Shown one piece after another: positions 1 through 64,000 of a stretch of 64,000 nucleotides of DNA. The notes below the pieces were generated by a model that was given only the letters and a program-made list of their open reading frames with translations, made no database searches and was not told where the DNA came from. The stretch spans positions 1 to 64,000 of the forward strand of contig CADEDA010000008.1 of the NCBI GenBank assembly GCA_902825965.1, read 5' to 3'. This DNA comes from an uncultured Gemmatimonadota bacterium (GTDB taxonomy: Bacteria > Gemmatimonadota > Gemmatimonadetes > Gemmatimonadales > Gemmatimonadaceae). A program made the translations under genes and the position numbers. Position 1 is the first letter of the stretch; each line of letters starts with the position of its first letter.

Positions 1-71
1 GGGGTACTGTTACTCATCCGAAAGGTGGCGCGTCGTTCCCGAGCGCCGGAACCACCCCAGCTCCCTGACTG

Positions 72-1312
<1,241 letters not shown>

Positions 1313-1316
<4 letters not shown>

Positions 1317-1963
1317 GCGGCGACCGGGAGCCGGGACCGGCCGCGCCCGCGGCCAAGGACCCGCTCGTCATCCGCTCGCTGGAGTTCCTGGGGCCGATGG
1401 CCACGGTGGACGGCTGGCGCCCGACCTCCACGCTGCCCGAGGTCGCCTTCGCGGGCCGTTCCAACGTCGGCAAGTCCTCGCTGCTGAACGCCCTCGTGCG
1501 CCGCAAGGCGTTCGCGCGCGTGAGCAAGACGCCGGGGCGCACGCGCGAGATCAACTTCTTCGCGGTCAACGGCAGCTTCGTGCTCGCCGACCTCCCGGGC
1601 TACGGCTACGCGCGGATCTCCAAGGCCCGGCAGGCCGAGTGGCGTCCGCTCATCGAGGGCTACCTGCGCCGCTCCCCGACGCTGCGCGGCATCGTGCTGC
1701 TGCTGGACGTGCGGCACGACCCCACCGACGACGACCTGTTGATGCTGGACCTGTTGGCCGAGATCGGGGTGCCGACCATCGTCTGCGTGACCAAGACCGA
1801 CAAGCTGGGGACGCAGGCGGTCGCGGCCCGCGTACAGGCGATCGCGAAGGCGATCGGCGTGGAGGAGGAGCAGATCATCCCCTTCAGCGCCGTGGACGGC
1901 GTGGGCCGCGACGAGCTGGCCGCGGCGGTGGTCGGGGTGACCACGGCGGATCCCACGGAGTGA
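1313..1963 (+). CDS. engB: Ribosome-biogenesis GTP-binding protein EngB/YsxC
   Basis: Small essential GTPase needed for assembly of the large ribosomal subunit. It starts at GTG 1313, sharing GTGA with the clpX stop, and gives 216 residues, usual for the family. All G motifs are visible: GRSNVGKSS (G1), a [11 protein letters not shown] switch I (G2), DLPGYGYA (G3), TKTD (G4) and a C-terminal PFSA (G5). The clpX-engB order is common in bacteria, often with lon. The same frame is open far upstream inside clpX, but homology begins only after 1313, so the overlap start is preferred. Confidence 0.96.
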
Positions 1964-1967
1964 CGGC

Positions 1968-1988
1968 GGCCGGGGTGCATCCCCGGCC
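1968..1988 (+). terminator. Hairpin after engB
   Basis: GGCCGGGG, a five-base loop TGCAT, then CCCCGGCC form a perfect 8-bp stem five bases after the engB stop. No T-tract follows, which is common in GC-rich genomes. It plausibly ends the clpX-engB transcript before the promoter-like hexamer at 2003. Confidence 0.45.
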
Positions 1989-2002
1989 GGCCGGGCAGTC
2001 CC

Positions 2003-2008
2003 TAGATT
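2003..2008 (+). promoter_or_regulatory. -10-like TAGATT directly upstream of the acyltransferase start
   Basis: TAGATT ends six bases before the ATG at 2015, so initiation 6-7 bases after the hexamer would start on or next to the A of the ATG (leaderless mRNA). No Shine-Dalgarno and no clear -35 are visible. The same hexamer and spacing occur at 33845. Confidence 0.45.
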
Positions 2009-2014
2009 GCGGGC

Positions 2015-2860
2015 ATGCCACGCATCCCCCTGCAATCGCTTCCCGCGCGGCCCGCGGCCGCCCTCCATGACGCCTGGCTCGCACGCCTCGCGTCCGCGCT
2101 CGAGGACCCGGCGGTCGACCGCAACGACCTCTGCCGCGACACGTTGCTGGAGCTGAGTTTCCCCGGCTACGCCGGCCGCTGGGCCGCCGCGCTGGTGGAC
2201 GAGTCGCTGCCGCTGGGCGTTCGGGTGTCGCTCTCGGCCTGCGACCCACGCAACATCACACTCGAGCCCGAGTACTACGGCGACTGCGATCAGGAGCGGT
2301 TCCAGCGGGTGAAGCCGCTGCTCTGGCTGTGGTACTCGTTCGACCGCCTGCCGATCGGCGGGCAGGCCGTCGAGTTGGGCGTGCGACTCCGCCGGCTGCT
2401 CGCGCCGCACATCTTCAAGCGGGTCGGCCGCAACTTCAAGTGCTTCCAGCACGTCGAGTTCAGCTTCGGCTACAACCTCGAGGTCGGGGACGACGTGGTG
2501 GTGCACCGCCATGTGCTGCTCGACGACCGCGGCGGCATCCGCCTGGGGAACAAGGTCTCGATCAGCGACTACGCGAACATCTACTCGCACACGCACAGCA
2601 TCGTGGAGCAGGTGGACGTGACCAACGCCCTCACCGTGCTCGGCGACGGCGTCCGCGTGACCTATCACGCCACCGTGCTCGCGGGCGTGCATGTGGGCGA
2701 ACAGGGCATGGTCGGCGCGGTCGCGGTCGCGACCAAGGACGTCCGTCCGTATCACGTGAACGTCGGCATCCCGGCGAAGAGCGTGCGCGTGAAGCCCAAC
2801 GCTCCGGCGGATGCGGGCGACCGGCTGCGGACCAGCGTGGAGCGGCAGCGGGAGGACTGA
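2015..2860 (+). CDS. Hexapeptide-repeat (left-handed beta-helix) O-acyltransferase
   Basis: Probable CoA-dependent acetyl/acyl transferase of the maltose/galactoside acetyltransferase type. 281 residues. Residues 1-130 are a largely alpha-helical N-terminal region without a motif I recognise. From about residue 150 there is a run of hexapeptide turns ([53 protein letters not shown]) ending in [12 protein letters not shown], the typical close of this fold. SHTHSI near residue 197 offers the catalytic histidine. The acceptor cannot be told from sequence; a cell-envelope or exopolysaccharide sugar is a guess. The long N-terminal region makes it larger than plain maltose acetyltransferases (about 185 residues). 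Confidence 0.8.
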
Positions 2861-2887
2861 GGCTGCGCGGCGCCCCGGTCCGCGAGG

Positions 2888-3364
2888 TCAGCGACGCACT
2901 TCCATCACGTCCCACACCGCCGGCGTGGCGAGGATGATGCGGGCGTCATCGACGAAGCGCTTCTCGTGTGGCCAGGTGTAGCGCCGCCGGGCCTGGCTGG
3001 GCGTGAGCCACGCGTGCTTCGTGTGTTCCGCGCTCAGCCGCACCACCGACGCCGGCGCGACGACCGCCACGAACACCGCGGCCAATTGCACGGTCTGCTG
3101 CTGCAGCAGGTAGAACGGATGCATGGTGACCGAGAACAACCGGTCCGCCACGAGCCCCGTCTCCTCGCGCAGCTCGCGCTGGGCCGCCGCCTCCAGGGCC
3201 TCGCCGGGTTCGACCTTGCCGTGGACCATCTCCCAGGTGCCGGGGCAGCGCTGGTCGGGGGCCCGCTGCAAGGCGAGCGCAAGCCAGCCGCGCTGGGCCG
3301 GACGGAACACGAGCACGTCGACGACGCCGACCTCGACCGGCGTGCCGCGCGAGAGCGCCTTCAC
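2888..3364 (-). CDS. Nudix hydrolase
   Basis: Nucleoside-diphosphate-linked pyrophosphohydrolase of the MutT/NudB kind. 158 residues from a GTG start, typical for a single Nudix domain. The Nudix box is complete near residues 50-72: GKVEPGE, then a seven-residue spacer and RELREETGL, giving the metal-binding REXXEEXG helix. Substrate cannot be assigned; the strand before the box (GTWEMVHGKVE) resembles dinucleoside or dNTP hydrolases. It lies seven bases downstream of the PilB-receiver gene and is probably co-transcribed with it. It converges on the acyltransferase with a 27-base gap. Confidence 0.88.
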   Translation of the reverse strand: MKALSRGTPVEVGVVDVLVFRPAQRGWLALALQRAPDQRCPGTWEMVHGKVEPGEALEAAAQRELREETGLVADRLFSVTMHPFYLLQQQTVQLAAVFVAVVAPASVVRLSAEHTKHAWLTPSQARRRYTWPHEKRFVDDARIILATPAVWDVMEVRR

Positions 3365-3371
3365 AGCGCGC

Positions 3372-5678
<2,307 letters not shown>

Positions 5679-5718
5679 GCGCAGCCTCGTGCGGTCGGAC
5701 AGCGATCCTGTACCCTGC

Positions 5719-5724
5719 AATCTA
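5719..5724 (-). promoter_or_regulatory. TAGATT -10-like element of the PilB-receiver gene
   Basis: On the minus strand TAGATT spans 5724 to 5719 inside an AT-richer patch (5715-5745) that breaks the surrounding GC-rich sequence. Initiation near 5712 would give a leader of about 34 bases to ATG 5678, with a GAGG ribosome site. A TTTGAG stretch just upstream is too close to be a normal -35. Confidence 0.4.
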
Positions 5725-5783
5725 CCGCTCAAATATCTACCGGCCAGCAGCTTACGTGCGACCCGCGCCCGTCCGTGCCGCGC

Positions 5784-7883
5784 CTAGAACACCCGCCACA
5801 GCGCGGTCGACACGTCCACTCCGAACATCCAGCCGCCACGCGCCGACCCGCGGCGCGCCCCCGACTCCAACCCGCGCGCCACGTCGATCCGCAGCAGATC
5901 GAACAGCGAGACGAGTGCCACCCCCACCGACGGCGACACCTGTCCCCGCTGTCCGGCGTCCCCCACCCACACGCCGTGCAGGTACGGCGCCAGCACCACC
6001 GAAGTCGGCACGCGACCGAAGCGTCCGAAGTCGAGCGTCAGCGCTCCGACGGGGCGCTGGTACTCCACTCGCTGCGACCATCCGATCCGACCGGACAGGC
6101 TGTGGAAGCCGTAGGCCGGCCCCGTGACGGGACCACCGAAGTAGACGCGTAGCTGCGAGGGAACGTCATCCCCGCGTGAGAGCCCCGCCGCGACGGTGCG
6201 GACCACCACCGCACCCGTGCCCGCGGGCATGCGCGCGGCGACGTCGACACTCGCGCGCAGCAGCGCGGCAGGGCGCGTGCTCCCCGCGGGTTCGAACGCG
6301 GCTCCAACGAGATGAACCGTGGCCTGCCACTGCGGTCCGCTGGGGTCGCCGCCGGGACCGCGGGACCACTCCAGCCCGGCCTTCCAGAGCGCTCCCGGGT
6401 CCGCGGCGAGCACGGGTTCGTATCGCCCGGACGTCGGGGCCGCATGGACGGCGAGCGCAGCGTGCCGCTCGCGGCCGGCCGAGAGGACCCAACGCGCGCT
6501 CGACCCCTGCGGCCAGCCGAGCCGCAGCGACCCGCCGCGCACCTCGTAGGGGTCCGTGAGGTCCGTGCCGAACTCTTGGGCGGCGATCGAGTTCCGGAGC
6601 CCGCTGGCCTCGGCCGCGTCACCGGCTTCGGCGAAGTCGACGCGGCCCTCGATCGAGAGTTCAACACCGCGGGTGGAGCGCCAACGGACGAGGCCGCGTC
6701 CCTTGAGGCGTGAGTCCGCTGTGCCATAGCGCCCCGCCAGAGTGCTGGTGATGCGACTGCCGACACTCTGCGTGAGGCCGGCCCCGACCGCGAGCCCCTC
6801 CACGCGATTCACCCGCACCAGGTCGCTCACGGCGCGCGCCGAGGGCACGGTGTTGCGGGCGCGGGCGAGGGCGCTGGCGCGGACCAAGGCGCGCGCCTCC
6901 TCCTGCACGCGGCGCACCTCCTCGGCGTCGAGGGCGCGGACCTCCTCCGGCAGGTTGCCGAGGATGGATCCCTCGAACGGGAACGCGCGCTGCTCGGCGC
7001 GCGGCGCCTCCTGGATCTCGGGTCCGACGAAGGTGCGCGGGGGCAACCCGGCGTTGACCTTGGTGCAGCAGACCTCCCAGCGTCCGCGGATGATCCCGCG
7101 CGCCGGGAAGTCCATCCAGGTCGCCGAGCGGCGGATCTCGATCTCCTGGCGGCGCGGCAACCAGAATCGCCCGTCCACGAGCCCGTTCTCGAGGATCACC
7201 GAGACGTCCTCCAGCTGGCGGTCCTTGAGGGCGGCCCGGGTGAACGAGAACGTCATGCGCACCACGCTCGCCGTGGCGCGGTCGAGGTAGACGGCCCCCA
7301 CGGCCGCCGGGATCGACGCGTCCTTGGGCCGCACGGACACCATGACCACCTCGAGGGTGCGGTCGCTGGTGCGGATGGTGAGCGAGTCGCTGATGCGGTA
7401 CTCGTAGGTCTCGAGCCCGGCGAGCGAGAGGGGGTGCGGGACGTCCTCGACCTCGTCACCGTCGCCGAGGCGGATGATGGCGGGGAAGTTGTTCTGGACG
7501 ATCCCGAGGTGGTCGCGGTGGTAGTTGATGTCGGTGGGCAGCACGAGCGTGTCGCGGCGCCCGATGATGCGTTGCTTGCTCCGGTCCGGCGCGCCCCAAT
7601 AGACTTCGAGCATCAGCTCGTCGGATTTCACCACGACCGGCGGCAGGCGGAACCCCTCACCGAGTTGGGCGAGGAAGGTGAGGTAGCCGTGCGCCTGCGC
7701 GGTGTAGTCCGTGAGGCCCGTGTCGGCGAGTTGCACCTGGCGACGCGCGATCGCGGAGCGCACGAGCGTGACGGTGCCGGCATCGTTCCAGGTCGCTTGC
7801 GCCGCGACGGCACGCGGCACCGCAGCAGCGCAGATCGCGCCGCCGAGGGACAGGGCCGCGAGCAGGACTCTCAGGGGACGCAT
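5784..7883 (-). CDS. Exported beta-barrel-like outer-membrane protein, function unknown
   Basis: Preferred start ATG 7883 gives 699 residues with a clean signal peptide (MRPLRVLLAALSLGGAI...AVAAQA, cleavage near residue 28). An in-frame ATG at 7913 would add ten residues. Residues 30-280 form a soluble region (conserved-looking YWGAPDRSKQRIIGRRDT and RFWLPRRQEIEIR) resembling the large exported outer-membrane proteins of Bacteroidetes/Gemmatimonadota that bind lipid or carbohydrate. From about 330 onward alternating polar/hydrophobic strands (SRITSTLAGRYG, GVELSIEGRVDF) suggest a barrel, and the chain ends in Phe (LWRVF), the usual barrel-insertion signal. I cannot name a function. It lies upstream of the PilB-receiver gene, 105 bases away, and diverges from trpE by 49 bases. 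Confidence 0.75.
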   Translation of the reverse strand: MRPLRVLLAALSLGGAICAAAVPRAVAAQATWNDAGTVTLVRSAIARRQVQLADTGLTDYTAQAHGYLTFLAQLGEGFRLPPVVVKSDELMLEVYWGAPDRSKQRIIGRRDTLVLPTDINYHRDHLGIVQNNFPAIIRLGDGDEVEDVPHPLSLAGLETYEYRISDSLTIRTSDRTLEVVMVSVRPKDASIPAAVGAVYLDRATASVVRMTFSFTRAALKDRQLEDVSVILENGLVDGRFWLPRRQEIEIRRSATWMDFPARGIIRGRWEVCCTKVNAGLPPRTFVGPEIQEAPRAEQRAFPFEGSILGNLPEEVRALDAEEVRRVQEEARALVRASALARARNTVPSARAVSDLVRVNRVEGLAVGAGLTQSVGSRITSTLAGRYGTADSRLKGRGLVRWRSTRGVELSIEGRVDFAEAGDAAEASGLRNSIAAQEFGTDLTDPYEVRGGSLRLGWPQGSSARWVLSAGRERHAALAVHAAPTSGRYEPVLAADPGALWKAGLEWSRGPGGDPSGPQWQATVHLVGAAFEPAGSTRPAALLRASVDVAARMPAGTGAVVVRTVAAGLSRGDDVPSQLRVYFGGPVTGPAYGFHSLSGRIGWSQRVEYQRPVGALTLDFGRFGRVPTSVVLAPYLHGVWVGDAGQRGQVSPSVGVALVSLFDLLRIDVARGLESGARRGSARGGWMFGVDVSTALWRVF

Positions 7884-7932
7884 CGGTGGCAATTTCGCGG
7901 ATGGGCGCGGCACTCACAACCAGAATGACGCG

Positions 7933-9432
7933 ATGAGGTTCGACGCGTTCCGTGCGCGGACCCGCGCGCACGCCCTCGTGCCGGTGTGGCGCGATTGCCT
8001 GCTCGATACCGAGACACCCGTCTCGGCGTTCCACAAACTCCGGCAGGGGCCGTTCGCGTTCCTGCTGGAGTCCGCGCCGGCGGGCAGTGAGACCTGGGCC
8101 CGGTACACGTTCTTCGGCACGGCACCTCGCGCGGCGTGGCGCCTGACCGAGGGGACCGTCGAGGACTGGTCCGCCGCCGCCGGCTGGCACGGCGCGCGGC
8201 GCGTGGACGATCCGTTCGCGGACCTGCACGCGATCCTCGCGCAGCATCCGCCGGTGGATGCCCCGGAACTCGGGGCGTTCTGGGGCGGCGCCGTGGGCTT
8301 CTTCACCTACGATGCGGTGCGTTACATCGAACGCTTGCCGCAGGCGCCGCCGCGGCTCGCGGCGATGCCCGACGCCTGCGTGCTGCTCACGGGCACGGTG
8401 GTCATCCTCGACACCCTCCTCGCCCAGGCACGCGTGGTGACCAGTGTGATCGGTCCCGACCCTGCGGACGAGGCCGCCTGCCGGCGGGTGTGGGAGGAGG
8501 CCCAGGAGGAGATCGAGGCGACCATCGCGCGGCTGCGCTCCGGTCCCGCGCTCCCGCCGCTGACGCTCGACCCGGCGGCGCCGGCGGCGACGGGCGCGTC
8601 GAGCATCGGTCGCGACGCCTTCCTCACCAAGGTGGACCGGATCAAGGAGTACATCCTCGCCGGCGACGTCTTCCAGGCGCTGCTCGCGCGGCGCATCCGG
8701 ATCCCGCGCGACTTCGACGCCACGGCGCTGTACCGCGCGATCCGCGTGCTGAATCCGTCGCCGTACATGTTCCATCTCCTGCTCGACGGCGTGGAGTTGG
8801 TGGGAAGCTCCCCCGAGCTGCTCGTGCGCGTGGCGGACGGCAACGTGGTCGTCCGGCCCATCGCCGGGACGCGGCCACGCGGGGCGACGCCGGAGCAGGA
8901 CGCGGCGCTGCGGGAGGAGCTGCTCGCCGATGCCAAGGAGCGCGCCGAACACGTGATGCTGGTGGACCTGGGGCGCAACGACGTCGGTCGCGTGGCGACG
9001 TACGGCAGCGTGCGGGTCACCGACTACATGTCGGTGGAGCGCTACTCGCACGTGCATCACCTCGTGAGCCAGGTGGAAGGGCGGCTGCGCGACGACGGGT
9101 CGGCGCTCGAGACGTTCCGGGCGGTGTTCCCGGCGGGCACGATGACGGGCGCGCCCAAGGTGCGTGCGATGGAGATCATCGACGAGCTGGAGCCGGAGCG
9201 CCGGGGACCCTACGCCGGCGCGGTGGGCTACATCGGCTGGGGTGACCGGCGGATGGATCTCGCGATCACGATCCGCACCTGCGTGTTGACCGGCGACGAG
9301 GCCTGGGTGCAGGCGGGCGCCGGCATCGTGGCGGACTCGGTGGGTGCCGCGGAGTGGACGGAGACGGAGAACAAGGCCCGCGCGATGTTGACCGCGATCG
9401 GACGGGTGCGCGCGGCGGGCGGGCCGCGGTAG
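7933..9432 (+). CDS. trpE: Anthranilate synthase component I
   Basis: Chorismate plus ammonia to anthranilate, the first tryptophan-specific step. ATG 7933 gives 499 residues, normal for TrpE; the frame is open further upstream but that part overlaps the divergent gene. The tryptophan feedback site LLES is at residues 44-47. The chorismate-binding half carries PIAGTRPRG (Ala where PabB has Lys, favouring TrpE over aminodeoxychorismate synthase), LVDLGRNDVGRV, PAGTMTGAPK and GAVGYIGW. No trpG or other trp gene is adjacent, so the glutaminase subunit must be elsewhere. There is no Shine-Dalgarno; CAGAAT ends six bases before the ATG, a possible leaderless arrangement. Confidence 0.92.
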   Translation: MRFDAFRARTRAHALVPVWRDCLLDTETPVSAFHKLRQGPFAFLLESAPAGSETWARYTFFGTAPRAAWRLTEGTVEDWSAAAGWHGARRVDDPFADLHAILAQHPPVDAPELGAFWGGAVGFFTYDAVRYIERLPQAPPRLAAMPDACVLLTGTVVILDTLLAQARVVTSVIGPDPADEAACRRVWEEAQEEIEATIARLRSGPALPPLTLDPAAPAATGASSIGRDAFLTKVDRIKEYILAGDVFQALLARRIRIPRDFDATALYRAIRVLNPSPYMFHLLLDGVELVGSSPELLVRVADGNVVVRPIAGTRPRGATPEQDAALREELLADAKERAEHVMLVDLGRNDVGRVATYGSVRVTDYMSVERYSHVHHLVSQVEGRLRDDGSALETFRAVFPAGTMTGAPKVRAMEIIDELEPERRGPYAGAVGYIGWGDRRMDLAITIRTCVLTGDEAWVQAGAGIVADSVGAAEWTETENKARAMLTAIGRVRAAGGPR

Positions 9433-9455
9433 TCGCACTCCCCTTCCCGCCACGG

Positions 9456-9461
9456 CATATT
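9456..9461 (+). promoter_or_regulatory. -10-like CATATT before the adenylate cyclase start
   Basis: CATATT ends six bases before ATG 9468 in the 35-base gap after trpE. No Shine-Dalgarno is present. Spacing equals that of TAGATT at 2003 and 33845, so a leaderless transcript starting at the cyclase is likely. Confidence 0.4.
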
Positions 9462-9467
9462 TCCGGG

Positions 9468-11042
9468 ATGCACTTCCGCCTCATCGGTGTCGGGAACACG
9501 TTCACGTTCGAGCTCTCGGGGAGCAGCCCGCTGAGCGTGGGGCGCGCCGTCACCAACGACTGCGCGATCGTGGATCCGACGATCTCGCGCAAGCACGCCG
9601 AGTTGAAGGTCACGCCCGGCGGCGTCGAGGTCATCGACCAGGGATCGAGCAACGGCACGTTCGTCAACGGCGTGCAGATCGAGCACTCGCTGATCGTGCC
9701 GGGCGACGAGGTGACGTTCGGGAAGGTGGTGTTCCGGCTCGAGCAGGTCGCGCCGGCGCGTCCGGCCGCCGCGGCCGCCGCCCCGCCCCGCGCCGCCGCG
9801 ACGATCGTCCGCCAGATCCCCAAGACGGGCGAGTCGCTCGCGCTCCAAGGCGTCGCGAAGATGGGCGAGTCGCTCGCGTCGGTGGGCGACGCGGGCGAGA
9901 AGGACCGCCGGCGGCTGGCGATCCTGCTCGAGGTCTCCAAGGGCCTCACGCGCTCGGCCGACATCGAGGCGCTGCTGCAGAAGATCGCGGAGTACGCCTT
10001 CCAGGTGCTCGAGGCGGACCGCTGCGCGATCCAGCTGACGGACGACTTCGGCATCCTGCACCCGAAGATCTCGCGCGACCGGCGCGGCGAGCGGGCCTCC
10101 AGCGACATCCCGCAGTCCATCGCGCGCACCGCGGTCGACGACAAGGTGGCGGTGCTCTCGGACGACGCCGGCGAGGACCAGCGCTTCACCGGCCAGTCGG
10201 TGATGCTGCAGAAGGTGCGCTCCGCGATGTGTGTGCCGCTGATCGGCAGCGAGGACCGCGTGCTGGGCGTGCTGTACGTGGACAACTTCTCGCTCAAGCG
10301 GTTCGGCGAGAGCGACCTCGACTTCCTCATCGCGTTCTCGGGCATCGCGGCGGTGGCGATCGAGAACGGCCAGCTGGCGGAACGGATCCGGAAGGAGGCG
10401 CTCGCCCGCAGCAACTTCGAGCGTTTCTTCACCCCGCACCTCGCGGCGCGCATCGCGTCGAGCCCCGACGCCGTCAAGCTCGGCGGCGACAAGCGCAAGG
10501 TCGCGATCCTCTTCTCCGACATCCGCGGCTTCACCGCGCTGTCGGAGACGATGAACCCCGACACCATGGCGCGGCTGCTGACCGAGTACTTCACCGAGAT
10601 GGTCGAATGTGTGTTCCGTCACGGCGGCACACTCGACAAGTTCATCGGCGACGCCGTCATGGCGCAGTGGGGCGCGCCGATCGGCGAGCGGGACGACTGC
10701 GACCGCGCGATGCAGGCGGCGCTGGACATGATGGAGGAGCTCGACCGGCTGAACGCGCGCTGGCGCAGCGAGGGCCGCCCGACACTCGAGATCGGCATCG
10801 GCATCAACGTCGGCGACGTGTTCGCCGGCAACATCGGCAGCGACCGCCGCCTCGAGTACACCGTCATCGGGGATCCGGTGAACGTGTCGAGCCGCCTCTG
10901 CGGGGCGGCCGGTCCGGGCGAGATCCTGATCTCCGACCCGTTCCGCCGCGAACTCGGCTCGCCACCCGTGCTCGAGCCGCTGCCACCGATGGAGCTCAAG
11001 GGGAAGAGCCAGGCGCTGCCGGTCTTCCGCGTCAAGCGGTGA
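9468..11042 (+). CDS. FHA-GAF class III adenylate cyclase
   Basis: Soluble multi-domain cyclase, 524 residues, predicted to make cAMP from ATP. FHA domain 1-85 with the phosphothreonine-binding VGR, SRKH and SSNGTFVNG motifs; an Ala/Pro linker to about 120; GAF domain about 140-305; class III catalytic domain about 340-520. Both metal aspartates are present (FSDIRGFT near 350, FIGDAVMA near 394). The adenine-selecting Lys (DKFIGD) and Asp (TVIGDPVN) and the transition-state Asn and Arg (NVSSR) are all present, so it should be an active homodimeric adenylate rather than guanylate cyclase. FHA suggests control by a Ser/Thr kinase. It overlaps the next gene by four bases. Confidence 0.92.
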   Translation: MHFRLIGVGNTFTFELSGSSPLSVGRAVTNDCAIVDPTISRKHAELKVTPGGVEVIDQGSSNGTFVNGVQIEHSLIVPGDEVTFGKVVFRLEQVAPARPAAAAAAPPRAAATIVRQIPKTGESLALQGVAKMGESLASVGDAGEKDRRRLAILLEVSKGLTRSADIEALLQKIAEYAFQVLEADRCAIQLTDDFGILHPKISRDRRGERASSDIPQSIARTAVDDKVAVLSDDAGEDQRFTGQSVMLQKVRSAMCVPLIGSEDRVLGVLYVDNFSLKRFGESDLDFLIAFSGIAAVAIENGQLAERIRKEALARSNFERFFTPHLAARIASSPDAVKLGGDKRKVAILFSDIRGFTALSETMNPDTMARLLTEYFTEMVECVFRHGGTLDKFIGDAVMAQWGAPIGERDDCDRAMQAALDMMEELDRLNARWRSEGRPTLEIGIGINVGDVFAGNIGSDRRLEYTVIGDPVNVSSRLCGAAGPGEILISDPFRRELGSPPVLEPLPPMELKGKSQALPVFRVKR

Positions 11043-11806
11043 CGCGCTCCGCCGTCGTCGCGCCCGCGGGGTACGAACGCTTCACCGTGGGCCGCGCGAC
11101 GGTGGTCGCCCGTGAGGCGGCGGTCGCCGGGCTACGCGAGGCGCTGCGCGGCTCGCCATCGCTGCATGCGTGGGCGGCGACGGTCCCCGGCGCCACGCCG
11201 TTCCAAGGCCGCGCCACCGCTTGGGGCGTGCGGCTGCCGGGGGCGTCCATCGACGTCGTGGTGCGGCACGCGCAGCGCGGCGGATTCCTGGCCGGCTTGC
11301 GCGGCGACCGCTTCGTGTGGCCGGGTCGTGCACCCTGGGAACTCGAGGCCTCGCTCCGGTTGCAGGATGCCGGCGTCCGCACCGCGGACGTGGTCGCGTA
11401 CGCGCTCTACGAGGCCGGCCCGGGCGTCTGCCGCTGCGACGTGGTCACCAAGCGCCTGCCCCATGGCGCGGACTTCCCGCACACGTGGGCCGAGGCCGCC
11501 GCGGCCGAGCGCGAGGGCTTGATCACGGCGGTCGCGAGCCTGCTGCGCGACCTGCGCGCCGCCGGCGCGCGGCACGCGGACCTCAACGCGAAGAACCTCC
11601 ACATCACCCGCGAGGGGGGGCGCTGGCAGGCCTGGGTGCTCGACGTGGACCGCGTGGAGTTCCTCTCTCCGAACGACCCGTCGGTGGGCGCGCAGAACCT
11701 CGTCCGGCTGGAACGGTCGCTGCGCAAGTGGCGCGACCGCCGCGCGCTGGCGATGGACGACGCCATGCTGGCGCGGCTCGCGGCGGCCGCCGAGGACCGC
11801 CCGTGA
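11039..11806 (+). CDS. Kdo/heptose kinase-like LPS core kinase (KdkA/WaaP fold)
   Basis: 255 residues from GTG 11039, overlapping the cyclase stop as GTGA. The chain has the protein-kinase-like LPS kinase fold: an N-terminal lobe rich in beta strands, VVTKRLPHG near 140, a catalytic loop HADLNAKNLHI near 178 (HxDLxxxN) and a metal-binding DVDR near 200 in place of DFD/DFG. This matches 3-deoxy-D-manno-octulosonate kinases that phosphorylate the inner LPS core at the inner membrane. The following family 9 glycosyltransferase supports an envelope-sugar role. The acceptor (Kdo or heptose) cannot be fixed from sequence. Confidence 0.8.
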   Translation: MTRSAVVAPAGYERFTVGRATVVAREAAVAGLREALRGSPSLHAWAATVPGATPFQGRATAWGVRLPGASIDVVVRHAQRGGFLAGLRGDRFVWPGRAPWELEASLRLQDAGVRTADVVAYALYEAGPGVCRCDVVTKRLPHGADFPHTWAEAAAAEREGLITAVASLLRDLRAAGARHADLNAKNLHITREGGRWQAWVLDVDRVEFLSPNDPSVGAQNLVRLERSLRKWRDRRALAMDDAMLARLAAAAEDRP

Positions 11807-12831
11807 GTCGGGTCCCGCTGGACCGCGTGTGCATCGTCATGATGTCGGCCGTCGGCGACGCCGTGCACGTGCTGCCGGTGCTCACGGCGCTCAAGCGGCA
11901 TCATCCGGCGATGCACGTCACCTGGGTGCTGCAACCCGGGCCCGCGACGCTCGTGCGTGGCCATCACTGCGTGGACGAGATCCTCCTGTTCGACCGCCGC
12001 CAGGGCCTCGGGGGCTTCCTCGACATCCGGCGGCAGCTGGCGGGCCGGCGCTTCGACCTCGTCATCAACCTGCAGGTGTACTTCAAGGCCGGCCTCATCA
12101 CCGGCTTCACCAACGCGCCGGTGAAGCTCGGGTTCGACCGCGCCCGCGCCCGCGACGCGAACTGGCTGTTCACGACCCATCGCATCCCGCCGCATGCGAT
12201 GCAGCACGTGCAGGACCAGTACTTCGAGTTCTGCGACTGGCTCGGCGTCGCGCACGATCCCGTCGTGTGGGATCTCGGGCCCTGGAACGAGTCCGAACGC
12301 GCCTGGCAGCGCGACTTCATGGCGCGCTTCGATCGTCCCATCGCCCCCATCGTCGTCGCCACGAGCAAGCCGCAGAAGGACTGGCTGCCCGAGCGCTGGG
12401 CGCAGGTCTGCGATGCGCTGTACCACGACTTCGGCCTGCAGCCGGTCTTGGTGGGTGCCCGCTCGCCGCGCGAGGTGCACGCCGAGTCGGTGATCCTCGC
12501 GCAGGCCAAGACCAAGCCGTTCAGTGCCCTCGGCCAGGGTGGCCTGCGCGGACTCGTCGGCATCATCGACGCCGCGACCCTCGTGCTCTCGCCGGACACC
12601 GGCCCGCTGCACATGACCGTGGCGCTCGACCGCCCGGTGGTGAGCCTGATCGGCTACTCCAACCCCAAACGCGTGGGCCCCTACCGCAAGTCGGGTGCGC
12701 TGATGATCGACGCCTACGGCGAGCCGGGTGAGGACTACCCCATCAGCATGGAGAACCGGCTCGACCGCATGCCGCGCATCACCGTGCAGATGGTGCTCGA
12801 GAGGGTGGAACGCTGGCGCCGCGGGGCCTGA
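11803..12831 (+). CDS. Glycosyltransferase family 9 (ADP-heptose:LPS heptosyltransferase-like)
   Basis: 342 residues from GTG 11803, again overlapping the previous stop as GTGA. The N-terminal Rossmann half begins VCIVMMSAVGDAVHVLPVLTALK, the GT9 acceptor-side signature. The C-terminal half has ATSKPQKDWLPERWAQV and SPDTGPLHMTVALDRPVVSLIG, the nucleotide-sugar site of heptosyltransferases. It likely adds heptose to the inner LPS core, alongside the preceding kinase. A run of 30 bases separates its end from the convergent cytochrome gene. Confidence 0.88.
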   Translation: MSRVPLDRVCIVMMSAVGDAVHVLPVLTALKRHHPAMHVTWVLQPGPATLVRGHHCVDEILLFDRRQGLGGFLDIRRQLAGRRFDLVINLQVYFKAGLITGFTNAPVKLGFDRARARDANWLFTTHRIPPHAMQHVQDQYFEFCDWLGVAHDPVVWDLGPWNESERAWQRDFMARFDRPIAPIVVATSKPQKDWLPERWAQVCDALYHDFGLQPVLVGARSPREVHAESVILAQAKTKPFSALGQGGLRGLVGIIDAATLVLSPDTGPLHMTVALDRPVVSLIGYSNPKRVGPYRKSGALMIDAYGEPGEDYPISMENRLDRMPRITVQMVLERVERWRRGA

Positions 12832-12861
12832 CGGCGGCGCCGCGTCCGCCCTCCCCGCGAC

Positions 12862-13395
12862 TCACTTGGCCATCAGCGGCCTGAGCAGTTCGGCCGTCAT
12901 CGCGCCGCTGTGCGACTTGGAGGCCTCGCGGACGGACGCGACCTCGGCAGCCGTCACCGCGCTCGCCGCGTTGCCCCAGGAGGTGCGGATGTACGTCACG
13001 ACCTGCGCGACCTCCTCGTCGCTCATCGTGATCCCGATGCCGTAGGCGGGCATCAGGCTGTTGAACGCCTCGCCCTTCACCGTGATCGGGCCCTGCAGCC
13101 CGTGGATGACCACGCGGATCGGCACGCCGGCATCCGATGCGAGCACGTACTCCGAGCCGGCGAGCGCCGGGTACACACCCGTGGCGCCAAGCCCGTTGGC
13201 CTGGTGGCAGCTGACGCAGCGCTGCGCGTAGATGCGTTCTCCCGCGGCCTGTTGCGCGGCCGGTTGCGCGGCGGCGGGCGGCGTGCTGGCCGCGCTCGCC
13301 GCGGCGTCGGCAGCGGGCTGCTCGCCACCGCAGGCGACGGCGAGCGTCAGGAAGGCGGCAATGCGGACCTGGCGGCGGATCGACGTGCGGGTCAT
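12862..13395 (-). CDS. Lipoprotein monoheme cytochrome c of the nos cluster
   Basis: 177 residues, ATG 13395 preceded by GGAG. The signal ends in a lipobox LAVAC, predicting lipid anchoring. An Ala/Pro-rich spacer (about 25-50) leads to one class I heme c domain with CVSCH near 60 and a distal Met in LMPAYG near 115. It is the last gene of the leftward nos operon, 49 bases after nosY. Its position and periplasmic location make it the likely electron donor to NosZ, replacing the NosC-type cytochromes of other clade II clusters; that role is inferred. Confidence 0.88.
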   Translation of the reverse strand: MTRTSIRRQVRIAAFLTLAVACGGEQPAADAAASAASTPPAAAQPAAQQAAGERIYAQRCVSCHQANGLGATGVYPALAGSEYVLASDAGVPIRVVIHGLQGPITVKGEAFNSLMPAYGIGITMSDEEVAQVVTYIRTSWGNAASAVTAAEVASVREASKSHSGAMTAELLRPLMAK

Positions 13396-13444
13396 GGCTG
13401 GACTCCGTGAGTGATGCGGGCGCGTCGCCCGGCGGGTGGGTGGA

Positions 13445-14236
13445 TCAGAAATCGCGCCGCAGGAACCGGCGCCGGGCGAACAGGTAGGGCACGACCGCCC
13501 AGAGCATGAGTGCCGCGATCGCGAGCACGGGCCCGAGGGCCGTACCGAACGCGCGACGGAACAACGCGCCCGTGTAGCCCAGCAAGGCCGCCGCGTCGAG
13601 TGCGGTGAGGACGAGCACACGCGCCACGTCGACCGGGTTGCCGAGCATGAGGCCGAGCAGGGGCCGCTCGAGCGGCCAGTCCCCGAACGCGGAGACGAGG
13701 GCGAGGACCGCCGCATCGTACCCGATGGTGAGCACGAACCAGGCGCCGAGCGCGACCGCCATGCCGCGCAGCCGGTCGTCCGTGCGGAGCGCGATGGCCA
13801 TGGCGATGCCGGCGAAGGCCGCGGTGAGCAGCACCCCGGCGCAGGCGAGGTACCACAGCGCCCGCCACGGGGCATCACTCGACGCCGCGTGCAGCGCGAG
13901 CGGGACCCCGAGGCCCACGACGAACGCGGCCGCCAGTGGCAGGGCAAGACCGAGGTACAGGCCCGCGAACACCGCCCGTCGCGGCAGCGGCTGCGCCAGC
14001 AGCAGCTCGACGAACTCCCGCGACGCGTACACGTGCATGGTCCCGAACACCAGCGCGACCAGCGGCACGAGGAGCAGCGTGGCATTGAGCAGGCTCAGGA
14101 GCACCTGGTTCCCGGTGCCGCCGAAGAAGAACAGCGACTCGGCGATGGCACCGAGCACGATCGCGTACGCGAGCAGCCAGCGGTTGCGAGCGAGGTCGCG
14201 CACGCCGGCGCGCAGCACGAGGACCAGCGCGTTCAT
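13445..14236 (-). CDS. nosY: NosY-type ABC transporter permease
   Basis: 263 residues, six hydrophobic segments (for example AYAIVLGAIAESLFFFGG near 30 and AIALMLWAVVPYLFA-like near the C-terminus). It overlaps nosF by four bases (ATGA). Together with NosF and NosD it forms the complex that supplies sulfur and copper chemistry for the CuZ cluster of nitrous-oxide reductase in the periplasm. Assignment as NosY rests on this context plus the ABC-2 permease pattern. Confidence 0.88.
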   Translation of the reverse strand: MNALVLVLRAGVRDLARNRWLLAYAIVLGAIAESLFFFGGTGNQVLLSLLNATLLLVPLVALVFGTMHVYASREFVELLLAQPLPRRAVFAGLYLGLALPLAAAFVVGLGVPLALHAASSDAPWRALWYLACAGVLLTAAFAGIAMAIALRTDDRLRGMAVALGAWFVLTIGYDAAVLALVSAFGDWPLERPLLGLMLGNPVDVARVLVLTALDAAALLGYTGALFRRAFGTALGPVLAIAALMLWAVVPYLFARRRFLRRDF

Positions 14237-14991
14237 GCGGGCCTCGCGTCCCGCCCGGCGCCCATGGCACCGGGGCCGGTCGTCGCCAATCGCAATCCGC
14301 CCAGGAGCGCCGCGATGGCGGGTTCGAGCCGGCGCATGCCGGTCTGTTCGAGCAGCAGCGACACCGGGCCGGCGAAGCGCAGGCGTCCGTCGGTGAGGAA
14401 CGCCACGTCGTCCGCGAGCTCCTCGAGTTCGCTCAGGATGTGTGAGGTGATGAGCACCGTCCGGCCGGCCTCCCGAGCGTGGCGCACGGCCTGCTTGAAC
14501 ACCCCGGCGGCGATCGGATCGAGGCCTGCCGTGGGCTCGTCGAGGATCAACACGTCCGGCCGGAAGAGGAACGCGCAGGCCAGACTGACCTTCTGCCGCC
14601 AGCCACCGGACAGCGTCCCCACCGGTGTCGCCCACTCGGCGCGCAGGCCGAAGTCGTCCATGAGCGACTCATCGAGCGTCGCGGTCGGCCGCAGGGCCCG
14701 GAGCATCGCAACGATCTCGCCGATGGCGAGGTTCTCAGGGAAGCGCGGGGACTGCGGCGCATAGCCGATGCGGGCGCGATACGCGCCGTCCTCGTCCGTC
14801 GGCGCTCCCGCGAGCAGGATGCGGCCGGCATCGGCGCGTGCGAGGCCGAGGAGGAGCTTGATGAGCGTGGTCTTGCCGGAGCCGTTGGGTCCCACCAACC
14901 CGGTCACGCGACCGGGAACGAGCCCGAGCGAGACGCCGTCCAGCACCGCGCGCGCCCCGTAGGCTTTGCGGAGTCCGTCGAAGGAGATCAT
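14233..14991 (-). CDS. nosF: NosF-type ABC transporter ATPase
   Basis: 252 residues. Walker A GPNGSGKTT near 34-42, Q-loop APQSP near 80, signature LSGGWRQKVSLA near 128, Walker B LILDEPTAGLDP near 150 and switch His in ITSHILSE near 183. It energises the NosY/NosD system for CuZ maturation. The ATG overlaps the nosD stop by four bases and its own stop overlaps nosY, so the three are translationally coupled. Confidence 0.93.
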   Translation of the reverse strand: MISFDGLRKAYGARAVLDGVSLGLVPGRVTGLVGPNGSGKTTLIKLLLGLARADAGRILLAGAPTDEDGAYRARIGYAPQSPRFPENLAIGEIVAMLRALRPTATLDESLMDDFGLRAEWATPVGTLSGGWRQKVSLACAFLFRPDVLILDEPTAGLDPIAAGVFKQAVRHAREAGRTVLITSHILSELEELADDVAFLTDGRLRFAGPVSLLLEQTGMRRLEPAIAALLGGLRLATTGPGAMGAGRDARPA

Positions 14992-16331
14992 CGCGGGGCC
15001 CGCATGAGTGGACGGGGGTCGGCCAGGGCGGGCGTCAGCACCGGGAACACCCGCTCGGCGCCATCGAGCACGGCGCTCACCGGCGCCCGCAGGAGGATCA
15101 GCGCTTCGGGGTGCTTCTCGACCACCAGCGCGAAGAGCCGCACGGGGCGATGCGGCACGTCGCCCGCACCGTCGCGGTCGAGGTCGTAGCCCCGGTACGC
15201 ATCCCACCAGTTGCCGTCGAAGCTGCTGCGCAGCGTCCGGCTGTTGGTGGCGACGTCGAACCCGTTCCCACGGAACAGGTTGCCGACGAAGCGACTGTCC
15301 TCCGCGTCCGCCATCAGGCGCACGGCCCAGCCGTTCTCGACGAAATCGTTGTCGGCGATCGAGAGTCGCGAGGCTCCCTCGAGGTAGAGACCGGTGGAGT
15401 TGCCCGCGAAGCGATTGCCCGTGAGGGCGCCGTCCGTGATCTCCTTGAGCAGGAGCCCGTAGGCCGCACTGCCCTTGGCATCGAGGAACCCGTTGCCGAC
15501 CATGGTCACGCCCTTGCTGTACATCACGGCCACACCGGCACCGTTCGCGCGGAACGTGTTGCGCTCGTAGCGGCAGGAGTCGGAGAACATGAAGTGCAGG
15601 CCGTAGCGGCGATTGCCCTCGCTGCGATTGCCGCGGGCCTCCGAGCCGCGCGAGAACTCGAAGTAGATGCCGTCGCGCTGGCCGCGGATCCGGTTGTCGA
15701 GGACCCGCGTGTGCGGCGAGTACCACAGGTGGATGCCGTTCCCGTTGCTGGTCTCGTCGCGCGAGGCGCCGATGATCTCGTTGCCCCGCACCTCGCAACC
15801 GGACGACTTCTGCAGGTAGATCGCGAAGAGCGCGTCGCGGAACCGGTTCTCCAGGATGCGGCAGCGCGCCGATTCGATCACCCGCAGCGCGGCGCGGTCC
15901 TGCATATGGCTCACCCCCGTGTTCACGAAGCGGAGCCCGCGCACCGTCACGTCATCGGCGCGGACGACGAGCAGCTCGCGCTGCCCCTCCCCGTCGAGGG
16001 TCGGCCAACCCTCGCCGATGATGCTCAGTCCCGGCGTGCGCACCTCGACCGTCGGCCCGCGATACGTCCCCGCCGCGATGCGGATGGTGCTGCCGGGCGC
16101 GGCCGCCGCCACCGCCTCCGCCAGGCCCGCGTACACCACAACGCCCGGCCTCGCGCTGGCGGACGCCGCCGGTGGCGCCATCACCGTGACCTGCGCGTGC
16201 GCGTGCGCGTGCGCTTGCGCGTGCGCGGCGAGCGGCGCTGCGCCGAGCGCCAGCAGCACGGCAAGGATCCGGGCGCCGCGCACTGCGGGGCGCCCGTCGG
16301 TGCAGACGCCGCCGCAACCCTCAGTGCGCAC
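14988..16331 (-). CDS. nosD: NosD, periplasmic copper-site maturation protein
   Basis: Right-handed beta-helix (CASH/NosD) protein for NosZ CuZ assembly. GTG 16331 is chosen because GGGAGGG lies just upstream (447 residues); GTG 16283 would give 431 residues with a shorter n-region. The signal peptide core ILAVLLALGAAPLAAHA is cut before QAHAHAHAQ, a His-Ala repeat coded by a hexanucleotide repeat. Parallel beta-helix repeats follow from about 90 to 380 (VRGLRFVNTG, CRILENRFRDALFAIYLQKSS, NGIHLWYSPHTRVLDNRIRG). The C-terminal segment carries NWWDAYRGYDLDRDGAGDVPHRP, the conserved NosD ending. It overlaps nosL slightly and nosF by four bases. Confidence 0.93.
   Translation of the reverse strand: MRTEGCGGVCTDGRPAVRGARILAVLLALGAAPLAAHAQAHAHAHAQVTVMAPPAASASARPGVVVYAGLAEAVAAAAPGSTIRIAAGTYRGPTVEVRTPGLSIIGEGWPTLDGEGQRELLVVRADDVTVRGLRFVNTGVSHMQDRAALRVIESARCRILENRFRDALFAIYLQKSSGCEVRGNEIIGASRDETSNGNGIHLWYSPHTRVLDNRIRGQRDGIYFEFSRGSEARGNRSEGNRRYGLHFMFSDSCRYERNTFRANGAGVAVMYSKGVTMVGNGFLDAKGSAAYGLLLKEITDGALTGNRFAGNSTGLYLEGASRLSIADNDFVENGWAVRLMADAEDSRFVGNLFRGNGFDVATNSRTLRSSFDGNWWDAYRGYDLDRDGAGDVPHRPVRLFALVVEKHPEALILLRAPVSAVLDGAERVFPVLTPALADPRPLMRAPR
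16193..16226. repeat. GCGTGC hexanucleotide repeat in nosD
   Basis: On the plus strand the hexamer GCGTGC is repeated about five times with one variant copy (GCTTGC). On the coding strand it reads CAC GCG and codes alternating His-Ala just after the predicted NosD signal-peptide cleavage site. Such a repeat can gain or lose units by slippage in frame. Confidence 0.7.
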
Positions 16332-16782
16332 CGTGCCCTCCCGCGCCGTGCCCGGCGATCCCGGCGCTATCGCGCCGCACGGCCTCCCAGCTGGCCAGCG
16401 TCCCGCCGAGTCGTTGCTGCGCGGTGCTGGCCGCGTGCGGCGAGGCGAAGGCGACGATGCGGCCCATCGGCGAGTGCAACGTGGCGTCCACGAGGTAGCC
16501 CGCGTCGGCGGCGGGCACCCACCGGCCCTTGTCGGCCGCGTCGGCGACGTACACGGCGCGGGTCGTCGACACGTCGCTGCCGCCGAGATATCCGACGAGG
16601 CACTCCACGCTGTCGAAGACCACGACCTTGCCCGTGCCGGTGACCACCTGCGTGGCGAACCTCGCGTCGCTGACTTCCATGCGACAGAAGCCGCACTGGT
16701 CCTCGCGCTCGACCACCGCACGCGGCCCGGGGGCGGCGCAGGCGGCGGCGAGCAGCCACAGCGACACCACCCGCGCGTTCAC
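16321..16782 (-). CDS. nosL: NosL copper-chaperone lipoprotein
   Basis: 153 residues from GTG 16782, overlapping the previous stop as GTGA. The signal ends in a lipobox (LLAAACAAP). The copper-binding motif CGFCRMEVSDARFA near residue 31 matches the NosL CxxCxM pattern, followed by FDSVECLVGYL and a C-terminal His-rich tail (GHGAGGHGAH) that may add metal ligands. It is thought to deliver Cu(I) to NosZ in the periplasm. Confidence 0.92.
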   Translation of the reverse strand: MNARVVSLWLLAAACAAPGPRAVVEREDQCGFCRMEVSDARFATQVVTGTGKVVVFDSVECLVGYLGGSDVSTTRAVYVADAADKGRWVPAADAGYLVDATLHSPMGRIVAFASPHAASTAQQRLGGTLASWEAVRRDSAGIAGHGAGGHGAH

Positions 16783-17366
16783 GCCGCCTCCCGGCGCGTG
16801 CGCGCCGTCTGGACGATGGCGACGGCGACCAACAGCGCCGCCACGCCCATGGCCAGGCCGCCGGTGGACGGCCAGGAGTTCGCGCGGAAGTTGAGCAGCT
16901 GCTTCGAACCGATCACCGGAGGTGAGTACGTCATACCGGGGATCTTGATGATCGCGTGATCGCGGTCGATGTCGTGCCCGTAGTCGTAGCCCCAACGCCA
17001 GTAGTCCCAGAGGCCGGCGGCGAGCAGCAGTCCGAGCGCGGCGCCCCAGAGGTACAGCAGCAGGCGTCGCCGCGCCGCGGCCACGAGCAGCCCGCCCGCC
17101 ATCAGGCCGGCGAGGATCCACGGCATCCAGCGCAGCTCCGGGATCGCCTCCGGCACGATGGCCTTCATACCGATGTAGTGATTGAGTCCGTTGATGCTGT
17201 GGAGGTCGTTCGGCTTGACGCCCTCGACACCGTCGATGCGGATGAGCATCCCGAGGCCCTCCGGGTACTGCGGCGCGACGAGGTCGACGCGCCACAGCGG
17301 GAAGACGTAGGCGGTGCCGAGGAGCGCGACCGCCGCAAGCACGAGCCAGCGAGCCCGGGATGTCAT
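16779..17366 (-). CDS. NosB-like four-helix membrane protein of the nos cluster
   Basis: 195 residues, ATG 17366 with GAGGA upstream, 11 bases after nosZ. Four membrane segments are visible (about 6-24, 80-97, 102-120, 165-188). The long periplasmic loop after helix 1 carries LHSINGLNHYIGMKAI; the loop before helix 4 carries DRDHAIIKIPGMTYSPPVIG. It sits where clade II clusters have nosB, a membrane protein of unknown role. The NosB name is inferred from position and topology only. Conserved His residues (Leu-His-Ser-Ile, Asn-His-Tyr) could bind metal or heme. Confidence 0.7.
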   Translation of the reverse strand: MTSRARWLVLAAVALLGTAYVFPLWRVDLVAPQYPEGLGMLIRIDGVEGVKPNDLHSINGLNHYIGMKAIVPEAIPELRWMPWILAGLMAGGLLVAAARRRLLLYLWGAALGLLLAAGLWDYWRWGYDYGHDIDRDHAIIKIPGMTYSPPVIGSKQLLNFRANSWPSTGGLAMGVAALLVAVAIVQTARTRREAA

Positions 17367-17377
17367 CGCACGGTCCT

Positions 17378-19363
17378 CTAGTTGGAGCCGCTTCGCGCGG
17401 CCGACTTGGACGTGTTCGCCTTCAGCGCCACGCTGCTGCCCGAGGGCGACACACGGACGTATCCCTGCATCTCCTGGTGCAGCGCCGAGCAGAAGTCGGT
17501 GCAGTACATCGGATAGACCCCGGCCTTCGTCGGCGTCCATCGCAACGTCCGGGTCTCGCCCGGCATGATGAGCAGCTCGGCGTTGGTGGCACCGAGGATG
17601 GCGAAGCCGTGGGGGACGTCCCAGTCCTGCTCGAGGTTGGTGACGTGGAAGAGCACCGTGTCACCGACCTGGACGCCCTCGATGTTGTCCGGCGCGAAGT
17701 GCGAGCGCGTGGCGGTCATGCGGACGTGCACGACGTTGCCGCGGCGCTCGAGCCCGACCTCCCGCTCCGCGCGGGCGACGTGCGGGTGCCGGTTCTCGGC
17801 CAGCGAGTAGAACTTCACCTGCCGTTCCTTGATGAGCTTGGCGTCCAGCGCGTTGGCGTAGTGCGGCTCGCCCTGCGTGGGGAAGTCGAGCAGGAGCTGC
17901 ATCTTCTCGCCGGAGATGTCGTAGAGCTGCGCCGAGTGCGTGAGCTCCGGCCCCGTGGGGAGGTAGCGGTCCTTGGTGATCTTGTTCATCGCCAGCGCGT
18001 ACTTGCCGAACGGCTTGGCCGTCGCGCCGCCGGGGATCATGAGGTGGCCCACCGAGTAGTAGGTCGGCGCGCGATCCACGACCTCCCAGGTCCCGAGCTT
18101 CCACTTCACGATCTCGCTCGAGATGAACATCGAGGTGTAGGCGTAGCCCTTGCCGTCGAACTCGGTGTGCAGCGGCCCGAGGCCCGGCTCCTTCACTTCG
18201 CCCGCGAGGGTGGACTCGTACTTGAGCACCGGGATGCCCTCGAGGTCGCCCTCGAACGCCTTGTCCTTGATGGCCTGCAGCATCTTCTTCGTCGAGTGCA
18301 CCGGGATCACCGTGGCCAGCTTGCCACCGGCGACCACGAACTCGCCCGTCGGATCGACGTCGGCCCCGTGCGGCGACTTGGGCGTCGGCAGGAAGTACAT
18401 GACCCCCGGGCAGTCCGCCGGTAGGATCTGCATGACGGAGGTCTTGCGCTCCGACCGCGCCACCCGGCTGAACTCGTCAAGGTAGTTGTGCCGGTAGTCG
18501 ACGCTGGCCCGGCGGCCCTTGCCCTGCTGCATGCAGGCCTCGGCGGCACGGAAGTTCACGGCCGCGATGTAGTCCTTGTCGGCCTGCGACGCGTTGACCT
18601 CGAGCAGCGTGTTCGCCTGCTCGGAGTTGTAGGAGGTGAAGAACATCCAGCCGGCCGAGGGGCCCTTGCCGGCGCGCGCGAGGTCGTAGTTGAACCCGGG
18701 CACGACGAGCTGGAAGGCGATGTCCATCTTCCCCGGCTGGTCGGCGGTGATGAAGGAGATCTGGCCCTTGAAGTGCTTCTTGTACTCCTCGATCGGCACG
18801 TCGCGGTTGGGCACCGGGATCGAGAACCGCGTGGACGAGACGATGTACTCCGAGTTCTCGGTGACGAACGGCGAGGCGTGGTTGCCGCCGGCGTTGGGGA
18901 TCTCGAGGATCTCGGTGGTCTCGAAGTGCGTGAGGTCGATGCGCGCCACGCGCGGGGTGTTGTTGCCGTTCACGAAGAGCCAGCGGCCGTCATCCTCGCC
19001 CTTGGTCTGCGAGAGCGCGGTGTGGTGCAGGTCGTCCCAAGGGATGAACCCGAACGAGGTCTCCAGCATGGGGCGCGTCTCCTCGGAGTAGCCCCAGCCG
19101 TTCTCGGCGTGCTGCGAGAACACGGGGACCGTCTTCAGGAGGCGGCCGGAGGGCAGCCCGTACACGCCGACCTGGCCGCCGAAGCCGCCGGAGAGGAAGG
19201 CATAGAGTTCGTCGTGCTCACCGGGCGCGACGTAGACGCGGCGGGCATTGTCGCCGGAGCCCGCGAGGGAGGAGCTGCGGGACCCCGCACAGGCGTAGGT
19301 GAGGCCGCCGAGGAGGACGGCACCCGCGGCGAGCAGGATCCGCGATCGAGTGGATGGGGACAT
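17378..19363 (-). CDS. nosZ: Nitrous-oxide reductase, clade II (Sec-type)
   Basis: Periplasmic copper enzyme reducing N2O to N2. ATG 19363 (661 residues) has GAGG six bases upstream; an open frame reaching 19468 would place the operator inside the gene and is rejected. The signal peptide (RSRILLAAGAVLLGGLTYAC) lacks a twin-arginine motif, the mark of clade II. CuZ histidines can be seen in DDLHHTALS, GGNHASP, SPHGADVDP, GPLHTEFDG, SVGHLMIPGG and GEPHYANA. The C-terminal CuA domain has MYCTDFCSALHQEM with its Cys, Cys, His and Met ligands and an upstream His (DVPHGF). It heads the leftward nos operon under the NsrR-type operator. Confidence 0.97.
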   Translation of the reverse strand: MSPSTRSRILLAAGAVLLGGLTYACAGSRSSSLAGSGDNARRVYVAPGEHDELYAFLSGGFGGQVGVYGLPSGRLLKTVPVFSQHAENGWGYSEETRPMLETSFGFIPWDDLHHTALSQTKGEDDGRWLFVNGNNTPRVARIDLTHFETTEILEIPNAGGNHASPFVTENSEYIVSSTRFSIPVPNRDVPIEEYKKHFKGQISFITADQPGKMDIAFQLVVPGFNYDLARAGKGPSAGWMFFTSYNSEQANTLLEVNASQADKDYIAAVNFRAAEACMQQGKGRRASVDYRHNYLDEFSRVARSERKTSVMQILPADCPGVMYFLPTPKSPHGADVDPTGEFVVAGGKLATVIPVHSTKKMLQAIKDKAFEGDLEGIPVLKYESTLAGEVKEPGLGPLHTEFDGKGYAYTSMFISSEIVKWKLGTWEVVDRAPTYYSVGHLMIPGGATAKPFGKYALAMNKITKDRYLPTGPELTHSAQLYDISGEKMQLLLDFPTQGEPHYANALDAKLIKERQVKFYSLAENRHPHVARAEREVGLERRGNVVHVRMTATRSHFAPDNIEGVQVGDTVLFHVTNLEQDWDVPHGFAILGATNAELLIMPGETRTLRWTPTKAGVYPMYCTDFCSALHQEMQGYVRVSPSGSSVALKANTSKSAARSGSN

Positions 19364-19441
19364 GGGAACCTCGCGCCAGGCGAAGAGGGGGGAATCAGGC
19401 CGGAACGTCCGGCGGCGCCGGCCCTTGTGCCGGGTGTCCAT

Positions 19442-19464
19442 AAGGTGCATATTACTTGCACCTT
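19442..19464. promoter_or_regulatory. NsrR-type operator overlapping the divergent nosZ and nsrR promoters
   Basis: An 11-1-11 inverted repeat: AAGGTGCATAT, one central T, then ACTTGCACCTT. The outer eight bases of each arm (AAGGTGCA / TGCACCTT) are perfectly complementary, and the pattern equals the known NsrR site AAGATGCAT-type palindrome with one change per arm. The minus strand contains TAATAT (19454-19449) and the plus strand CATATT (19448-19453), so both putative -10 hexamers lie inside the operator and bound regulator would block both directions. Confidence 0.85.
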
Positions 19465-19524
19465 TCATCCAGTCCGAGAACTCCGGATTCGATGTGAGGG
19501 AAACCCCCAGTGACCGGAGCCTGT

Positions 19525-19962
19525 GTGCGACTCACCCGCCATACGGACAACGCCCTCCGCGCCCTCATCTACCTCGCCATCCATCGCGAGGACGAGAGCC
19601 CCGCGCGCATCACCGACATCGCACGCCGCATGGGGATGAGCGAGGAGCATCTCTCCAAGGTCATCGCCCGGCTCGCCACCCTCGGACTCGTCGACACCCT
19701 CCGCGGGCGCGTCGGCGGCGTGCGCCTCGCGCGCCCCGCGGACCGCATCACCGTGGGGGCCGTCGTGCGCGCCACCGAGGACAACCTCGCGCTCGTCGAA
19801 TGCTTCGACCCCAGCACCAACCAATGCCCGATTGCGCCGGCCTGCGCCCTCGCTCCGGCGCTGGACGAAGCCCTGCAGGCCTTCCTCGGCGTGCTCGATC
19901 GTTACACGCTGGCCGATCTCGTCGCCAGACCCCGCGCGCTCAGTCGACTCCTCATCGCTTGA
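19525..19962 (+). CDS. nsrR: NsrR-type Rrf2 family iron-sulfur nitric-oxide sensor
   Basis: Rrf2 winged-helix repressor, 145 residues from GTG 19525. This start is preferred over GTG 19510 because it aligns with NsrR (LTRHTDNALRALIYLA after residue 2) and places Asp8, the known fourth cluster ligand of NsrR, correctly. Recognition helix region MGMSEEHLSKVIARLATLG at 36-54. Cluster cysteines Cys93, Cys101 and Cys107 (ECF, then CPIAPAC). NO would damage the iron-sulfur cluster and release the operator just upstream, so NO would induce nosZ and nsrR itself. The gene is followed by the four-helix protein at 19999. Confidence 0.92.
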   Translation: MRLTRHTDNALRALIYLAIHREDESPARITDIARRMGMSEEHLSKVIARLATLGLVDTLRGRVGGVRLARPADRITVGAVVRATEDNLALVECFDPSTNQCPIAPACALAPALDEALQAFLGVLDRYTLADLVARPRALSRLLIA

Positions 19963-19998
19963 AGCGTCCATCATCCACTCGTTGACCGGAGTCGCATC

Positions 19999-20457
19999 GT
20001 GGATTGGTTCGTTCGCGCATTCCTCAAGGCGAGCCTCGTCTGGCTCTCCGCTGCCGTGGCCCTCGCCGTCGCGATGGCGCTGGTGCCCGCGCTCACGGTC
20101 TACCGCACCGCGCACCTCCATCTCGCGCTGCTCGGCTTCGTCACGCAGATGATCTACGGGGTCGCCTTGCACGTGGTCCCGCGCTTCTTCGGCCAGCCGC
20201 TGGTGCATCGCCGCGCGGCGGAGGTGCAGTTCTGGGCGGCAGAGCTCGGCGTGGCCGCGCTGGTGGCGGGATTCATCGCGCGTGTGCATGGCGCGGGCGC
20301 CTCGCCGGCACTGCTCGCGGTCGGTGCCGCGGCCTCCGCGACCGCCGCCGGGTGTTTCGTCGTCAACCTCTGGCGCACGATGGACGCGTCGCCGATGCAA
20401 CGCGTCAATGCGACGGGGCGACCGGTCCCGGTGCTGCCGCAGTCAGACGCCCACTGA
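19999..20457 (+). CDS. Small four-helix membrane protein resembling a heme-copper oxidase subunit I fragment
   Basis: 152 residues from GTG 19999 with GGAG eight bases upstream. Four membrane helices (about 8-30, 39-62, 73-95, 100-124). Helix 2 and its entrance carry HLHLALLGFVTQMIYGVALHVVPRFFG with His39, His41 and His58, a pattern seen in heme-copper oxidase/NO reductase subunit I and NnrS-type proteins. It follows nsrR by 36 bases, so it should share the NO-responsive promoter. A role in NO tolerance or heme binding is inferred; no family name is certain. Its last 53 bases overlap the convergent maf gene. Confidence 0.72.
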   Translation: MDWFVRAFLKASLVWLSAAVALAVAMALVPALTVYRTAHLHLALLGFVTQMIYGVALHVVPRFFGQPLVHRRAAEVQFWAAELGVAALVAGFIARVHGAGASPALLAVGAAASATAAGCFVVNLWRTMDASPMQRVNATGRPVPVLPQSDAH

Positions 20458-21031
20458 ACTCGTACTGCACGCCCTGCGCGGCGAGCAGCGCGACCACGCG
20501 ACGCAGCCCGAGGCCCATGACGCTGAAGAAGTCACCCTCGATGCGCTCGACGATGGTCGCCCCGAACCCCTGGATCCCGTAGGCGCCGGCCTTGTCCATC
20601 GGTTCGCCGGTGGCGACGTAGCCGCGGATCTCCTCCGCGGAGAGGGCACGGAAGGTGACCGCGACCTCCTCGACCGCACTCACCACGTGGGGGCCACGCG
20701 CCACGGCCATCGCCGTGAACACGGTGTGCGTCCGGCCCGCGAGGCGGGCCAGCATCGCCTCCGCGTCGGCCACGTCGCGCGGCTTGCCGAGGATGTCGCC
20801 GTCGAGCACGACGATGGTGTCCGCGGCGATCACCACGGCCTCGGGGTCGGCGGCGGCGAGTACGGCCGCCTTGCCGCGCGCGAGCCGCTCGCAGTGCGGC
20901 ACCGGCTGCTCGCCGGGCCACACCTGCTCGTCGATGTCGGCCGGACGCACGACGTGCGGGATGCCGACGAGCGTGAGCAGCTCGCGGCGGCGCGGCGACT
21001 GCGAGGCGAGGATGATGCGCGGCGTGGTCAT
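20405..21031 (-). CDS. maf: Maf-type nucleoside-triphosphate pyrophosphatase
   Basis: 208 residues. Hydrolyses non-canonical or modified NTPs such as dTTP/UTP or methylated bases to monophosphates in the cytoplasm. The N-terminal signature LASQSPRRRELL, the ARGKA motif, AADTIVVLDG and the GKP loop are all present, with YGIQGFGA near 150 and the closing FSVMGL. Its ATG overlaps the dtd stop by one base (TGATG). The C-terminal tail, rich in Ala/Pro/Gly, overlaps the 3' end of the opposing membrane-protein gene. Confidence 0.94.
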   Translation of the reverse strand: MTTPRIILASQSPRRRELLTLVGIPHVVRPADIDEQVWPGEQPVPHCERLARGKAAVLAAADPEAVVIAADTIVVLDGDILGKPRDVADAEAMLARLAGRTHTVFTAMAVARGPHVVSAVEEVAVTFRALSAEEIRGYVATGEPMDKAGAYGIQGFGATIVERIEGDFFSVMGLGLRRVVALLAAQGVQYEFSGRLTAAAPGPVAPSH

Positions 21032-21468
21032 CAGCGTTCGAGCCAGAGGGTGACGGGACCGTCGTTCACGAGTTCGACCTCCATCATCGCCCCGAACGAT
21101 CCCGTCTCGACGCGGACGCCGCGCTCGCGCAGGAGCTGCACGAATCGCTCGTACAGCGGCACCGCCTGCTCCGGGCGCGCCGCCGCGACGAAACTCGGCC
21201 GCCGCCCCTTCTCGGCATCCCCGTAGAGCGTGAACTGCGAGACCACCAGGAGCGCGCCCCCCACCTCGTCGAGCGCCAGGTTCATCTTCCCCTCCGCGTC
21301 ACCGAAAAGGCGGAGCCCCACGACCTTGTCGGCCATCCACACGCAGGCCGCATCCGTGTCCGTGCCGGTGAATCCGACGAGCAGGCAGAAGCCCCGCTCG
21401 ATCGCGCCCACGGTCTCGCCGGACACGCGCACGGACGCACGCGAGACCCGCTGCAGGAGCACCCGCAT
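21031..21468 (-). CDS. dtd: D-aminoacyl-tRNA deacylase
   Basis: 145 residues, full length. Removes D-amino acids and glycine mischarged onto tRNAs. The catalytic motif SQFTLYGD near residue 78 and the cis Gly-Pro motif NDGPVT near 136 are both intact. It lies three bases after the M28 peptidase gene and overlaps maf by one base, forming an M28-dtd-maf operon. Start ATG 21468 fits the family start [13 protein letters not shown]. Confidence 0.96.
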
Positions 21469-21471
21469 GCG

Positions 21472-24027
21472 TCACCTCACCTCGGCGCGTGCCCAGTCCC
21501 AGCCCTCGAGTCCGCGCGCATTGACGGCCTTCACGGCGACCTTCCAGCCCGGCTTGGCGCCCGTGAGCGTGGCCCGCGGGGCCGCGACGGTCGCGGCGTA
21601 GCGCATCGGATCCTCGGCTGGCCCCCAGCGCACGAGGTAGCGTGAGGTGTTGCGCTCCAGGGCCGGCGTCCAGCGCGCCTGCGTGCCCGTCACGGCGAGG
21701 CCCGTGAGCCGCGACGGGCTCGAGGCGAGCAGCATGATCGTCGCCACGGTGGTCCGCGACGTCTCCGCCAGCTGTTGATGGTTGATCGTCTCCAGCACGT
21801 CGTGCGGCTGGTGATAGTGGGGATTGCCGAGGATCGGATACGAGCCGATGCCCCCGACGATGTCGCCCCAGGCGTCGAACAGCGCGTTGGCGTCCGTGTT
21901 CTTGTAGTAGAACGCGTCGTAGGTGATCAGCCGCGAGAACTGCGTGGCGGCAGCGTGCTGCACGTCCTTGATGCCTGGATTCGAGTAGCGGATGGTGTTG
22001 TCCATCCGATGGTCGTTGGCCCAACCCATCATGTCGTTGTTGAGCGCCCCCACCACCGTGATGGAGTCCTTCATGCGGCGGGCGAACTCCCGCGCGCCGC
22101 GCAACCCGGATTCCTCGCCCGTGAACGACACGAACATGACCGTCGCCGGCTGCGGCCGAGTGGCCAGCACGCGCGCCGCCTCGAGGATCATCGCCGTGCC
22201 CGACGTGTTGTCGTCCGCGCCCGGTCCCTCGGCGCGGGAGTCGAAGTGCGCACCCACCACATAGACCAGTTCCGGGTTGACCGTGCCCTTCACCACGGCG
22301 ATGACGTTCGCGACGTCGAGCTCCGCACCGTCGACGGTCTTGAACGGCTGAAGCCGCGCCTCGAGCCCGAAGCTCTGGTACTTCTTGAGCAGGTACTGGT
22401 GCGCGCGCGTGTTGCCCGGCCGGGTGATGTGCTTGGAGTCGAAGCCGAACAGGTCCTTCTCATAGGAATAGATGCGCGCCACGTCCACGGCGCTCGTCGC
22501 GTCGCGCACCGCCGCGAGGATGGGGGCGTACATACGCGCGGCGTTGGTGCGCAGCGCCCGCTCGGCCTTGAGGTTGGAGTCGACGCGGGCCACCAGTGCG
22601 GCCGGCGGCACCTTGCTCAGCAGGTCGGTCACGAACACGTGCCGGTGCGGTGTGACCGTATCGCCGTCGCGCTCGGCGACGATCGCCACACGGCTGCCGT
22701 CGGCCGATGGCACCCACTCGTACTCGGGCGCGACCGTCCGCACCGAGTTGTTGTGGAAGAGCCGCGTGCGCACACCCGTGCCGAGGTCGTAGAGCTGCGA
22801 ACGGCGATGCCGCGCCTCCCCCATGACGGCGAGGAGGCGGCTGGGCGAGAGGAACTGCGGCAGGAGGTCGTGCTGGATCTCCCGCGTCACGCGTTCGGCC
22901 GTCGCCCCCGCCGTCGCCTCTGCCGTGAAGATCTCCCAGTCCTCGCGCAGCATGGTCTGCCACGCCACCCGCGAGCCGTCCGGCGCGAGCGCCAGGCCCT
23001 GCACCGGCGTCGCGCTGCTGTGCACGAGCGCCGTGCCGGCATCCGCATGCTGCACCGCGATGTTGGTCCGTCCGCCGTTCTCCACGAGGTACGCGACCGC
23101 GCTGCCCTCCGCGGCCAGCACGGCACTGCCGCCGGCGACCCGTGCGCCGACGATGCCGGCGTTGAGGTCCGTCTCCGTCACGAGCGAGAATCCGTCCGCA
23201 CGGCTCGTGGCGGCGAATCCCGGAAGCTGGCGCGCGAAGGCGCCGCGCCGTCCGCTCAGCACGATGGCGCTGCGTGCGTTCGCGGCCCGTACGACGTCCA
23301 CCGGCTGCCCGCCGGGCACGGTGAGCGTACGCCACAGCCCTTCGTCGCCCGTGAGGTCACGCATGCGCAGCGTCGCCGCCGAGTCCCCGACCGCGCCGGT
23401 GATCACCAGCGCGCGCAGCGGGGCACGACCGATCAATGTGAGTGCGGTCGCCGCGGCGGCGTCCACCGCGATCTCCTCGGGCGCCCCGCCGTCGAGCCGG
23501 GCCCACTGGATGGTCGGCCGGCCTGCGGCGTTCTGGCGCAGCCAAGCGATGCTGCGACCGTCGGGCGCGAAGCTCGGCGAGAATCCCGGGGCCTCGAACG
23601 CCGTCGCGTAGCCGTCACCCGCGCGCAGCACGCGGATCCGTCGGGCGGCACCGGCGCCGAGTTCCACACTCAGGTGTCGGCCGTCGGGGGACCAGCGCGG
23701 TGTGCGCGCGTCGGGGGCGACTTCGCGCGTCTGCCAGACCTCACCGGTGAGTTCCGCGATGCGGTCGCTGTATTGCGCCGCGTCGGCGGCCGCGAGGATC
23801 CGGCTCAGGTCCTCGAGGGCGTCGAGGTAGCGTCCGTTCTCCCAGGCGAAGTACGCGCGGTCCCAGCGCTCCGCGGAGCTGAGTGGTCCTTCGCGCAGGA
23901 TCGGCGCGGTCGCGGGCAGTTCGGTCGCGGTCGGCTTGGTCGTGCCCGTGCCCTGCGCGGCGAGCGCGACCGGGAGGCCCAGCGCGACACAGCAGGTGGA
24001 GACGAGGAGGACGCGGTCGGGTCGCAT
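21472..24027 (-). CDS. Exported M28 zinc aminopeptidase with N-terminal beta-propeller and C-terminal FN3-like domain
   Basis: 851 residues with a signal peptide (VLLVSTCCVALGLPVALAAQ). Residues 45-110 look helical/TPR-like; about 110-470 hold TolB/WD40-like propeller strands (TPRWSPDGRHLSV, SPSFAPDGRSIAWLR, ALAPDGSRVAWQ); M28 catalytic domain about 520-770; an FN3-like strand region about 772-851 (ARWTPALERNTSRYLVRWG). Zinc and catalytic residues are seen in GAHFDS, GADDNTSG, GEESGLRGA, NDMMG and HYHQPHD. It should cleave N-terminal residues of peptides outside the cytoplasm. The propeller-peptidase order resembles prolyl oligopeptidase-type domain pairing but with an M28 enzyme. No Shine-Dalgarno is visible. 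Confidence 0.88.
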   Translation of the reverse strand: MRPDRVLLVSTCCVALGLPVALAAQGTGTTKPTATELPATAPILREGPLSSAERWDRAYFAWENGRYLDALEDLSRILAAADAAQYSDRIAELTGEVWQTREVAPDARTPRWSPDGRHLSVELGAGAARRIRVLRAGDGYATAFEAPGFSPSFAPDGRSIAWLRQNAAGRPTIQWARLDGGAPEEIAVDAAAATALTLIGRAPLRALVITGAVGDSAATLRMRDLTGDEGLWRTLTVPGGQPVDVVRAANARSAIVLSGRRGAFARQLPGFAATSRADGFSLVTETDLNAGIVGARVAGGSAVLAAEGSAVAYLVENGGRTNIAVQHADAGTALVHSSATPVQGLALAPDGSRVAWQTMLREDWEIFTAEATAGATAERVTREIQHDLLPQFLSPSRLLAVMGEARHRRSQLYDLGTGVRTRLFHNNSVRTVAPEYEWVPSADGSRVAIVAERDGDTVTPHRHVFVTDLLSKVPPAALVARVDSNLKAERALRTNAARMYAPILAAVRDATSAVDVARIYSYEKDLFGFDSKHITRPGNTRAHQYLLKKYQSFGLEARLQPFKTVDGAELDVANVIAVVKGTVNPELVYVVGAHFDSRAEGPGADDNTSGTAMILEAARVLATRPQPATVMFVSFTGEESGLRGAREFARRMKDSITVVGALNNDMMGWANDHRMDNTIRYSNPGIKDVQHAAATQFSRLITYDAFYYKNTDANALFDAWGDIVGGIGSYPILGNPHYHQPHDVLETINHQQLAETSRTTVATIMLLASSPSRLTGLAVTGTQARWTPALERNTSRYLVRWGPAEDPMRYAATVAAPRATLTGAKPGWKVAVKAVNARGLEGWDWARAEVR

Positions 24028-24071
24028 CGGCGGGGACGGTGAAGGGTGACCACGGGAACGGCGGATGGGGC

Positions 24072-24104
24072 GAGGGGCGGGTCCGCGTCGCGGACCCGCC
24101 CCTC
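24072..24104 (-). terminator. Perfect 16-bp hairpin after glmS
   Basis: GAGGGGCGGGTCCGCG, one central T, then CGCGGACCCGCCCCTC: a perfect 16-bp inverted repeat (a 13-bp stem with a seven-base loop in practice). It lies about 30 bases beyond the glmS stop and upstream of the M28 gene on the same strand, separating the two transcripts. No T-tract follows. Confidence 0.75.
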
Positions 24105-24132
24105 AAGATACTCGCCGACCGCAGCGCCGTGC

Positions 24133-25959
24133 CTACTCGACCGTGACCGACTTGGCGAGGTTGCGCGGCTGGTCCACGTTGGCGCCGCGCTTGACGGCGA
24201 TGTAGTACGCCAGCAGCTGCAGCGGCACCGACGCCAGCACCGGCGTGAGCATGTCCACCGTCTCGGGGATGCGGATCTCGTGGTCGATGAGGCCCGCGAG
24301 CGCGGGTTCCTCGCGGCTGGTGATGACGATGGTCTTGCCGTGGCGCGCCTTCACCTCCTGGATGTTCGACACGATCTTATCGAACACCGCATCGTGCGGC
24401 GCGATGAACACCACCGGCATGGACTCGTCGATCAGCGCGATCGGGCCGTGCTTCATCTCCGCCGCCGGGTACCCCTCGGCATGGATGTAGCTGATCTCCT
24501 TGAGCTTCAGCGCGCCCTCGAGGGCGGCGGGGAAGTTGTAGCCGCGGCCGAGGTACAGGAAGTTGTGGGCGTCCTTGTACGCGTCGGCGATCTGCTCGAT
24601 CGCCGCCGCCTGGTCGAGGATCGCCTGGATCTGCTTCGGCAGCGCGTCGAGCGCCTGGGCGATCTCGCGGCCCCGCATCACCGACAGCGTGCGCTTGCGC
24701 CCGAGCTTGAGCGCGAACAGCGCCAGCGCGATCACCTGGCTGGTGAAGGCCTTGGTGGAGGCCACGCCGATCTCGGGCCCGGCATGGAGGTAGATGCCGC
24801 CGTCGTCCTCGCGGGCGATGGTGGAGCCCACCACGTTCACGAACCCGAGCGTGTGCGCCCCGCGACGCTTGGCCTCGCGCATCGCGGCCAACGTGTCCGC
24901 CGTCTCGCCCGACTGCGAGATCACGATGCAGAGGGTGCGCGGAGTGATGATCGGGTTGCGGTAGCGGAACTCCGAGGCGTACTCCACCTCCACCGGGATC
25001 CGCGCGAAGTCCTCGATCATCATCTCGCCGATGAGCGCCGAGTGCCAGCTCGTGCCGCAGGCCGTGATGATGACGTTGTCCACGTTCATCAGCTGCTCGT
25101 GCGACATGTTGATGCCGCCGAGCTTCGAGGTGCCGTCCTCGAGGATCAACCGGCCGCGCATGGTGTTGCCCACGGTGGTCGGCTGCTCGAAGATCTCCTT
25201 GAGCATGAAGTGGTCGAACCCGCCGCGTTCGATCGCCTCGAGGTCCCACTCGATGCGCTCGACGGAGCGGCGGATCGGCGACGCGTTGATGTCCATCACG
25301 CGGTAGCCGTCCGGCGTGAGCACCGCGAGGTCGCCGTCATCGAGGTACACGACCTGGCGGGTGTGGGCGAGGATCGCCGACGCGTCGGAGGCCAGGAAGT
25401 ACTCGCCGTCGCCGATGCCGATGAGCAGCGGGCTGCCCTTGCGCGCCGCGACGATCTTGTGCGGGTCGCGGCTCGAGACCACCGCGATGCCGAACGTCCC
25501 CTCCACCTTCCGCAGCGCCCCGATCACGGCCTCCTCCAGCGAGCCGTCGTACAGCTCCTGCACGAGGTGCGAGATGGTCTCGGTATCGGTGTCCGAGCGG
25601 AACGTGTGCCCCAGCGCGGTGAGCTGCTTCCGGAGCACGTCGGCGTTCTCGATGATGCCGTTGTGCACGACCGCGACCGACTCGTCGGTGCTCAGGTGCG
25701 GATGGGCGTTGCGCTCGGTCGGCGGCCCGTGGGTGGCCCAGCGCGTGTGCGCGATGCCGACCTTGCCCGTGACCGGGTCCGCGGCGAGCGCACCCTCGAG
25801 CTTCACGATCTTCCCCGCCGCGCGACGCGTCTCCAGCGACTCGCCATCGAAGATGGCGACGCCCGCGCTGTCATAGCCCCGGTACTCGAGGCGCTTGAGG
25901 CCCTCGATGAGCAGCGGGGTGGCCTGCTTGGGGCCGATGTAGCCGACGATACCGCACAT
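24133..25959 (-). CDS. glmS: Glutamine-fructose-6-phosphate aminotransferase
   Basis: Makes glucosamine-6-phosphate for peptidoglycan and LPS precursors. 608 residues, standard length. The N-terminal glutaminase domain begins MCGIVGYIG with catalytic Cys2, then RWATHG and HNGIIEN. Two SIS isomerase domains follow (about 285-425 and 455-600) with TACGTSWHSAL, SQSGETADTLAA and EGALKLKEISYIHAEGYPAAEMKHGP. The C-terminus PRNLAKSVTVE is canonical. glmM is 63 bases upstream on the same strand. The leader is unusual: a pyrimidine-rich tract on the coding strand with no Shine-Dalgarno. I saw no glmS ribozyme-like structure. Confidence 0.97.
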   Translation of the reverse strand: MCGIVGYIGPKQATPLLIEGLKRLEYRGYDSAGVAIFDGESLETRRAAGKIVKLEGALAADPVTGKVGIAHTRWATHGPPTERNAHPHLSTDESVAVVHNGIIENADVLRKQLTALGHTFRSDTDTETISHLVQELYDGSLEEAVIGALRKVEGTFGIAVVSSRDPHKIVAARKGSPLLIGIGDGEYFLASDASAILAHTRQVVYLDDGDLAVLTPDGYRVMDINASPIRRSVERIEWDLEAIERGGFDHFMLKEIFEQPTTVGNTMRGRLILEDGTSKLGGINMSHEQLMNVDNVIITACGTSWHSALIGEMMIEDFARIPVEVEYASEFRYRNPIITPRTLCIVISQSGETADTLAAMREAKRRGAHTLGFVNVVGSTIAREDDGGIYLHAGPEIGVASTKAFTSQVIALALFALKLGRKRTLSVMRGREIAQALDALPKQIQAILDQAAAIEQIADAYKDAHNFLYLGRGYNFPAALEGALKLKEISYIHAEGYPAAEMKHGPIALIDESMPVVFIAPHDAVFDKIVSNIQEVKARHGKTIVITSREEPALAGLIDHEIRIPETVDMLTPVLASVPLQLLAYYIAVKRGANVDQPRNLAKSVTVE

Positions 25960-26022
25960 AGAGGCTGGTGTGAGGAGTGAGGTGGGAGGTGGGAGGGAGC
26001 ACGCACCCCGCCCACCCGATCG

Positions 26023-27390
26023 CTACGCCAACTTCGCCAACAGCTGCCGACCGCGCTCGACCAGCGACTTGGCCCCGTCCATCGTCGGGGCCTCCGCGAT
26101 CACCCGCACGATCGGTTCGGTGCCGGACGGGCGGATGTGCACCCAGCGGTCCGACCAGCCCAGCCGCAGCCCGTCCTGGGTGTCGGGCTCCGCGTCGGGG
26201 AAGGCCGCCGTGAGCGCTGCGTACACCGCGTCCAGCGGCTTCGCCGGACGATCCAGCTTGTCCTTCAGGATCGCATAACGCGGGAAGCGGCCGACCACCG
26301 TGGACAACGGCTCCCCATCCTCATGCATCATTTGCAAGACGAGTGCCACGCCCAGTGGCGCGTCGCGCCCCAGATGGAGTTCCGGCAGGATCACGCCCCC
26401 GTTGCCCTCCCCGCCGATCACGGCCCCCTCGGACCGCATGCGGAGCGCCACGTTGACCTCCCCCACGGGCGCCCGGATCACCCGGGAGCCCCCGGCAGCC
26501 GCCATGTCATCGACGATCCGGCTGGTCGAAAGGTTCGTGACGACGGGGCCTGAGCGATGGCGCAATACGACACGTGTCGCAAGCGCGAGCGTGTAATCCT
26601 CCCCGATGGCCCGTCCCTCGTCCGACACCAGGGCCAGCCGGTCCACGTCCGGGTCGGTCGCAAAGCCCACCTGCGCGTGGGACTCCTTCACCAGCCGTTC
26701 GAGCGCCCCGAGGTTCTCAGGCACCGGCTCCGGCGGTCGCGGGAACCGGCCGTCCGCCTCGAGTTCGATGGCCGTGACCTGGCAGCCGAGCAGCTCGAGG
26801 AGGCGGGGGATGATGGCGCCACCCGCCCCTCGGCAGGCGTCATACGCCACGCGGAAATGCCGCGAGCGGATGCCCTCCACGTCGATGAACGGCAGCGCGA
26901 GCACCTGGTCGAGGTGGCGCGCGAGGGCATCGCCGTCGAACCGGGTCTCGCCCAGCCGGTCCCAGGTGGCATACGGGGTCCCCTGCTCCACCAGTGCCCG
27001 CATCTCGGCGCCCTGCGCGGCGCTGAGGAAGAGGCCGTCCGGCCCGATGAACTTGAGGGCGTTCCATTCGATCGGGTTGTGGCTGGCCGTGATGCCCAAC
27101 CCGCCGGCCGCGTGATGGTGTTCCACCGCGAGCTGCAGCGAGGGCGTGGTCATGAGGCCGATGTCGATCACCTGCGCCCCGACGCTCTCGAGCGCGGCCC
27201 GCGTGACCGAGTGGAACAGCGGGCCCGTGACCCGCGAGTCACGTCCGAGCACCACCGCCTTGGACGGGCCGCGAGCGATGGCCCAGGCGCCGAACGCCGC
27301 CGCGTAGCGGGCGACGACTTCCGGCGTGAGTCCGAAGCCGACGCGGCCGCGGATGCCGGAGACGCTGATCATCAATCGGGGATCGGTCAC
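26023..27390 (-). CDS. Phosphoglucosamine/phosphomannomutase of the alpha-D-phosphohexomutase family (archaeal-like type)
   Basis: Interconverts hexose 6- and 1-phosphates; placement before glmS points to glucosamine phosphate (GlmM role). GTG 27390 gives 455 residues; ATG 27372 is an alternative. Phosphoserine loop GITASHNPIEWNALKF near 100, metal loop DPDVDRLA near 240, sugar loop GEGNGG near 320, phosphate loop RPSGTEPIVRV near 425. The ASHNPxExN and GExNGG wording is that of archaeal-type mutases; classical bacterial GlmM has GEQSGH. Substrate is thus inferred from context. Its start region diverges from the ligase-like gene by about 128 bases. Confidence 0.87.
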   Translation of the reverse strand: MTDPRLMISVSGIRGRVGFGLTPEVVARYAAAFGAWAIARGPSKAVVLGRDSRVTGPLFHSVTRAALESVGAQVIDIGLMTTPSLQLAVEHHHAAGGLGITASHNPIEWNALKFIGPDGLFLSAAQGAEMRALVEQGTPYATWDRLGETRFDGDALARHLDQVLALPFIDVEGIRSRHFRVAYDACRGAGGAIIPRLLELLGCQVTAIELEADGRFPRPPEPVPENLGALERLVKESHAQVGFATDPDVDRLALVSDEGRAIGEDYTLALATRVVLRHRSGPVVTNLSTSRIVDDMAAAGGSRVIRAPVGEVNVALRMRSEGAVIGGEGNGGVILPELHLGRDAPLGVALVLQMMHEDGEPLSTVVGRFPRYAILKDKLDRPAKPLDAVYAALTAAFPDAEPDTQDGLRLGWSDRWVHIRPSGTEPIVRVIAEAPTMDGAKSLVERGRQLLAKLA

Positions 27391-27518
27391 GTGCAGGTCT
27401 CGGATGGAGTGGGGGCGCGACACCGGCGTGCAGCTGCCCGGCACCGGTCGCGATGCGTGGAAGCTAGAGACTCGCCACAGGGGTTCAAGGCGCGCGACCG
27501 CCGCACGCGACACCCTTG

Positions 27519-29012
27519 GTGCACGCGGTGAGCCACGTCACCTTTCACGGGGTCGATCCACCCCTTCTCGTCGCTTCCGTGGACCTGCTCACGCTCCGCG
27601 CCGCCGCCGGCGGCGGCACACTCGACGGTCACGCCGCCGCGGCACTCGTCTCCGCCGGCTTCACCATGCTGCAGCGCGCGCCGGCCCTGGTCCGCGCCCT
27701 CGCCGGCCGCCGCGCCGCGATCCTCGTCCCGACCTCCCCGCAGTTCCTCGTCGCACTCGCGGCCAGCGACGGCCGCGGGGCGGTGCTCATCAACCCGCTC
27801 GCCGCACCGACCGAGATCGCGATGCAGCTCCGCGAGGCGAACGTCGGCGCGGTGTTCACCGTCGGTGCGCTCGCCGCACGACTGCCGCACGGCACGGTGC
27901 ACGTCCTGCTCGACGCCGCGCCGACGGAGGCGACCCTCGTCGCCGCCGACGGCCGCCAGGGCCGCATCGACCTCGGCTCGCATTTCGGCCTCTCGCTCGA
28001 GGGCGACGCCTCGGCGCCCGGTCGCGACGAGGAGTGCGCGATCGTCTTCACGTCCGCGATGGCCGGCTCGGCGCTGGGCGCGGTGCTGACGCACCGCAAC
28101 CTGCTCGCGAACGCCCTGCAGACGGTGGAGGCGGCGCAGAACTCGCGCGACGACCACGTGCTGGCCCTGTTGCCCTTCGCGCACCTGTTCGGCCTGACCC
28201 TCTCCGCGATGGCACCGCTGCTGGCCGGCGCACAGGTGACCACCATGGCGCGGTTCAACCCCGTCGCCGCCGTGGACACCATCGAACGCGACGGCATCAC
28301 CGAGGTGGTGGGGGTGCCCGCCGTGTTCACCGGGCTCCTGGCCGCCATCGAACGCCGTGGCCGGCCATTCGCGGCACCGGCGCTGCGCCTGTGCATCTGC
28401 GGCGGCGCGCCGCTGTCCCTGACGCTGCAGGAGCGCTGGGCCGCCGTCACGGGTGTCGAGTTGCGGCAGGGGTACGGCCTCACCGAGGCGTCACCGGTCG
28501 CGCTGTTCAACCGCGTCGACCGCGCGAACGTGCGCGGCGCCCTCGGCGTGCCGATGCCGGGCGTCGCGGTGAGCATCCGCGACCCGGAGTCGAGCGTAGC
28601 GCTGTCACCGGGTGCCGCGGGCGAGATCTGCGTCGCCGGCGAGACCGTCTTCCGCGGCTACCTCAAGCACGGTGCGCAGGGATTGCGGGTCGTCGACGGC
28701 TGGCTGCACACCGGCGACCGCGGCGTCGAACGCGCGGGCGGACAGGTCGAGTTCCTCGGGGTGCTCAAGCCCATGTTCACGCGCAACGGCTTCAACGTGT
28801 ATCCCCGCGAGGTGGAGCAGGTGCTCCTCGGCCTCGACGGGGTGGAGGCCGTGCGCTGCGTCGGGCATCCGGACGCCGCGAGTGAACACGAGGTCGCGGT
28901 GGAGATCACGCGGCGTGCCGGTACAAGCCTGCAGCTGCGCGACGTGAAGGCGTTCGCGGAGCAGCACCTCGCGGCGTACAAGCGCCCGTCCGTGATCACG
29001 TTCGTCGAGTAG
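27519..29012 (+). CDS. AMP-binding acyl-CoA synthetase-like protein lacking key catalytic motifs
   Basis: ANL superfamily protein, about 497 residues; GTG 27519 is taken as start, with TTG 27516 and GTG 27528 also in frame and no clear Shine-Dalgarno. Motifs A5 (QGYGLTEASP near 320), A7 (GWLHTGDRG near 400) and A8 (TRNGFNVYPREVE near 422) are intact. The phosphate-binding A3 loop, normally TSGTTGxPKG, reads FTSAMAGSALGAV and has no Lys. The chain stops at AYKRPSVITFVE, just before the PRTxTGK (A10) segment with the catalytic lysine; the downstream bases do not encode it in any frame. It may be unable to form acyl-adenylates by itself. The stop is two bases from the histidine kinase start. Confidence 0.85.
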   Translation: MHAVSHVTFHGVDPPLLVASVDLLTLRAAAGGGTLDGHAAAALVSAGFTMLQRAPALVRALAGRRAAILVPTSPQFLVALAASDGRGAVLINPLAAPTEIAMQLREANVGAVFTVGALAARLPHGTVHVLLDAAPTEATLVAADGRQGRIDLGSHFGLSLEGDASAPGRDEECAIVFTSAMAGSALGAVLTHRNLLANALQTVEAAQNSRDDHVLALLPFAHLFGLTLSAMAPLLAGAQVTTMARFNPVAAVDTIERDGITEVVGVPAVFTGLLAAIERRGRPFAAPALRLCICGGAPLSLTLQERWAAVTGVELRQGYGLTEASPVALFNRVDRANVRGALGVPMPGVAVSIRDPESSVALSPGAAGEICVAGETVFRGYLKHGAQGLRVVDGWLHTGDRGVERAGGQVEFLGVLKPMFTRNGFNVYPREVEQVLLGLDGVEAVRCVGHPDAASEHEVAVEITRRAGTSLQLRDVKAFAEQHLAAYKRPSVITFVE

Positions 29013-29014
29013 CC

Positions 29015-30865
29015 GTGCCTACCAGCAGCGCCCTCGCGGCCGGCGCCCCGCTCCTGCAGGCCCTGCTCACCCTCGGGTTGGCGCTGGTGCTGTGGCAGCT
29101 CTATCGCCGGCAGCACAAGGCACACTTCCTCTGGTGGGCCATCGCACTCGGCCTGCGGGTGCTCTCGGTGGGGGCCATCGCCGCGTTCATGTTCACGCGG
29201 GCCGAGTGGCTGCTCTACGCGCACCAGGTGCTGCTCGCGTGGACCGCGCTCGGACTCCTGTACGCCGCCGAGGTGTTCTCGCAGCAACTGGCCTGGGACC
29301 GACGCTACCTGTGGTGGCTCGCACTGCCGCTGGCTTGGTCGTACGTCGCGATCTTCGTGCTCGACAACTTCGCGCTCGCGGCTGGGCCGGCCGTGCTCTT
29401 CCTCGCCCTGGCGACCCTTCGGGCCGGCATCGTGTTCCGGCGCTACCGCCATCGCACTGCCTCCGCTGCGGCGGGGTTCCTCTCCTGGGTGATGTTCCTC
29501 TGGGCGGCGCACCATCTCGACTATCCCTTCCTGCGCGCCCGCGGGGCCTGGGATCCCTGGGGCTACTACCTCGACATCGCGTTCACGCTCGCCATGGGTG
29601 CGGGTGTCCTGCTGCTCGTCATCGAGGAGCAGCGTGAGGGCCTGCGCACCCTCACGGCACTCTCCGGGGACCTGCGCGCCGAGCTGCGTCCCGACGTACG
29701 TACCGAGTTGCGTAGCGAGTTGCGCAGCGAGTTGCGTAGCGAATCGCGCGGTGACGCGGCGGCGGCCGCCGCCGACACCGCGGATGATCCGCACGCCGCA
29801 CTGCTCGCCCGTCCGCTCGAACTGCGCGGGGTGCGCGGCGCGATGCTGCTGCGGATCGATCCGGATGCCTCACTCGAAGTGGTGCGCGGCGTCGGGGCCT
29901 GTGCGACCTGGCGCGCGGCGAGCATCCCGGAGCGGGTGGAGCAACTCGCACGCGACGCCGCGCGCCAGTCGCGGCCGCGGCTCCATGGTCGCCCCACCCC
30001 GAGCGGCGACACGCCGCCGTTCGTGGCGGCGCTCCCGCTCGGCCCGCATGGCAGCGCCGCACTCGTGCTCGTCGTGGTCGGCGATGTCGCCGCCCCCTTC
30101 GCGGCGCTCGACGACCGCATCCTCTCGGTGGTCGGCGAACAGGTGGGCGCGGCCCTCGAGCGCGACCGGCTCAGCCGCGGCCTCGCCCAGCGCAGCGAGG
30201 AGCTCGAGCGGCTCTCCGTGCGCATGCTGCAGGAACACGAGGCGCAGCGGCGGCGGCTGGGGCGCGAGCTGCACGACGAGACGGCCCAGGTGTACGCGGC
30301 GCTCAAGCTCCAGCTCGGACTGCTCCGCGAGGACGCGCCACCCGCGCTGCGGGAACGATTCGACCGGTTGCTGGGTTGGGTGGACCGCGGGAGCGACAGC
30401 ATCCGACACGTGACCGATGGCCTGCGCCCGGCGGTGCTGGACGACCTGGGCCTGCTGCCGGCACTGCGGGCACTGGTCGCCGACGTCCGCGAATGGAGCG
30501 GCCTCACGGTCGGGTTCGACACCGCGCGCTGGACCTCGACCGCGCGGGGATTGCTGGGGCAGGACGCCGAGGTGGCGCTCTTCCGCGGGCTGCAGGAGGC
30601 CCTCAGCAACGCCGTGCGCCACGCGCAGGCCCAGCACATCCACGTCACCCTCGAGTTGCTCGACGACCGCGCGCGCCTTACGGTGCAGGACGACGGCGTC
30701 GGACTCGGCGCCGAGCGTCGCGCGCAGCTCGCCACCGGCCCGGGGCGCTCCGGCCTCATCGGGATGCGGGAGCGCATCGCCGCCGCCGGCGGGACGCTCG
30801 TCCTCGACGGCGCGTTGCCCACCGGCCTCCTCGTGCGACTCGACCTTCCGCGTCGTCAGCCATGA
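29015..30865 (+). CDS. Seven-helix membrane histidine kinase with GAF and HisKA_3 domains (NarL-type)
   Basis: 616 residues from GTG 29015. About seven membrane helices fill residues 10-205, including a helix with AAHHLDYPF. A linker at about 215-250 is built of ELRS repeats. A GAF-like domain spans about 260-390, a coiled helix 390-415, then HisKA_3 dimerisation with the phospho-acceptor His in GRELHDETAQVYAALKLQ near 425, and a HATPase_c domain with EALSNAVRHAQ (N box) and DDGVGLG (G1 box). It overlaps the response regulator by four bases (ATGA), its sure partner. The signal sensed by the membrane part is unknown. Confidence 0.92.
   Translation: MPTSSALAAGAPLLQALLTLGLALVLWQLYRRQHKAHFLWWAIALGLRVLSVGAIAAFMFTRAEWLLYAHQVLLAWTALGLLYAAEVFSQQLAWDRRYLWWLALPLAWSYVAIFVLDNFALAAGPAVLFLALATLRAGIVFRRYRHRTASAAAGFLSWVMFLWAAHHLDYPFLRARGAWDPWGYYLDIAFTLAMGAGVLLLVIEEQREGLRTLTALSGDLRAELRPDVRTELRSELRSELRSESRGDAAAAAADTADDPHAALLARPLELRGVRGAMLLRIDPDASLEVVRGVGACATWRAASIPERVEQLARDAARQSRPRLHGRPTPSGDTPPFVAALPLGPHGSAALVLVVVGDVAAPFAALDDRILSVVGEQVGAALERDRLSRGLAQRSEELERLSVRMLQEHEAQRRRLGRELHDETAQVYAALKLQLGLLREDAPPALRERFDRLLGWVDRGSDSIRHVTDGLRPAVLDDLGLLPALRALVADVREWSGLTVGFDTARWTSTARGLLGQDAEVALFRGLQEALSNAVRHAQAQHIHVTLELLDDRARLTVQDDGVGLGAERRAQLATGPGRSGLIGMRERIAAAGGTLVLDGALPTGLLVRLDLPRRQP
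29705..29740 (+). repeat. 12-bp tandem repeat coding ELRS units
   Basis: Three in-frame copies of GAGTTGCGTAGC (the middle copy has one C for T) flanked by degenerate copies. They code ELRS-ELRS-ELRS in the linker between the membrane part and the GAF domain of the histidine kinase. A length change by one unit would shift a helix by just over one turn. Confidence 0.75.
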
Positions 30866-31515
30866 CCGAACCCGCGATCCGCCTCCTCATCGTCGATGAC
30901 CATCCGCTCGTGCGCGAGGGCATCCGCGGGGCGCTCTCGACCGCGGGGTTCACGGTGTTGGCGGATGTCGGCAACGCCGAGGACGCCATCGCGGCGGCGC
31001 GGCGCGACCCACCGGACGTGGTCGTCATGGACATCACGCTTCCCGGACTGAACGGCATCGAGGCCGTGGAGGTGCTGCGGCGCGAGCACCCCGCCCTGCG
31101 CGTGCTCATGCTCTCGGTGCACGACCATCCCGAGTACGTACTCGAGAGCGTGCGTGCCGGCGCCCATGGCTACCTGCGCAAGGACTCCCTGCCCGAGGAG
31201 TTGCGGGCCGCCGTCCGCACCGTGCAGCGCGGCAACACCGTCTTCCCCGCGGCGCGCGCCGGCGCGACCGAGACGCAGGCGCCGATCCTCGCCGCCGCTG
31301 CGGAACGCCTCGAACTGCTCACGCGCCGCGAACGCGACGTGCTCGTCGGCATCGCGAGCGGCAAGGCCAACAAGGAGATCGCGGCGGACCTCGCCCTGAG
31401 CGTGCGCACCGTGGAGGGCTATCGCGAGTCCCTCATGAACAAGCTCGCGATCAAGACCACGGCCGGGCTCACGCGCTTCGCGATGGAGTCCCGCCTGCTG
31501 GGACGCGCCCCGTAG
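30862..31515 (+). CDS. LuxR/NarL-type response regulator
   Basis: 217 residues. Receiver domain 1-125 with acidic residues in VDDHP, phospho-acceptor Asp57 (VVVMDITLPG) and Lys in LRKDS. A GerE-type helix-turn-helix spans about 150-210 (LTRRERDVLVGIASGKANKEIAADLALSVRTVEGYRESLMNKL). It partners the overlapping histidine kinase. A TonB-dependent receptor lies 108 bases downstream and may be a target. Confidence 0.95.
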   Translation: MTEPAIRLLIVDDHPLVREGIRGALSTAGFTVLADVGNAEDAIAAARRDPPDVVVMDITLPGLNGIEAVEVLRREHPALRVLMLSVHDHPEYVLESVRAGAHGYLRKDSLPEELRAAVRTVQRGNTVFPAARAGATETQAPILAAAAERLELLTRRERDVLVGIASGKANKEIAADLALSVRTVEGYRESLMNKLAIKTTAGLTRFAMESRLLGRAP

Positions 31516-31623
31516 AACTACGGGGGTCGGCGCCCGTACCCCTGCGGTGCCCCGGCCGGTGGCCGCGGGAGAGGCTTCACACATCGCTCCATCCCGTGTG
31601 CACGTCTCACTCCGACCACTCCC

Positions 31624-33780
31624 ATGCGCCCCTCGTTGCTCCTCGGTGCGGCCCTGCTCGGCCTCGCCGGTCTCCACGCGCCACTCGCGGCACAACAGGC
31701 AGACACCAGCGGCAAGCTCGTGAAGCTCGCGCCCGTCGGCATCACGGCGACGCGGACCGAGTCCGCCGTGCTGCGCACCGCCGCGCCGCTCCTCGTCATC
31801 GACTCCTCGACGCTGCGCCGCGACTACCCCAACGGCATCGGTGACGTGTTCCGCAACATGCCCGGTGTCGATGTCACCGGCGTCGGCCCCAACCAGGTGC
31901 GGCTCATGATCCGCGGCCAGCGCGGCCAGCGCATCCTGCTCGCCGAGGACGGCATGCGCCTCAACAACGCGCGTCGGCAGCAGGATTTCGGCGAGCTCTC
32001 GGCCATCACCGACGTCAACACCGTGGAGCGCGTCGAGGTGCTGCGCGGCCCGTCGTCGGTGCTCTACGGCACCGACGCGATCGGCGGCGTGGTGAACCAG
32101 CTCAGCCTCGGCACCCCCGCGCGCGGGCGCGACGCGATCTCGGGCACGTCGTTCTACCGGTACAATGCCGCGGACGCGCAGGACGCCGGTCACCTGCGCG
32201 TCGCGGGCCGCGAGGGCGCGTTCGGCTTCGCGCTCTCCACCTCGCATCGCACGGCGCAGGCGTATCGTGCGCCGTCCGGGCGCTTCGGCGACCTCACGCT
32301 CGCGCGGGCGACCACCGTGCGCGACGCCGGGGTGCAGGACCGCGCGCACGCCGCGCAGGTCTCGCTGGACCTCGGTGCGCGGCAGCAGCTCGCGCTCAAG
32401 GTCACGCGCTACGATGCCCGCAATGCCGGGTACGGCTACGTCGATCCGCGCGCGCTGGGCGACTCCAGCGGCGCCGTCATCCGCCTGCTGTATCCGGAGC
32501 AGACCGTGGACCGTGCCGTGCTCTCCTGGCAGGCGACCGCCCTCGGCTCCCGGTTCGCCGACCGCGTGAGCGTCACCGCCTCCAACAGCCGCAACGACCG
32601 CGTCTTCCGCCAGGCCCTCGACATCCCCTTCACGCCGACCGCCGGCATGACGATCCGCGACCGCAACGTCACGGAGATGCGCTCGGACGGCCTGCGCGTG
32701 GAGGCCACCAAGGTCAGCGCACGCGGCCACGTGTTCACCTACGGCGCCGATTGGTACCGCGACCGCTCCGTGAACTCGGACTCGAGCGTCACGCGCATGT
32801 ACGGGTTCGGCCCGCCGTCCACCACCACCAGCACCACGCCGAACCTGCCCAACGCCTGGTTCTGGACCGGTGGCATCTTCGCACAGGGCCGCTTCCAGGC
32901 GGGCGACCGCGTGGAGCTGGGTGCGGGACTGCGTGGGCAGTCCATCCAGTCGGAGACCCGGGCGACCGCGGGGCTGCCGGCGGATCGCGCCGGCGTCGCG
33001 GCGAGCGCGGAAGCCGTGGTGGGGCAGCTGAGCGCGCGGTACCGCCTGCAGGAGGACATGCACCTCGTCGCCTCCCTCGGACGCGCGTTCCGGGCGCCGA
33101 ACCTGATCGAGCGCTACTTCGAGGGCGCGACCACCGACGGCAGCGGCTACCAGCTGGCCACCCCCGACCTCGATCCCGAGACCAGCCTCAACGTGGACCT
33201 CGGCATCAAGTTCCGTCGGTCCCGCGTGTACGGTGAGGTCACGGTGTTCATGAACACCATCGACGACGCGATCCGCATCGTGGACGCCGACACGACCGTG
33301 AACGGCTTCGATGGCTATCGCAACGCGAACGTCGACCGCCTGCGCGACACCGGCATCGAGGCCCTCGCGGAAGTGCAGCTCGGACGCGGCTTCTCGGTGC
33401 TCGGCTACGTGTCGACGCTGGACTCCAAGAACGTGGACACCGAGACCTCGGTGGGGGACAGCTACGGCAGCAAGCTCGGCGGCGAGCTGGGCTGGCGCAC
33501 GCCGGGTGGTGCCTGGGGCCTGCGCTACGACGTGCGGCACCAGGGCGAACGCAAGGACGTCGTGCTGAGCGGCAGCCCGGTCGGCGACCGGCTGCCGGCG
33601 TTCACGGTGCACGCGCTCCGCAGCACGCTGCGCCTGCCGTCGCTGCGCACCGTGCAGCCGACGCTGGACCTGGCGGTCACCAACCTCACCAACACGCTCT
33701 ACGCCGAGGCGTCCAACACCGGCTTCTTCCGTCCGGAGCCGCCGCGCAGCCTCTCGGCGGCGCTGCGATTCGACTTCTAG
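31624..33780 (+). CDS. TonB-dependent outer-membrane receptor
   Basis: 718 residues with signal peptide MRPSLLLGAALLGLAGLHAPLAAQ. Plug domain about 40-160: TRTESAVLRTAAPLLVID, IGDVFRNMPGVDV, VRLMIRGQRGQRILLAEDGMRLN and the conserved VERVEVLRGPSSVLYGTDAIGGVVN. The 22-strand barrel follows and ends in SLSAALRFDF with a terminal Phe. The nearest wording is of BtuB/CirA-like receptors, but substrate (siderophore, cobalamin, metal or sugar) cannot be assigned. I looked for a cobalamin riboswitch in the 108-base leader and saw none. A strong hairpin follows the stop. Confidence 0.93.
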   Translation: MRPSLLLGAALLGLAGLHAPLAAQQADTSGKLVKLAPVGITATRTESAVLRTAAPLLVIDSSTLRRDYPNGIGDVFRNMPGVDVTGVGPNQVRLMIRGQRGQRILLAEDGMRLNNARRQQDFGELSAITDVNTVERVEVLRGPSSVLYGTDAIGGVVNQLSLGTPARGRDAISGTSFYRYNAADAQDAGHLRVAGREGAFGFALSTSHRTAQAYRAPSGRFGDLTLARATTVRDAGVQDRAHAAQVSLDLGARQQLALKVTRYDARNAGYGYVDPRALGDSSGAVIRLLYPEQTVDRAVLSWQATALGSRFADRVSVTASNSRNDRVFRQALDIPFTPTAGMTIRDRNVTEMRSDGLRVEATKVSARGHVFTYGADWYRDRSVNSDSSVTRMYGFGPPSTTTSTTPNLPNAWFWTGGIFAQGRFQAGDRVELGAGLRGQSIQSETRATAGLPADRAGVAASAEAVVGQLSARYRLQEDMHLVASLGRAFRAPNLIERYFEGATTDGSGYQLATPDLDPETSLNVDLGIKFRRSRVYGEVTVFMNTIDDAIRIVDADTTVNGFDGYRNANVDRLRDTGIEALAEVQLGRGFSVLGYVSTLDSKNVDTETSVGDSYGSKLGGELGWRTPGGAWGLRYDVRHQGERKDVVLSGSPVGDRLPAFTVHALRSTLRLPSLRTVQPTLDLAVTNLTNTLYAEASNTGFFRPEPPRSLSAALRFDF

Positions 33781-33799
33781 CGTCGCCGCCATGGCGACG

Positions 33800-33836
33800 A
33801 CGGCCCGGGTGCCCGCACACTGGGCGCCCGGGCCGT
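33800..33836 (+). terminator. 15-bp hairpin after the TonB-dependent receptor
   Basis: ACGGCCCGGGTGCCC, a seven-base loop GCACACT, then GGGCGCCCGGGCCGT: 15 pairs including one G-T wobble. It starts 20 bases after the receptor stop. The TAGATT of the next gene begins nine bases after the hairpin, so the terminator overlaps where a -35 would sit. Confidence 0.75.
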
Positions 33837-33844
33837 TGCGTCGG

Positions 33845-33850
33845 TAGATT
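33845..33850 (+). promoter_or_regulatory. TAGATT -10-like element six bases before the cystathionine synthase/lyase start
   Basis: TAGATT ends six bases before ATG 33857, with no Shine-Dalgarno in between (TGGCGC). Same hexamer and same spacing as at 2003-2008. Predicts a leaderless mRNA. Confidence 0.45.
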
Positions 33851-33856
33851 TGGCGC

Positions 33857-35026
33857 ATGACGAAGATCCTCCCGCACGACCTCGACGCGCGGTTCTCGAC
33901 GCGCGCCATCCACGCCGGCCAGCGCCCCGACCCCACGACCGGCGCGATCATGCCGCCGATCTACCAGACGTCCACCTACGCGCAGGAATCGCTGGGCGTC
34001 AACAAGGGCTACGAGTACGCCCGCGGCAAGAACCCAACGCGCGAATGCCTCGAACGCAACGTCGCCGCGCTCGAGGGCGCGCAGCATGGGTTCGCGTTCT
34101 CGTCGGGCATGGGCTGCGTGGATTCCATCATGAAGCTCTTCAAGTCCGGAGATCATGTGATCGTGGGCGCCAACGTGTACGGCGGCACGTTCCGGCTCTT
34201 CGACAAGATCCTCAAGAACTTCGGCCTCGAGTTCTCCTGGGTCGACACGCGCGACCCGCAGCGGATCGCCGACGCCATGCAGCGGAACACCGTCGCCGTG
34301 ATGCTCGAGACGCCGACCAACCCGCTCATGCAGCTCACCGACATCGCGGCGGCGGCAGCGATCGCCAAGCGGGGCGGGGCGCTCACGATCGTCGACAACA
34401 CCTTCGCCACGCCGTACTTCCAGAACCCGCTGCAGCTCGGCGCCGACATCGTCTGGCACTCCAGCACGAAGTACCTCAACGGGCATTCCGACATCATCGG
34501 CGGCATCGCCGTGCTCAACGAAGACGAGCTCGCCAAGCGCCTGCAGTTCAACCTCAACTCCGCCGGCGCGGTCCCGGGACCGATGGACTCCTGGCTCACG
34601 CTGCGCGGCACCAAGACGCTGGCGCTGCGCATGCGCCAGCACGACGCCAACGGCCGTCGGGTGGCCGAGTGGCTCGCGAACAAGGTGGGGGAGCGCCAGG
34701 TGTTCTACCCGGGGCTCGCTTCGCACCCCCAGCACGAACTCGCCAAGCGCCAGATGCGCGGCTTCGGCGGCATGGTCTCCGTCGAGACCGGCTCCAAGGC
34801 GAACGCCAACGCGGTCGTGAGCCGCGTGAAGGTCTTCACGCTCGCCGAGTCGCTGGGCGGGGTGGAGAGCCTCGTCTGCCAGCCCGCCGGCATGACGCAT
34901 GCCTCCGTCGAACCGGCGCGTCGCCTCGAGATCGGCATCACCGACGGCCTCATCCGGTTCTCCTGCGGCGTCGAGGACGTCGAGGATCTCATCGAGGACC
35001 TAGAGCAGGCCTTCGCCGGCCTGTGA
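33857..35026 (+). CDS. Cystathionine gamma-synthase/gamma-lyase family PLP enzyme
   Basis: 389 residues, normal for the Cys/Met-metabolism PLP family. Opening STRAIHAGQRPDPTTGAIMPPIYQTSTY, then YARGKNPTRECLE, FSSGMGCVDSIMKLF and the PLP lysine in HSSTKYLNGHSD near 205, VDNTFATPYFQNPL, and the closing SVEPARRLEIGITDGLIRFSCGVED. The family includes cystathionine gamma-synthase (methionine synthesis) and gamma-lyase (cysteine from cystathionine). These features do not decide between the two, and no neighbour is a sulfur gene. Confidence 0.9.
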   Translation: MTKILPHDLDARFSTRAIHAGQRPDPTTGAIMPPIYQTSTYAQESLGVNKGYEYARGKNPTRECLERNVAALEGAQHGFAFSSGMGCVDSIMKLFKSGDHVIVGANVYGGTFRLFDKILKNFGLEFSWVDTRDPQRIADAMQRNTVAVMLETPTNPLMQLTDIAAAAAIAKRGGALTIVDNTFATPYFQNPLQLGADIVWHSSTKYLNGHSDIIGGIAVLNEDELAKRLQFNLNSAGAVPGPMDSWLTLRGTKTLALRMRQHDANGRRVAEWLANKVGERQVFYPGLASHPQHELAKRQMRGFGGMVSVETGSKANANAVVSRVKVFTLAESLGGVESLVCQPAGMTHASVEPARRLEIGITDGLIRFSCGVEDVEDLIEDLEQAFAGL

Positions 35027-35033
35027 GCCGGTA

Positions 35034-35068
35034 GGCGGGGCGCCATCGGGCTCCATGGGCACCCCGCC
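35034..35068 (+). terminator. Hairpin after the PLP enzyme gene
   Basis: GGCGGGG and CCCCGCC form the outer 7-bp stem, with GCCAT/ATGGGC pairing inside an eight-base loop. It begins eight bases after the stop and precedes the Shine-Dalgarno-led M48 gene at 35136. Confidence 0.5.
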
Positions 35069-35135
35069 CCGCGCCTTCGGAACCTCCTGCCCGCCCCGTC
35101 CGTAGTCCACGGCACACATCCACCGGAGCGCCACG

Positions 35136-36113
35136 ATGGCCCGCGTCACCCTGACCGACATCTCGTCCCTCGCCTGGGAACACCCCGCCGACCGCGCCGC
35201 GCTCAACACGCTGCGCGCCATCCCGGGATTCCAGCAGGTCGTCAACAAGGTCGCCAGCGTCTTCGGCGAGCGCGGGGTGCGCCACCTGTTCACGGCAAAC
35301 GCCGTCCGCGTCGGCCCCACGCAGCGCCCGGACCTCGATGCGCTCTGGACGGAAGTCCTCCAGACGATGGACTGGCCCACGCGGCCGCAGCTCTACGTCA
35401 CGCAGACACCGCTGGTGAACGCCGGTGCGGTCGGCTTCGGCGACCCCTTCGTGGTCATCAACTCGGCGGCGCTCGAGCACCTCACCCGCGACGAGCTCCG
35501 CGTGATCCTCGCGCACGAGCTCGGCCACATCATGAGCGGGCACGTCACGTACCGCACCATCGCCAAGATCATCATGATGGTCGGCCTCTCGAGCCTGCCC
35601 TTCCTCGCCGGCATCGCGCTGCTGCCGTTCCAGATCGCATTGCTCGAGTGGTACCGCAAGAGCGAACTCTCCTGCGACCGGGCGTCGCTGCTCGACGCCC
35701 AGGATCCGGACCTCGTCCTCACCACCTTCATGAAGCTCGCCGGCGGGCGCGAGTTCGGGGACCGTCTCGACCTCAACGCGTTCAAGGACCAGGCGCGCGA
35801 GTACGAGACCGACGGCAGCGCCTGGGACACGGTGCTCAAGGCGCTGAACACCGCCTTCCGCGAGCATCCGTTCGCGACGGTGCGGGCCGGCGAACTGCAG
35901 CGCTGGGTCGAGTCCGGCGCCTACGCCAAGATCCTCGCCGGCGACTACGTGCGCCGCGCAGACGTGAAGCCCGGCCAGGGCTTCCAGGAGGACGTGAAGG
36001 AAGCCTCCACCTACTACGCCGACCAGGCGAAGGCCGCGATGGGCAAGGTGGGCGACACCGTGTCCCGTGCCAAGAGCGCCTTCTCGGACGCGTTCAAGGG
36101 CGGCGCGCGATGA
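35136..36113 (+). CDS. M48-family zinc metallopeptidase
   Basis: 325 residues; GGAG lies seven bases before ATG 35136. Zinc motif HELGHIMSGHV near residue 126, with the third ligand Glu in KSELSCDRASLL near 180. One or two hydrophobic stretches after the motif (IIMMVGLSSLPFLAGIALLPFQIALL) suggest membrane contact as in HtpX-like peptidases, but there is no N-terminal helix pair. The C-terminal part (about 260-325) is charged and Ala-rich, typical of stress-related M48 proteins. It overlaps purD by four bases (ATGA), starting a M48-purD-fpg-nuclease-regulator operon. Confidence 0.9.
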   Translation: MARVTLTDISSLAWEHPADRAALNTLRAIPGFQQVVNKVASVFGERGVRHLFTANAVRVGPTQRPDLDALWTEVLQTMDWPTRPQLYVTQTPLVNAGAVGFGDPFVVINSAALEHLTRDELRVILAHELGHIMSGHVTYRTIAKIIMMVGLSSLPFLAGIALLPFQIALLEWYRKSELSCDRASLLDAQDPDLVLTTFMKLAGGREFGDRLDLNAFKDQAREYETDGSAWDTVLKALNTAFREHPFATVRAGELQRWVESGAYAKILAGDYVRRADVKPGQGFQEDVKEASTYYADQAKAAMGKVGDTVSRAKSAFSDAFKGGAR

Positions 36114-37384
36114 AGGTCCTGATCGTCGGCGGCGGAGGACGGGAGCACGCCTTGGCATGGAAACTCCGCCGCGACGATCCGCAGTGTGACCTCCTCGCCG
36201 CCCCGGGCAATCCGGGCATCGCGCGACTCGGGCGCTGTGTCAACATCAGTGCCACCAACCTCGATGCGCTCGTGACGCTGGCCCGCGCGGAAGCGGTGAC
36301 CTTCACGCTGGTGGGACCGGAGGCACCGCTGGAGGCGGGGATCGTGGACCGCTTCCGCGCCGAGGGACTCGCCATCTTCGGACCGACCCGCGCGGCAGCG
36401 CGGATCGAGACCTCCAAGCGCTTCGCCAAGGAGCTGATGCTCGCGGCGGGTGTCCCCACGGCGCGGGCGCAGACCTTCACGGACCCCGCGGCCGCACGCG
36501 CCGAGGCGCGGCGACTCGGCGCGCCGGTGGTCATCAAGGCCTCGGGCATCGCCGCCGGCAAGGGGGTGATCGTCGCCACCAGCCTCGCCGACGCCGACGC
36601 CGCGATCGATGCCATGCTCGTCGACAACGCGTTCGGCAGCGCCGGCGCCGAGGTGCTCGTCGAGGAGTTCATGCAGGGCGAGGAGGTGTCGCTGTTCGCC
36701 CTCACCGACGGCACACGTGTGCTGCCCTTCATCGGCGCGCAGGACCACAAGCGCATCGGTGAGGGCGATACCGGTCCCAACACCGGCGGCATGGGCGCCT
36801 ACGCGCCGGTCGCGATCGCCTCCGAGGCGTTGGTGCGCGAGGCGGTCGCGCGGATCTTCACGCCCACCCTGCGCGCGATGCGCGAGCAGGGCTGCCCGTT
36901 CACGGGCCTGCTCTACGCGGGGCTCATGCTCACGGCGGACGGCCCGAAGGTGGTGGAGTTCAACTGCCGCTTCGGCGATCCCGAGACGCAGGCGCTGCTG
37001 CCCCTCATGGCGTCGAGCCTGCTCGAGCCCATGCGGACGATCGCCGAGGGACGCGCACTCGACGACGGCGCCGCGTTGCGCTGGAAGCCGGGCGCCTCGG
37101 TCACCACCGTCGTCGCGGCGGCCGGCTATCCGGGCACCATCGCCACTGGCGACGCGATCACGCTGCCCGAGGACGGCGCCGACGTGATGGTGTTCCACGC
37201 CGGCACCAGGATGCTCGCCGACCAGACCCTCGTGACGAGCGGCGGGCGTGTCGTCGCCGTCACCGCCCTCGCACCCGACATCCGCGCCGCGCAGCAGGCC
37301 AGCGCCGCGGCGGCGGCCCGCGTGCGGTTCGACGGCGCACAGATGCGGCGGGACATCGGGTGGCGCGAACTCGCGCGTGCCTGA
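36110..37384 (+). CDS. purD: Phosphoribosylamine-glycine ligase
   Basis: Second step of purine synthesis: phosphoribosylamine, glycine and ATP to GAR. 424 residues, standard. N-terminal KVLIVGGGGREHALAW, phosphate/ATP-grasp motifs VIKASGIAAGKGVIV, GAQDHKRIGEGDTGPNTGGMGAY and EFNCRFGDPETQ, all intact. It overlaps the M48 gene by four bases and fpg by eight. No other pur gene is in the window apart from guaB far away. Confidence 0.97.
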   Translation: MKVLIVGGGGREHALAWKLRRDDPQCDLLAAPGNPGIARLGRCVNISATNLDALVTLARAEAVTFTLVGPEAPLEAGIVDRFRAEGLAIFGPTRAAARIETSKRFAKELMLAAGVPTARAQTFTDPAAARAEARRLGAPVVIKASGIAAGKGVIVATSLADADAAIDAMLVDNAFGSAGAEVLVEEFMQGEEVSLFALTDGTRVLPFIGAQDHKRIGEGDTGPNTGGMGAYAPVAIASEALVREAVARIFTPTLRAMREQGCPFTGLLYAGLMLTADGPKVVEFNCRFGDPETQALLPLMASSLLEPMRTIAEGRALDDGAALRWKPGASVTTVVAAAGYPGTIATGDAITLPEDGADVMVFHAGTRMLADQTLVTSGGRVVAVTALAPDIRAAQQASAAAAARVRFDGAQMRRDIGWRELARA

Positions 37385-38189
37385 GCTCCCGGAGACCGAG
37401 ACCATCGCGCGCGACCTGGACGGCGCCCTCCGGGGCGCCGTCGTGCGTTCCGTGGAGCTGCTGCGGACCGACGTGCTGCGTCCGCGCGCGGCACTGGCGC
37501 GTTTCCGCGCCCTGCAGGAGGCCCGCATCGCGCGGGTGTGGCGCCGCGCGAAGAGCATCGTGATCGACTGCGGCGATCGCGCGCTCGTGGTCACGCCGCG
37601 CTTCACCGGTGCGCTGCTGCTCGACGGGACACCGGACGACACGTACACCTGCCTGCGCTTCACCTTGCGGGACGGTCGCCTGCTCCGCTACCACGACGTC
37701 CGGCGGCTGGGCAGCGTCGCGTTGCTCGACGCGCCGGCCCTCGCCGCCTGGGACGCCGGCCTGGGACCGGAGCCGCTTGACCCCGCGCTCACCACAGAGC
37801 GATTTTCGGGAATCATTCGGGCCTCACGACGGGCGGTGAAGACCATCCTGATGGATCAGCGACGACTGGCGGGTGTGGGCAACATCTACGCGAACGAGGC
37901 ACTGTGGCGTGCGGGCATACGCCCCACGGCGCGCGGGGCGTCCATCACGCGTGCGCGACTCGCCGCGCTCCTCGAGGCGCTGCGCGCCGTGCTCACGGAA
38001 TCCATCGCGTTGCGCGGGACCACGTTCCGCGACTTCCGCGACGCGTACGGCGGGCGCGGAGGATTCGCGGCACACCTGCAGGTGTACGGTCGCGCAGGCG
38101 AGCCCTGCACGCGCTGCGGCGCCCCGCTCAGGGCCACCCATGCCCTCGAAGGCCGCCAGACCGTGTGGTGCGCGGGTTGCCAACGATGA
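37377..38189 (+). CDS. Formamidopyrimidine-DNA glycosylase (Fpg/MutM family)
   Basis: 270 residues from GTG 37377. Removes oxidised purines and nicks the abasic site. Catalytic Pro2-Glu3 (start reads VPELPETE), the beta-lyase-linked Lys in RRAKSIVI near 60, helix-two-turn-helix DQRRLAGVGNIYANEALWRAGI near 165, and a C-terminal zinc finger CTRCGAPL...CAGC with the Arg loop. The usual DPRRFG of the lesion-recognition loop reads DVRRLGSV (Leu for Phe), and LGMTG reads PRFTG, so substrate range may differ between Fpg and Nei types. Its stop overlaps the next ATG as ATGA. Confidence 0.9.
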   Translation: MPELPETETIARDLDGALRGAVVRSVELLRTDVLRPRAALARFRALQEARIARVWRRAKSIVIDCGDRALVVTPRFTGALLLDGTPDDTYTCLRFTLRDGRLLRYHDVRRLGSVALLDAPALAAWDAGLGPEPLDPALTTERFSGIIRASRRAVKTILMDQRRLAGVGNIYANEALWRAGIRPTARGASITRARLAALLEALRAVLTESIALRGTTFRDFRDAYGGRGGFAAHLQVYGRAGEPCTRCGAPLRATHALEGRQTVWCAGCQR

Positions 38190-39328
38190 GCCCGCGCCGT
38201 CGTCGTCGCGGACCCGTCGCGCCACCCAAGGACGTCGAGATGCGGATCGACAACATGCTCGCCCTCGTGAAGGACGGCGCGCGTGACGTCCCCGGCGTGT
38301 ATCGGATGACGTCCGCCGATGGCGAGGTAATCTACGTCGGCAAATCCAAGGTGCTGCGCACGCGCCTGCTCAGCTACTTCCGCGCGCAGTTCCCCCGCGA
38401 CAAGGGCGCCCGCATCCTGCGCGAGGCGGCGACGCTGGAGTGGGAGGTGCTGCCGAGCGAGTTCTCCGCGCTGCTGCGCGAGCTCCGCTTGATCAAGTTG
38501 CTGCGACCGCGGTACAACGTCGCCATGAAGCGTGACGCGCGGTATCACGCCTTCGTGCGCGTCTCGCGCGGCCCGGCGCCACGGTTCCAGGTCGTCCGGG
38601 GCGCCGGCACCGACGAGACCGGCACCTACTACGGCCCCTTCCGCGGCGCCCTGCAACTTGAAGAGGCCCTGCGCGAGCTCAACGACGTGCTCGGCCTGCG
38701 GGACTGCCGGCTCGACCAGCCCATGCATTTCGCCGACCAGCCGGAGCTGCTCACGCTGCCCTCGCGGACACCGGGCTGCATCCGGCACGAGATCGGCAAG
38801 TGCCTCGGCCCCTGCGTCGCAGCCGTGCGCGAGGACGAGTACCTCGCCCGGTTCCGCGTGGCCAAGGCCTTCCTCGAGGGAGCCGACGACGCGCCACTCG
38901 GTCCACTGCGCGCCCAGATGGAAGCGTCCAGCGATGCGCTCGACTTCGAGCGGGCGGCGGTGATGCGCGACAAGATCCGACGCCTCGAGTCCCTGCGCGA
39001 GCAGTTCGCCCGGATCCGGTTCGCGCTCGAATCGCTGTCGTTCACGTACGCGGTGAAGGGCGAGCGGCCCGAGGACGGCCGGACCTACGTCGTGCGGCGC
39101 GGCCGCGTACGCGACGAATGCCCCACGCCGCGCACGGCGGCGGAGCGACGCGCCCTCGACCAGCGCGTGGCCGCCCTGCTGGCCCAGCAGGAGTCGCGCC
39201 AGGCGACGGTGCCCGGACACGAAGTCGACGAGGTGCTCCTCGTGGCCGCATGGTTCCGCAAGCATCCCAAGGAGCTCAAGCGCACCACCCCGATCGAGCT
39301 CCCGGTGGACTCGGAGTTGATCGCGTGA
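38186..39328 (+). CDS. Short UvrC-like GIY-YIG endonuclease with UVR domain
   Basis: 380 residues. GIY-YIG nuclease domain about 20-105 (PGVYRMTSADGEVIYVGKSK, with a catalytic Glu region in SEFSALLRELRLIKLLRPRYN), a UvrC linker with the Cys-rich segment TPGCIRHEIGKCLGPC near 200, and a UVR (UvrB-interacting) helix pair about 235-275 (MEASSDALDFERAAVMRDKIRRLES). UvrC's C-terminal RNase H-like and helix-hairpin-helix parts are missing; the chain ends with about 100 residues of own character. It could make only the 3' incision, as Cho does. It is linked to fpg, suggesting a DNA-repair operon. Confidence 0.87.
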   Translation: MSPRRRRRGPVAPPKDVEMRIDNMLALVKDGARDVPGVYRMTSADGEVIYVGKSKVLRTRLLSYFRAQFPRDKGARILREAATLEWEVLPSEFSALLRELRLIKLLRPRYNVAMKRDARYHAFVRVSRGPAPRFQVVRGAGTDETGTYYGPFRGALQLEEALRELNDVLGLRDCRLDQPMHFADQPELLTLPSRTPGCIRHEIGKCLGPCVAAVREDEYLARFRVAKAFLEGADDAPLGPLRAQMEASSDALDFERAAVMRDKIRRLESLREQFARIRFALESLSFTYAVKGERPEDGRTYVVRRGRVRDECPTPRTAAERRALDQRVAALLAQQESRQATVPGHEVDEVLLVAAWFRKHPKELKRTTPIELPVDSELIA

Positions 39329-40119
39329 GCGACGCGCTGCGCTACATCGAACGCGCCCCCGACCCCGCCATCGCCCCCTGGATCCTCTCTTGCTGGTCGT
39401 TCCAGTCCGACGACCTGCCGCCCGACTTCCCGCCGTACACCATCTGGCCCGACGGCTGCACCTCGATCAGCGTGGTGCGCACGCCGGAGGTCCACAACTT
39501 CCTCAGCGTCATCGGGCCGCGCTTCCAGGGCATGTCGCGCGAACTCACCTCGCGATGGCGCATCTGGGGGTTCCGGCTCTGGCCGGATACCACCGCCTCG
39601 GTCACCGGCGTGAGCGCACGCAGCCTGCGCGACTACATGGGCCGTGCGCCCGAGGCACTGCAGCGCCGCTTCGCCGGACTCGCGGCCACGTTGCCGGACG
39701 TCGATGACGCCGACGTGGTGTTCGCCGCCATGCAACGTTGGCTCGGCGAGACCCTCGCCGACGCACCCACGCCGGACCCGCGCATCCGCGCCGCCGTGCG
39801 CGCACTCGTCGCCACCAAGGGCGAGGCCCCGATGGCCGAGGTCGCCCGCGCCGCCGCGATGGGCCTGCGGCAGTTGCAGCGGCGCTTCCCCGAGGCCACG
39901 GGTCTCACGCTGCGCGAGTACGCCCGCGTGCGTCGGCTGCGCGAGGCCCTCGCGCATCGCATCGCCTCCGCACCGCCGGGCTGGTCCCGCATCGCCGCCG
40001 AGACCGGCTACGTCGACCACGCCCACCTCACGCGCGAGTTCGTGGCGTTGCTCGGGTTCGCGCCGTCGGCCGCCGCCCGCCAGATGTCCACCACCACGCA
40101 CCGCGATGTGCGGCCCTAG
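39325..40119 (+). CDS. AraC-type transcriptional regulator
   Basis: 264 residues from GTG 39325 (GTGA overlap). N-terminal ligand-like domain resembles the DUF6597 type (PYTIWPDGCTSISVV, IGPRFQGMSRELTSRWRIWGFRLWP). The C-terminal third holds two AraC helix-turn-helix motifs: APMAEVARAAAMGLRQLQRRF and WSRIAAETGYVDHAHLTREFVALLGFAPS. It ends the repair-linked operon; whether it regulates it is unknown. Confidence 0.9.
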   Translation: MSDALRYIERAPDPAIAPWILSCWSFQSDDLPPDFPPYTIWPDGCTSISVVRTPEVHNFLSVIGPRFQGMSRELTSRWRIWGFRLWPDTTASVTGVSARSLRDYMGRAPEALQRRFAGLAATLPDVDDADVVFAAMQRWLGETLADAPTPDPRIRAAVRALVATKGEAPMAEVARAAAMGLRQLQRRFPEATGLTLREYARVRRLREALAHRIASAPPGWSRIAAETGYVDHAHLTREFVALLGFAPSAAARQMSTTTHRDVRP

Positions 40120-40206
40120 CGCGCCCGGCCCAACATGTCGCGCGGATACAAGCGCCAGCACCGCGCCGCCGGCTAGTCTCCCCGCGGACCCCAGCCGGAG
40201 CTACGC

Positions 40207-40782
40207 TTGATCCGTTCGCATCACCCGCAGTCCCGCGGCCGACGCCCCTTCCTGCACGTCGCCGCCGTCCTCTCGCTCCTCGCCGCGCCCATGGCACTCG
40301 ACGCCCAGGACCCGCAGGCCGCCGCGAACACCGCACGGGCACGTGCGGCGCTCGCGCCCATCGCCAAGATGGTCGGACGCTGGGAAGGCGACGCCAAGGT
40401 CTCGATGGGACCCGGCGAGCCGATGCCGGTGCGCCAGTCCGAGGACATCGTGTGGGGAGCCGCGCAGACGGTGATGATCATCCGGGGCACCGGGCGCGAC
40501 CCCAGGACCGGTGCGATCGTATTCGAGGCGGCGGGGACGCTGTGGTACGACCTCGAGACGCAGCGCCTGCAGTTCCGGACGCACCGCGACGGGCGATCGG
40601 TCGCCGCCGACGTGGAGATCCGCCCCGATACGATGGTCTGGGGCTTCGGTGTGCCCGGCGGGCGGGTGCGCTACACCATCGCCCTCACGGACGACACCTG
40701 GCACGAGGTGGGGGAGTTCCTGCTCGAGGGCGCGGCCCCCGTGCGTACCATCGAGATGCGGCTCACGCGCAGCGCGCGCTAG
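40207..40782 (+). CDS. Exported protein of unknown function
   Basis: 191 residues from TTG 40207, preceded by GGAG. Signal peptide with hydrophobic core FLHVAAVLSLLAAPMALDAQ. The mature part reads like the DUF1579/lipocalin-like group: KMVGRWEGDAKVSM, TVMIIRGTGRDPRTG and TLWYDLETQRLQFRTHRDGR, with beta strands throughout. I cannot assign a ligand. TAGTCT at 40174 may be its -10. The stop abuts the opposing phosphodiesterase stop with no gap. Confidence 0.72.
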   Translation: MIRSHHPQSRGRRPFLHVAAVLSLLAAPMALDAQDPQAAANTARARAALAPIAKMVGRWEGDAKVSMGPGEPMPVRQSEDIVWGAAQTVMIIRGTGRDPRTGAIVFEAAGTLWYDLETQRLQFRTHRDGRSVAADVEIRPDTMVWGFGVPGGRVRYTIALTDDTWHEVGEFLLEGAAPVRTIEMRLTRSAR

Positions 40783-41262
40783 TCACTCGGCCAGCGGCAG
40801 CAACTCCGCCGTGGCGCGTCCCTCGGCGATCGTGAGCACCGCGACACAGGGCACCAGGTCGAACCGGCGCGGCCCCGCCGCGCCGGGATTCACGATCAAG
40901 CGCCCGTCCACCTGCTCGATCACCTGCTTGTGCGTGTGCCCGTACACGCAGACGTCGGCGTCGTAGGCCGCGGCCACCGCGGCCGGCCGCGGACGCCCGA
41001 GTTCGTGGCCGTGACTGACGTGGATGCGCACGCCCGCGACGGTCAGGTCGAGGCGCTCCACCAGTCGCGCGTTCCACGGCTCGTCGCAGTTGCCCCACAC
41101 GGCCTGGGTCGGCGCGATGAGGTTCAACTCGTCGAGGATCTCGTCGCCGCAGACGTCCCCCGCATGCAGGATCATCGCGACACCGGCCAGCGCCCGATGC
41201 ACGTCGGGGCGCAGCAATCCGTGCGTGTCGGAGATCAGGCCGATGCGGACCGCTGCGCTCAC
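40783..41262 (-). CDS. YfcE/MJ0936-type metallophosphoesterase
   Basis: 159 residues from GTG 41262, sharing GTGA with the ubiX stop. Complete metallophosphatase motif set: GLISDTHG, HAGDVCG, GNCDEP, SHGHELG and YGHTHK, in the compact single-domain phosphodiesterase form. The in vivo substrate is unknown. It is the last gene of the menG-ubiD-ubiA-ubiX run. Confidence 0.9.
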   Translation of the reverse strand: MSAAVRIGLISDTHGLLRPDVHRALAGVAMILHAGDVCGDEILDELNLIAPTQAVWGNCDEPWNARLVERLDLTVAGVRIHVSHGHELGRPRPAAVAAAYDADVCVYGHTHKQVIEQVDGRLIVNPGAAGPRRFDLVPCVAVLTIAEGRATAELLPLAE

Positions 41263-41870
41263 CCCTCGGCCTCGCCCCAACGCGGTGCGAGCGAGTTGGG
41301 CACGCCCAGGTGGTCGAGCGCGCGGGCGACGATGAAGTCCACGAGGTCGTCCACCTGCTGCGGCCGGTGATAGAAGCCCGGCGCGGCAGGCATCACCGTC
41401 GCCCCCGCGAGCGTGACCGTCCGCATGTTCTCGAGGTGGATCAGCGAGAGCGGCGTCTCGCGCGTCACGAGCAGCAGGGGTCGGCGCTCCTTCAGCGCGA
41501 CGTCGGCCGCGCGCTCCACCAGCGAACGCGAGGTGCCCGCCGCGATGCTCGCCAGCGTGCCCATCGAGCAGGGACAGATCACCATCCCACCGGCGATCGA
41601 ACTCCCCGACGCGGGCGCCGCGCCTCGGTCGGCATCGTCGTAGACCGTGACCAGTCCGTCGAACCGCCGCTCACCCAACGCGCGGCGCAGCGCATCGAGG
41701 TCCGCGATGTCGCTCTCCGTGCGCAACAGCCGGTACCCGTGCGACGACACGATGAGCGACACGCGCCGCTCGGCCAGCAGCAACTGCTCCAGCAACCGGA
41801 TGCCGTACGGTGCGCCCGACGCACCGGTGATCGCCAGAACGATCGGCGCGGACGAGTCGAGGGGTCGCAT
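41259..41870 (-). CDS. ubiX: UbiX-type flavin prenyltransferase
   Basis: Makes prenylated FMN, the cofactor needed by UbiD decarboxylases. 203 residues, usual size. FMN-site motifs ITGASGAPYG near 15, CPCSMGTLASIAAGTSRSL near 98 and ERRPLLLVTRETPLSLIHLENM near 128 are intact. Its ATG overlaps the ubiA stop by one base (TGATG). Placement beside a UbiD gene supplies cofactor and enzyme from one mRNA. In the futalosine pathway the equivalent is called MqnM. Confidence 0.94.
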   Translation of the reverse strand: MRPLDSSAPIVLAITGASGAPYGIRLLEQLLLAERRVSLIVSSHGYRLLRTESDIADLDALRRALGERRFDGLVTVYDDADRGAAPASGSSIAGGMVICPCSMGTLASIAAGTSRSLVERAADVALKERRPLLLVTRETPLSLIHLENMRTVTLAGATVMPAAPGFYHRPQQVDDLVDFIVARALDHLGVPNSLAPRWGEAEG

Positions 41871-42769
41871 CAGGCGAGGATCCGGTCGGCGAGGACACAG
41901 GCGAAGAACGCGAGCGAGATCACCCCGTTCATCGTGAAGAAGGCGGCATCGAGCCGGCGCAGGTCGTCGGCGCGCACGAGGGAATGTTCGTACGCGAGGA
42001 TGGCGGCCGCCACTGCGACCCCGACCCAGGCGAGTGTCCCCGCCCCCACGGTCCACACCGTCGCGGCCAACGCCAGCACCGTGAGCACATGGAAGACGCG
42101 GGCGACGAGCAGCGCCCGCGGCACGCCGAGCGCGCTGGGGATCGAATGCAGGCCCTGCGAGCGGTCGAACTCCACATCCGGCAGCGCGTAGAGGATGTCG
42201 AAGCCCGCCGACCAGGTCGTCACCGCGGCGGTGAGCACGAGCAGCATCCACCACGGCTCACTCCATGCGCCGGTCACCGCGAGGTATCCCCCCACCGGCG
42301 CGATCGCGAGTCCCAGGCCGAGCACCACGTGGGCGTAGCGCGTGAAGCGCTTGGTGAAGGAGTAGAAGCAGACCCAGCCCAGCGCGATGGGCGAGAGCGT
42401 GAGGCAGAGCGGGTTGAGCATCGCCGCCGCCCACACGAACAACGCCGCCGCGATCCCGACGGTGACCCAGGCCTCTCGCACGGCGATCGCGCCGCGCGGG
42501 ATCTCGCGCTGGGCGGTCCGCGGGTTCTTCGCGTCGAACTCCCGGTCCACGATCCGGTTCACCGCCATCGCCACCCACCGCGCGCTGGTGAAGGCGAGCA
42601 CCACCCAGCCCACCCGCGCGACGTCGATCGCGGCGACCCGGGTCGCGAACGTCACCCCCACCAGCGCGAACGGCAGCGCGAACACCGTGTGCGGGAGCTT
42701 CACGAAGCTCGCCCAGCGGGCGAACCCCGATTCCCCGGCGAACGTCTGCCCCTCGCGCGGTGCACTCAT
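41870..42769 (-). CDS. UbiA-family prenyltransferase (menaquinone pathway, MqnP-like)
   Basis: 299 residues, eight to nine membrane helices. First aspartate-rich motif NRIVDREFDAKNPRT near 72 and second DILYALPDVEFDRSQGLHS near 195. It attaches a prenyl chain to an aromatic acid at the inner membrane. Because the cluster also holds UbiD, UbiX and MenG but no ubiquinone hydroxylase or methylase genes, the substrate is more likely 6-carboxy-naphthol of the futalosine route (MqnP) than 4-hydroxybenzoate. That is inference. It overlaps ubiD by four bases. Confidence 0.9.
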   Translation of the reverse strand: MSAPREGQTFAGESGFARWASFVKLPHTVFALPFALVGVTFATRVAAIDVARVGWVVLAFTSARWVAMAVNRIVDREFDAKNPRTAQREIPRGAIAVREAWVTVGIAAALFVWAAAMLNPLCLTLSPIALGWVCFYSFTKRFTRYAHVVLGLGLAIAPVGGYLAVTGAWSEPWWMLLVLTAAVTTWSAGFDILYALPDVEFDRSQGLHSIPSALGVPRALLVARVFHVLTVLALAATVWTVGAGTLAWVGVAVAAAILAYEHSLVRADDLRRLDAAFFTMNGVISLAFFACVLADRILA

Positions 42770-44259
42770 GGCGCGCGCCAGTCGAGGCCCAGCGACGGCC
42801 ACAGCGCGTCCACCTTCGCCTTGGTCGCCGCGTCCATCTCGATCACCTTCGGCCAGTCGCGCGTGAAGCCCTCCTCCGGCCACTTCCTCGTCGCGTCGAT
42901 GCCCATCTTGGAGCCGTACGTGAAGGCGCGGCTCGAATGATCGAGCACGTCCACCGGCCCCATGGTGAAGCGCGTGTCGCGCTCCGGGTCGATGTTGTTG
43001 AGCGCGACCCACCAGGCCTCCTGCGGGTTGCGCACGTCCACCCAGTCGTCCACCACCACCAGCACCTTCGCGAGCGACATCAGGCCCGCGCCCCAGAGCG
43101 CGTTCATCACCTTCCACGCCTGCCCCGGGTACGTCTTCTTGATGCTCACGAACACGAGGTTGTGGAACACGCCCTCGGCCGGCATGTGGTAGTCGACGAT
43201 CTCGTGGTTGGTCAGCTTGAGCAATGGCAGGAAGATCCGCTCGGTCGCGTGCCCGAGGTAGAAGTCCTCCATCGGCGGACGCCCCACGATCGTCGCGCAG
43301 TACACCGGCTGCCGGCGCATCGTGACGGCCGTGACGTGCACCAGCGGATACAGGTCGGCCTCGGAGTAGTAGCCCGTGTGGTCGCCGAACGGGCCCTCCG
43401 TCACCAGCGCTTCCTTGGGATCGATGAACCCCTCGATCACGATCTCGGCCTCGGCCGGGACCTCCAGGTCGCAGCTGATCGCCTTGACGAGCTTCACCGG
43501 CTTGCGCCGCAGGAAGCCCGCGAAGATGTACTCGTCGATGTTCGGCGGCAGCGGCGCGCTCGCGGAGTACATCGACGCCGGGTCCGACCCGATCACGATG
43601 CACACCGGCATCTGCTCGCCCTTCTCCGCCATCTCGCGCCAGTGGGCGGCGCCCGTCTTGTGCCGCTGCCAGTGCATGGCGACCTCGCGCTTCCCCATCT
43701 GCTGCACGCGGTACATGCCCACGTTGCGGATCCCGCGCGTGGGGTCCTTCGACACCACCGCCGTCATGGTGAGGAACGGCCCGCCGTCCTCGGGCCAGGT
43801 GGTGAGCACCGGCAGCTGGTCGAGGTCGATCGCGTCGCCCTGCCACACCACTTGCTGGCAGGCCGCCCCGCCCGACTGCGTCCGCGGCGGGAACTTCGCG
43901 ACCTCCATGAGCCGCGGCAGCAGCTGCAGCTTGCCGAGCAGCCCCTCCGGGACCTTGAGGTCCAGCAACTTGGTGATGCGGTCGCCATGGTCGTCGAGCC
44001 GCTCGACCCCCAGCGACAGCGCCATGCGGCGCATGGAGCCGAAGAGGTTGATCGCCACCGGATACTTGGCGATGCTGCCGTCCCGCAGCACGGGGCGCTC
44101 GAACAGGAGCGCGGGTCCGCCGCCCGGCAGCTTCATCACGCGGTCGGCGATCTCGCACATCTCGAGGTGCACCGACACTGGCTGTGTGATGCGGCGCAGC
44201 TCGCCGATGCGGTCGATCGCGGCGATGAACTCCTGCAGGGTATCGAGCGTCTCGGTCAC
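42766..44259 (-). CDS. UbiD-family prenylated-FMN decarboxylase (MqnL-like)
   Basis: 497 residues from GTG 44259. prFMN-site residues lie in GMYRVQQMGKREVAMHW near 180 and the acid motif EGPFGDHTGYYS near 290, with FLRRKPVKLVK and the C-terminal KMGIDATRKWPEEG. It decarboxylates the prenylated aromatic acid made by the neighbouring UbiA protein. In a futalosine context this would be MqnL. It follows menG by 16 bases. Confidence 0.93.
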   Translation of the reverse strand: MTETLDTLQEFIAAIDRIGELRRITQPVSVHLEMCEIADRVMKLPGGGPALLFERPVLRDGSIAKYPVAINLFGSMRRMALSLGVERLDDHGDRITKLLDLKVPEGLLGKLQLLPRLMEVAKFPPRTQSGGAACQQVVWQGDAIDLDQLPVLTTWPEDGGPFLTMTAVVSKDPTRGIRNVGMYRVQQMGKREVAMHWQRHKTGAAHWREMAEKGEQMPVCIVIGSDPASMYSASAPLPPNIDEYIFAGFLRRKPVKLVKAISCDLEVPAEAEIVIEGFIDPKEALVTEGPFGDHTGYYSEADLYPLVHVTAVTMRRQPVYCATIVGRPPMEDFYLGHATERIFLPLLKLTNHEIVDYHMPAEGVFHNLVFVSIKKTYPGQAWKVMNALWGAGLMSLAKVLVVVDDWVDVRNPQEAWWVALNNIDPERDTRFTMGPVDVLDHSSRAFTYGSKMGIDATRKWPEEGFTRDWPKVIEMDAATKAKVDALWPSLGLDWRAP

Positions 44260-44275
44260 GGAAGTCGTCCGGGGG

Positions 44276-45031
44276 TCACTTGGTGCCGACGTGGACGGCG
44301 GCGATGCCGAACGTCAACGTCTCGAACGCCACATCCGTGAAGCCGGCCGCCGTCATCGCCCGCGCCAGCACGTCGGTCTCCGGGAAGTTCGCGACCGAGC
44401 GCGGCAGGTAGGTGTAGGCCGTCTTGTGCCCGCTGATCGCGCGTCCGATGAGCGGGAGGATGCGGTGGAAGTAGAACAGGTACGCCGCCCGGACCAACGG
44501 CAGGCGCGGCGTGGAGAACTCGAGGATCACGAAGCGTGCGCCGGGCTTGAGCGTCCGGTGCACCTCCCGCAGCCCGGCCGCCAGGTCGGCGACGTTCCGG
44601 ATGCCGAAGGCGACGATCGCGCCGTCGAACGCCGCATCCCGCACCGGGAGGGCCAACGCGTCGGCGACCACCGGACTCAGGAGCCGCGCCGGGGCCTTGC
44701 CGACGCCCGCCCGCAGCATGGGTTCGGCGAAGTCCGCGGCGAGGATGCAGCCCGCGAACCCCGGCTTCCGGGTCAACTCGGCGCCGACGTCGAGTGTTCC
44801 CGCGCAGAGGTCGAGGTAGGTGCCCTCGGGCGCGCGGTCCCAGCCGAGCCGTGCGAGCGCCACCGTGCGCCAGCGGCGATCGATGCCCAGCGACAGCAGG
44901 CGGTTGAGGAGGTCGTACCGCGGCGCGATCTCCGAGAAGATGCGCTGCACGTAGCTGCGCTTGCCCGCCGCCGAGGCACCCTCCGCGGCCGCGTCGGCCT
45001 CGAGAGCCTCGGTGTCTAGCGCATTCGACAT
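44276..45031 (-). CDS. menG: UbiE/MenG demethylmenaquinone methyltransferase
   Basis: 251 residues, first gene of the leftward quinone operon. SAM-binding motif YLDLCAGTLDVGAEL near 85, family signatures RYDLLNRLLSLGIDRRWR near 40 and AYTYLPRSVANFP near 205, and DAAFDGAIVAFGIRNVADLAAGLREV. It adds the last methyl to menaquinone (or the C-methyl of ubiquinone); the absence of other ubi genes favours menaquinone. The promoter lies in the 51-base divergent gap with the sigma-factor gene, next to an inverted repeat. Confidence 0.93.
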   Translation of the reverse strand: MSNALDTEALEADAAAEGASAAGKRSYVQRIFSEIAPRYDLLNRLLSLGIDRRWRTVALARLGWDRAPEGTYLDLCAGTLDVGAELTRKPGFAGCILAADFAEPMLRAGVGKAPARLLSPVVADALALPVRDAAFDGAIVAFGIRNVADLAAGLREVHRTLKPGARFVILEFSTPRLPLVRAAYLFYFHRILPLIGRAISGHKTAYTYLPRSVANFPETDVLARAMTAAGFTDVAFETLTFGIAAVHVGTK

Positions 45032-45038
45032 AGAGCAG

Positions 45039-45072
45039 AAAGTTGCCCGGGGCGATGTGTACGGGCAAGTTT
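45039..45072. promoter_or_regulatory. Inverted repeat between divergent menG and ECF sigma-factor genes
   Basis: AAAGTTGCCCG, 12 bases, then CGGGCAAGTTT: ten of eleven positions pair. The repeat fills most of the 51 bases between the two start codons and lies 8-10 bases from each. It may be an operator controlling both promoters or two half-promoters; as it lies between divergent genes it is not a terminator. Confidence 0.5.
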
Positions 45073-45082
45073 CCCGTTGCGA

Positions 45083-45685
45083 ATGGCGCCCCCTCTCGAC
45101 CTCCCGAATCTCCCGGATGCCGACGTCGTTTCGCTCGCCCAGAAAGGCCGCGAAGCGGCGTTCCGCGAGCTCATCCGGCGATACGAGCGGCCCGTCTATT
45201 CGCTCATCTACCGGATGGTGCGCGACAGCGCCGCCGCCGAGGACCTCGCGCAGGACGCGTTCATCAAGGTCCTGAACCACATCGACAAGTACCGGCCCGA
45301 GTTCAAGTTCTCGAGCTGGCTGTTCAAGATCGCCAACAACATCGCGATCGATCACCTGCGCCGACGCCAGCTCGACACCATCTCGATGGACGGCTCGCCG
45401 CACGCCACCACCGCCTCGGACGTCGAGGCCACCTCGTTCGACATCGCCGACCAGGGCGAGAACGCCCTCGACGAACTCGCCTCCCGCGAGCTCGGCTCGG
45501 CCATCGAGCAGGCCATCGGCAAGCTCCGGCCCGAGTACCGCAACTGCATCATGCTCCGGCACGTCGAAGGACGGAGTTACGAGGAGATCGCCGCCACGCT
45601 CGACCTCCCCCTCGGCACCGTGAAGACCTACATCCACCGCGCACGACACCAGCTCCGAGAGGCGCTGGAGCACTTGCGGGAATAG
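45083..45685 (+). CDS. ECF-type RNA polymerase sigma factor
   Basis: 200 residues from ATG 45083 (a TTG two codons earlier is in frame). Sigma-2 region about 20-90 (AFRELIRRYERPVYSLIYRMVRDSAAAEDLAQDAFIKV, SWLFKIANNIAIDHLRRR) and sigma-4 about 140-195 (LRPEYRNCIMLRHVEGRSYEEIAATLDLPLGTVKTYIHRARHQLRE). A zinc-finger anti-sigma factor follows 148 bases later, so this is a standard sigma/anti-sigma pair. The stress it answers is unknown; the SigW/RpoE-like sigma-4 suggests envelope stress. Confidence 0.95.
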   Translation: MAPPLDLPNLPDADVVSLAQKGREAAFRELIRRYERPVYSLIYRMVRDSAAAEDLAQDAFIKVLNHIDKYRPEFKFSSWLFKIANNIAIDHLRRRQLDTISMDGSPHATTASDVEATSFDIADQGENALDELASRELGSAIEQAIGKLRPEYRNCIMLRHVEGRSYEEIAATLDLPLGTVKTYIHRARHQLREALEHLRE

Positions 45686-45833
45686 GGCTGCCGGCGCCGG
45701 GGCCTGCGGGTCGGTTCGAGGAGAACAGACCCCGAACCACCCCGGTCCGACCGCCGTCCGCCCGTCCCCGCCCGCATTCCGCAGTCCTGAAACCCCCGGG
45801 TCCCCACCCCCGTACGCCCCTCTGGAGAATCCC

Positions 45834-46424
45834 ATGAACCACCGCCACCTCCTCCCCAACGAGATCGACCTGCTGGTCGACGGCGACGCCGGATTCGGCG
45901 TCGGGCCGCTGCGTGCGCATCTCGCGGAGTGCGCTGACTGCCGGACGCGCTACGACGAGCTCCGCGTCGTATCGGAGGCGTTGGAATCGCTGCCGCACCA
46001 CACGCCGTCGCTGCGGTTCTCCGACCGCGTGATGACGCAGGTGCAGGTGATCGAACCCTGGCACGTCGCACTCTCCGAGTCGGCGGCGCGCCTCGTGCCG
46101 GCGAGCACGCCGATGCGGGTCCTCGCCGGCGTGGGCGCGGGGCTCGCCGCCGTGACCATCTCCGGCAGCGCCCTTTGGCTGGCCTTCCGCGCCGACCTCG
46201 CGGGCTTCGTGTTCAGCCTCTTCATCGACCGCACGCGCGACTCGCTCGTGGCCGGCGCCGGCGAGGTCGCAACCAGCGCCCTCGGAGCCGACGCCACTGC
46301 GACGCTCGCGACCGGCGGTCCCGCACTCCTCGCCCTCGCCGCCGGAGTCCTGGCGACGACGGCAGTGGCTGCGGTCTTCGCCTTCCGCCGCCTCGCCGCC
46401 ACCGCTCGCGCCACTCGGGAGTAA
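45834..46424 (+). CDS. Membrane anti-sigma factor with zinc-finger domain
   Basis: 196 residues; GGAG lies seven bases upstream. N-terminal zinc-binding HLAECADC near residue 30 (H-x3-C-x2-C, with an upstream His) as in ZAS-type anti-sigma factors. Two hydrophobic segments follow, about 95-122 and 160-185, with a short periplasmic loop between them. It should hold the preceding sigma factor at the membrane. No protease gene for its cleavage is adjacent. Confidence 0.87.
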   Translation: MNHRHLLPNEIDLLVDGDAGFGVGPLRAHLAECADCRTRYDELRVVSEALESLPHHTPSLRFSDRVMTQVQVIEPWHVALSESAARLVPASTPMRVLAGVGAGLAAVTISGSALWLAFRADLAGFVFSLFIDRTRDSLVAGAGEVATSALGADATATLATGGPALLALAAGVLATTAVAAVFAFRRLAATARATRE

Positions 46425-46428
46425 GCCG

Positions 46429-47517
46429 ATGCGGCGCACGATCGTCCTCCTCGCCGTGACGCTCCTCGCGCTCACGGCAGCGCCCCGTTCGGGGGCAGCG
46501 CAGGTGAGCGGCTCCGTCCCCACCACCGACAGCGTGGCGCTCGCCATGCGCGAGATCGGGATCACCCAGGGCGTGCTCGACTTCAACGGCAAGGTCGTGC
46601 GCGGCGACCACACGGTCGCCGCCACCGACACGCTCGCAGGCCCCCTCGTGGTCATCGGCGGCAGCGCCGAGGTGCGCGGGGTGGTCCGCGGCAGCGTCTA
46701 CGCGCTCTGGGGCGACGTGGTCGTCCATGAAGGTGCCAACGTGCTCGGCGGCGCGACCGCCTACCGCGGGCGCGTGATCCTCGATGGCGGACGGGTGCGC
46801 GGGGCGCTCGCGGCCTGGTCCGCCACGGTACCGGCCGCGGTAGCCGAAGCACCGCCCATGACGCGCGGTCGCGCCTTGACGCTCGCCGGCGGCTGGACCG
46901 CGATGCTCACCGTGATCGGCATCCTGGTGCTGGTGATCGCCGCATCCAACATGGAAGCGACCGCCCGGATCCTGGAGCAGGAGTTCGGTCGCGCGTTCTT
47001 CCTCGGTGTCGTCGGCCAGCTCGGATTCCTGCCCGTGCTGCTGCTCGCGACCATCGCGCTCGCGATCACCATCGTGGGCGCCCTGCTCATCCCGTTCGTG
47101 CTCGTGGCCGCGCCCATCGCGCTGGCCGGCATGCTGACTCTCGGCTGGCTCGCGCTCGCCCTCACCACCGGGCGCGCACTCACGCGGGTGCGGGCCGAGG
47201 GAGCCTCACGCGCGGAAGCGCTGCGGGCACTGGTGTTCGGTGTGGTGCTGTTGATGTCGCCGTGGTTCATCGCGGCCGCGCTGCAGGGCACCGGCACCGC
47301 GGCGGTCGTCGCGCGCATCGTAGCGGTCACGGTGGCCTGGGTCGCCGCCTCCGCGGGACTGGGCGCGGCGCTGCTCTCACGCGCAGGCGTCGGCAAGCGG
47401 ACGCCCGCGGAGCGGCCGCAGCCGCCGCTGCAGGGCTGGCAGACGCCGACGCCGGTGGCCGGTGTCGCGGCCGCTCGGCGGCCCATTCCCGCGCGGCCGG
47501 GCGCGACGCCCCAGTAG
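46429..47517 (+). CDS. Membrane protein with N-terminal bactofilin-like repeat region
   Basis: 362 residues with a signal peptide (IVLLAVTLLALTAAPRSGAAQ). Residues 65-125 form short beta-helix turns as in polymer-forming proteins (LVVIGGSAEVRGVVRGSVYALWGDVVVHEGANVLGGATAYRGRV split over several turns). Four to five membrane helices lie between about 145 and 320, and the tail is Pro/Arg-rich. It starts four bases after the anti-sigma stop, so it probably belongs to the sigma regulon. The beta-helix part would face the periplasm. Function unknown. Confidence 0.75.
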   Translation: MRRTIVLLAVTLLALTAAPRSGAAQVSGSVPTTDSVALAMREIGITQGVLDFNGKVVRGDHTVAATDTLAGPLVVIGGSAEVRGVVRGSVYALWGDVVVHEGANVLGGATAYRGRVILDGGRVRGALAAWSATVPAAVAEAPPMTRGRALTLAGGWTAMLTVIGILVLVIAASNMEATARILEQEFGRAFFLGVVGQLGFLPVLLLATIALAITIVGALLIPFVLVAAPIALAGMLTLGWLALALTTGRALTRVRAEGASRAEALRALVFGVVLLMSPWFIAAALQGTGTAAVVARIVAVTVAWVAASAGLGAALLSRAGVGKRTPAERPQPPLQGWQTPTPVAGVAAARRPIPARPGATPQ

Positions 47518-47541
47518 GCGCGATCGCGCGACGGCTGCGCG

Positions 47542-48648
<1,107 letters not shown>

Positions 48649-48657
48649 CGGTCGACG

Positions 48658-49710
48658 TCAGTGGGGAACGGAAGGATCGGGGGAGTCGGCGAGGGCACCG
48701 CTGGCACGCAGGCGACGCGCTTCGGCGAGTACCCGCCGCTTCACGTCCTCGATGCCACCCTCGATCAACGCGCCGGAGGCGCGGGCGTGCCCGCCGCCAC
48801 CGAACACCTTGGCCAGGGCGTTCACGTTCACGCCGGCGATGCTGCGGAACGAGACCTTCACCTTGCCGTGGCCGAGGTCGCGGAAGAGCAACGCGAGCGA
48901 GACCCCGGCGATGGAGCGCGGGTACTCGGCGACGCCGTCGAGGTCCTCGCTGGAGACCTGATGCCGCTCGAGCGCGCCGGCCGGCACGGTCACCCAGGCC
49001 ATGCCCTCGGGCAGGTCCACCTCGAGCGTGTCGAGGGCGTCGCGGAGCAGGAACAGCCGGCCGAGCGGCACGGAGCCGTAGATGCGGGCGTACATCGCCT
49101 CGGGATCGACGCCGTGCGTGAGCAGCTCCGCCGCCACCGCGAGACAGCGCGGCGAGGTGTTGCCGAAGCGGAAGCCGCCGGTGTCGGTGACGAGCGCGGT
49201 GTACAGCGACCGCGCGACGCTGGTGCTGATCTCGAGGCCGCACTCGCGCGCGAAGTCGAACACCAGCTCCGCCGTCGCGCAGGCCTTGGTGTCGCTGAGC
49301 ATCGTGCGGCCCGGCGGTTCCTTGCCGGGCAGGTGATGGTCGATCACCAGCGCGTCCTGCGGCAGCGCGCGGACCGCGTCGGCGAGCACGCCGAGGCGGC
49401 CGATGTCGCTGATGTCCAGCACGATCAGCCGGTCGATGCCCGCCAGGGCGGCCGCCCCCTCGGCGCTGCGGTCGCGGACGTCGTCGCCGAGCAGCCAGCG
49501 GAAGAGCTCCGGCCAGGGCGTCGGATTGACGATCCAGACCTGCAGTCCCATCTGGGCCAGCAGGCGCGCCAGCGCGGTCTGCGAGCCGCAGCCGTCGCCG
49601 TCCGCATTGATGTGCGTGGAGAGAGCGACGCGCATCCCGGGCCGCAGCGCGTCCCGCAGGGCCGCGATGGCGGCCCGGCGGTGCTCCGGGATGCGGAGCA
49701 ACTCACTCAC
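48658..49710 (-). CDS. DHH/DHHA1 phosphoesterase (NrnA-like nano-RNase/pAp phosphatase)
   Basis: 350 residues from GTG 49710, which overlaps the permease stop by eight bases; ATG 49752 would add 14 residues and a 50-base overlap. DHH domain: STHINADGDGCGSQTAL near 30, VLDISDIGRL near 90, DHHLPG near 118, TDTGGFRFGNTS near 175. DHHA1: FGGGGHARASG near 310. It likely degrades short oligoribonucleotides and 3'-phosphoadenosine 5'-phosphate in the cytoplasm; the family also contains c-di-AMP/pGpG hydrolases, so the exact substrate is open. Confidence 0.9.
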   Translation of the reverse strand: MSELLRIPEHRRAAIAALRDALRPGMRVALSTHINADGDGCGSQTALARLLAQMGLQVWIVNPTPWPELFRWLLGDDVRDRSAEGAAALAGIDRLIVLDISDIGRLGVLADAVRALPQDALVIDHHLPGKEPPGRTMLSDTKACATAELVFDFARECGLEISTSVARSLYTALVTDTGGFRFGNTSPRCLAVAAELLTHGVDPEAMYARIYGSVPLGRLFLLRDALDTLEVDLPEGMAWVTVPAGALERHQVSSEDLDGVAEYPRSIAGVSLALLFRDLGHGKVKVSFRSIAGVNVNALAKVFGGGGHARASGALIEGGIEDVKRRVLAEARRLRASGALADSPDPSVPH

Positions 49711-51174
49711 CGGCGCATCCGAGCTTGGAGTGGGTGCGTCCGTAGAAGACATAGATCGCGAGCCCGATGCCCATCCAGATGGCGAGCCGCCACCAGGTGT
49801 CCCCGGGGAGGTTGTACATGAGCCAGCTGCACACGCCGATGCCGGCCAGCGGCACGAACGGCACGAGCGGCGTGCGGAACGGCCGCTTCAGCTCGGGGCT
49901 GCGGTAGCGCAGCACGAGCACCCCCGCGCAGACGATCACGAACGCGAACAACGTCCCGATCGAGACGAGGTGTCCGAGCAGCCCGATGGGGAAGAGCCCG
50001 GCGAGCACCGCCGCACACACCCCCGTGATGATGGTCGCGAGCCAGGGCGTCTGGAACGTGGGGTGCACCCGGCCGAACACCTGCGGCAGCAGCCCGTCGC
50101 GCGACATCGCGTAGAAGATGCGCGGCTGCCCCATGAGCATGACGAGCACCACCGACGCCAGGCCCGCGACCGCGCCGATCGTGGTGAAGTACTTGAGCCA
50201 GGCCAGCGACGGGCCCGCGGCGTCGAGTGCCACGTACACCGGCTCGGCGACGTCAAGTTGCGGGAACGGCACGAGGCCGGTCATCACGAGCGCCATCGCG
50301 ATGTAGAGCACCGTGCAGATCGCGAGCGAGGCGAGGATGCCGATCGGCAGGTCCCGCTGCGGGTTCTTGGCCTCCTGCGCGGCGGTCGACACCGCGTCGA
50401 ATCCGATGTACGCGAAGAAGATCACGCCCGCACCGGCGAAGATGCCGCTCCAGCCGAACTTGCCCGGCACCAGCGCGCCCGAGGCGTCGGTGAGCTGCGG
50501 CGGGATGAACGGGCTCCAGTTGGCGGTGTTGACATAGAACGCGCCGAAGCCGATCACCAGCAGCACGATCGCGACCTTGAGGTACACGATCGCGTTGTTG
50601 AGCTTGGCGGACTCGCGGATGCCGACGACCAGCAGCGCCGTCATCGCCAGCACCAACAGCACGGCCGGCAGGTTCACGATCGCCCCGGTGCGCACCAGCG
50701 TATGCGTGCCTTCCACGGCGAAGGGCGCGCTGGTGAGTGCGCTCGGCAGCGCGATCCCGAGGTCGTTGAGCAGCTGCACGAAGTAGCCCGACCAGCCCAC
50801 CGCCACGGTGGACGCGGCGAAGAGGTACTCGAGGATCAGGTCCCAGCCGATGATCCAGGCCAGGAGCTCGCCGAGGGTCGCATAGCCGTAGGTGTACGCG
50901 GACCCCGCGATCGGGATCATCGACGCGAACTCGGCATAGCAGAGTCCGGCGAAGGCACAGCCGAGCCCGGCGATGAGGAAGGAGATCACGATGGCCGGGC
51001 CGGCGTGCTGCGCCGCCGCGGTGCCCGTGAGCACGAAGATGCCCGCGCCGATGATCGCGCCCACGCCGAGCAGCGTGAGGTTCATAGCGGTGAGCGACCG
51101 CTTGAGGGCGTGCTCGCCCTCGCCGCTCGCCTCCTGCATGAGGAGGGCGAGGGGCTTCTTGGACCAGATGGACA

Positions 51175-51175
<1 letters not shown>
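49703..51175 (-). CDS. APC-superfamily amino-acid permease
   Basis: 490 residues, about 12 membrane helices. Cationic-amino-acid-transporter-like wording: LLGVGAIIGAGIFVLTGTAA near 40 (helix 1 GxG motif), SFLIAGLGCAFAGLCYAEFASMIPIAGSAYTYGYATLGELLAWIIGWDLILEY, FFAYIGFDAVSTAAQEAKNPQRDLPIGI and a C-terminal RSPELKRPFRTPLVP loop. Substrate unassigned. Its ATG overlaps the guaB stop by one base, so the two are transcribed together. Confidence 0.93.
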
Positions 51176-53059
<1,884 letters not shown>

Positions 53060-53060
<1 letters not shown>

Positions 53061-54070
53061 CAGGGGATTCCCCAGCGAATACGTTCGCCGCGCGCGTCGA
53101 CGTGGACGAAGGGTCCGCGGCCCGGCACGGCGCGGTAGAGTCCGACCCCCCCGACCAGCGAAGGGTACTTCTGCTCCACCCGCTCCACGATCCGTACGAA
53201 GGCGAGGGCATCTTTGGTGTCAACGCGCTTGTCGCCGTTCAGGTCGTCCATCCGGCCATTACCATCGGCGTCCACGAACACGTCCGCGGCGTCGCCGTAC
53301 TGGTGCCGACTGTCGGTCGCGCGACCGCTGTTCTTGCCGCGGGAGTTGTACTGGGGGGTGCGGAAGCCCGAGAGCACGCTCAGGCCGTCCGCCTTGTGAC
53401 CGGCCAGCCGGAGCTCGACGATGATCAGCTCGAGTTTGTCGATGAGCCGCTCGTCGAGCAGCAGCATCTTGGGCCACACGTCGCGCTGATCCTTGGTGAG
53501 GAACTGCCCGAGCGTGAAATGCGTGGAGACCGGCGTATGCTGGTTCTCGGCCGTCACTTCGATGAACCCGGCCGGCAGGCGGTAGGCCTCGGAGCGCGGA
53601 CGGCGGACCTCGCCGGGCCAACGACCGATCCGGTACACGCCCACCTTGCCGTCCTGCTTCTCGGCGAACGGCACCAGCGAGGCGAAATGGAACGGCTCGC
53701 GAGAGAAGGGGTCGACCACCCGATGCACCGACGGCCGGCTCAGGACGTCCGCGCCGAACACGTCGAGCAGCGCCGTGATCATCTCCTCGCTGGTACGGTC
53801 GGGCCGCAGGGCGCGGAACTTGAGCTCGCCGCTCAGTCCGCGGAACGAGTCCGGCACCACGAGCAGCGTGTCGGGGCGTGCCGCGCGGCGCTCCGCGCGG
53901 CGTTCCGTGCGGCGCTCTGCATGGCGCGGCGTGCTGGCGGCAACACCGACCACCCACGCCGCCATGAGCAGCACGAGATGGAGGAGCCGACGGGAACGGA
54001 GCTGGTGGATCAACGAGTGCGTTCGCGGATGATGATCAGTCACAGGGCCGCAATGTAGGAATGGCTCCAT
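53060..54070 (-). CDS. Exported M15-like (DUF882) peptidase-fold protein with calcium-binding loops
   Basis: 336 residues from ATG 54070; GTG 54043 would remove nine residues. An N-terminal anchor (LLHLVLLMAAWVVGVAA) is followed by an Arg-rich stretch (RHAERRTERRAERRAARPD) coded by a short GC repeat. The middle has a conserved THFTLGQFLTKDQ region. The M15/DUF882 zinc fold has SRHQYGDAADV near 255 (HxxxxxxD) and GPFVHVDARG near 325 (HxD). Between them sit two calcium loops, DADGNGRMDD and DLNGDKRVDTKD, of EF-hand/dockerin form near 263-285. Probably acts on peptidoglycan in the periplasm. Upstream lies the 155-base AT-rich gap. Confidence 0.82.
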
Positions 54071-54225
54071 CTATTGAAAGGAGCGACAGCCACATTGTGA
54101 CAGGAGTGCGAAGTTTCGGCTGAAGACTCTAACTGACCTTTCGGACTTTCTCTGCTTCCATCTAACTAACCGGACGTTCAGTATCTCCAGGCGTGCGCTT
54201 AACCAATATGAAACAACAGCTTATA
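54071..54225. other. AT-rich intergenic segment
   Basis: 155 bases, clearly poorer in GC than any other part of the window, between the transpeptidase stop and the M15-like start, both read leftward. On the minus strand TTGGTT and TACTGA are 17 bases apart and could be a promoter; CATATT and TATAAG also occur. It may hold the promoter of the M15-like gene or a small RNA. No open frame of note. Confidence 0.45.
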
Positions 54226-55074
54226 TCAGTAGACGTACACCGGAGTTCCGACGGAGACGATCCTGAATAGCGTCTCGATGTCCTCGTTCCGAACTCGGAT
54301 ACATCCGTGACTGACCGAACGGCCGATGCTGCTCGGGTTGTCCGTGCCGTGGATTGCGTAGCCGTCGCCGAGGTAGAGACGGTTGGCCCCGAGTACGCCG
54401 GTGTATCGGCGCTGGTTCGTGCCGAACGGCGGGATCACGAGTTGGTTCCCCACCCGGATCTCCGCACCATCCCGCACCTCGAACGGTACCTCGCGGCCGT
54501 CGGGATAGCGCGTCACGACATTGTTGCCCACGATCGTGACCACCCCGCCCTCCGGCGTCGGCACCTCCATTCCCTTCTCCAGCCGGATGAGGTCGAGCTT
54601 CCGCTTCTGCGCGGCTTCCTCAAAGTGCCAGTCGGGCGGGACCCAGGCCGGCTCGATGTCCTTCCGCTGCACCACCAGGCGTCCGCGAGGGGTTTCGAAC
54701 TTCCACTGCTCGCCGGTGCCGGCCTTCTCGAGGAACTTGCCGCTGCCCGTCGCGACCCGCGTCGTGAAGAGCACCTCGTCGCCTCGGCGGAACCACAGCC
54801 GGTTGTCCGCGATGGACACCACCAGATACGGCCGGTTTGCGGCCGAGTCGCTGGAGGCGCGGAGATCGAGCAGGGCGGTGAGGGAATCCGTGACGACCCG
54901 CGCCGCACCCTGCGCGGTGACCAGCATGGCCGAGTCCCCGGCGAGGGCCGCGCGGTGTGCGGCCTGCTCGGCGCGCAGCACCTGCAGGTCGCTCAGCTGC
55001 CAGCCGGCCACACCCGCCAGGATCAGCGTCGCCGCGCCGGGGATCAGGAGGGATCGGAAGGTGGTCGTGGACAT
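54226..55074 (-). CDS. Exported L,D-transpeptidase (YkuD)
   Basis: 282 residues. An N-terminal membrane anchor ([19 protein letters not shown]) and a short coiled region ([20 protein letters not shown]) precede the YkuD domain at about 150-282. Catalytic motif [21 protein letters not shown] near 250, with the nucleophile Cys in SHGC and His in IHG. It makes L,D cross-links in peptidoglycan or attaches proteins to it in the periplasm. It follows the 166-residue gene by three bases. Confidence 0.92.
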
Positions 55075-55077
55075 CGG

Positions 55078-55578
55078 CTAGAAGAAATACGCCGTCGCGC
55101 CGACGGCGAGGTTGGGGCGCATGGCATCGAAATCCGCACGCGGCACGCGGACCGTGCCCGCCGCCGCCGCTGTGGAATCATCGGCCGCCACCGGCAGCAG
55201 CGTGAACCCGCCGCTCAGCTTGATGCCCTTGGCGTCGATGGCTTCCACGGTGTGGGCGCCGCGCGGCACGGCGGCGCGCACCGTGGTGGCGCGCAGCACG
55301 ATCTCACCGCGTTCGAGTGAGAGCCGGCCGTCGCCCAGCCCGAGCGCCAGGTGCGGCGTGGCGTCCTTGGACGGCGTGGACCGCGCCCGCTCCAGGGCCA
55401 GCCGGATGCGGTCGATCTCGAGTGTGATGCCGGCGTTCACCGTGGCATCCACCGCCTTCGCGCTGGCCTCCTCGAGCAGGTCGAGTTCGTCGAGGATCTC
55501 GCTGCGCTTGTCGATCAGCGCGGCACTGACCATCGCGAGCAGCAGCGTGAGGGCGATCAGGATGCCGCGCGGGGTCAT
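55078..55578 (-). CDS. Small membrane-anchored protein of unknown function
   Basis: 166 residues, one N-terminal anchor (GILIALTLLLAMVSAAL), a helical stretch rich in Glu/Leu (SEILDELDLLEEASAKAVDA) and a C-terminal beta-rich domain (LALGLGDGRLSLERGEIVLRATTVRAAVPRG). It overlaps the SH3-domain gene by four bases and precedes the transpeptidase, so it likely works at the cell wall with them. No known family recognised. Confidence 0.7.
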   Translation of the reverse strand: MTPRGILIALTLLLAMVSAALIDKRSEILDELDLLEEASAKAVDATVNAGITLEIDRIRLALERARSTPSKDATPHLALGLGDGRLSLERGEIVLRATTVRAAVPRGAHTVEAIDAKGIKLSGGFTLLPVAADDSTAAAAGTVRVPRADFDAMRPNLAVGATAYFF

Positions 55579-56633
55579 CGCCGGACCACGGAGAGCAGGT
55601 CGAGCACGGGGGCGCCGGTCGGCTCCGAGCGTCCGTTGCGCACCCGCGCGGTGATGGTGACGTCACTCATCGTCGGGAGTGCCCGCGCCTGGTCGAGCAG
55701 CGTCGCCGGCACGGCCAGGTAGAGGATCGCGTTCTCGCCGCCGGGGCCCATCGCCAGAAGATACGGCTCATCGACCGTCAGTGCCGGACGGAGACCGTCG
55801 GCGCGCTGGAGCCCCACCACCTGCACGTTCCAGCGCACGGTGCGGCCGCGATGGCTCTGCGGGTCGAGTCGCAGGTCGGCCGCGGTGAGCGTCGCGGCGT
55901 AGGAGGAATCCGCCGGCACGAGTGCGGACTCGGGCACCCAGGCCTCGAGGCGCACCCGCACCCAGCCGCGGTCACGGGCGACTGGCTCCACCACCGCGCC
56001 CGCAGCGAGTGTGGCGACGGCGGCGGCACCCGGCGCGGCGCTCAGCGTGGTGGTGGAGTCCGCGCGCACGGACCCAGCGGGATTCGCCTGCGGGGGCGGT
56101 TCCGCCGCGGCTTCGCTGGACGCACCCGTCGCCTTGGTCGCGGAGCCGGACGCCGCCTTGGTCGGCGTGGGACGCGGCGCGGCGGACTTGCTCGCGGCAG
56201 GCCGGCCGCTACCGGTGCTGGCCGGTGCGGCCACCACCGTGCTGCTCAGCACCCAGCCGTCTCGACGCACCCGCGCCCAGTTGTCCTTGCGCTCGAGCAC
56301 CCGGATCCCGGCGCCGGCCTCGAAGACCCCCAGGATGCGCCCATTGAGCGACGGGTCCGCCCGGAGCCGCAGCGTGCCCGCCCCGCCGATGCTCGCCGGG
56401 AAGGTGTCGCGCCTGGCACCCACACGGGAGGCGTCGATCCAGCCCTCCAGCGTGATCTGCGTGAAGCCACTGCGTGCCGTGCCCGTGCGCCACGAGGTCC
56501 CGGACTGCACCGTGGCGATGATGTTCCCGTCGGGGACGGCACGGATCTCCGTATCGCGCGTGAGGCGCGACTGGGCCGCGAGTCCGGACGGGAGCAGCAC
56601 CGCGAGGAACAGCAGGGAACGAAGGACTTGCAT
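55575..56633 (-). CDS. Exported protein with two bacterial SH3-like domains
   Basis: 352 residues from ATG 56633 with signal peptide MQVLRSLLFLAVLLPSGLAAQ. First SH3-like region about 25-135 (TRDTEIRAVPDGNIIATVQSG, LRLRADPSLNGRILGVFEAGAGIRVLERKDNWARVRRDGWV), an Ala/Pro/Lys-rich linker to about 200, a second SH3-like region 205-245 (AAVATLAAGAVVEPVARDRGWVRVRLEAWVP) and an OB-like C-terminal domain. Likely binds peptidoglycan stems. It heads the SH3-small protein-transpeptidase operon and diverges from gpmI by 115 bases. Confidence 0.82.
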   Translation of the reverse strand: MQVLRSLLFLAVLLPSGLAAQSRLTRDTEIRAVPDGNIIATVQSGTSWRTGTARSGFTQITLEGWIDASRVGARRDTFPASIGGAGTLRLRADPSLNGRILGVFEAGAGIRVLERKDNWARVRRDGWVLSSTVVAAPASTGSGRPAASKSAAPRPTPTKAASGSATKATGASSEAAAEPPPQANPAGSVRADSTTTLSAAPGAAAVATLAAGAVVEPVARDRGWVRVRLEAWVPESALVPADSSYAATLTAADLRLDPQSHRGRTVRWNVQVVGLQRADGLRPALTVDEPYLLAMGPGGENAILYLAVPATLLDQARALPTMSDVTITARVRNGRSEPTGAPVLDLLSVVRR

Positions 56634-56748
56634 CGCTGGTAGGGGGAGTGTGGCCGGACTAGATTGCGCCCGGAGTCGCGCGAGTCGCGCCGCCGCCAGT
56701 CGGTGAACGCTTCTCTCGAAGGTATATCTCACACCCGACAGGGCCAAG

Positions 56749-58299
56749 ATGGTTTCGCAGGGCAATCGTCCGGTGGTCCTGGTGGTGCTCGACGGCTGGG
56801 GATTCCGTGAGTCCACCGATGGCAATGCGATCGCGATGGCGCACACCCCGGTCTGGGACCGGTTGTGGGCGCGCGGCACGCGGACGCTGTTGCAGGCCAG
56901 CGGCCGCGCGGTGGGGCTGCCCGAGGGGCAGATGGGCAACAGCGAGGTGGGCCACCTGAACCTCGGTGCCGGCCGGATCGTGATGCAGGACCTGGTGCGG
57001 ATCGGCGAGGCCATCCGCGACGGGTCGTTCCATCACAACGACGCCCTGCGCGCCGCCTGCGCGGCGGTGCGCACCTCGGGCGGTACGCTGCACCTCTGCG
57101 GACTCGTCGGCGACGGCGGTGTGCACGGGCACGACGACCACCTGCTCGCGCTCGTGGACCTCGCCGAACGCGAACGAGTGCCGCGTGTGGCGCTGCACCT
57201 CATGCTCGACGGCCGCGACACGCTGCCGACCTCGGCGCTGGGCTTCGTACGGGCGTTGGTCTCGCGCCTCGCCGGTCGCGCGCAGGTCGCGAGCATCGGC
57301 GGGCGCTACTTCGGCATGGACCGTGACCAGCGCTGGGCGCGCACGGCCAAGTGGTACGACGCCGCGGTGCGCGGCGTCGGGCCCTCGACGCCGGATCCGA
57401 TCGCGTTCATCGAGCAGAACTACGCGCGCGGCGTCACCGACGAGTTCCAGGAGCCGGCGGTGGTGGTCCGTGACGGCGCTGCCGTGGCGCCGATGCGTGA
57501 CGGGGACGCGGTGATCCTCTGGAACTTCCGCTCGGACCGCATGCGCCAGATCGTCCGTGCGCTCGCCATCCCGGGATTCGACGACTTCGACGTCCGTGAC
57601 CGCCCCGCACTGCATGTCGCGACGATGACGCAGTACGACCAGACCTTCGGGCTGCCGGTGGCCTTCGAACCGTTCTCGATGGCGAAGATCGTGGCCGAGG
57701 TGCTGGAGCACGAGGGCATGCGCACCCTGCGCACGGCGGAAACCGAGAAGTACCCGCATGTGACGTATTTCTTCAACGGCGGCAATGAGGTGCCGTATCG
57801 CGGCGAGGAGCGGATCCTCGTCGCGAGCCAGAAGGTGGCGACGTACGACCTGATGCCGGAGATGAGCGCGCCCGGCATCACCGACGTGCTCGAGAAGGCG
57901 ATCCTCACGGGCTCGCACCATTTCACGCTCTGCAACTACGCGAACGGCGATATGGTCGGGCACAGCGGCAACCTGGCGGCGACCATCAAGGCCTGCGAGG
58001 TGGTCGACCAGCAACTCGGCCGCATCGTCGCGGCGGCCGAGCGGACCGGGACGCGCCTGCTGATCACGGCGGACCACGGCAACTGCGAGATGATGATCGA
58101 CCCCGAGACCGGTGGCCCGCACACGGCTCATACCACGAACCCCGTGCCGCTCGTCCTGGTGGACGACGCGACCACGGCTCCGCTGCGCGCCGGTGGCGCG
58201 CTCTGTGACATCGGCCCCACCGTCCTCGCGATGCTCGGCGTCGCGCGGCCGGATGAGATGACGGGCCGCGACCTGCGATCCCTTGGAGTGTCTGCGTGA
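56749..58299 (+). CDS. gpmI: 2,3-bisphosphoglycerate-independent phosphoglycerate mutase
   Basis: Interconverts 3- and 2-phosphoglycerate in glycolysis. 516 residues, typical. Metal Asp15 (VVLDGWGFRES), phosphoserine Ser65 (EGQMGNSEVGH), substrate residues in HDDHLLAL, LDGRDTLP and RYFGMDRDQRW, and second metal cluster NYANGDMVGHSGN and TADHGNCEMM. A TATATC hexamer at 56723 may be its -10. It starts a seven-gene rightward run with short overlaps. Confidence 0.97.
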   Translation: MVSQGNRPVVLVVLDGWGFRESTDGNAIAMAHTPVWDRLWARGTRTLLQASGRAVGLPEGQMGNSEVGHLNLGAGRIVMQDLVRIGEAIRDGSFHHNDALRAACAAVRTSGGTLHLCGLVGDGGVHGHDDHLLALVDLAERERVPRVALHLMLDGRDTLPTSALGFVRALVSRLAGRAQVASIGGRYFGMDRDQRWARTAKWYDAAVRGVGPSTPDPIAFIEQNYARGVTDEFQEPAVVVRDGAAVAPMRDGDAVILWNFRSDRMRQIVRALAIPGFDDFDVRDRPALHVATMTQYDQTFGLPVAFEPFSMAKIVAEVLEHEGMRTLRTAETEKYPHVTYFFNGGNEVPYRGEERILVASQKVATYDLMPEMSAPGITDVLEKAILTGSHHFTLCNYANGDMVGHSGNLAATIKACEVVDQQLGRIVAAAERTGTRLLITADHGNCEMMIDPETGGPHTAHTTNPVPLVLVDDATTAPLRAGGALCDIGPTVLAMLGVARPDEMTGRDLRSLGVSA

Positions 58300-58994
58300 C
58301 CCGTCGTGCCCTTGCTGCCGTTGCCTTGCTCTCCAGCGTCGCGACCGCGTTGTCGGCGCAGGTCGGCCACACCCCGCAGGCCAGCCCGTACCAGGACCTG
58401 CGCGGCACGCAGTCCGTGACGCTCTCCATCGGCTCGATCGCGCCGGGCCGGGATCCCGCCGGGGTGGCGCCGGGCTCGGGCCTGCTGCTCACCGCACGGC
58501 ACGACCTCCGCATGACCGGCCCGCTCTGGCTGACGTCGCGGGTCGCGTACGCGCCGGGCCTCACGCGCCAGATGAAGGATCCGCTGCTGACCGGCGCCGC
58601 GCGCAACGTCGGCGAGTCCACGCGTCCGCTGACCATCGTCGAGACCGGCCTGCTGTTCAACATCACCGGCAACAAGGCGTGGAAGCGCCTCGCGCCGCAC
58701 GTGCACCTCGACCTCGGCATGGCACTGGGCGGCACGAACCGGTTCGACGTGGGCGGCTACCGCTTCGGCAACAAGTTCGTGTTCTCCTACGGCGCCGGCA
58801 CGCGGATCGCGACGGGCTCGGCGTGGGAGGTGCAGGTGGACCTCACGCAGTCGCTCTGGCAGTACAAGTACCCGCAGGAGTACGGCGGCGACGGCAGCGT
58901 GGACGACGAGTCGATCCTCGGGCGCGGCGGGTTGTCGGCCTGGGTGGGCAACACGCGATTGAGCGTGGGGCTCAGCCGCGCCTTCTTCCGCTGA
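58296..58994 (+). CDS. Outer-membrane beta-barrel-like protein
   Basis: 232 residues from GTG 58296, sharing GTGA with the gpmI stop, with GGAG upstream. Signal peptide ALAAVALLSSVATALSAQ. The rest alternates polar and hydrophobic residues in strands (QSVTLSIGSIAPG, LWLTSRVAYAPG, FVFSYGAGTRIATG, TRLSVGLSRAFFR), consistent with an eight- to ten-strand barrel. No family recognised. Confidence 0.75.
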   Translation: MTRRALAAVALLSSVATALSAQVGHTPQASPYQDLRGTQSVTLSIGSIAPGRDPAGVAPGSGLLLTARHDLRMTGPLWLTSRVAYAPGLTRQMKDPLLTGAARNVGESTRPLTIVETGLLFNITGNKAWKRLAPHVHLDLGMALGGTNRFDVGGYRFGNKFVFSYGAGTRIATGSAWEVQVDLTQSLWQYKYPQEYGGDGSVDDESILGRGGLSAWVGNTRLSVGLSRAFFR

Positions 58995-58999
58995 CCGCC

Positions 59000-59416
59000 G
59001 TGCGCGCCACCCTCACGCGCCGCGTCACCTTCTCCGCCGCCCATCGGTATCGGCGGCCGGAATGGGACGACGCCAGGAACGCGGCGGTGTTCGGCGCCTG
59101 CGCGCGCCCCAACTGGCATGGGCACACCTACGTCTGCGACGTCACGGTGGGCGGGGAGGTCGATCCGCTCACGGGTTTCTGTGCGGACCTGGGCGCGCTC
59201 GACGCCGCGCTCCGGACGCGCGTGGTGGACGCGCTGGACCACCGCAACCTCGTGCTCGACGTGCCGGCCTTCGCGGAGGGACGGCTGATCCCCACCTCCG
59301 AGAACCTCGCGCGATGGATCGCGGACGAGGTGCAGGCCGCGCTCGGCAGCGCCACACGCGTGCTCCGGGTGCGCGTGGCCGAGGAGCCCGGACTCTGGGC
59401 CGAGGTCGAGGGATGA
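59000..59416 (+). CDS. 6-pyruvoyl-tetrahydropterin synthase/QueD-family protein
   Basis: 138 residues from GTG 59000, five bases after the barrel gene. Zinc histidines His15 (FSAAHR), His40 and His42 (NWHGHTY); Cys34 in GACARPNWHGH takes the catalytic position; a conserved Glu lies in VAEEPGLWAEVE. QueD makes 6-carboxy-tetrahydropterin for queuosine; the same fold also makes biopterin. No queC or queE is nearby, so the product is not settled. It overlaps the molybdenum-cofactor fusion gene by four bases. Confidence 0.88.
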   Translation: MRATLTRRVTFSAAHRYRRPEWDDARNAAVFGACARPNWHGHTYVCDVTVGGEVDPLTGFCADLGALDAALRTRVVDALDHRNLVLDVPAFAEGRLIPTSENLARWIADEVQAALGSATRVLRVRVAEEPGLWAEVEG

Positions 59417-60519
59417 GGTGCACCGGGGTGATCCTCGCCGGTGGTGCGGCGACGCGCTACGGCGGTCACCCCAAGGGACTGGAGCGGGTCGGCGGGGTGC
59501 GCATCATCGATCGCGTCGCGCACGCCCTGCAGGAGAGCTGCGACGAGCTGTTGCTCGTCGCCAACGCCGACGATGCCTCCTCATGGCTGACCGGCATGCC
59601 GCTCGTGCGCGACCTGCGGCCGGGAGAAGGTGCCCTCGGCGGCTTGCTCACCGCACTCACACACGCCGGCGACGCCGCGATCGTGGTGGCCTGGGACATG
59701 CCGTTCGTGGACGGGGCGCTGCTCCGCGCGCTGCGCGCGCGCGGCGAGCGCGGCGACGTCGATGCGGTCCTGCCCGAGCATGACGGTTCCCCGCGCGGGC
59801 TCGAGCCGCTCTGCGCCTGGTACTCGGCGCGCTGCCGGCCGGCGATCGCCGCCAGCCTCGACGCGGGTGACCGCCGCGCGGTCGCCTTCCACGATGCGGT
59901 CCGCGTCGCGCGCCTGCCGCTCGACGAGGTGCGACGCTTCGGCGAGCCGGCGCGACTGTTCGCCAACGTCAACGCGCCGGCCGACCTGCCGCGCACGCCA
60001 CCCATGCTCGCCGTGGTGGGGCGGAAGCACGCCGGCAAGACGACCCTGGTGGTGCGATTGGCGGCGGCACTCACCGCCCGCGGGCATCGCGTGATGACAC
60101 TCAAGCACAGCTCGCACACCTTCGCACTCGAGTCCGAAGGACGCGACACCTACCGCCACTTCCACGAGGGCAACGCCGAGCGGGTGGCGATGGCCGCTCC
60201 CGACACCTTCGCGCTCGTGCAGCGTTGGGACCGGCCGCTCGCGCCGGAGGTGATCGCCGCGACGTACTTCGCCGACGCCGACCTCGTGCTCTGCGAGGGC
60301 TACAAGACCTCGGCATTGCCGAAGGTCGAGATCGCCCGGGCGGCGGTGCACGCCGAGCCACTGTGGCGCGACGCGTCGGCCGACGATCGCAGCTGGGAGG
60401 CCCTCGTCAGCGACCTGCCCGCGCACGATTTTGCAGGGGCACACTTCGCCCTCGACACCGCCGACTGGTTCGAGGCGCTGGTCGCTTGGACCGAGCGCCG
60501 CTTCCTCACGCCCCGCTGA
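59413..60519 (+). CDS. MobA-MobB fusion for molybdenum-cofactor maturation
   Basis: 368 residues. N-terminal MobA guanylyltransferase about 1-190: ILAGGAATRYGGHPKGLERVGG, GALGGLLTAL, WDMPFVD. C-terminal MobB GTP-binding domain about 195-368: AVVGRKHAGKTTLVVRL P-loop, TLKHSSHTF, EGYKTSALPKVEIAR. Makes molybdopterin guanine dinucleotide. Two proteins that are usually separate are joined here. moeA lies two genes downstream. Confidence 0.93.
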   Translation: MRCTGVILAGGAATRYGGHPKGLERVGGVRIIDRVAHALQESCDELLLVANADDASSWLTGMPLVRDLRPGEGALGGLLTALTHAGDAAIVVAWDMPFVDGALLRALRARGERGDVDAVLPEHDGSPRGLEPLCAWYSARCRPAIAASLDAGDRRAVAFHDAVRVARLPLDEVRRFGEPARLFANVNAPADLPRTPPMLAVVGRKHAGKTTLVVRLAAALTARGHRVMTLKHSSHTFALESEGRDTYRHFHEGNAERVAMAAPDTFALVQRWDRPLAPEVIAATYFADADLVLCEGYKTSALPKVEIARAAVHAEPLWRDASADDRSWEALVSDLPAHDFAGAHFALDTADWFEALVAWTERRFLTPR

Positions 60520-60545
60520 CCGCGCCCCCACTCACCGGCCCCGCC

Positions 60546-62120
60546 ATGACCCGCTCCTGCCTCCACCGCTCCGCGCTGCTCTGGGTGCTGCTCGCCGCAC
60601 CGCTCGTCGGTGCGGCGTGCCAGGCGCGCCCGAGTGTCGTCCCGACGCCGGATGCCGCCACCGAGCCCGGCACCACGACCGCGGGACCGCGTTGGACCGG
60701 GGCGCCGGCACGCGTGGGCACGACCGCACGGCGCGGGCTCCGCACGCTGGCGGATTCGCTGCTCGACGACCGCGTGTTCCGCTCGGCGCACTGGGGCGTG
60801 CTCGTGGTGGACCCGGTGCACGGCGACACGCTGTACTCGCGCAATTCGGGCAAGCTGTTCATGCCCGCCTCCAACCAGAAGCTGGTGACGGGTGCGGTCG
60901 CGCTCGCCGTGCTCGGCGCGGACTACCGCTGGGAGACACGCGTGCTCGGTGCCGCCTCACCCGTGGATGGCGTCCTCACGGGTGACCTCGCCGTGGTCGC
61001 GGCGGGCGATCCCACCTGGAGCGATTCCCTCGCCGGCGGCGACGTGCTCGCGCCGATGCGCGCGTTCGCTGACAGCCTCCATGCGCGCGGCATCCGCGAG
61101 GTCACCGGGCGGCTGTTGCGCGGGGCCGATCACTTCCCGGATTCGACCCTCGGATACGGCTGGGCCTGGGACGACCTCGACTACTCGTACTCGGCGCCGG
61201 TGGACGAGCTGTTCTTCAACGAAGGCTACGCGACGATCACCGTGGTCGGCGGCGCCATCGCGGGGCAGCCCGTGCAGGTGCGTCGCGCGCCGAGCCGCGT
61301 GGTGCCGGAGCTCGCGCGCGTGGATGTCGTCACGGCGGACACCGGGCGCTCGCGGGTGCAGTGGACCGCCGACGTGCGTGGTGCTCGACCGGCGCTGACC
61401 CTCACCGGCCGCGTCCGCGCCGGTGACTCCGTGACCGTGGACGTGGCGCTGCGCGATCCGGCGGGCGCCTGGCTCGACGCATTCGCCGAGGTACTGCTCG
61501 CGCGTGGGATCGTGCTGCGCGGCGGCGTCGATGCACGGAGCATCGCCGACACCACGGGCATGGTCACGCTCGCCTCGCGCCGCTCACCGCCGCTCGCGCA
61601 GGTGCTCGCCCGCTTCGAGAAGCCCTCGCAGAACCAGATCGGCGAGTTGCTGTTCAAGACGCTGGGGCTGCACCGCACGGGTGTGGGCACGGCGGACAGC
61701 GGCCGCGTCGTCGTCGAACGGCAACTCGTCGCCTGGGGCATCGACAGCGCCGGGTTCGCCGTGCGCGACGGCAGTGGCCTCTCGCGCCACGACTACCTCA
61801 CGCCCGAGACCGTGCTCCGCGTGCTCGACACGATGCGCCGGCACCCGGACTTCCGCGTCTTCTACGACGCCCTGCCGGTCGCCGGGCGCGAAGGCACGCT
61901 GCGCACGCGCATGCGCGGGTCACCCGCGGAGGGCAACTTGCGCGCGAAGACCGGCACGCTCGACAAGGCACGTGCGCTCTCGGGGTACCTGACCAGCGGT
62001 GACGGACGCTTGCTGCTGGTCTCGATGCTCGCGAACAACCACGTGGTGCCCAACCGCGAGGTCGAGCGGGTGCAGGACGCGATCGCGGTCTGGCTGGCCG
62101 GCACGGCGCTCGACCGCTGA
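60546..62120 (+). CDS. D-alanyl-D-alanine carboxypeptidase/endopeptidase (PBP4, S13)
   Basis: 524 residues. Signal with a lipobox (LVGAAC), so probably a lipoprotein; then an Ala/Pro/Thr-rich spacer. S13 motifs: SxxK in FMPASNQKL near 108, SxN in KPSQNQIGELL near 360, KTG in RAKTGTLDKA near 478, plus DGSGLSRHD near 410. It trims or cleaves peptidoglycan cross-links. It lies between two molybdenum-cofactor genes, 26 bases after mobAB, and overlaps moeA by one base. Confidence 0.93.
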   Translation: MTRSCLHRSALLWVLLAAPLVGAACQARPSVVPTPDAATEPGTTTAGPRWTGAPARVGTTARRGLRTLADSLLDDRVFRSAHWGVLVVDPVHGDTLYSRNSGKLFMPASNQKLVTGAVALAVLGADYRWETRVLGAASPVDGVLTGDLAVVAAGDPTWSDSLAGGDVLAPMRAFADSLHARGIREVTGRLLRGADHFPDSTLGYGWAWDDLDYSYSAPVDELFFNEGYATITVVGGAIAGQPVQVRRAPSRVVPELARVDVVTADTGRSRVQWTADVRGARPALTLTGRVRAGDSVTVDVALRDPAGAWLDAFAEVLLARGIVLRGGVDARSIADTTGMVTLASRRSPPLAQVLARFEKPSQNQIGELLFKTLGLHRTGVGTADSGRVVVERQLVAWGIDSAGFAVRDGSGLSRHDYLTPETVLRVLDTMRRHPDFRVFYDALPVAGREGTLRTRMRGSPAEGNLRAKTGTLDKARALSGYLTSGDGRLLLVSMLANNHVVPNREVERVQDAIAVWLAGTALDR

Positions 62121-63376
62121 TGCTCTCGGTCCCCGACGCGGCGGAACGGATCACGGCGGCGTTCGCGCCGCTGCCGACCGAGACGGTGGCGCTGCGCGCG
62201 GCGCGCGGGCGCGTGTTGGCGCGTGACGTGGTGTCGCCCGTCACGCTGCCGCACTGGACCAACTCGGCGATGGACGGCTACGCCGTGCGCGCCGTGGACG
62301 TGGCCGGCGCGAGCGCCGCGGAACCGGCGGAGCTGCCGGTGCTGGAGACCGTCGCCGCGGGTGCCTTCCCCACGCGCGCACTCGCACCGGGCGAGGCGAT
62401 CCGGGTGATGACCGGCGCGCCGGTGCCCGACGGTGCCGACTCGGTGATCCGCGTGGAGGACACCGACGGCGGCGTGTCGCGGGTGCGCGTGACCTCGGCG
62501 CGGGACGCCGGGAAGAACCTGCGGCCGCGCGGCGAGGACTTGCAGGCCGGCGCCGTCGCACTGCCGCAGGGCACGGTCATCGGGCCCGCGCAACTGGGAG
62601 TACTCGCGTCCGTGGGGTGCGCGGAGGTGCCCGTGCACCGTCGTCCACGCGTCGTGATCATCGGCTCGGGTGACGAGCTGGTCGACCTCGACCGATTCGA
62701 CCAGGTGCTCGCGGGCCGTCGCATCGTGAGTTCCAACGCCTACACGATCGCCGCGCTGGTGGAAGCGAATGGCGGCGAGGCGATCGACCTCGGCCATTGT
62801 CGCGACTCCCTGCCGGACATGCAGGCGCTGCTCGCGCGCGCGTTGGCGGAGTCGCCGGACCTGCTGGTGACCACCGCCGGCGTCTCCGTCGGCGAGTTCG
62901 ACCACACGCGTGCGGCGTTGGAGTCGCTGGGTGCGGCGCTGGACTTCTGGAAGGTGCGCATGCGGCCCGGCGCCCCGCTGGGCTTCGGTCGCGTCGGCAG
63001 CACGCCCTGGCTGGGCCTGCCGGGCAACCCGGTCTCGGCGATGGTGACGGCCGAGCTCTTCCTGCGGCCGGCCGTGCGACGCATGCTCGGCCATCGTGCC
63101 GTGCACCATCGCCCGGTCCGGGTGCAGCTCGACGAACCGGTGACGATCCACGCGCGGCTGACGCACTTCCTGCGCGCCGTGGTGACGCCACAGGCGGACG
63201 GGAGCCTGCATGCGCGGCTCACCGGGCCGCAGGGCTCGGCGATCCTCACGTCGATGTCGCTCGCGAACGCGCTGCTGGTGGTACCCGAGGACCGCTCGAC
63301 CGTGGAGGCGGGCGAATCGCTCTCGGCGCTGTTGCTCGGCGACCACGCAGCGTCCGCCACCGCGTTCACCCTGTGA
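62120..63376 (+). CDS. moeA: MoeA molybdopterin molybdenumtransferase
   Basis: 418 residues. Inserts molybdate into adenylylated molybdopterin. Motifs: PHWTNSAMDGYAVRA near 48, VMTGAPVPDGADSVIRVED near 95, IGSGDELVD near 180, SSNAYTIAALV, GVSVGEFD and LPGNPVSAMV near 298. All domains I-IV are present. The ATG overlaps the PBP4 stop (TGATG), and its stop overlaps the next gene (GTGA). Confidence 0.95.
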   Translation: MLSVPDAAERITAAFAPLPTETVALRAARGRVLARDVVSPVTLPHWTNSAMDGYAVRAVDVAGASAAEPAELPVLETVAAGAFPTRALAPGEAIRVMTGAPVPDGADSVIRVEDTDGGVSRVRVTSARDAGKNLRPRGEDLQAGAVALPQGTVIGPAQLGVLASVGCAEVPVHRRPRVVIIGSGDELVDLDRFDQVLAGRRIVSSNAYTIAALVEANGGEAIDLGHCRDSLPDMQALLARALAESPDLLVTTAGVSVGEFDHTRAALESLGAALDFWKVRMRPGAPLGFGRVGSTPWLGLPGNPVSAMVTAELFLRPAVRRMLGHRAVHHRPVRVQLDEPVTIHARLTHFLRAVVTPQADGSLHARLTGPQGSAILTSMSLANALLVVPEDRSTVEAGESLSALLLGDHAASATAFTL

Positions 63377-64000
63377 GCACACCGCCGGAGGGCCTGAGCG
63401 CCTCGCTGCGCGCGCTGGACCAGCGCTTCATGCTGGTCGAGGAGCCGGTGGAGATGCCCTTCGGGCGCGTGACGCTCGAGAAGCCGCGCAGCGCGGACGA
63501 CCTCATCAGCGAGGCGGATTTCGCCAAGGACGAGCGCCTGCCCTACTGGGCGGACCTCTGGTCGGCGTCCATCATCCTCGCGTCGTTCATCGAGACCGCG
63601 CTGGGCGGGGCCGGCGCGCCACATCCCACAGGAGCCGCGCCTGTGGATGGCCGGCGGCCGCGGGCGCTGGAGCTCGGTTGCGGTCTCGGTCTCGTGACCA
63701 TCGCCGCGCTACGCGCCGGCTACGACGTCACCGCGACCGACTACTACGCCGACGCCACGCTGATCACCGCGCGCAACGCGCTGCGCAACACCGGGCGCGC
63801 GCCGACCACGCGGATGGTCGACTGGCGCGCCCTCCCCGACGACCTCGGCCGGTACGAGTTGGTCGTCGCGGCGGACGTGCTGTACGAGCCGCCGCATGCG
63901 ACGCTGGTCTCCGAGGTGATCGCACGCGCACTGGCGCCCGGCGGACGTGCGTTGCTCGCCGACCAGGGGCGGGTGGCGTTGAGTGCCTTCCTCGATGCGT
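63373..64000 (+). CDS. SAM-dependent methyltransferase of the lysine/nicotinamide (Methyltransf_16) type, partial
   Basis: From GTG 63373 the frame is open to the window end (209 codons read). Residues 45-70 KDERLPYWADLWSASIILASF and the SAM motif LELGCGLGLVTIAALRAGYDVTATDY near 100, then VVAADVLYEP near 170, are characteristic of the protein-lysine methyltransferase-like family. The C-terminus is outside the window. It overlaps moeA by four bases. Confidence 0.85.
   Translation, partial: MSTPPEGLSASLRALDQRFMLVEEPVEMPFGRVTLEKPRSADDLISEADFAKDERLPYWADLWSASIILASFIETALGGAGAPHPTGAAPVDGRRPRALELGCGLGLVTIAALRAGYDVTATDYYADATLITARNALRNTGRAPTTRMVDWRALPDDLGRYELVVAADVLYEPPHATLVSEVIARALAPGGRALLADQGRVALSAFLDA

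Follow-up and report, generated by a model that had tools for sequence, protein, structure and literature searches.

How do bacteria of the phylum Gemmatimonadota decide to make nitrous oxide reductase? In soils, where Gemmatimonadota are abundant, non-denitrifying bacteria with a clade II NosZ can act as a net biological N2O sink, and a conserved NsrR-type operator over the promoter gives the question a testable answer. The locus lies in the window, i.e. the whole stretch of 64,000 nucleotides that was analysed, from the genome of an uncultured member of the Gemmatimonadaceae.

The nos locus and its neighbors

The nosZ gene (17378..19363, minus strand) encodes a Sec-dependent nitrous oxide reductase of 661 residues, which the first-pass annotation had correctly placed in clade II: it scores 918.9 bits with TIGR04246 (cut-off 625) and 344.7 bits with the TAT-type model, below the cut-off of the latter. 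Its nearest catalogued relatives belong to the Gemmatimonadaceae, the best identity being 92%. The start codon shared with the relatives is ATG 19363, preceded by GAGGT; a mechanically called start at 19468, beyond the palindrome described below, is rejected for that reason. nosZ heads a cluster whose further genes all lie on the minus strand: a membrane protein without Pfam match (16779..17360), nosL (16321..16782, PF05573), nosD (14988..16313, PF05048), the ABC ATPase nosF (14233..14994, PF00005), the ABC-2 membrane protein nosY (13445..14236, PF12679), and a cytochrome c (12862..13389, PF00034).

Divergently from nosZ, on the plus strand, an Rrf2-type regulator gene (nsrR-like, 19525..19962) is followed directly by a gene for a truncated COX1/CcoN-like membrane protein of 152 residues (19999..20457, plus strand), which is likely co-transcribed with it and keeps this position in the genus. 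Paralogues of this small protein adjoin nirK in three genus members (G087, G023, G171), which suggests a role in the handling of NO or nitrogen oxides. NirK, NirS, and NO reductase were looked for in the window's genome (G000, 95% complete) and not found; the COX1-type matches in it are cbb3- and aa3-like by inspection. The organism thus presents itself as a nosZ-bearing, non-denitrifying N2O reducer, while five relatives in the genus have nirK. As no NO-making genes were found, any NO acting on this locus would have to come from neighbors or from outside.

A palindrome over two putative promoters

Between the two divergent genes lies the 23-bp palindrome AAGGTGCATATTACTTGCACCTT (19442..19464, assigned to neither strand), found exactly where the first-pass annotation had placed it and present in the window as a sole copy at up to three mismatches. 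It is built on an 11-1-11 plan, in which the eight outermost pairs of the arms are perfect and 9 of 11 pairs are formed overall; compared by hand, it fits the published NsrR consensus gATGyAT-N5-ATrCATc (PMC1274295) at 11 of 14 positions, and so follows the 23-bp plan of NsrR sites, as had been claimed. Counted upstream, it spans 79-101 bp from the start codon of nosZ and 61-83 bp from the likely GTG start of the regulator (19525). Symmetry alone is not rare: 23-mers with eight perfect outer pairs occur seven times in the window, where about 3.6 are expected at its composition, although only about 0.007 are expected by chance in the intergenic region. The strong evidence is conservation, which rules out a chance palindrome where the palindrome counts alone are unremarkable.

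Two putative promoters run into the palindrome from opposite sides. That of the regulator reads TTGTGC-17-CATATT (19425..19453, plus strand; -10 at 19448-19453) and that of nosZ reads CGGACT-16-TAATAT (19449..19476, minus strand; -10 at 19449-19454), so that both candidate -10 hexamers fall inside the palindrome. A generic sigma-70 promoter scan recognised neither of the two. The proposal that both hexamers lie in the operator is nevertheless plausible, since the -10/-35 pairs are conserved and their spacings retained in relatives: C[CG]GACT precedes the nosZ -10 by 14-16 bp in 10/10 genus loci, with TAANAT as -10 in eight of them, and TTG precedes the regulator -10 by 17 bp in eight loci and by 18 bp in two, with CATNTT in eight. 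One locus stands apart, that of G087, which has three mismatches in the operator and a weak nosZ -10. An operator over both putative -10 hexamers is in the position of a repressor for both genes.

Conservation within and beyond the genus

The genus set comprises 17 genomes: 10 that bear nosZ, six that have neither nosZ nor an ortholog of the regulator, and G172 (77% complete), which is omitted from the counts; it has the regulator and a site with three mismatches, and no nosZ was recovered from it. The operator occurs beside nosZ in all 10 nosZ-bearing genomes and in none of the six without nosZ (Fisher p = 0.0001, uncorrected for phylogeny). When the 10 intergenic regions are aligned, it forms the best-conserved 23-column window, with a mean column identity of 0.93 versus 0.62 elsewhere. 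Across the 17 genomes, the refined pattern is matched without mismatch in eight, only beside nosZ, with two mismatches in G128 and with three in G087, also beside nosZ; the reversed control pattern has no match. In G023, both arms are altered symmetrically, GGTGCA to GATGCA and TGCACC to TGCATC, as expected for the site of a dimer.

An Rrf2 gene is found divergent from nosZ in 42 distinct relatives, nine of them within the genus and 33 outside it. In these 33, the gene order is retained and a 23-bp palindrome often occupies the same place, with a different half-site: AAGTGG(T/C/A)AT...ATACCACTT in one group of genera and ATCTGGTAT...ATCCGAGAT in another. Several loci with divergent Rrf2, for example L041 and L093, yielded no clear operator. 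The half-site differences go with residues 40, 44, and 48 of the recognition helix, which hints at joint change of regulator and operator across genera; the groups are also clades, however, and thus do not give independent evidence. Loss of the palindrome from relatives with the same gene order had been named beforehand as grounds for giving up the idea; within the genus the palindrome is kept, and in several other genera a palindrome occupies the place with a changed half-site. Genus g26 has another strong palindrome, ATCCTCTA...TAGAGGAT, upstream of nosZ by the divergent Rrf2 gene, at about -133 (L043) and -147 (L149) from the nosZ start.

Within the genus, the window's genome included, convincing operators are confined to the nosZ side. 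With one convincing operator per genome, the regulator looks like a dedicated local switch. Typical NsrR regulons, although not strictly defined by them, contain genes of NO detoxification such as hmp, hcp, dnrN, and nnrS. A larger NsrR regulon in the genome is unlikely: the next-best match (G000:C10:96703, two mismatches) stands alone and is weak, like the hits that the reversed-pattern control also yields in related genomes, and the stretch around it showed no NO gene. The other weak palindromes seen in the genus (G128:C5, G170:C188, G087:C14) lie near genes for cytochrome c-like and fasciclin-like proteins.

The regulator and its predicted mode of action

The regulator probably starts at GTG 19525 (MRLTRHTD...), which aligns with its relatives and gives a protein of 145 residues; the start in the list of open reading frames, 19510, would add five. 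On this numbering, and only if translation starts there, Asp8, Cys93, Cys101, and Cys107 are placed as in NsrR, as proposed from the sequence at the outset, together with Arg12. All five residues occur in 43/43 nosZ-divergent homologues (42 relatives and the window). In Streptomyces coelicolor NsrR (ScNsrR), a [4Fe-4S] cluster is held by the three cysteines together with Asp8 from the partner subunit; Asp8, the fourth ligand, pairs with Arg12, and the exchange D8A abolishes DNA binding (PMC5411485). Asp8 and Arg12 are found as well in the Rrf2 proteins of Escherichia coli and gonococci and in hmp-linked ones. Among solved proteins, Streptomyces NsrR comes closest (5n07; E = 1e-24), ahead of IscR and CymR. 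With the full ligand set of NsrR and ScNsrR as its nearest solved relative, the protein bears out the first description of an NsrR-like regulator divergent from nosZ, and on sequence grounds NsrR-type is the fitting name for it.

Operator, conservation, gene order, ligand residues, and promoter geometry are all read directly from the sequences, and together they lend good support to the prediction of an NsrR-type repressor that is dedicated to a clade II nos operon and controls its own gene as well. We consider it likely that the divergent Rrf2 protein has its operator in the palindrome and acts as a [4Fe-4S] repressor of the nos operon that is released by NO. In the mechanism that we infer, in its DNA binding, repression, cluster type, NO signal, and second input alike, a dimer with intact cluster would occupy the palindrome, cover the -10 hexamers of both divergent promoters, and so shut off the nos operon together with its own gene and the small COX1-like gene that follows. 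NO would destroy the cluster, the dimer would leave, and both operons would be expressed. Given that this shared site is kept throughout the genus and overlies both putative promoters, NO probably helps to switch nosZ on. Against this reading stand the three operator mismatches and weak nosZ -10 of G087; the window's genome, in which the search for NirK, NirS, and NO reductase found none; and the reported transcription of nosZ in Gemmatimonas aurantiaca, for which no requirement for NO is mentioned.

A second conserved element and a FixL-like pair

A second palindromic element, GAGGGAAACCCCCA (19496..19509, assigned to neither strand), is conserved in genus and family with the motif (T/C)AGGG-N3/4-CCCT(A/G). 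Its center is 49.5 bp upstream of the operator center in the window and 47.5-50 bp upstream in 10/10 genus loci. The window copy is a weak match (8/10 arm bases), and the motif occurs in most family loci, also ahead of a nosZ without divergent Rrf2 gene. Further copies adjoin genes for TolC-like outer-membrane proteins of the metal-efflux type and precede a carbonic anhydrase-like gene (L236 at about 1548, L237 at about 1436, L235 at about 1537), and the regulon of this element may extend beyond nosZ.

The same motif, as GTAGGGGATTCCCCTAG and variants of it, precedes the gene for a LuxR-type response regulator in the eight genus genomes in which its promoter was read (L246, at 1426-1483; L244, L245, L247-L251), and in 3/3 loci read a gene for a PAS-containing kinase follows. 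The kinase in the window's genome has the architecture PAS-GAF-HisKA, its PAS domain being most similar to the heme-PAS of FixL (E = 1e-18); it contains a conserved His column, which we take to be the heme-ligand His of FixL. All 10 nosZ-bearing genomes of the genus encode the response regulator, as does one more; five genomes without nosZ lack it (p = 0.001, uncorrected). The second element lies near -60 relative to the nosZ start, which makes it a probable activator site, with predicted binding by an O2-responsive FixL-like kinase/response-regulator pair.

In G. aurantiaca, a member of the family, nosZ is reported to be transcribed during N2O reduction and to need O2 for transcription (as cited in PMC9530729 and PMC6264515); the second element is a concrete candidate for the O2 effect. 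The second palindrome and the FixL-like pair argue against NO as the only input, which it probably is not, and nosZ might integrate NO, through the NsrR-type repressor, with O2, through the pair at the second element. The first-pass reading, by which NO would switch on the reductase itself, thus keeps its NsrR-type repressor and operator, but is incomplete in leaving out the conserved palindrome about 49 bp upstream.

The weight could also be distributed the other way, with the O2-sensing pair as the main switch and derepression by NO merely permissive, the NsrR-type protein setting a threshold. The nearly fixed spacing of the element from the operator, its presence in family members without divergent Rrf2, the like palindromes before the response-regulator gene, the co-occurrence of that gene with nosZ in the genus, and the FixL-like PAS domain all speak for this; against it, the window's element is weak and the binding of the response regulator to it is what we infer. 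We regard this arrangement as possible, though rather unlikely.

NO, oxygen, or iron

If the NsrR-type protein is the repressor, its cluster could also be destroyed by O2 or by iron shortage, and a stronger form of this idea makes it a RirA-like sensor that reads O2 or iron supply and not mainly NO, with loss of the cluster in air or under iron shortage derepressing nosZ. RirA has three cysteines at corresponding positions, its cluster is broken by O2 or low iron (PMC6748827), and the reported O2 dependence of nosZ transcription in G. aurantiaca (PMC6264515) would fit. The profile scores point the same way and count against NO: the NCBIfam RirA model gives the window regulator 146 bits (cut-off 193), 21 more than the NsrR model at 125 bits (cut-off 182), both below threshold. 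The NsrR cut-off is not decisive and does not define the family, because the proven ScNsrR scores just 91.5 bits. In a tree of Rrf2 proteins with few references, the nosZ-divergent proteins group together (79/68), with the deeper order of NsrR and RirA not separated.

However, a true RirA, the one reference compared, scores 288.6 bits with the RirA model, far above the window protein, and has Asn8 and Phe42 where the window protein has Asp8, as do all its nosZ-divergent homologues, and His42, a residue of the recognition helix. Residue 8 and the score thus lower the case for identity with RirA. The site, moreover, fits the plan of NsrR sites, and its neighbor is a nitrogen-oxide gene and not a gene of iron uptake; no iron gene adjoins the nosZ intergenic region, the only one inspected for this. 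A RirA-like sensor is therefore improbable in our estimate, NO release of an NsrR-type repressor being the preferred reading. That the Rrf2 protein binds the palindrome as an activator, or controls only its own gene, is very unlikely: NsrR does activate some genes in Magnetospirillum (PMC11014258), but the site covers both putative -10 hexamers, as a repressor site would, with the nosZ -10 conserved inside it.

More tentatively, on a little less than even terms, this Gemmatimonadaceae non-denitrifier might use the NO of its neighbors as an advance signal for N2O, with the NsrR-type gate and the FixL-like pair near -60 forming a two-input switch of nosZ for NO and O2 that is undescribed for known denitrifiers. 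A response to NO from neighboring denitrifiers would, if true, tie the consumption of N2O to its production nearby.

Comparison with known systems

Control of nos genes by NsrR had at first been presented as unusual, which overstates its novelty: it was predicted in Photobacterium profundum in 2005 by Rodionov et al. (PMC1274295), and in 2024 NsrR of Magnetospirillum was shown to bind and repress the nosZ promoter and to be released by NO (PMC11014258). For Gemmatimonadota, no description of NsrR control of nosZ was found in a literature search outside of which most subscription papers lay. What is new here is the phylum, the clade II enzyme, and the one-site regulon in a genome in which NO-making genes were not found; also new is the additional conserved element that lies about 49 bp upstream and is linked to a FixL-like kinase/response-regulator pair.

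Clade II nos clusters are rich in Rrf2 genes (PMC6264515), and in several of them (L079, L081, L085, L121) an Rrf2 gene lies near nosZ as it does here. These proteins, however, belong to another subfamily, which lacks Asp8 and ends in C...C...C(P/A)xH. Members of this subfamily, with its Cys/His-rich C-terminal half, are mostly encoded co-directionally, about 0.5-1 kb upstream of nosZ (L124 and L129 are further cases), in Bacteroidota, Ignavibacteria, and some Gemmatimonadota. Rhizobial RirA resembles the window protein in its three cysteines at corresponding positions and in a high C-terminal similarity; it differs in residues 8 and 42, in its iron regulon, and in its IRO box.

The closest parallels are with NsrR proteins. 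In P. profundum an NsrR site on nos has likewise been proposed, although only as a prediction; the organism is a gammaproteobacterium whose NsrR regulon is wider and also includes norVW. NsrR of S. coelicolor (5n07, 7b0c) is an Rrf2 protein similar by sequence, with the same Asp8-Arg12-three-cysteine set, a 23-bp operator, a small regulon, and autoregulation; its target, however, is hmp and not nosZ, and its cysteines are spaced C-X5-C-X5-C instead of C-X7-C-X5-C. In Magnetospirillum gryphiswaldense MSR-1, NsrR acts at the nosZ promoter, and NO relieves the repression of denitrification genes (PMC11014258). In that full denitrifier NsrR acts globally, on nap, nir, nor, nos, nitrification, and magnetosome genes, whereas here a single operator, in front of a regulator gene divergent from nosZ, stands in a genome in which no NO-making enzyme was found.

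Follow-up and report, generated by a model that had tools for sequence, protein, structure and literature searches.

A putative non-adenylating ANL protein lacking the A10 segment in the Gemmatimonadaceae, and its loosely attached sensor kinase

The window (the whole 64,000-nucleotide stretch of DNA that was analysed) encodes a protein of the ANL superfamily which, on balance, is probably an old pseudoenzyme, i.e., a non-adenylating protein that works through the binding of an acyl/CoA ligand or of a partner, the histidine kinase encoded downstream belonging to a separate module. The protein would be a member of an old group of pseudoenzymes derived from acyl-CoA ligases, here named “A10-less ANL,” in which acyl-AMP formation would have disappeared together with the A3 lysine, the A8 arginine and the A10 segment. 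Function would be exerted by binding, either of an acyl/CoA ligand in a thioester-type conformation or of a protein partner. In the Gemmatimonadaceae, this role would be carried by the N-terminal alpha/beta domain, the remainder having been discarded in many lineages. The kinase, its regulator and a TonB receptor would constitute a separate module that arrived downstream in one branch of the genus and that probably shares the transcription of the ANL gene, not its mechanism.

The ANL-type protein and its full-length orthologues

The features of the protein are listed below; motifs A3 to A10 are given the names and roles usual for ANL enzymes.

27579..29012, + strand: putative A10-less ANL pseudo-ligase (Pfam AMP-binding, 3.7e-58, and partial AMP-binding_C; open frame from 27516)
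27579..28055, + strand: N-terminal alpha/beta part, present in 27/27 aligned shortened (eroded) orthologues (occupancy and conservation table)
27969..27992, + strand: DLGSHFGL, family-specific motif (alignment of family and other proteins)
28047..28094, + strand: A3 loop FTSAMAGSALGAVLTH, Lys replaced by Leu187 and Thr by Met182
28470..28487, + strand: A5 GYGLTE, intact (Glu in 37/37 family rows)
28710..28718, + strand: A7 TGD, intact (Asp in 37/37 family rows)
28758..28811, + strand: A8 GVLKPMFTRNGFNVYPRE, hinge Lys retained, Arg gone (Leu or Val there in 37/37 rows)
28977..29012, + strand: C-terminal end YKRPSVITFVE and stop codon (TAG, 29010-29012), after which A10 would be expected (absent in 36/36 complete full-length rows)

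Fold and descent within the ANL superfamily are indicated by Foldseek matches to MatB and 4CL, with E down to 3e-38. The protein resembles ANL acyl-CoA ligases of the FadD/PRK06187 type in its fold, its Pfam AMP-binding domain and its retained A4, A5 and A7 motifs, but differs from them by being devoid of the phosphate-loop lysine of A3, the A8 arginine and the A10 segment. Its best NCBIfam model, NF004837, scores 229.5 bits, under the cut-off of 476, and the AMP-binding_C match covers the first 67 of 76 positions (Pfam, window ORF 27516-29012). Among the residues expected of an active ANL acyl-CoA ligase, the A5 Glu and A7 Asp are found, and the A3 Lys, A8 Arg and A10 Lys are not. The start at 27519 given by the initial annotation is slightly off, GTG 27579 being likelier since conservation starts at residue 22; residues 1-21 of the frame are unfolded in the predicted model.

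Some ANL match was detected in every one of the 199 genomes searched, which were mostly of the same genus and family. Fifty-seven loci from the Gemmatimonadaceae were judged orthologous and were taken with an ordinary ligase (L058) as outgroup; in a 200-genome search of the phylum, full-strength matches of the window type were listed solely in this family. Thirty-seven full-length family rows were aligned, 36 of them complete for A10 and one (L070) truncated where its contig ends. The comparison set (n = 80) consisted of 78 other proteins among the pattern-scan matches listed, the outgroup ligase and an ordinary ligase with an A3 Lys and A10 that the window's own genome also encodes (L232).

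The losses reported by the initial annotation for the window protein extend to the full-length members of the family. At A3, the alignment columns hold Met in place of Thr in 37/37 family rows and Leu in place of Lys in 37/37, vs. Lys in 73, Leu in 6 and Arg in 1 of the comparison proteins. A10 is missing from 36/36 complete family rows, vs. a Lys in 73 of the 80 comparison proteins and none in 7, themselves A10-less relatives treated below. As every complete full-length orthologue ends at the same place, a C-terminal frameshift or sequencing error is excluded. The same annotation described A5, A7 and A8 as kept, which holds for the Glu of A5 and the Asp of A7 and only in part for A8: the hinge Lys is retained in 37/37 rows, but the Arg has given way to Leu in 25 and to Val in 12. 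In the window protein, this A8 stretch (GVLKPMFTRNGFNVYP) bears a Val at the position that is Arg in 79/80 comparison proteins. The strict form of the DLGSHFGL motif occurs in 26/37 full-length family rows vs. 0/78 other proteins.

In terms of established ANL chemistry, the window protein should not form acyl-AMP, because the residues of the ATP half-reaction have been lost, and the proposal that it is non-catalytic, or at least non-adenylating, gains from sequence losses that are common to all full-length orthologues. By analogy, this argument is weakened by WNK1, which is active despite its lost lysine, as a lysine that has disappeared might be replaceable from elsewhere. WNK1 is treated among pseudokinases as a kinase without the usual lysine (PMC10211241).

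The predicted full-length model of the window protein (pLDDT 87.0, 17 sequences in the alignment) adopts a thioester-type conformation. It superposes at about 4 Å on thioester-type structures such as 5bst, 3cw9 (titled as thioester-forming) and 4g37 (in the second catalytic conformation), compared with about 11 Å for the ATP-bound structures 4fut and 5bsm, both distances being for the window-protein model alone.

A10-less relatives in the class of Syntrophus and in the Spirochaetota

Two peptide patterns were used to scan the contigs of 84,980 species. Among the matches listed, two more family members (56 and 53%) were followed by proteins at about 33%, at least seven of which are without A10: six from Syntrophus and relatives and one from a spirochaete. 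Of the 119 genomes searched from the class of Syntrophus, 98 contain a close relative (E ≤ 1e-120). These A10-less proteins (L157 type) are alike in having the A3 Lys replaced and in ending just after YKxP, with no A10, but differ from the window protein, to which they are about 33% identical, by an A8 Arg that is mostly kept and by the thiolase or enoyl-CoA hydratase genes downstream. Fourteen rows from this class have Leu (11), Arg (2) or His (1) at the A3 Lys position, the A8 Arg in 13, and no A10 Lys in any of the 14 (13 gaps, one Gly). The 3′ gene, counted as the first match on the same strand no more than 300 bp away at the best-matching loci, mostly with 1.5-kb flanks, codes for a thiolase in 14 of 22 distinct genomes and for an enoyl-CoA hydratase in two; in the other six, no such match was seen. 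The wider family therefore points to acyl-CoA metabolism.

Ten of the 120 Spirochaetota genomes searched gave a match; nine of the proteins at the best-match loci are without A10, the remaining one (L262) being an ordinary ligase. The A10-less proteins of this phylum (L153 type) share with the window family a closely similar A3 loop, FTSAMxGxxLGA, and the absence of A10 (9/9), but have other neighbour genes and the A8 Arg in 8/9; at the A3 Lys position, eight carry Leu and one Lys. The latter protein (L256; FTSASDGNAKGALLTH), A10-less yet provided with the A3 lysine, is possibly an intermediate state. Directly 3′ of the spirochaete gene, about 110 nt are conserved (L253:3010-3125, likewise L254-L256 and L258-L260). 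This block comprises a hairpin with one compensatory pair (3/7 sequences) and a nearly invariant stretch, and is a candidate RNA element; a search of the seven loci against Rfam gave no family at the gathering threshold.

When the A3 and A10 columns were excluded, all A10-less rows fell on one side of a branch with support of 35 and 89 in two quick trees. With A8 excluded as well and under a plain model, that grouping was recovered in 44% of bootstrap trees, and the best tree splits the A10-less rows. In the tree without A3, A8 and A10, the window family and the Spirochaetota join at 100/98, both on long branches. A common origin of these two groups is likely as judged from such trees, and one common origin of the A10-less ANL proteins across all three groups is possible.

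The locus, the shortened forms and selection

Upstream of the ANL gene, on the opposite strand, the window contains the following:

26023..27390 (open frame to 27513), - strand: phosphoglucomutase/phosphomannomutase family gene, glmM-like (Pfam PGM_PMM I-IV)
24133..25959, - strand: glmS-like aminotransferase (Pfam SIS and GATase)

Within the window, no tRNA was found by ARAGORN, the Rfam search gave nothing at the gathering threshold, and the scan for promoters and terminators gave nothing above chance. Among the 57 orthologous loci, the ANL gene is divergent from the glmM-like gene in 54/54 in which both are visible. The other 62 Gemmatimonadaceae genomes were searched for the glmM-like gene, and 54 stretches from 53 genomes were taken, nine genomes having no usable 5′ end of this gene (G014, G023, G026, G042, G043, G075, G081, G093, and G102). 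Eight of the 53 genomes have a shortened ANL gene and 45 have none visible, including four in which the contig ends too early to judge; the label “absent” is also unsafe for G049 (L108) because its contig ends beyond the MCP gene. Overall, an ANL gene was seen in 65/119 genomes of the family. With or without it, the block consists of glmS and the glmM-like gene on one side and, in the divergent direction, (MCP-type), (ANL), REC-HD-GYP, metC-type, M48, and purD, the last name being read from sequence only. The MCP-type gene lies between the glmM-like and ANL genes at L071:294-2066 and at 12 more loci, often 10-30 bp from the latter. Within the genus, a DUF3179 gene changes its place relative to metC, the kinase module and the ANL gene (L061:6491-7640, L060:11177-12355, L037:5005-6147).

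Twenty-seven shortened orthologues of 186-422 residues were aligned, L045 being omitted as its frame was taken too short, although the match is real. Residues 21-180 are present as an open frame in 27/27, the A3 loop (residues 181-190) is gone from about 10/27, and occupancy drops to about 6/27 at residue 400 and is close to nil over the C-terminal domain, which as such is found in none. Among the positions conserved in 80% or more of the short and of the full rows alike are His156 (27/27 eroded and 34/37 full-length rows) and His193 (27/27 and 37/37, respectively). The predicted model of a 253-residue eroded form (pLDDT 92.5) corresponds to A-domains over their N-terminal part.

The 106 glmM-like proteins of an unrooted tree, which has some long branches, were scored for their ANL state as full (34), eroded (27), absent (41) or unknown (4), which requires 20 changes; the eroded label requires 10 changes, at least seven of which are forced by well-supported branches. 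Since 41 of the 102 placed glmM loci were scored without an ANL protein, the gene is dispensable. Because many lineages have independently discarded the remainder, the N-terminal alpha/beta domain appears to be the useful part in the Gemmatimonadaceae; the regions of A5, A7 and A8 are missing from eroded forms, and the role retained in all lineages therefore cannot be acyl/CoA binding.

The ANL gene of the Gemmatimonadaceae stays protein-coding under selection. Differences per site rank third > first > second codon position in 18/18 pairs of full and eroded forms, e.g., 0.467, 0.213, and 0.13 for third, first and second positions in the full pair L087/L059, and 0.37, 0.19, and 0.11 in the eroded pair L053/L054. 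These counts were used in place of dN/dS because third positions, nearly all G or C, are saturated, making dN/dS unreliable for pairs other than the closest one (L066/L067), which gave 0.20 for the N part, 0.05 for the core and 0.24 for the C part.

The kinase module and the competing explanations

Three genes follow the ANL gene in the window:

29015..30865, + strand: histidine kinase, HisKA_3 and HATPase_c (Pfam; 6-7 hydrophobic stretches)
30862..31515, + strand: NarL/FixJ-type response regulator, Response_reg (REC) and GerE
31624..33780, + strand: TonB-dependent receptor (Pfam), accompanying the kinase and the regulator

The gene spacing given by the initial annotation is correct: the kinase GTG (29015) stands two bases past the ANL stop, and the regulator, with its ATG at 30862, has a 4-bp overlap with the end of the kinase gene. 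The seven membrane helices attributed to the kinase are compatible with the six or seven hydrophobic stretches that a hydropathy scan finds in residues 1-205, which are no proof of that number. The kinase and regulator domains are those of UhpB/NarX-type HisKA_3 kinases with NarL-type regulators, but the window kinase differs by an unnamed multi-helix sensor part and falls under every NCBIfam cut-off listed. The linker after its membrane part (window 29677-29750) contains a repeated ELRS/ELRP unit, ELRPDVRTELRSELRSELRSES, which is absent from the closest orthologue (L059).

The sensor kinase is a late, loosely attached neighbour of the ANL gene, not its fixed partner. It lies 3′ of the ANL gene at 5/57 loci, all from the window's own genus (G000, G016, G005, G009, and G006, the kinase of the last being split between contigs), which is not the conserved linkage expected of an obligate sensor subunit. 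In these five genomes, the TonB receptor always accompanies the kinase (5/5). Kinase homologues matched over both the membrane and kinase parts occur elsewhere in 10 of the 28 genomes searched (G019, G028, G035, G038, G046, G060, G080, G097, G108, and G118), and in two of these ten, G035 and G118, the glmM locus is without an ANL gene. Regulators adjoin four of five such kinase loci examined; at one with a regulator, in G080 (L230), a TonB receptor is partly matched as well. Most plausibly, the kinase is a neighbour that came in together with its own regulator and receptor. Synteny and the kinase search of 28 genomes rule out a conserved partnership, and the idea that the ANL protein is dedicated to the kinase is not supported, given the 52/57 orthologue loci without a kinase and the kinase homologues that occur without an ANL gene. 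The orthologues named by the initial annotation as counting against it, unlinked to the kinase and complete at the C-terminus, were found in the former respect but not in the latter (0/36).

An explanation in which the ANL protein serves the neighbouring kinase as its ligand sensor or co-sensor, binding an acyl-CoA or acyl-AMP and altering kinase activity, is very unlikely. It can draw on the 2-bp gap and 4-bp overlap in the window, on small gaps at 3/4 of the other kinase-bearing loci, on further signalling genes near the orthologues (REC-HD-GYP at 26/57 and MCP-type at 13/57 loci), and on the ANL hinge motion, which is artificially convertible to a sensor (PMC10590383). However, the kinase adjoins the ANL gene in so few loci, in G009 the two are some 1.1 kb apart, a DUF3179-type gene (assigned by a Pfam run on the homologue in L037) lying between them, the HD-GYP gene remains at the locus without the ANL gene, and elsewhere kinase homologues pair with a regulator and no ANL gene. 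More remote still is the initial annotation's alternative of a split ligase, active because another protein supplies A10, which we regard as scarcely credible. The gene that follows in a few Syntrophus relatives begins with MGKIPQKLE, which is slightly A10-like, but other relatives have MEKIPQKLD or similar there, with no Gly-Lys pair; the gene after the window protein begins as a membrane helix, the A3 lysine is gone too, and the whole C-terminal domain has been lost in many lineages. The split ligase was rejected after the frames following the gene in relatives from the class of Syntrophus and from spirochaetes had been read for such a segment, and no A10-like frame occurs in the DNA after the window gene.

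Two further explanations concern the ANL protein itself. A half-enzyme that no longer adenylates and still runs the thioester step, e.g., on acyl-AMP or acyl-CoA from another enzyme, would agree with the retention of A5, A7, the hinge and most of the A8 loop, with the thioester-like predicted model and with the beta-oxidation neighbours in the class of Syntrophus. It is nevertheless unlikely, as the A8 Arg is lost in 37/37 rows of the window family and the whole region is missing from the eroded relatives. Quite unlikely, too, is a functionless, decaying gene that persists solely because the neighbourhood of the glmM-like gene is conserved. Decay would fit the gradual loss of length in many lineages and the total absence in many others; the long open frames, the concentration of changes at third positions even in short forms, and the positions retained across distant genera in short and full rows do not. 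The reading of the protein as an old, non-adenylating pseudoenzyme that acts by binding is the one that we prefer. More tentatively, and with rather less than an even chance of being right, a non-adenylating ANL branch, marked by the absence of A10 and mostly also of the A3 lysine, nearly universal in the class of Syntrophus and represented in spirochaetes and the Gemmatimonadaceae, may have arisen long ago and taken on, in the last of these, a new non-enzymatic N-terminal role, hence the repeated paring to about 200 residues.

A literature search of a library with few subscription journals found, among the papers listed, no description of such an A10-less ANL family, and no paper of that library combines “ANL superfamily” with “pseudoenzyme.” Should A10-less ANL proteins be pseudoenzymes, annotations may overstate fatty-acid metabolism across whole bacterial groups, including syntrophs. 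The series that leads from a presumed dead ligase of 480 residues to a single domain of 200 residues would amount to a natural experiment that shows where in a pseudoenzyme the function resides.
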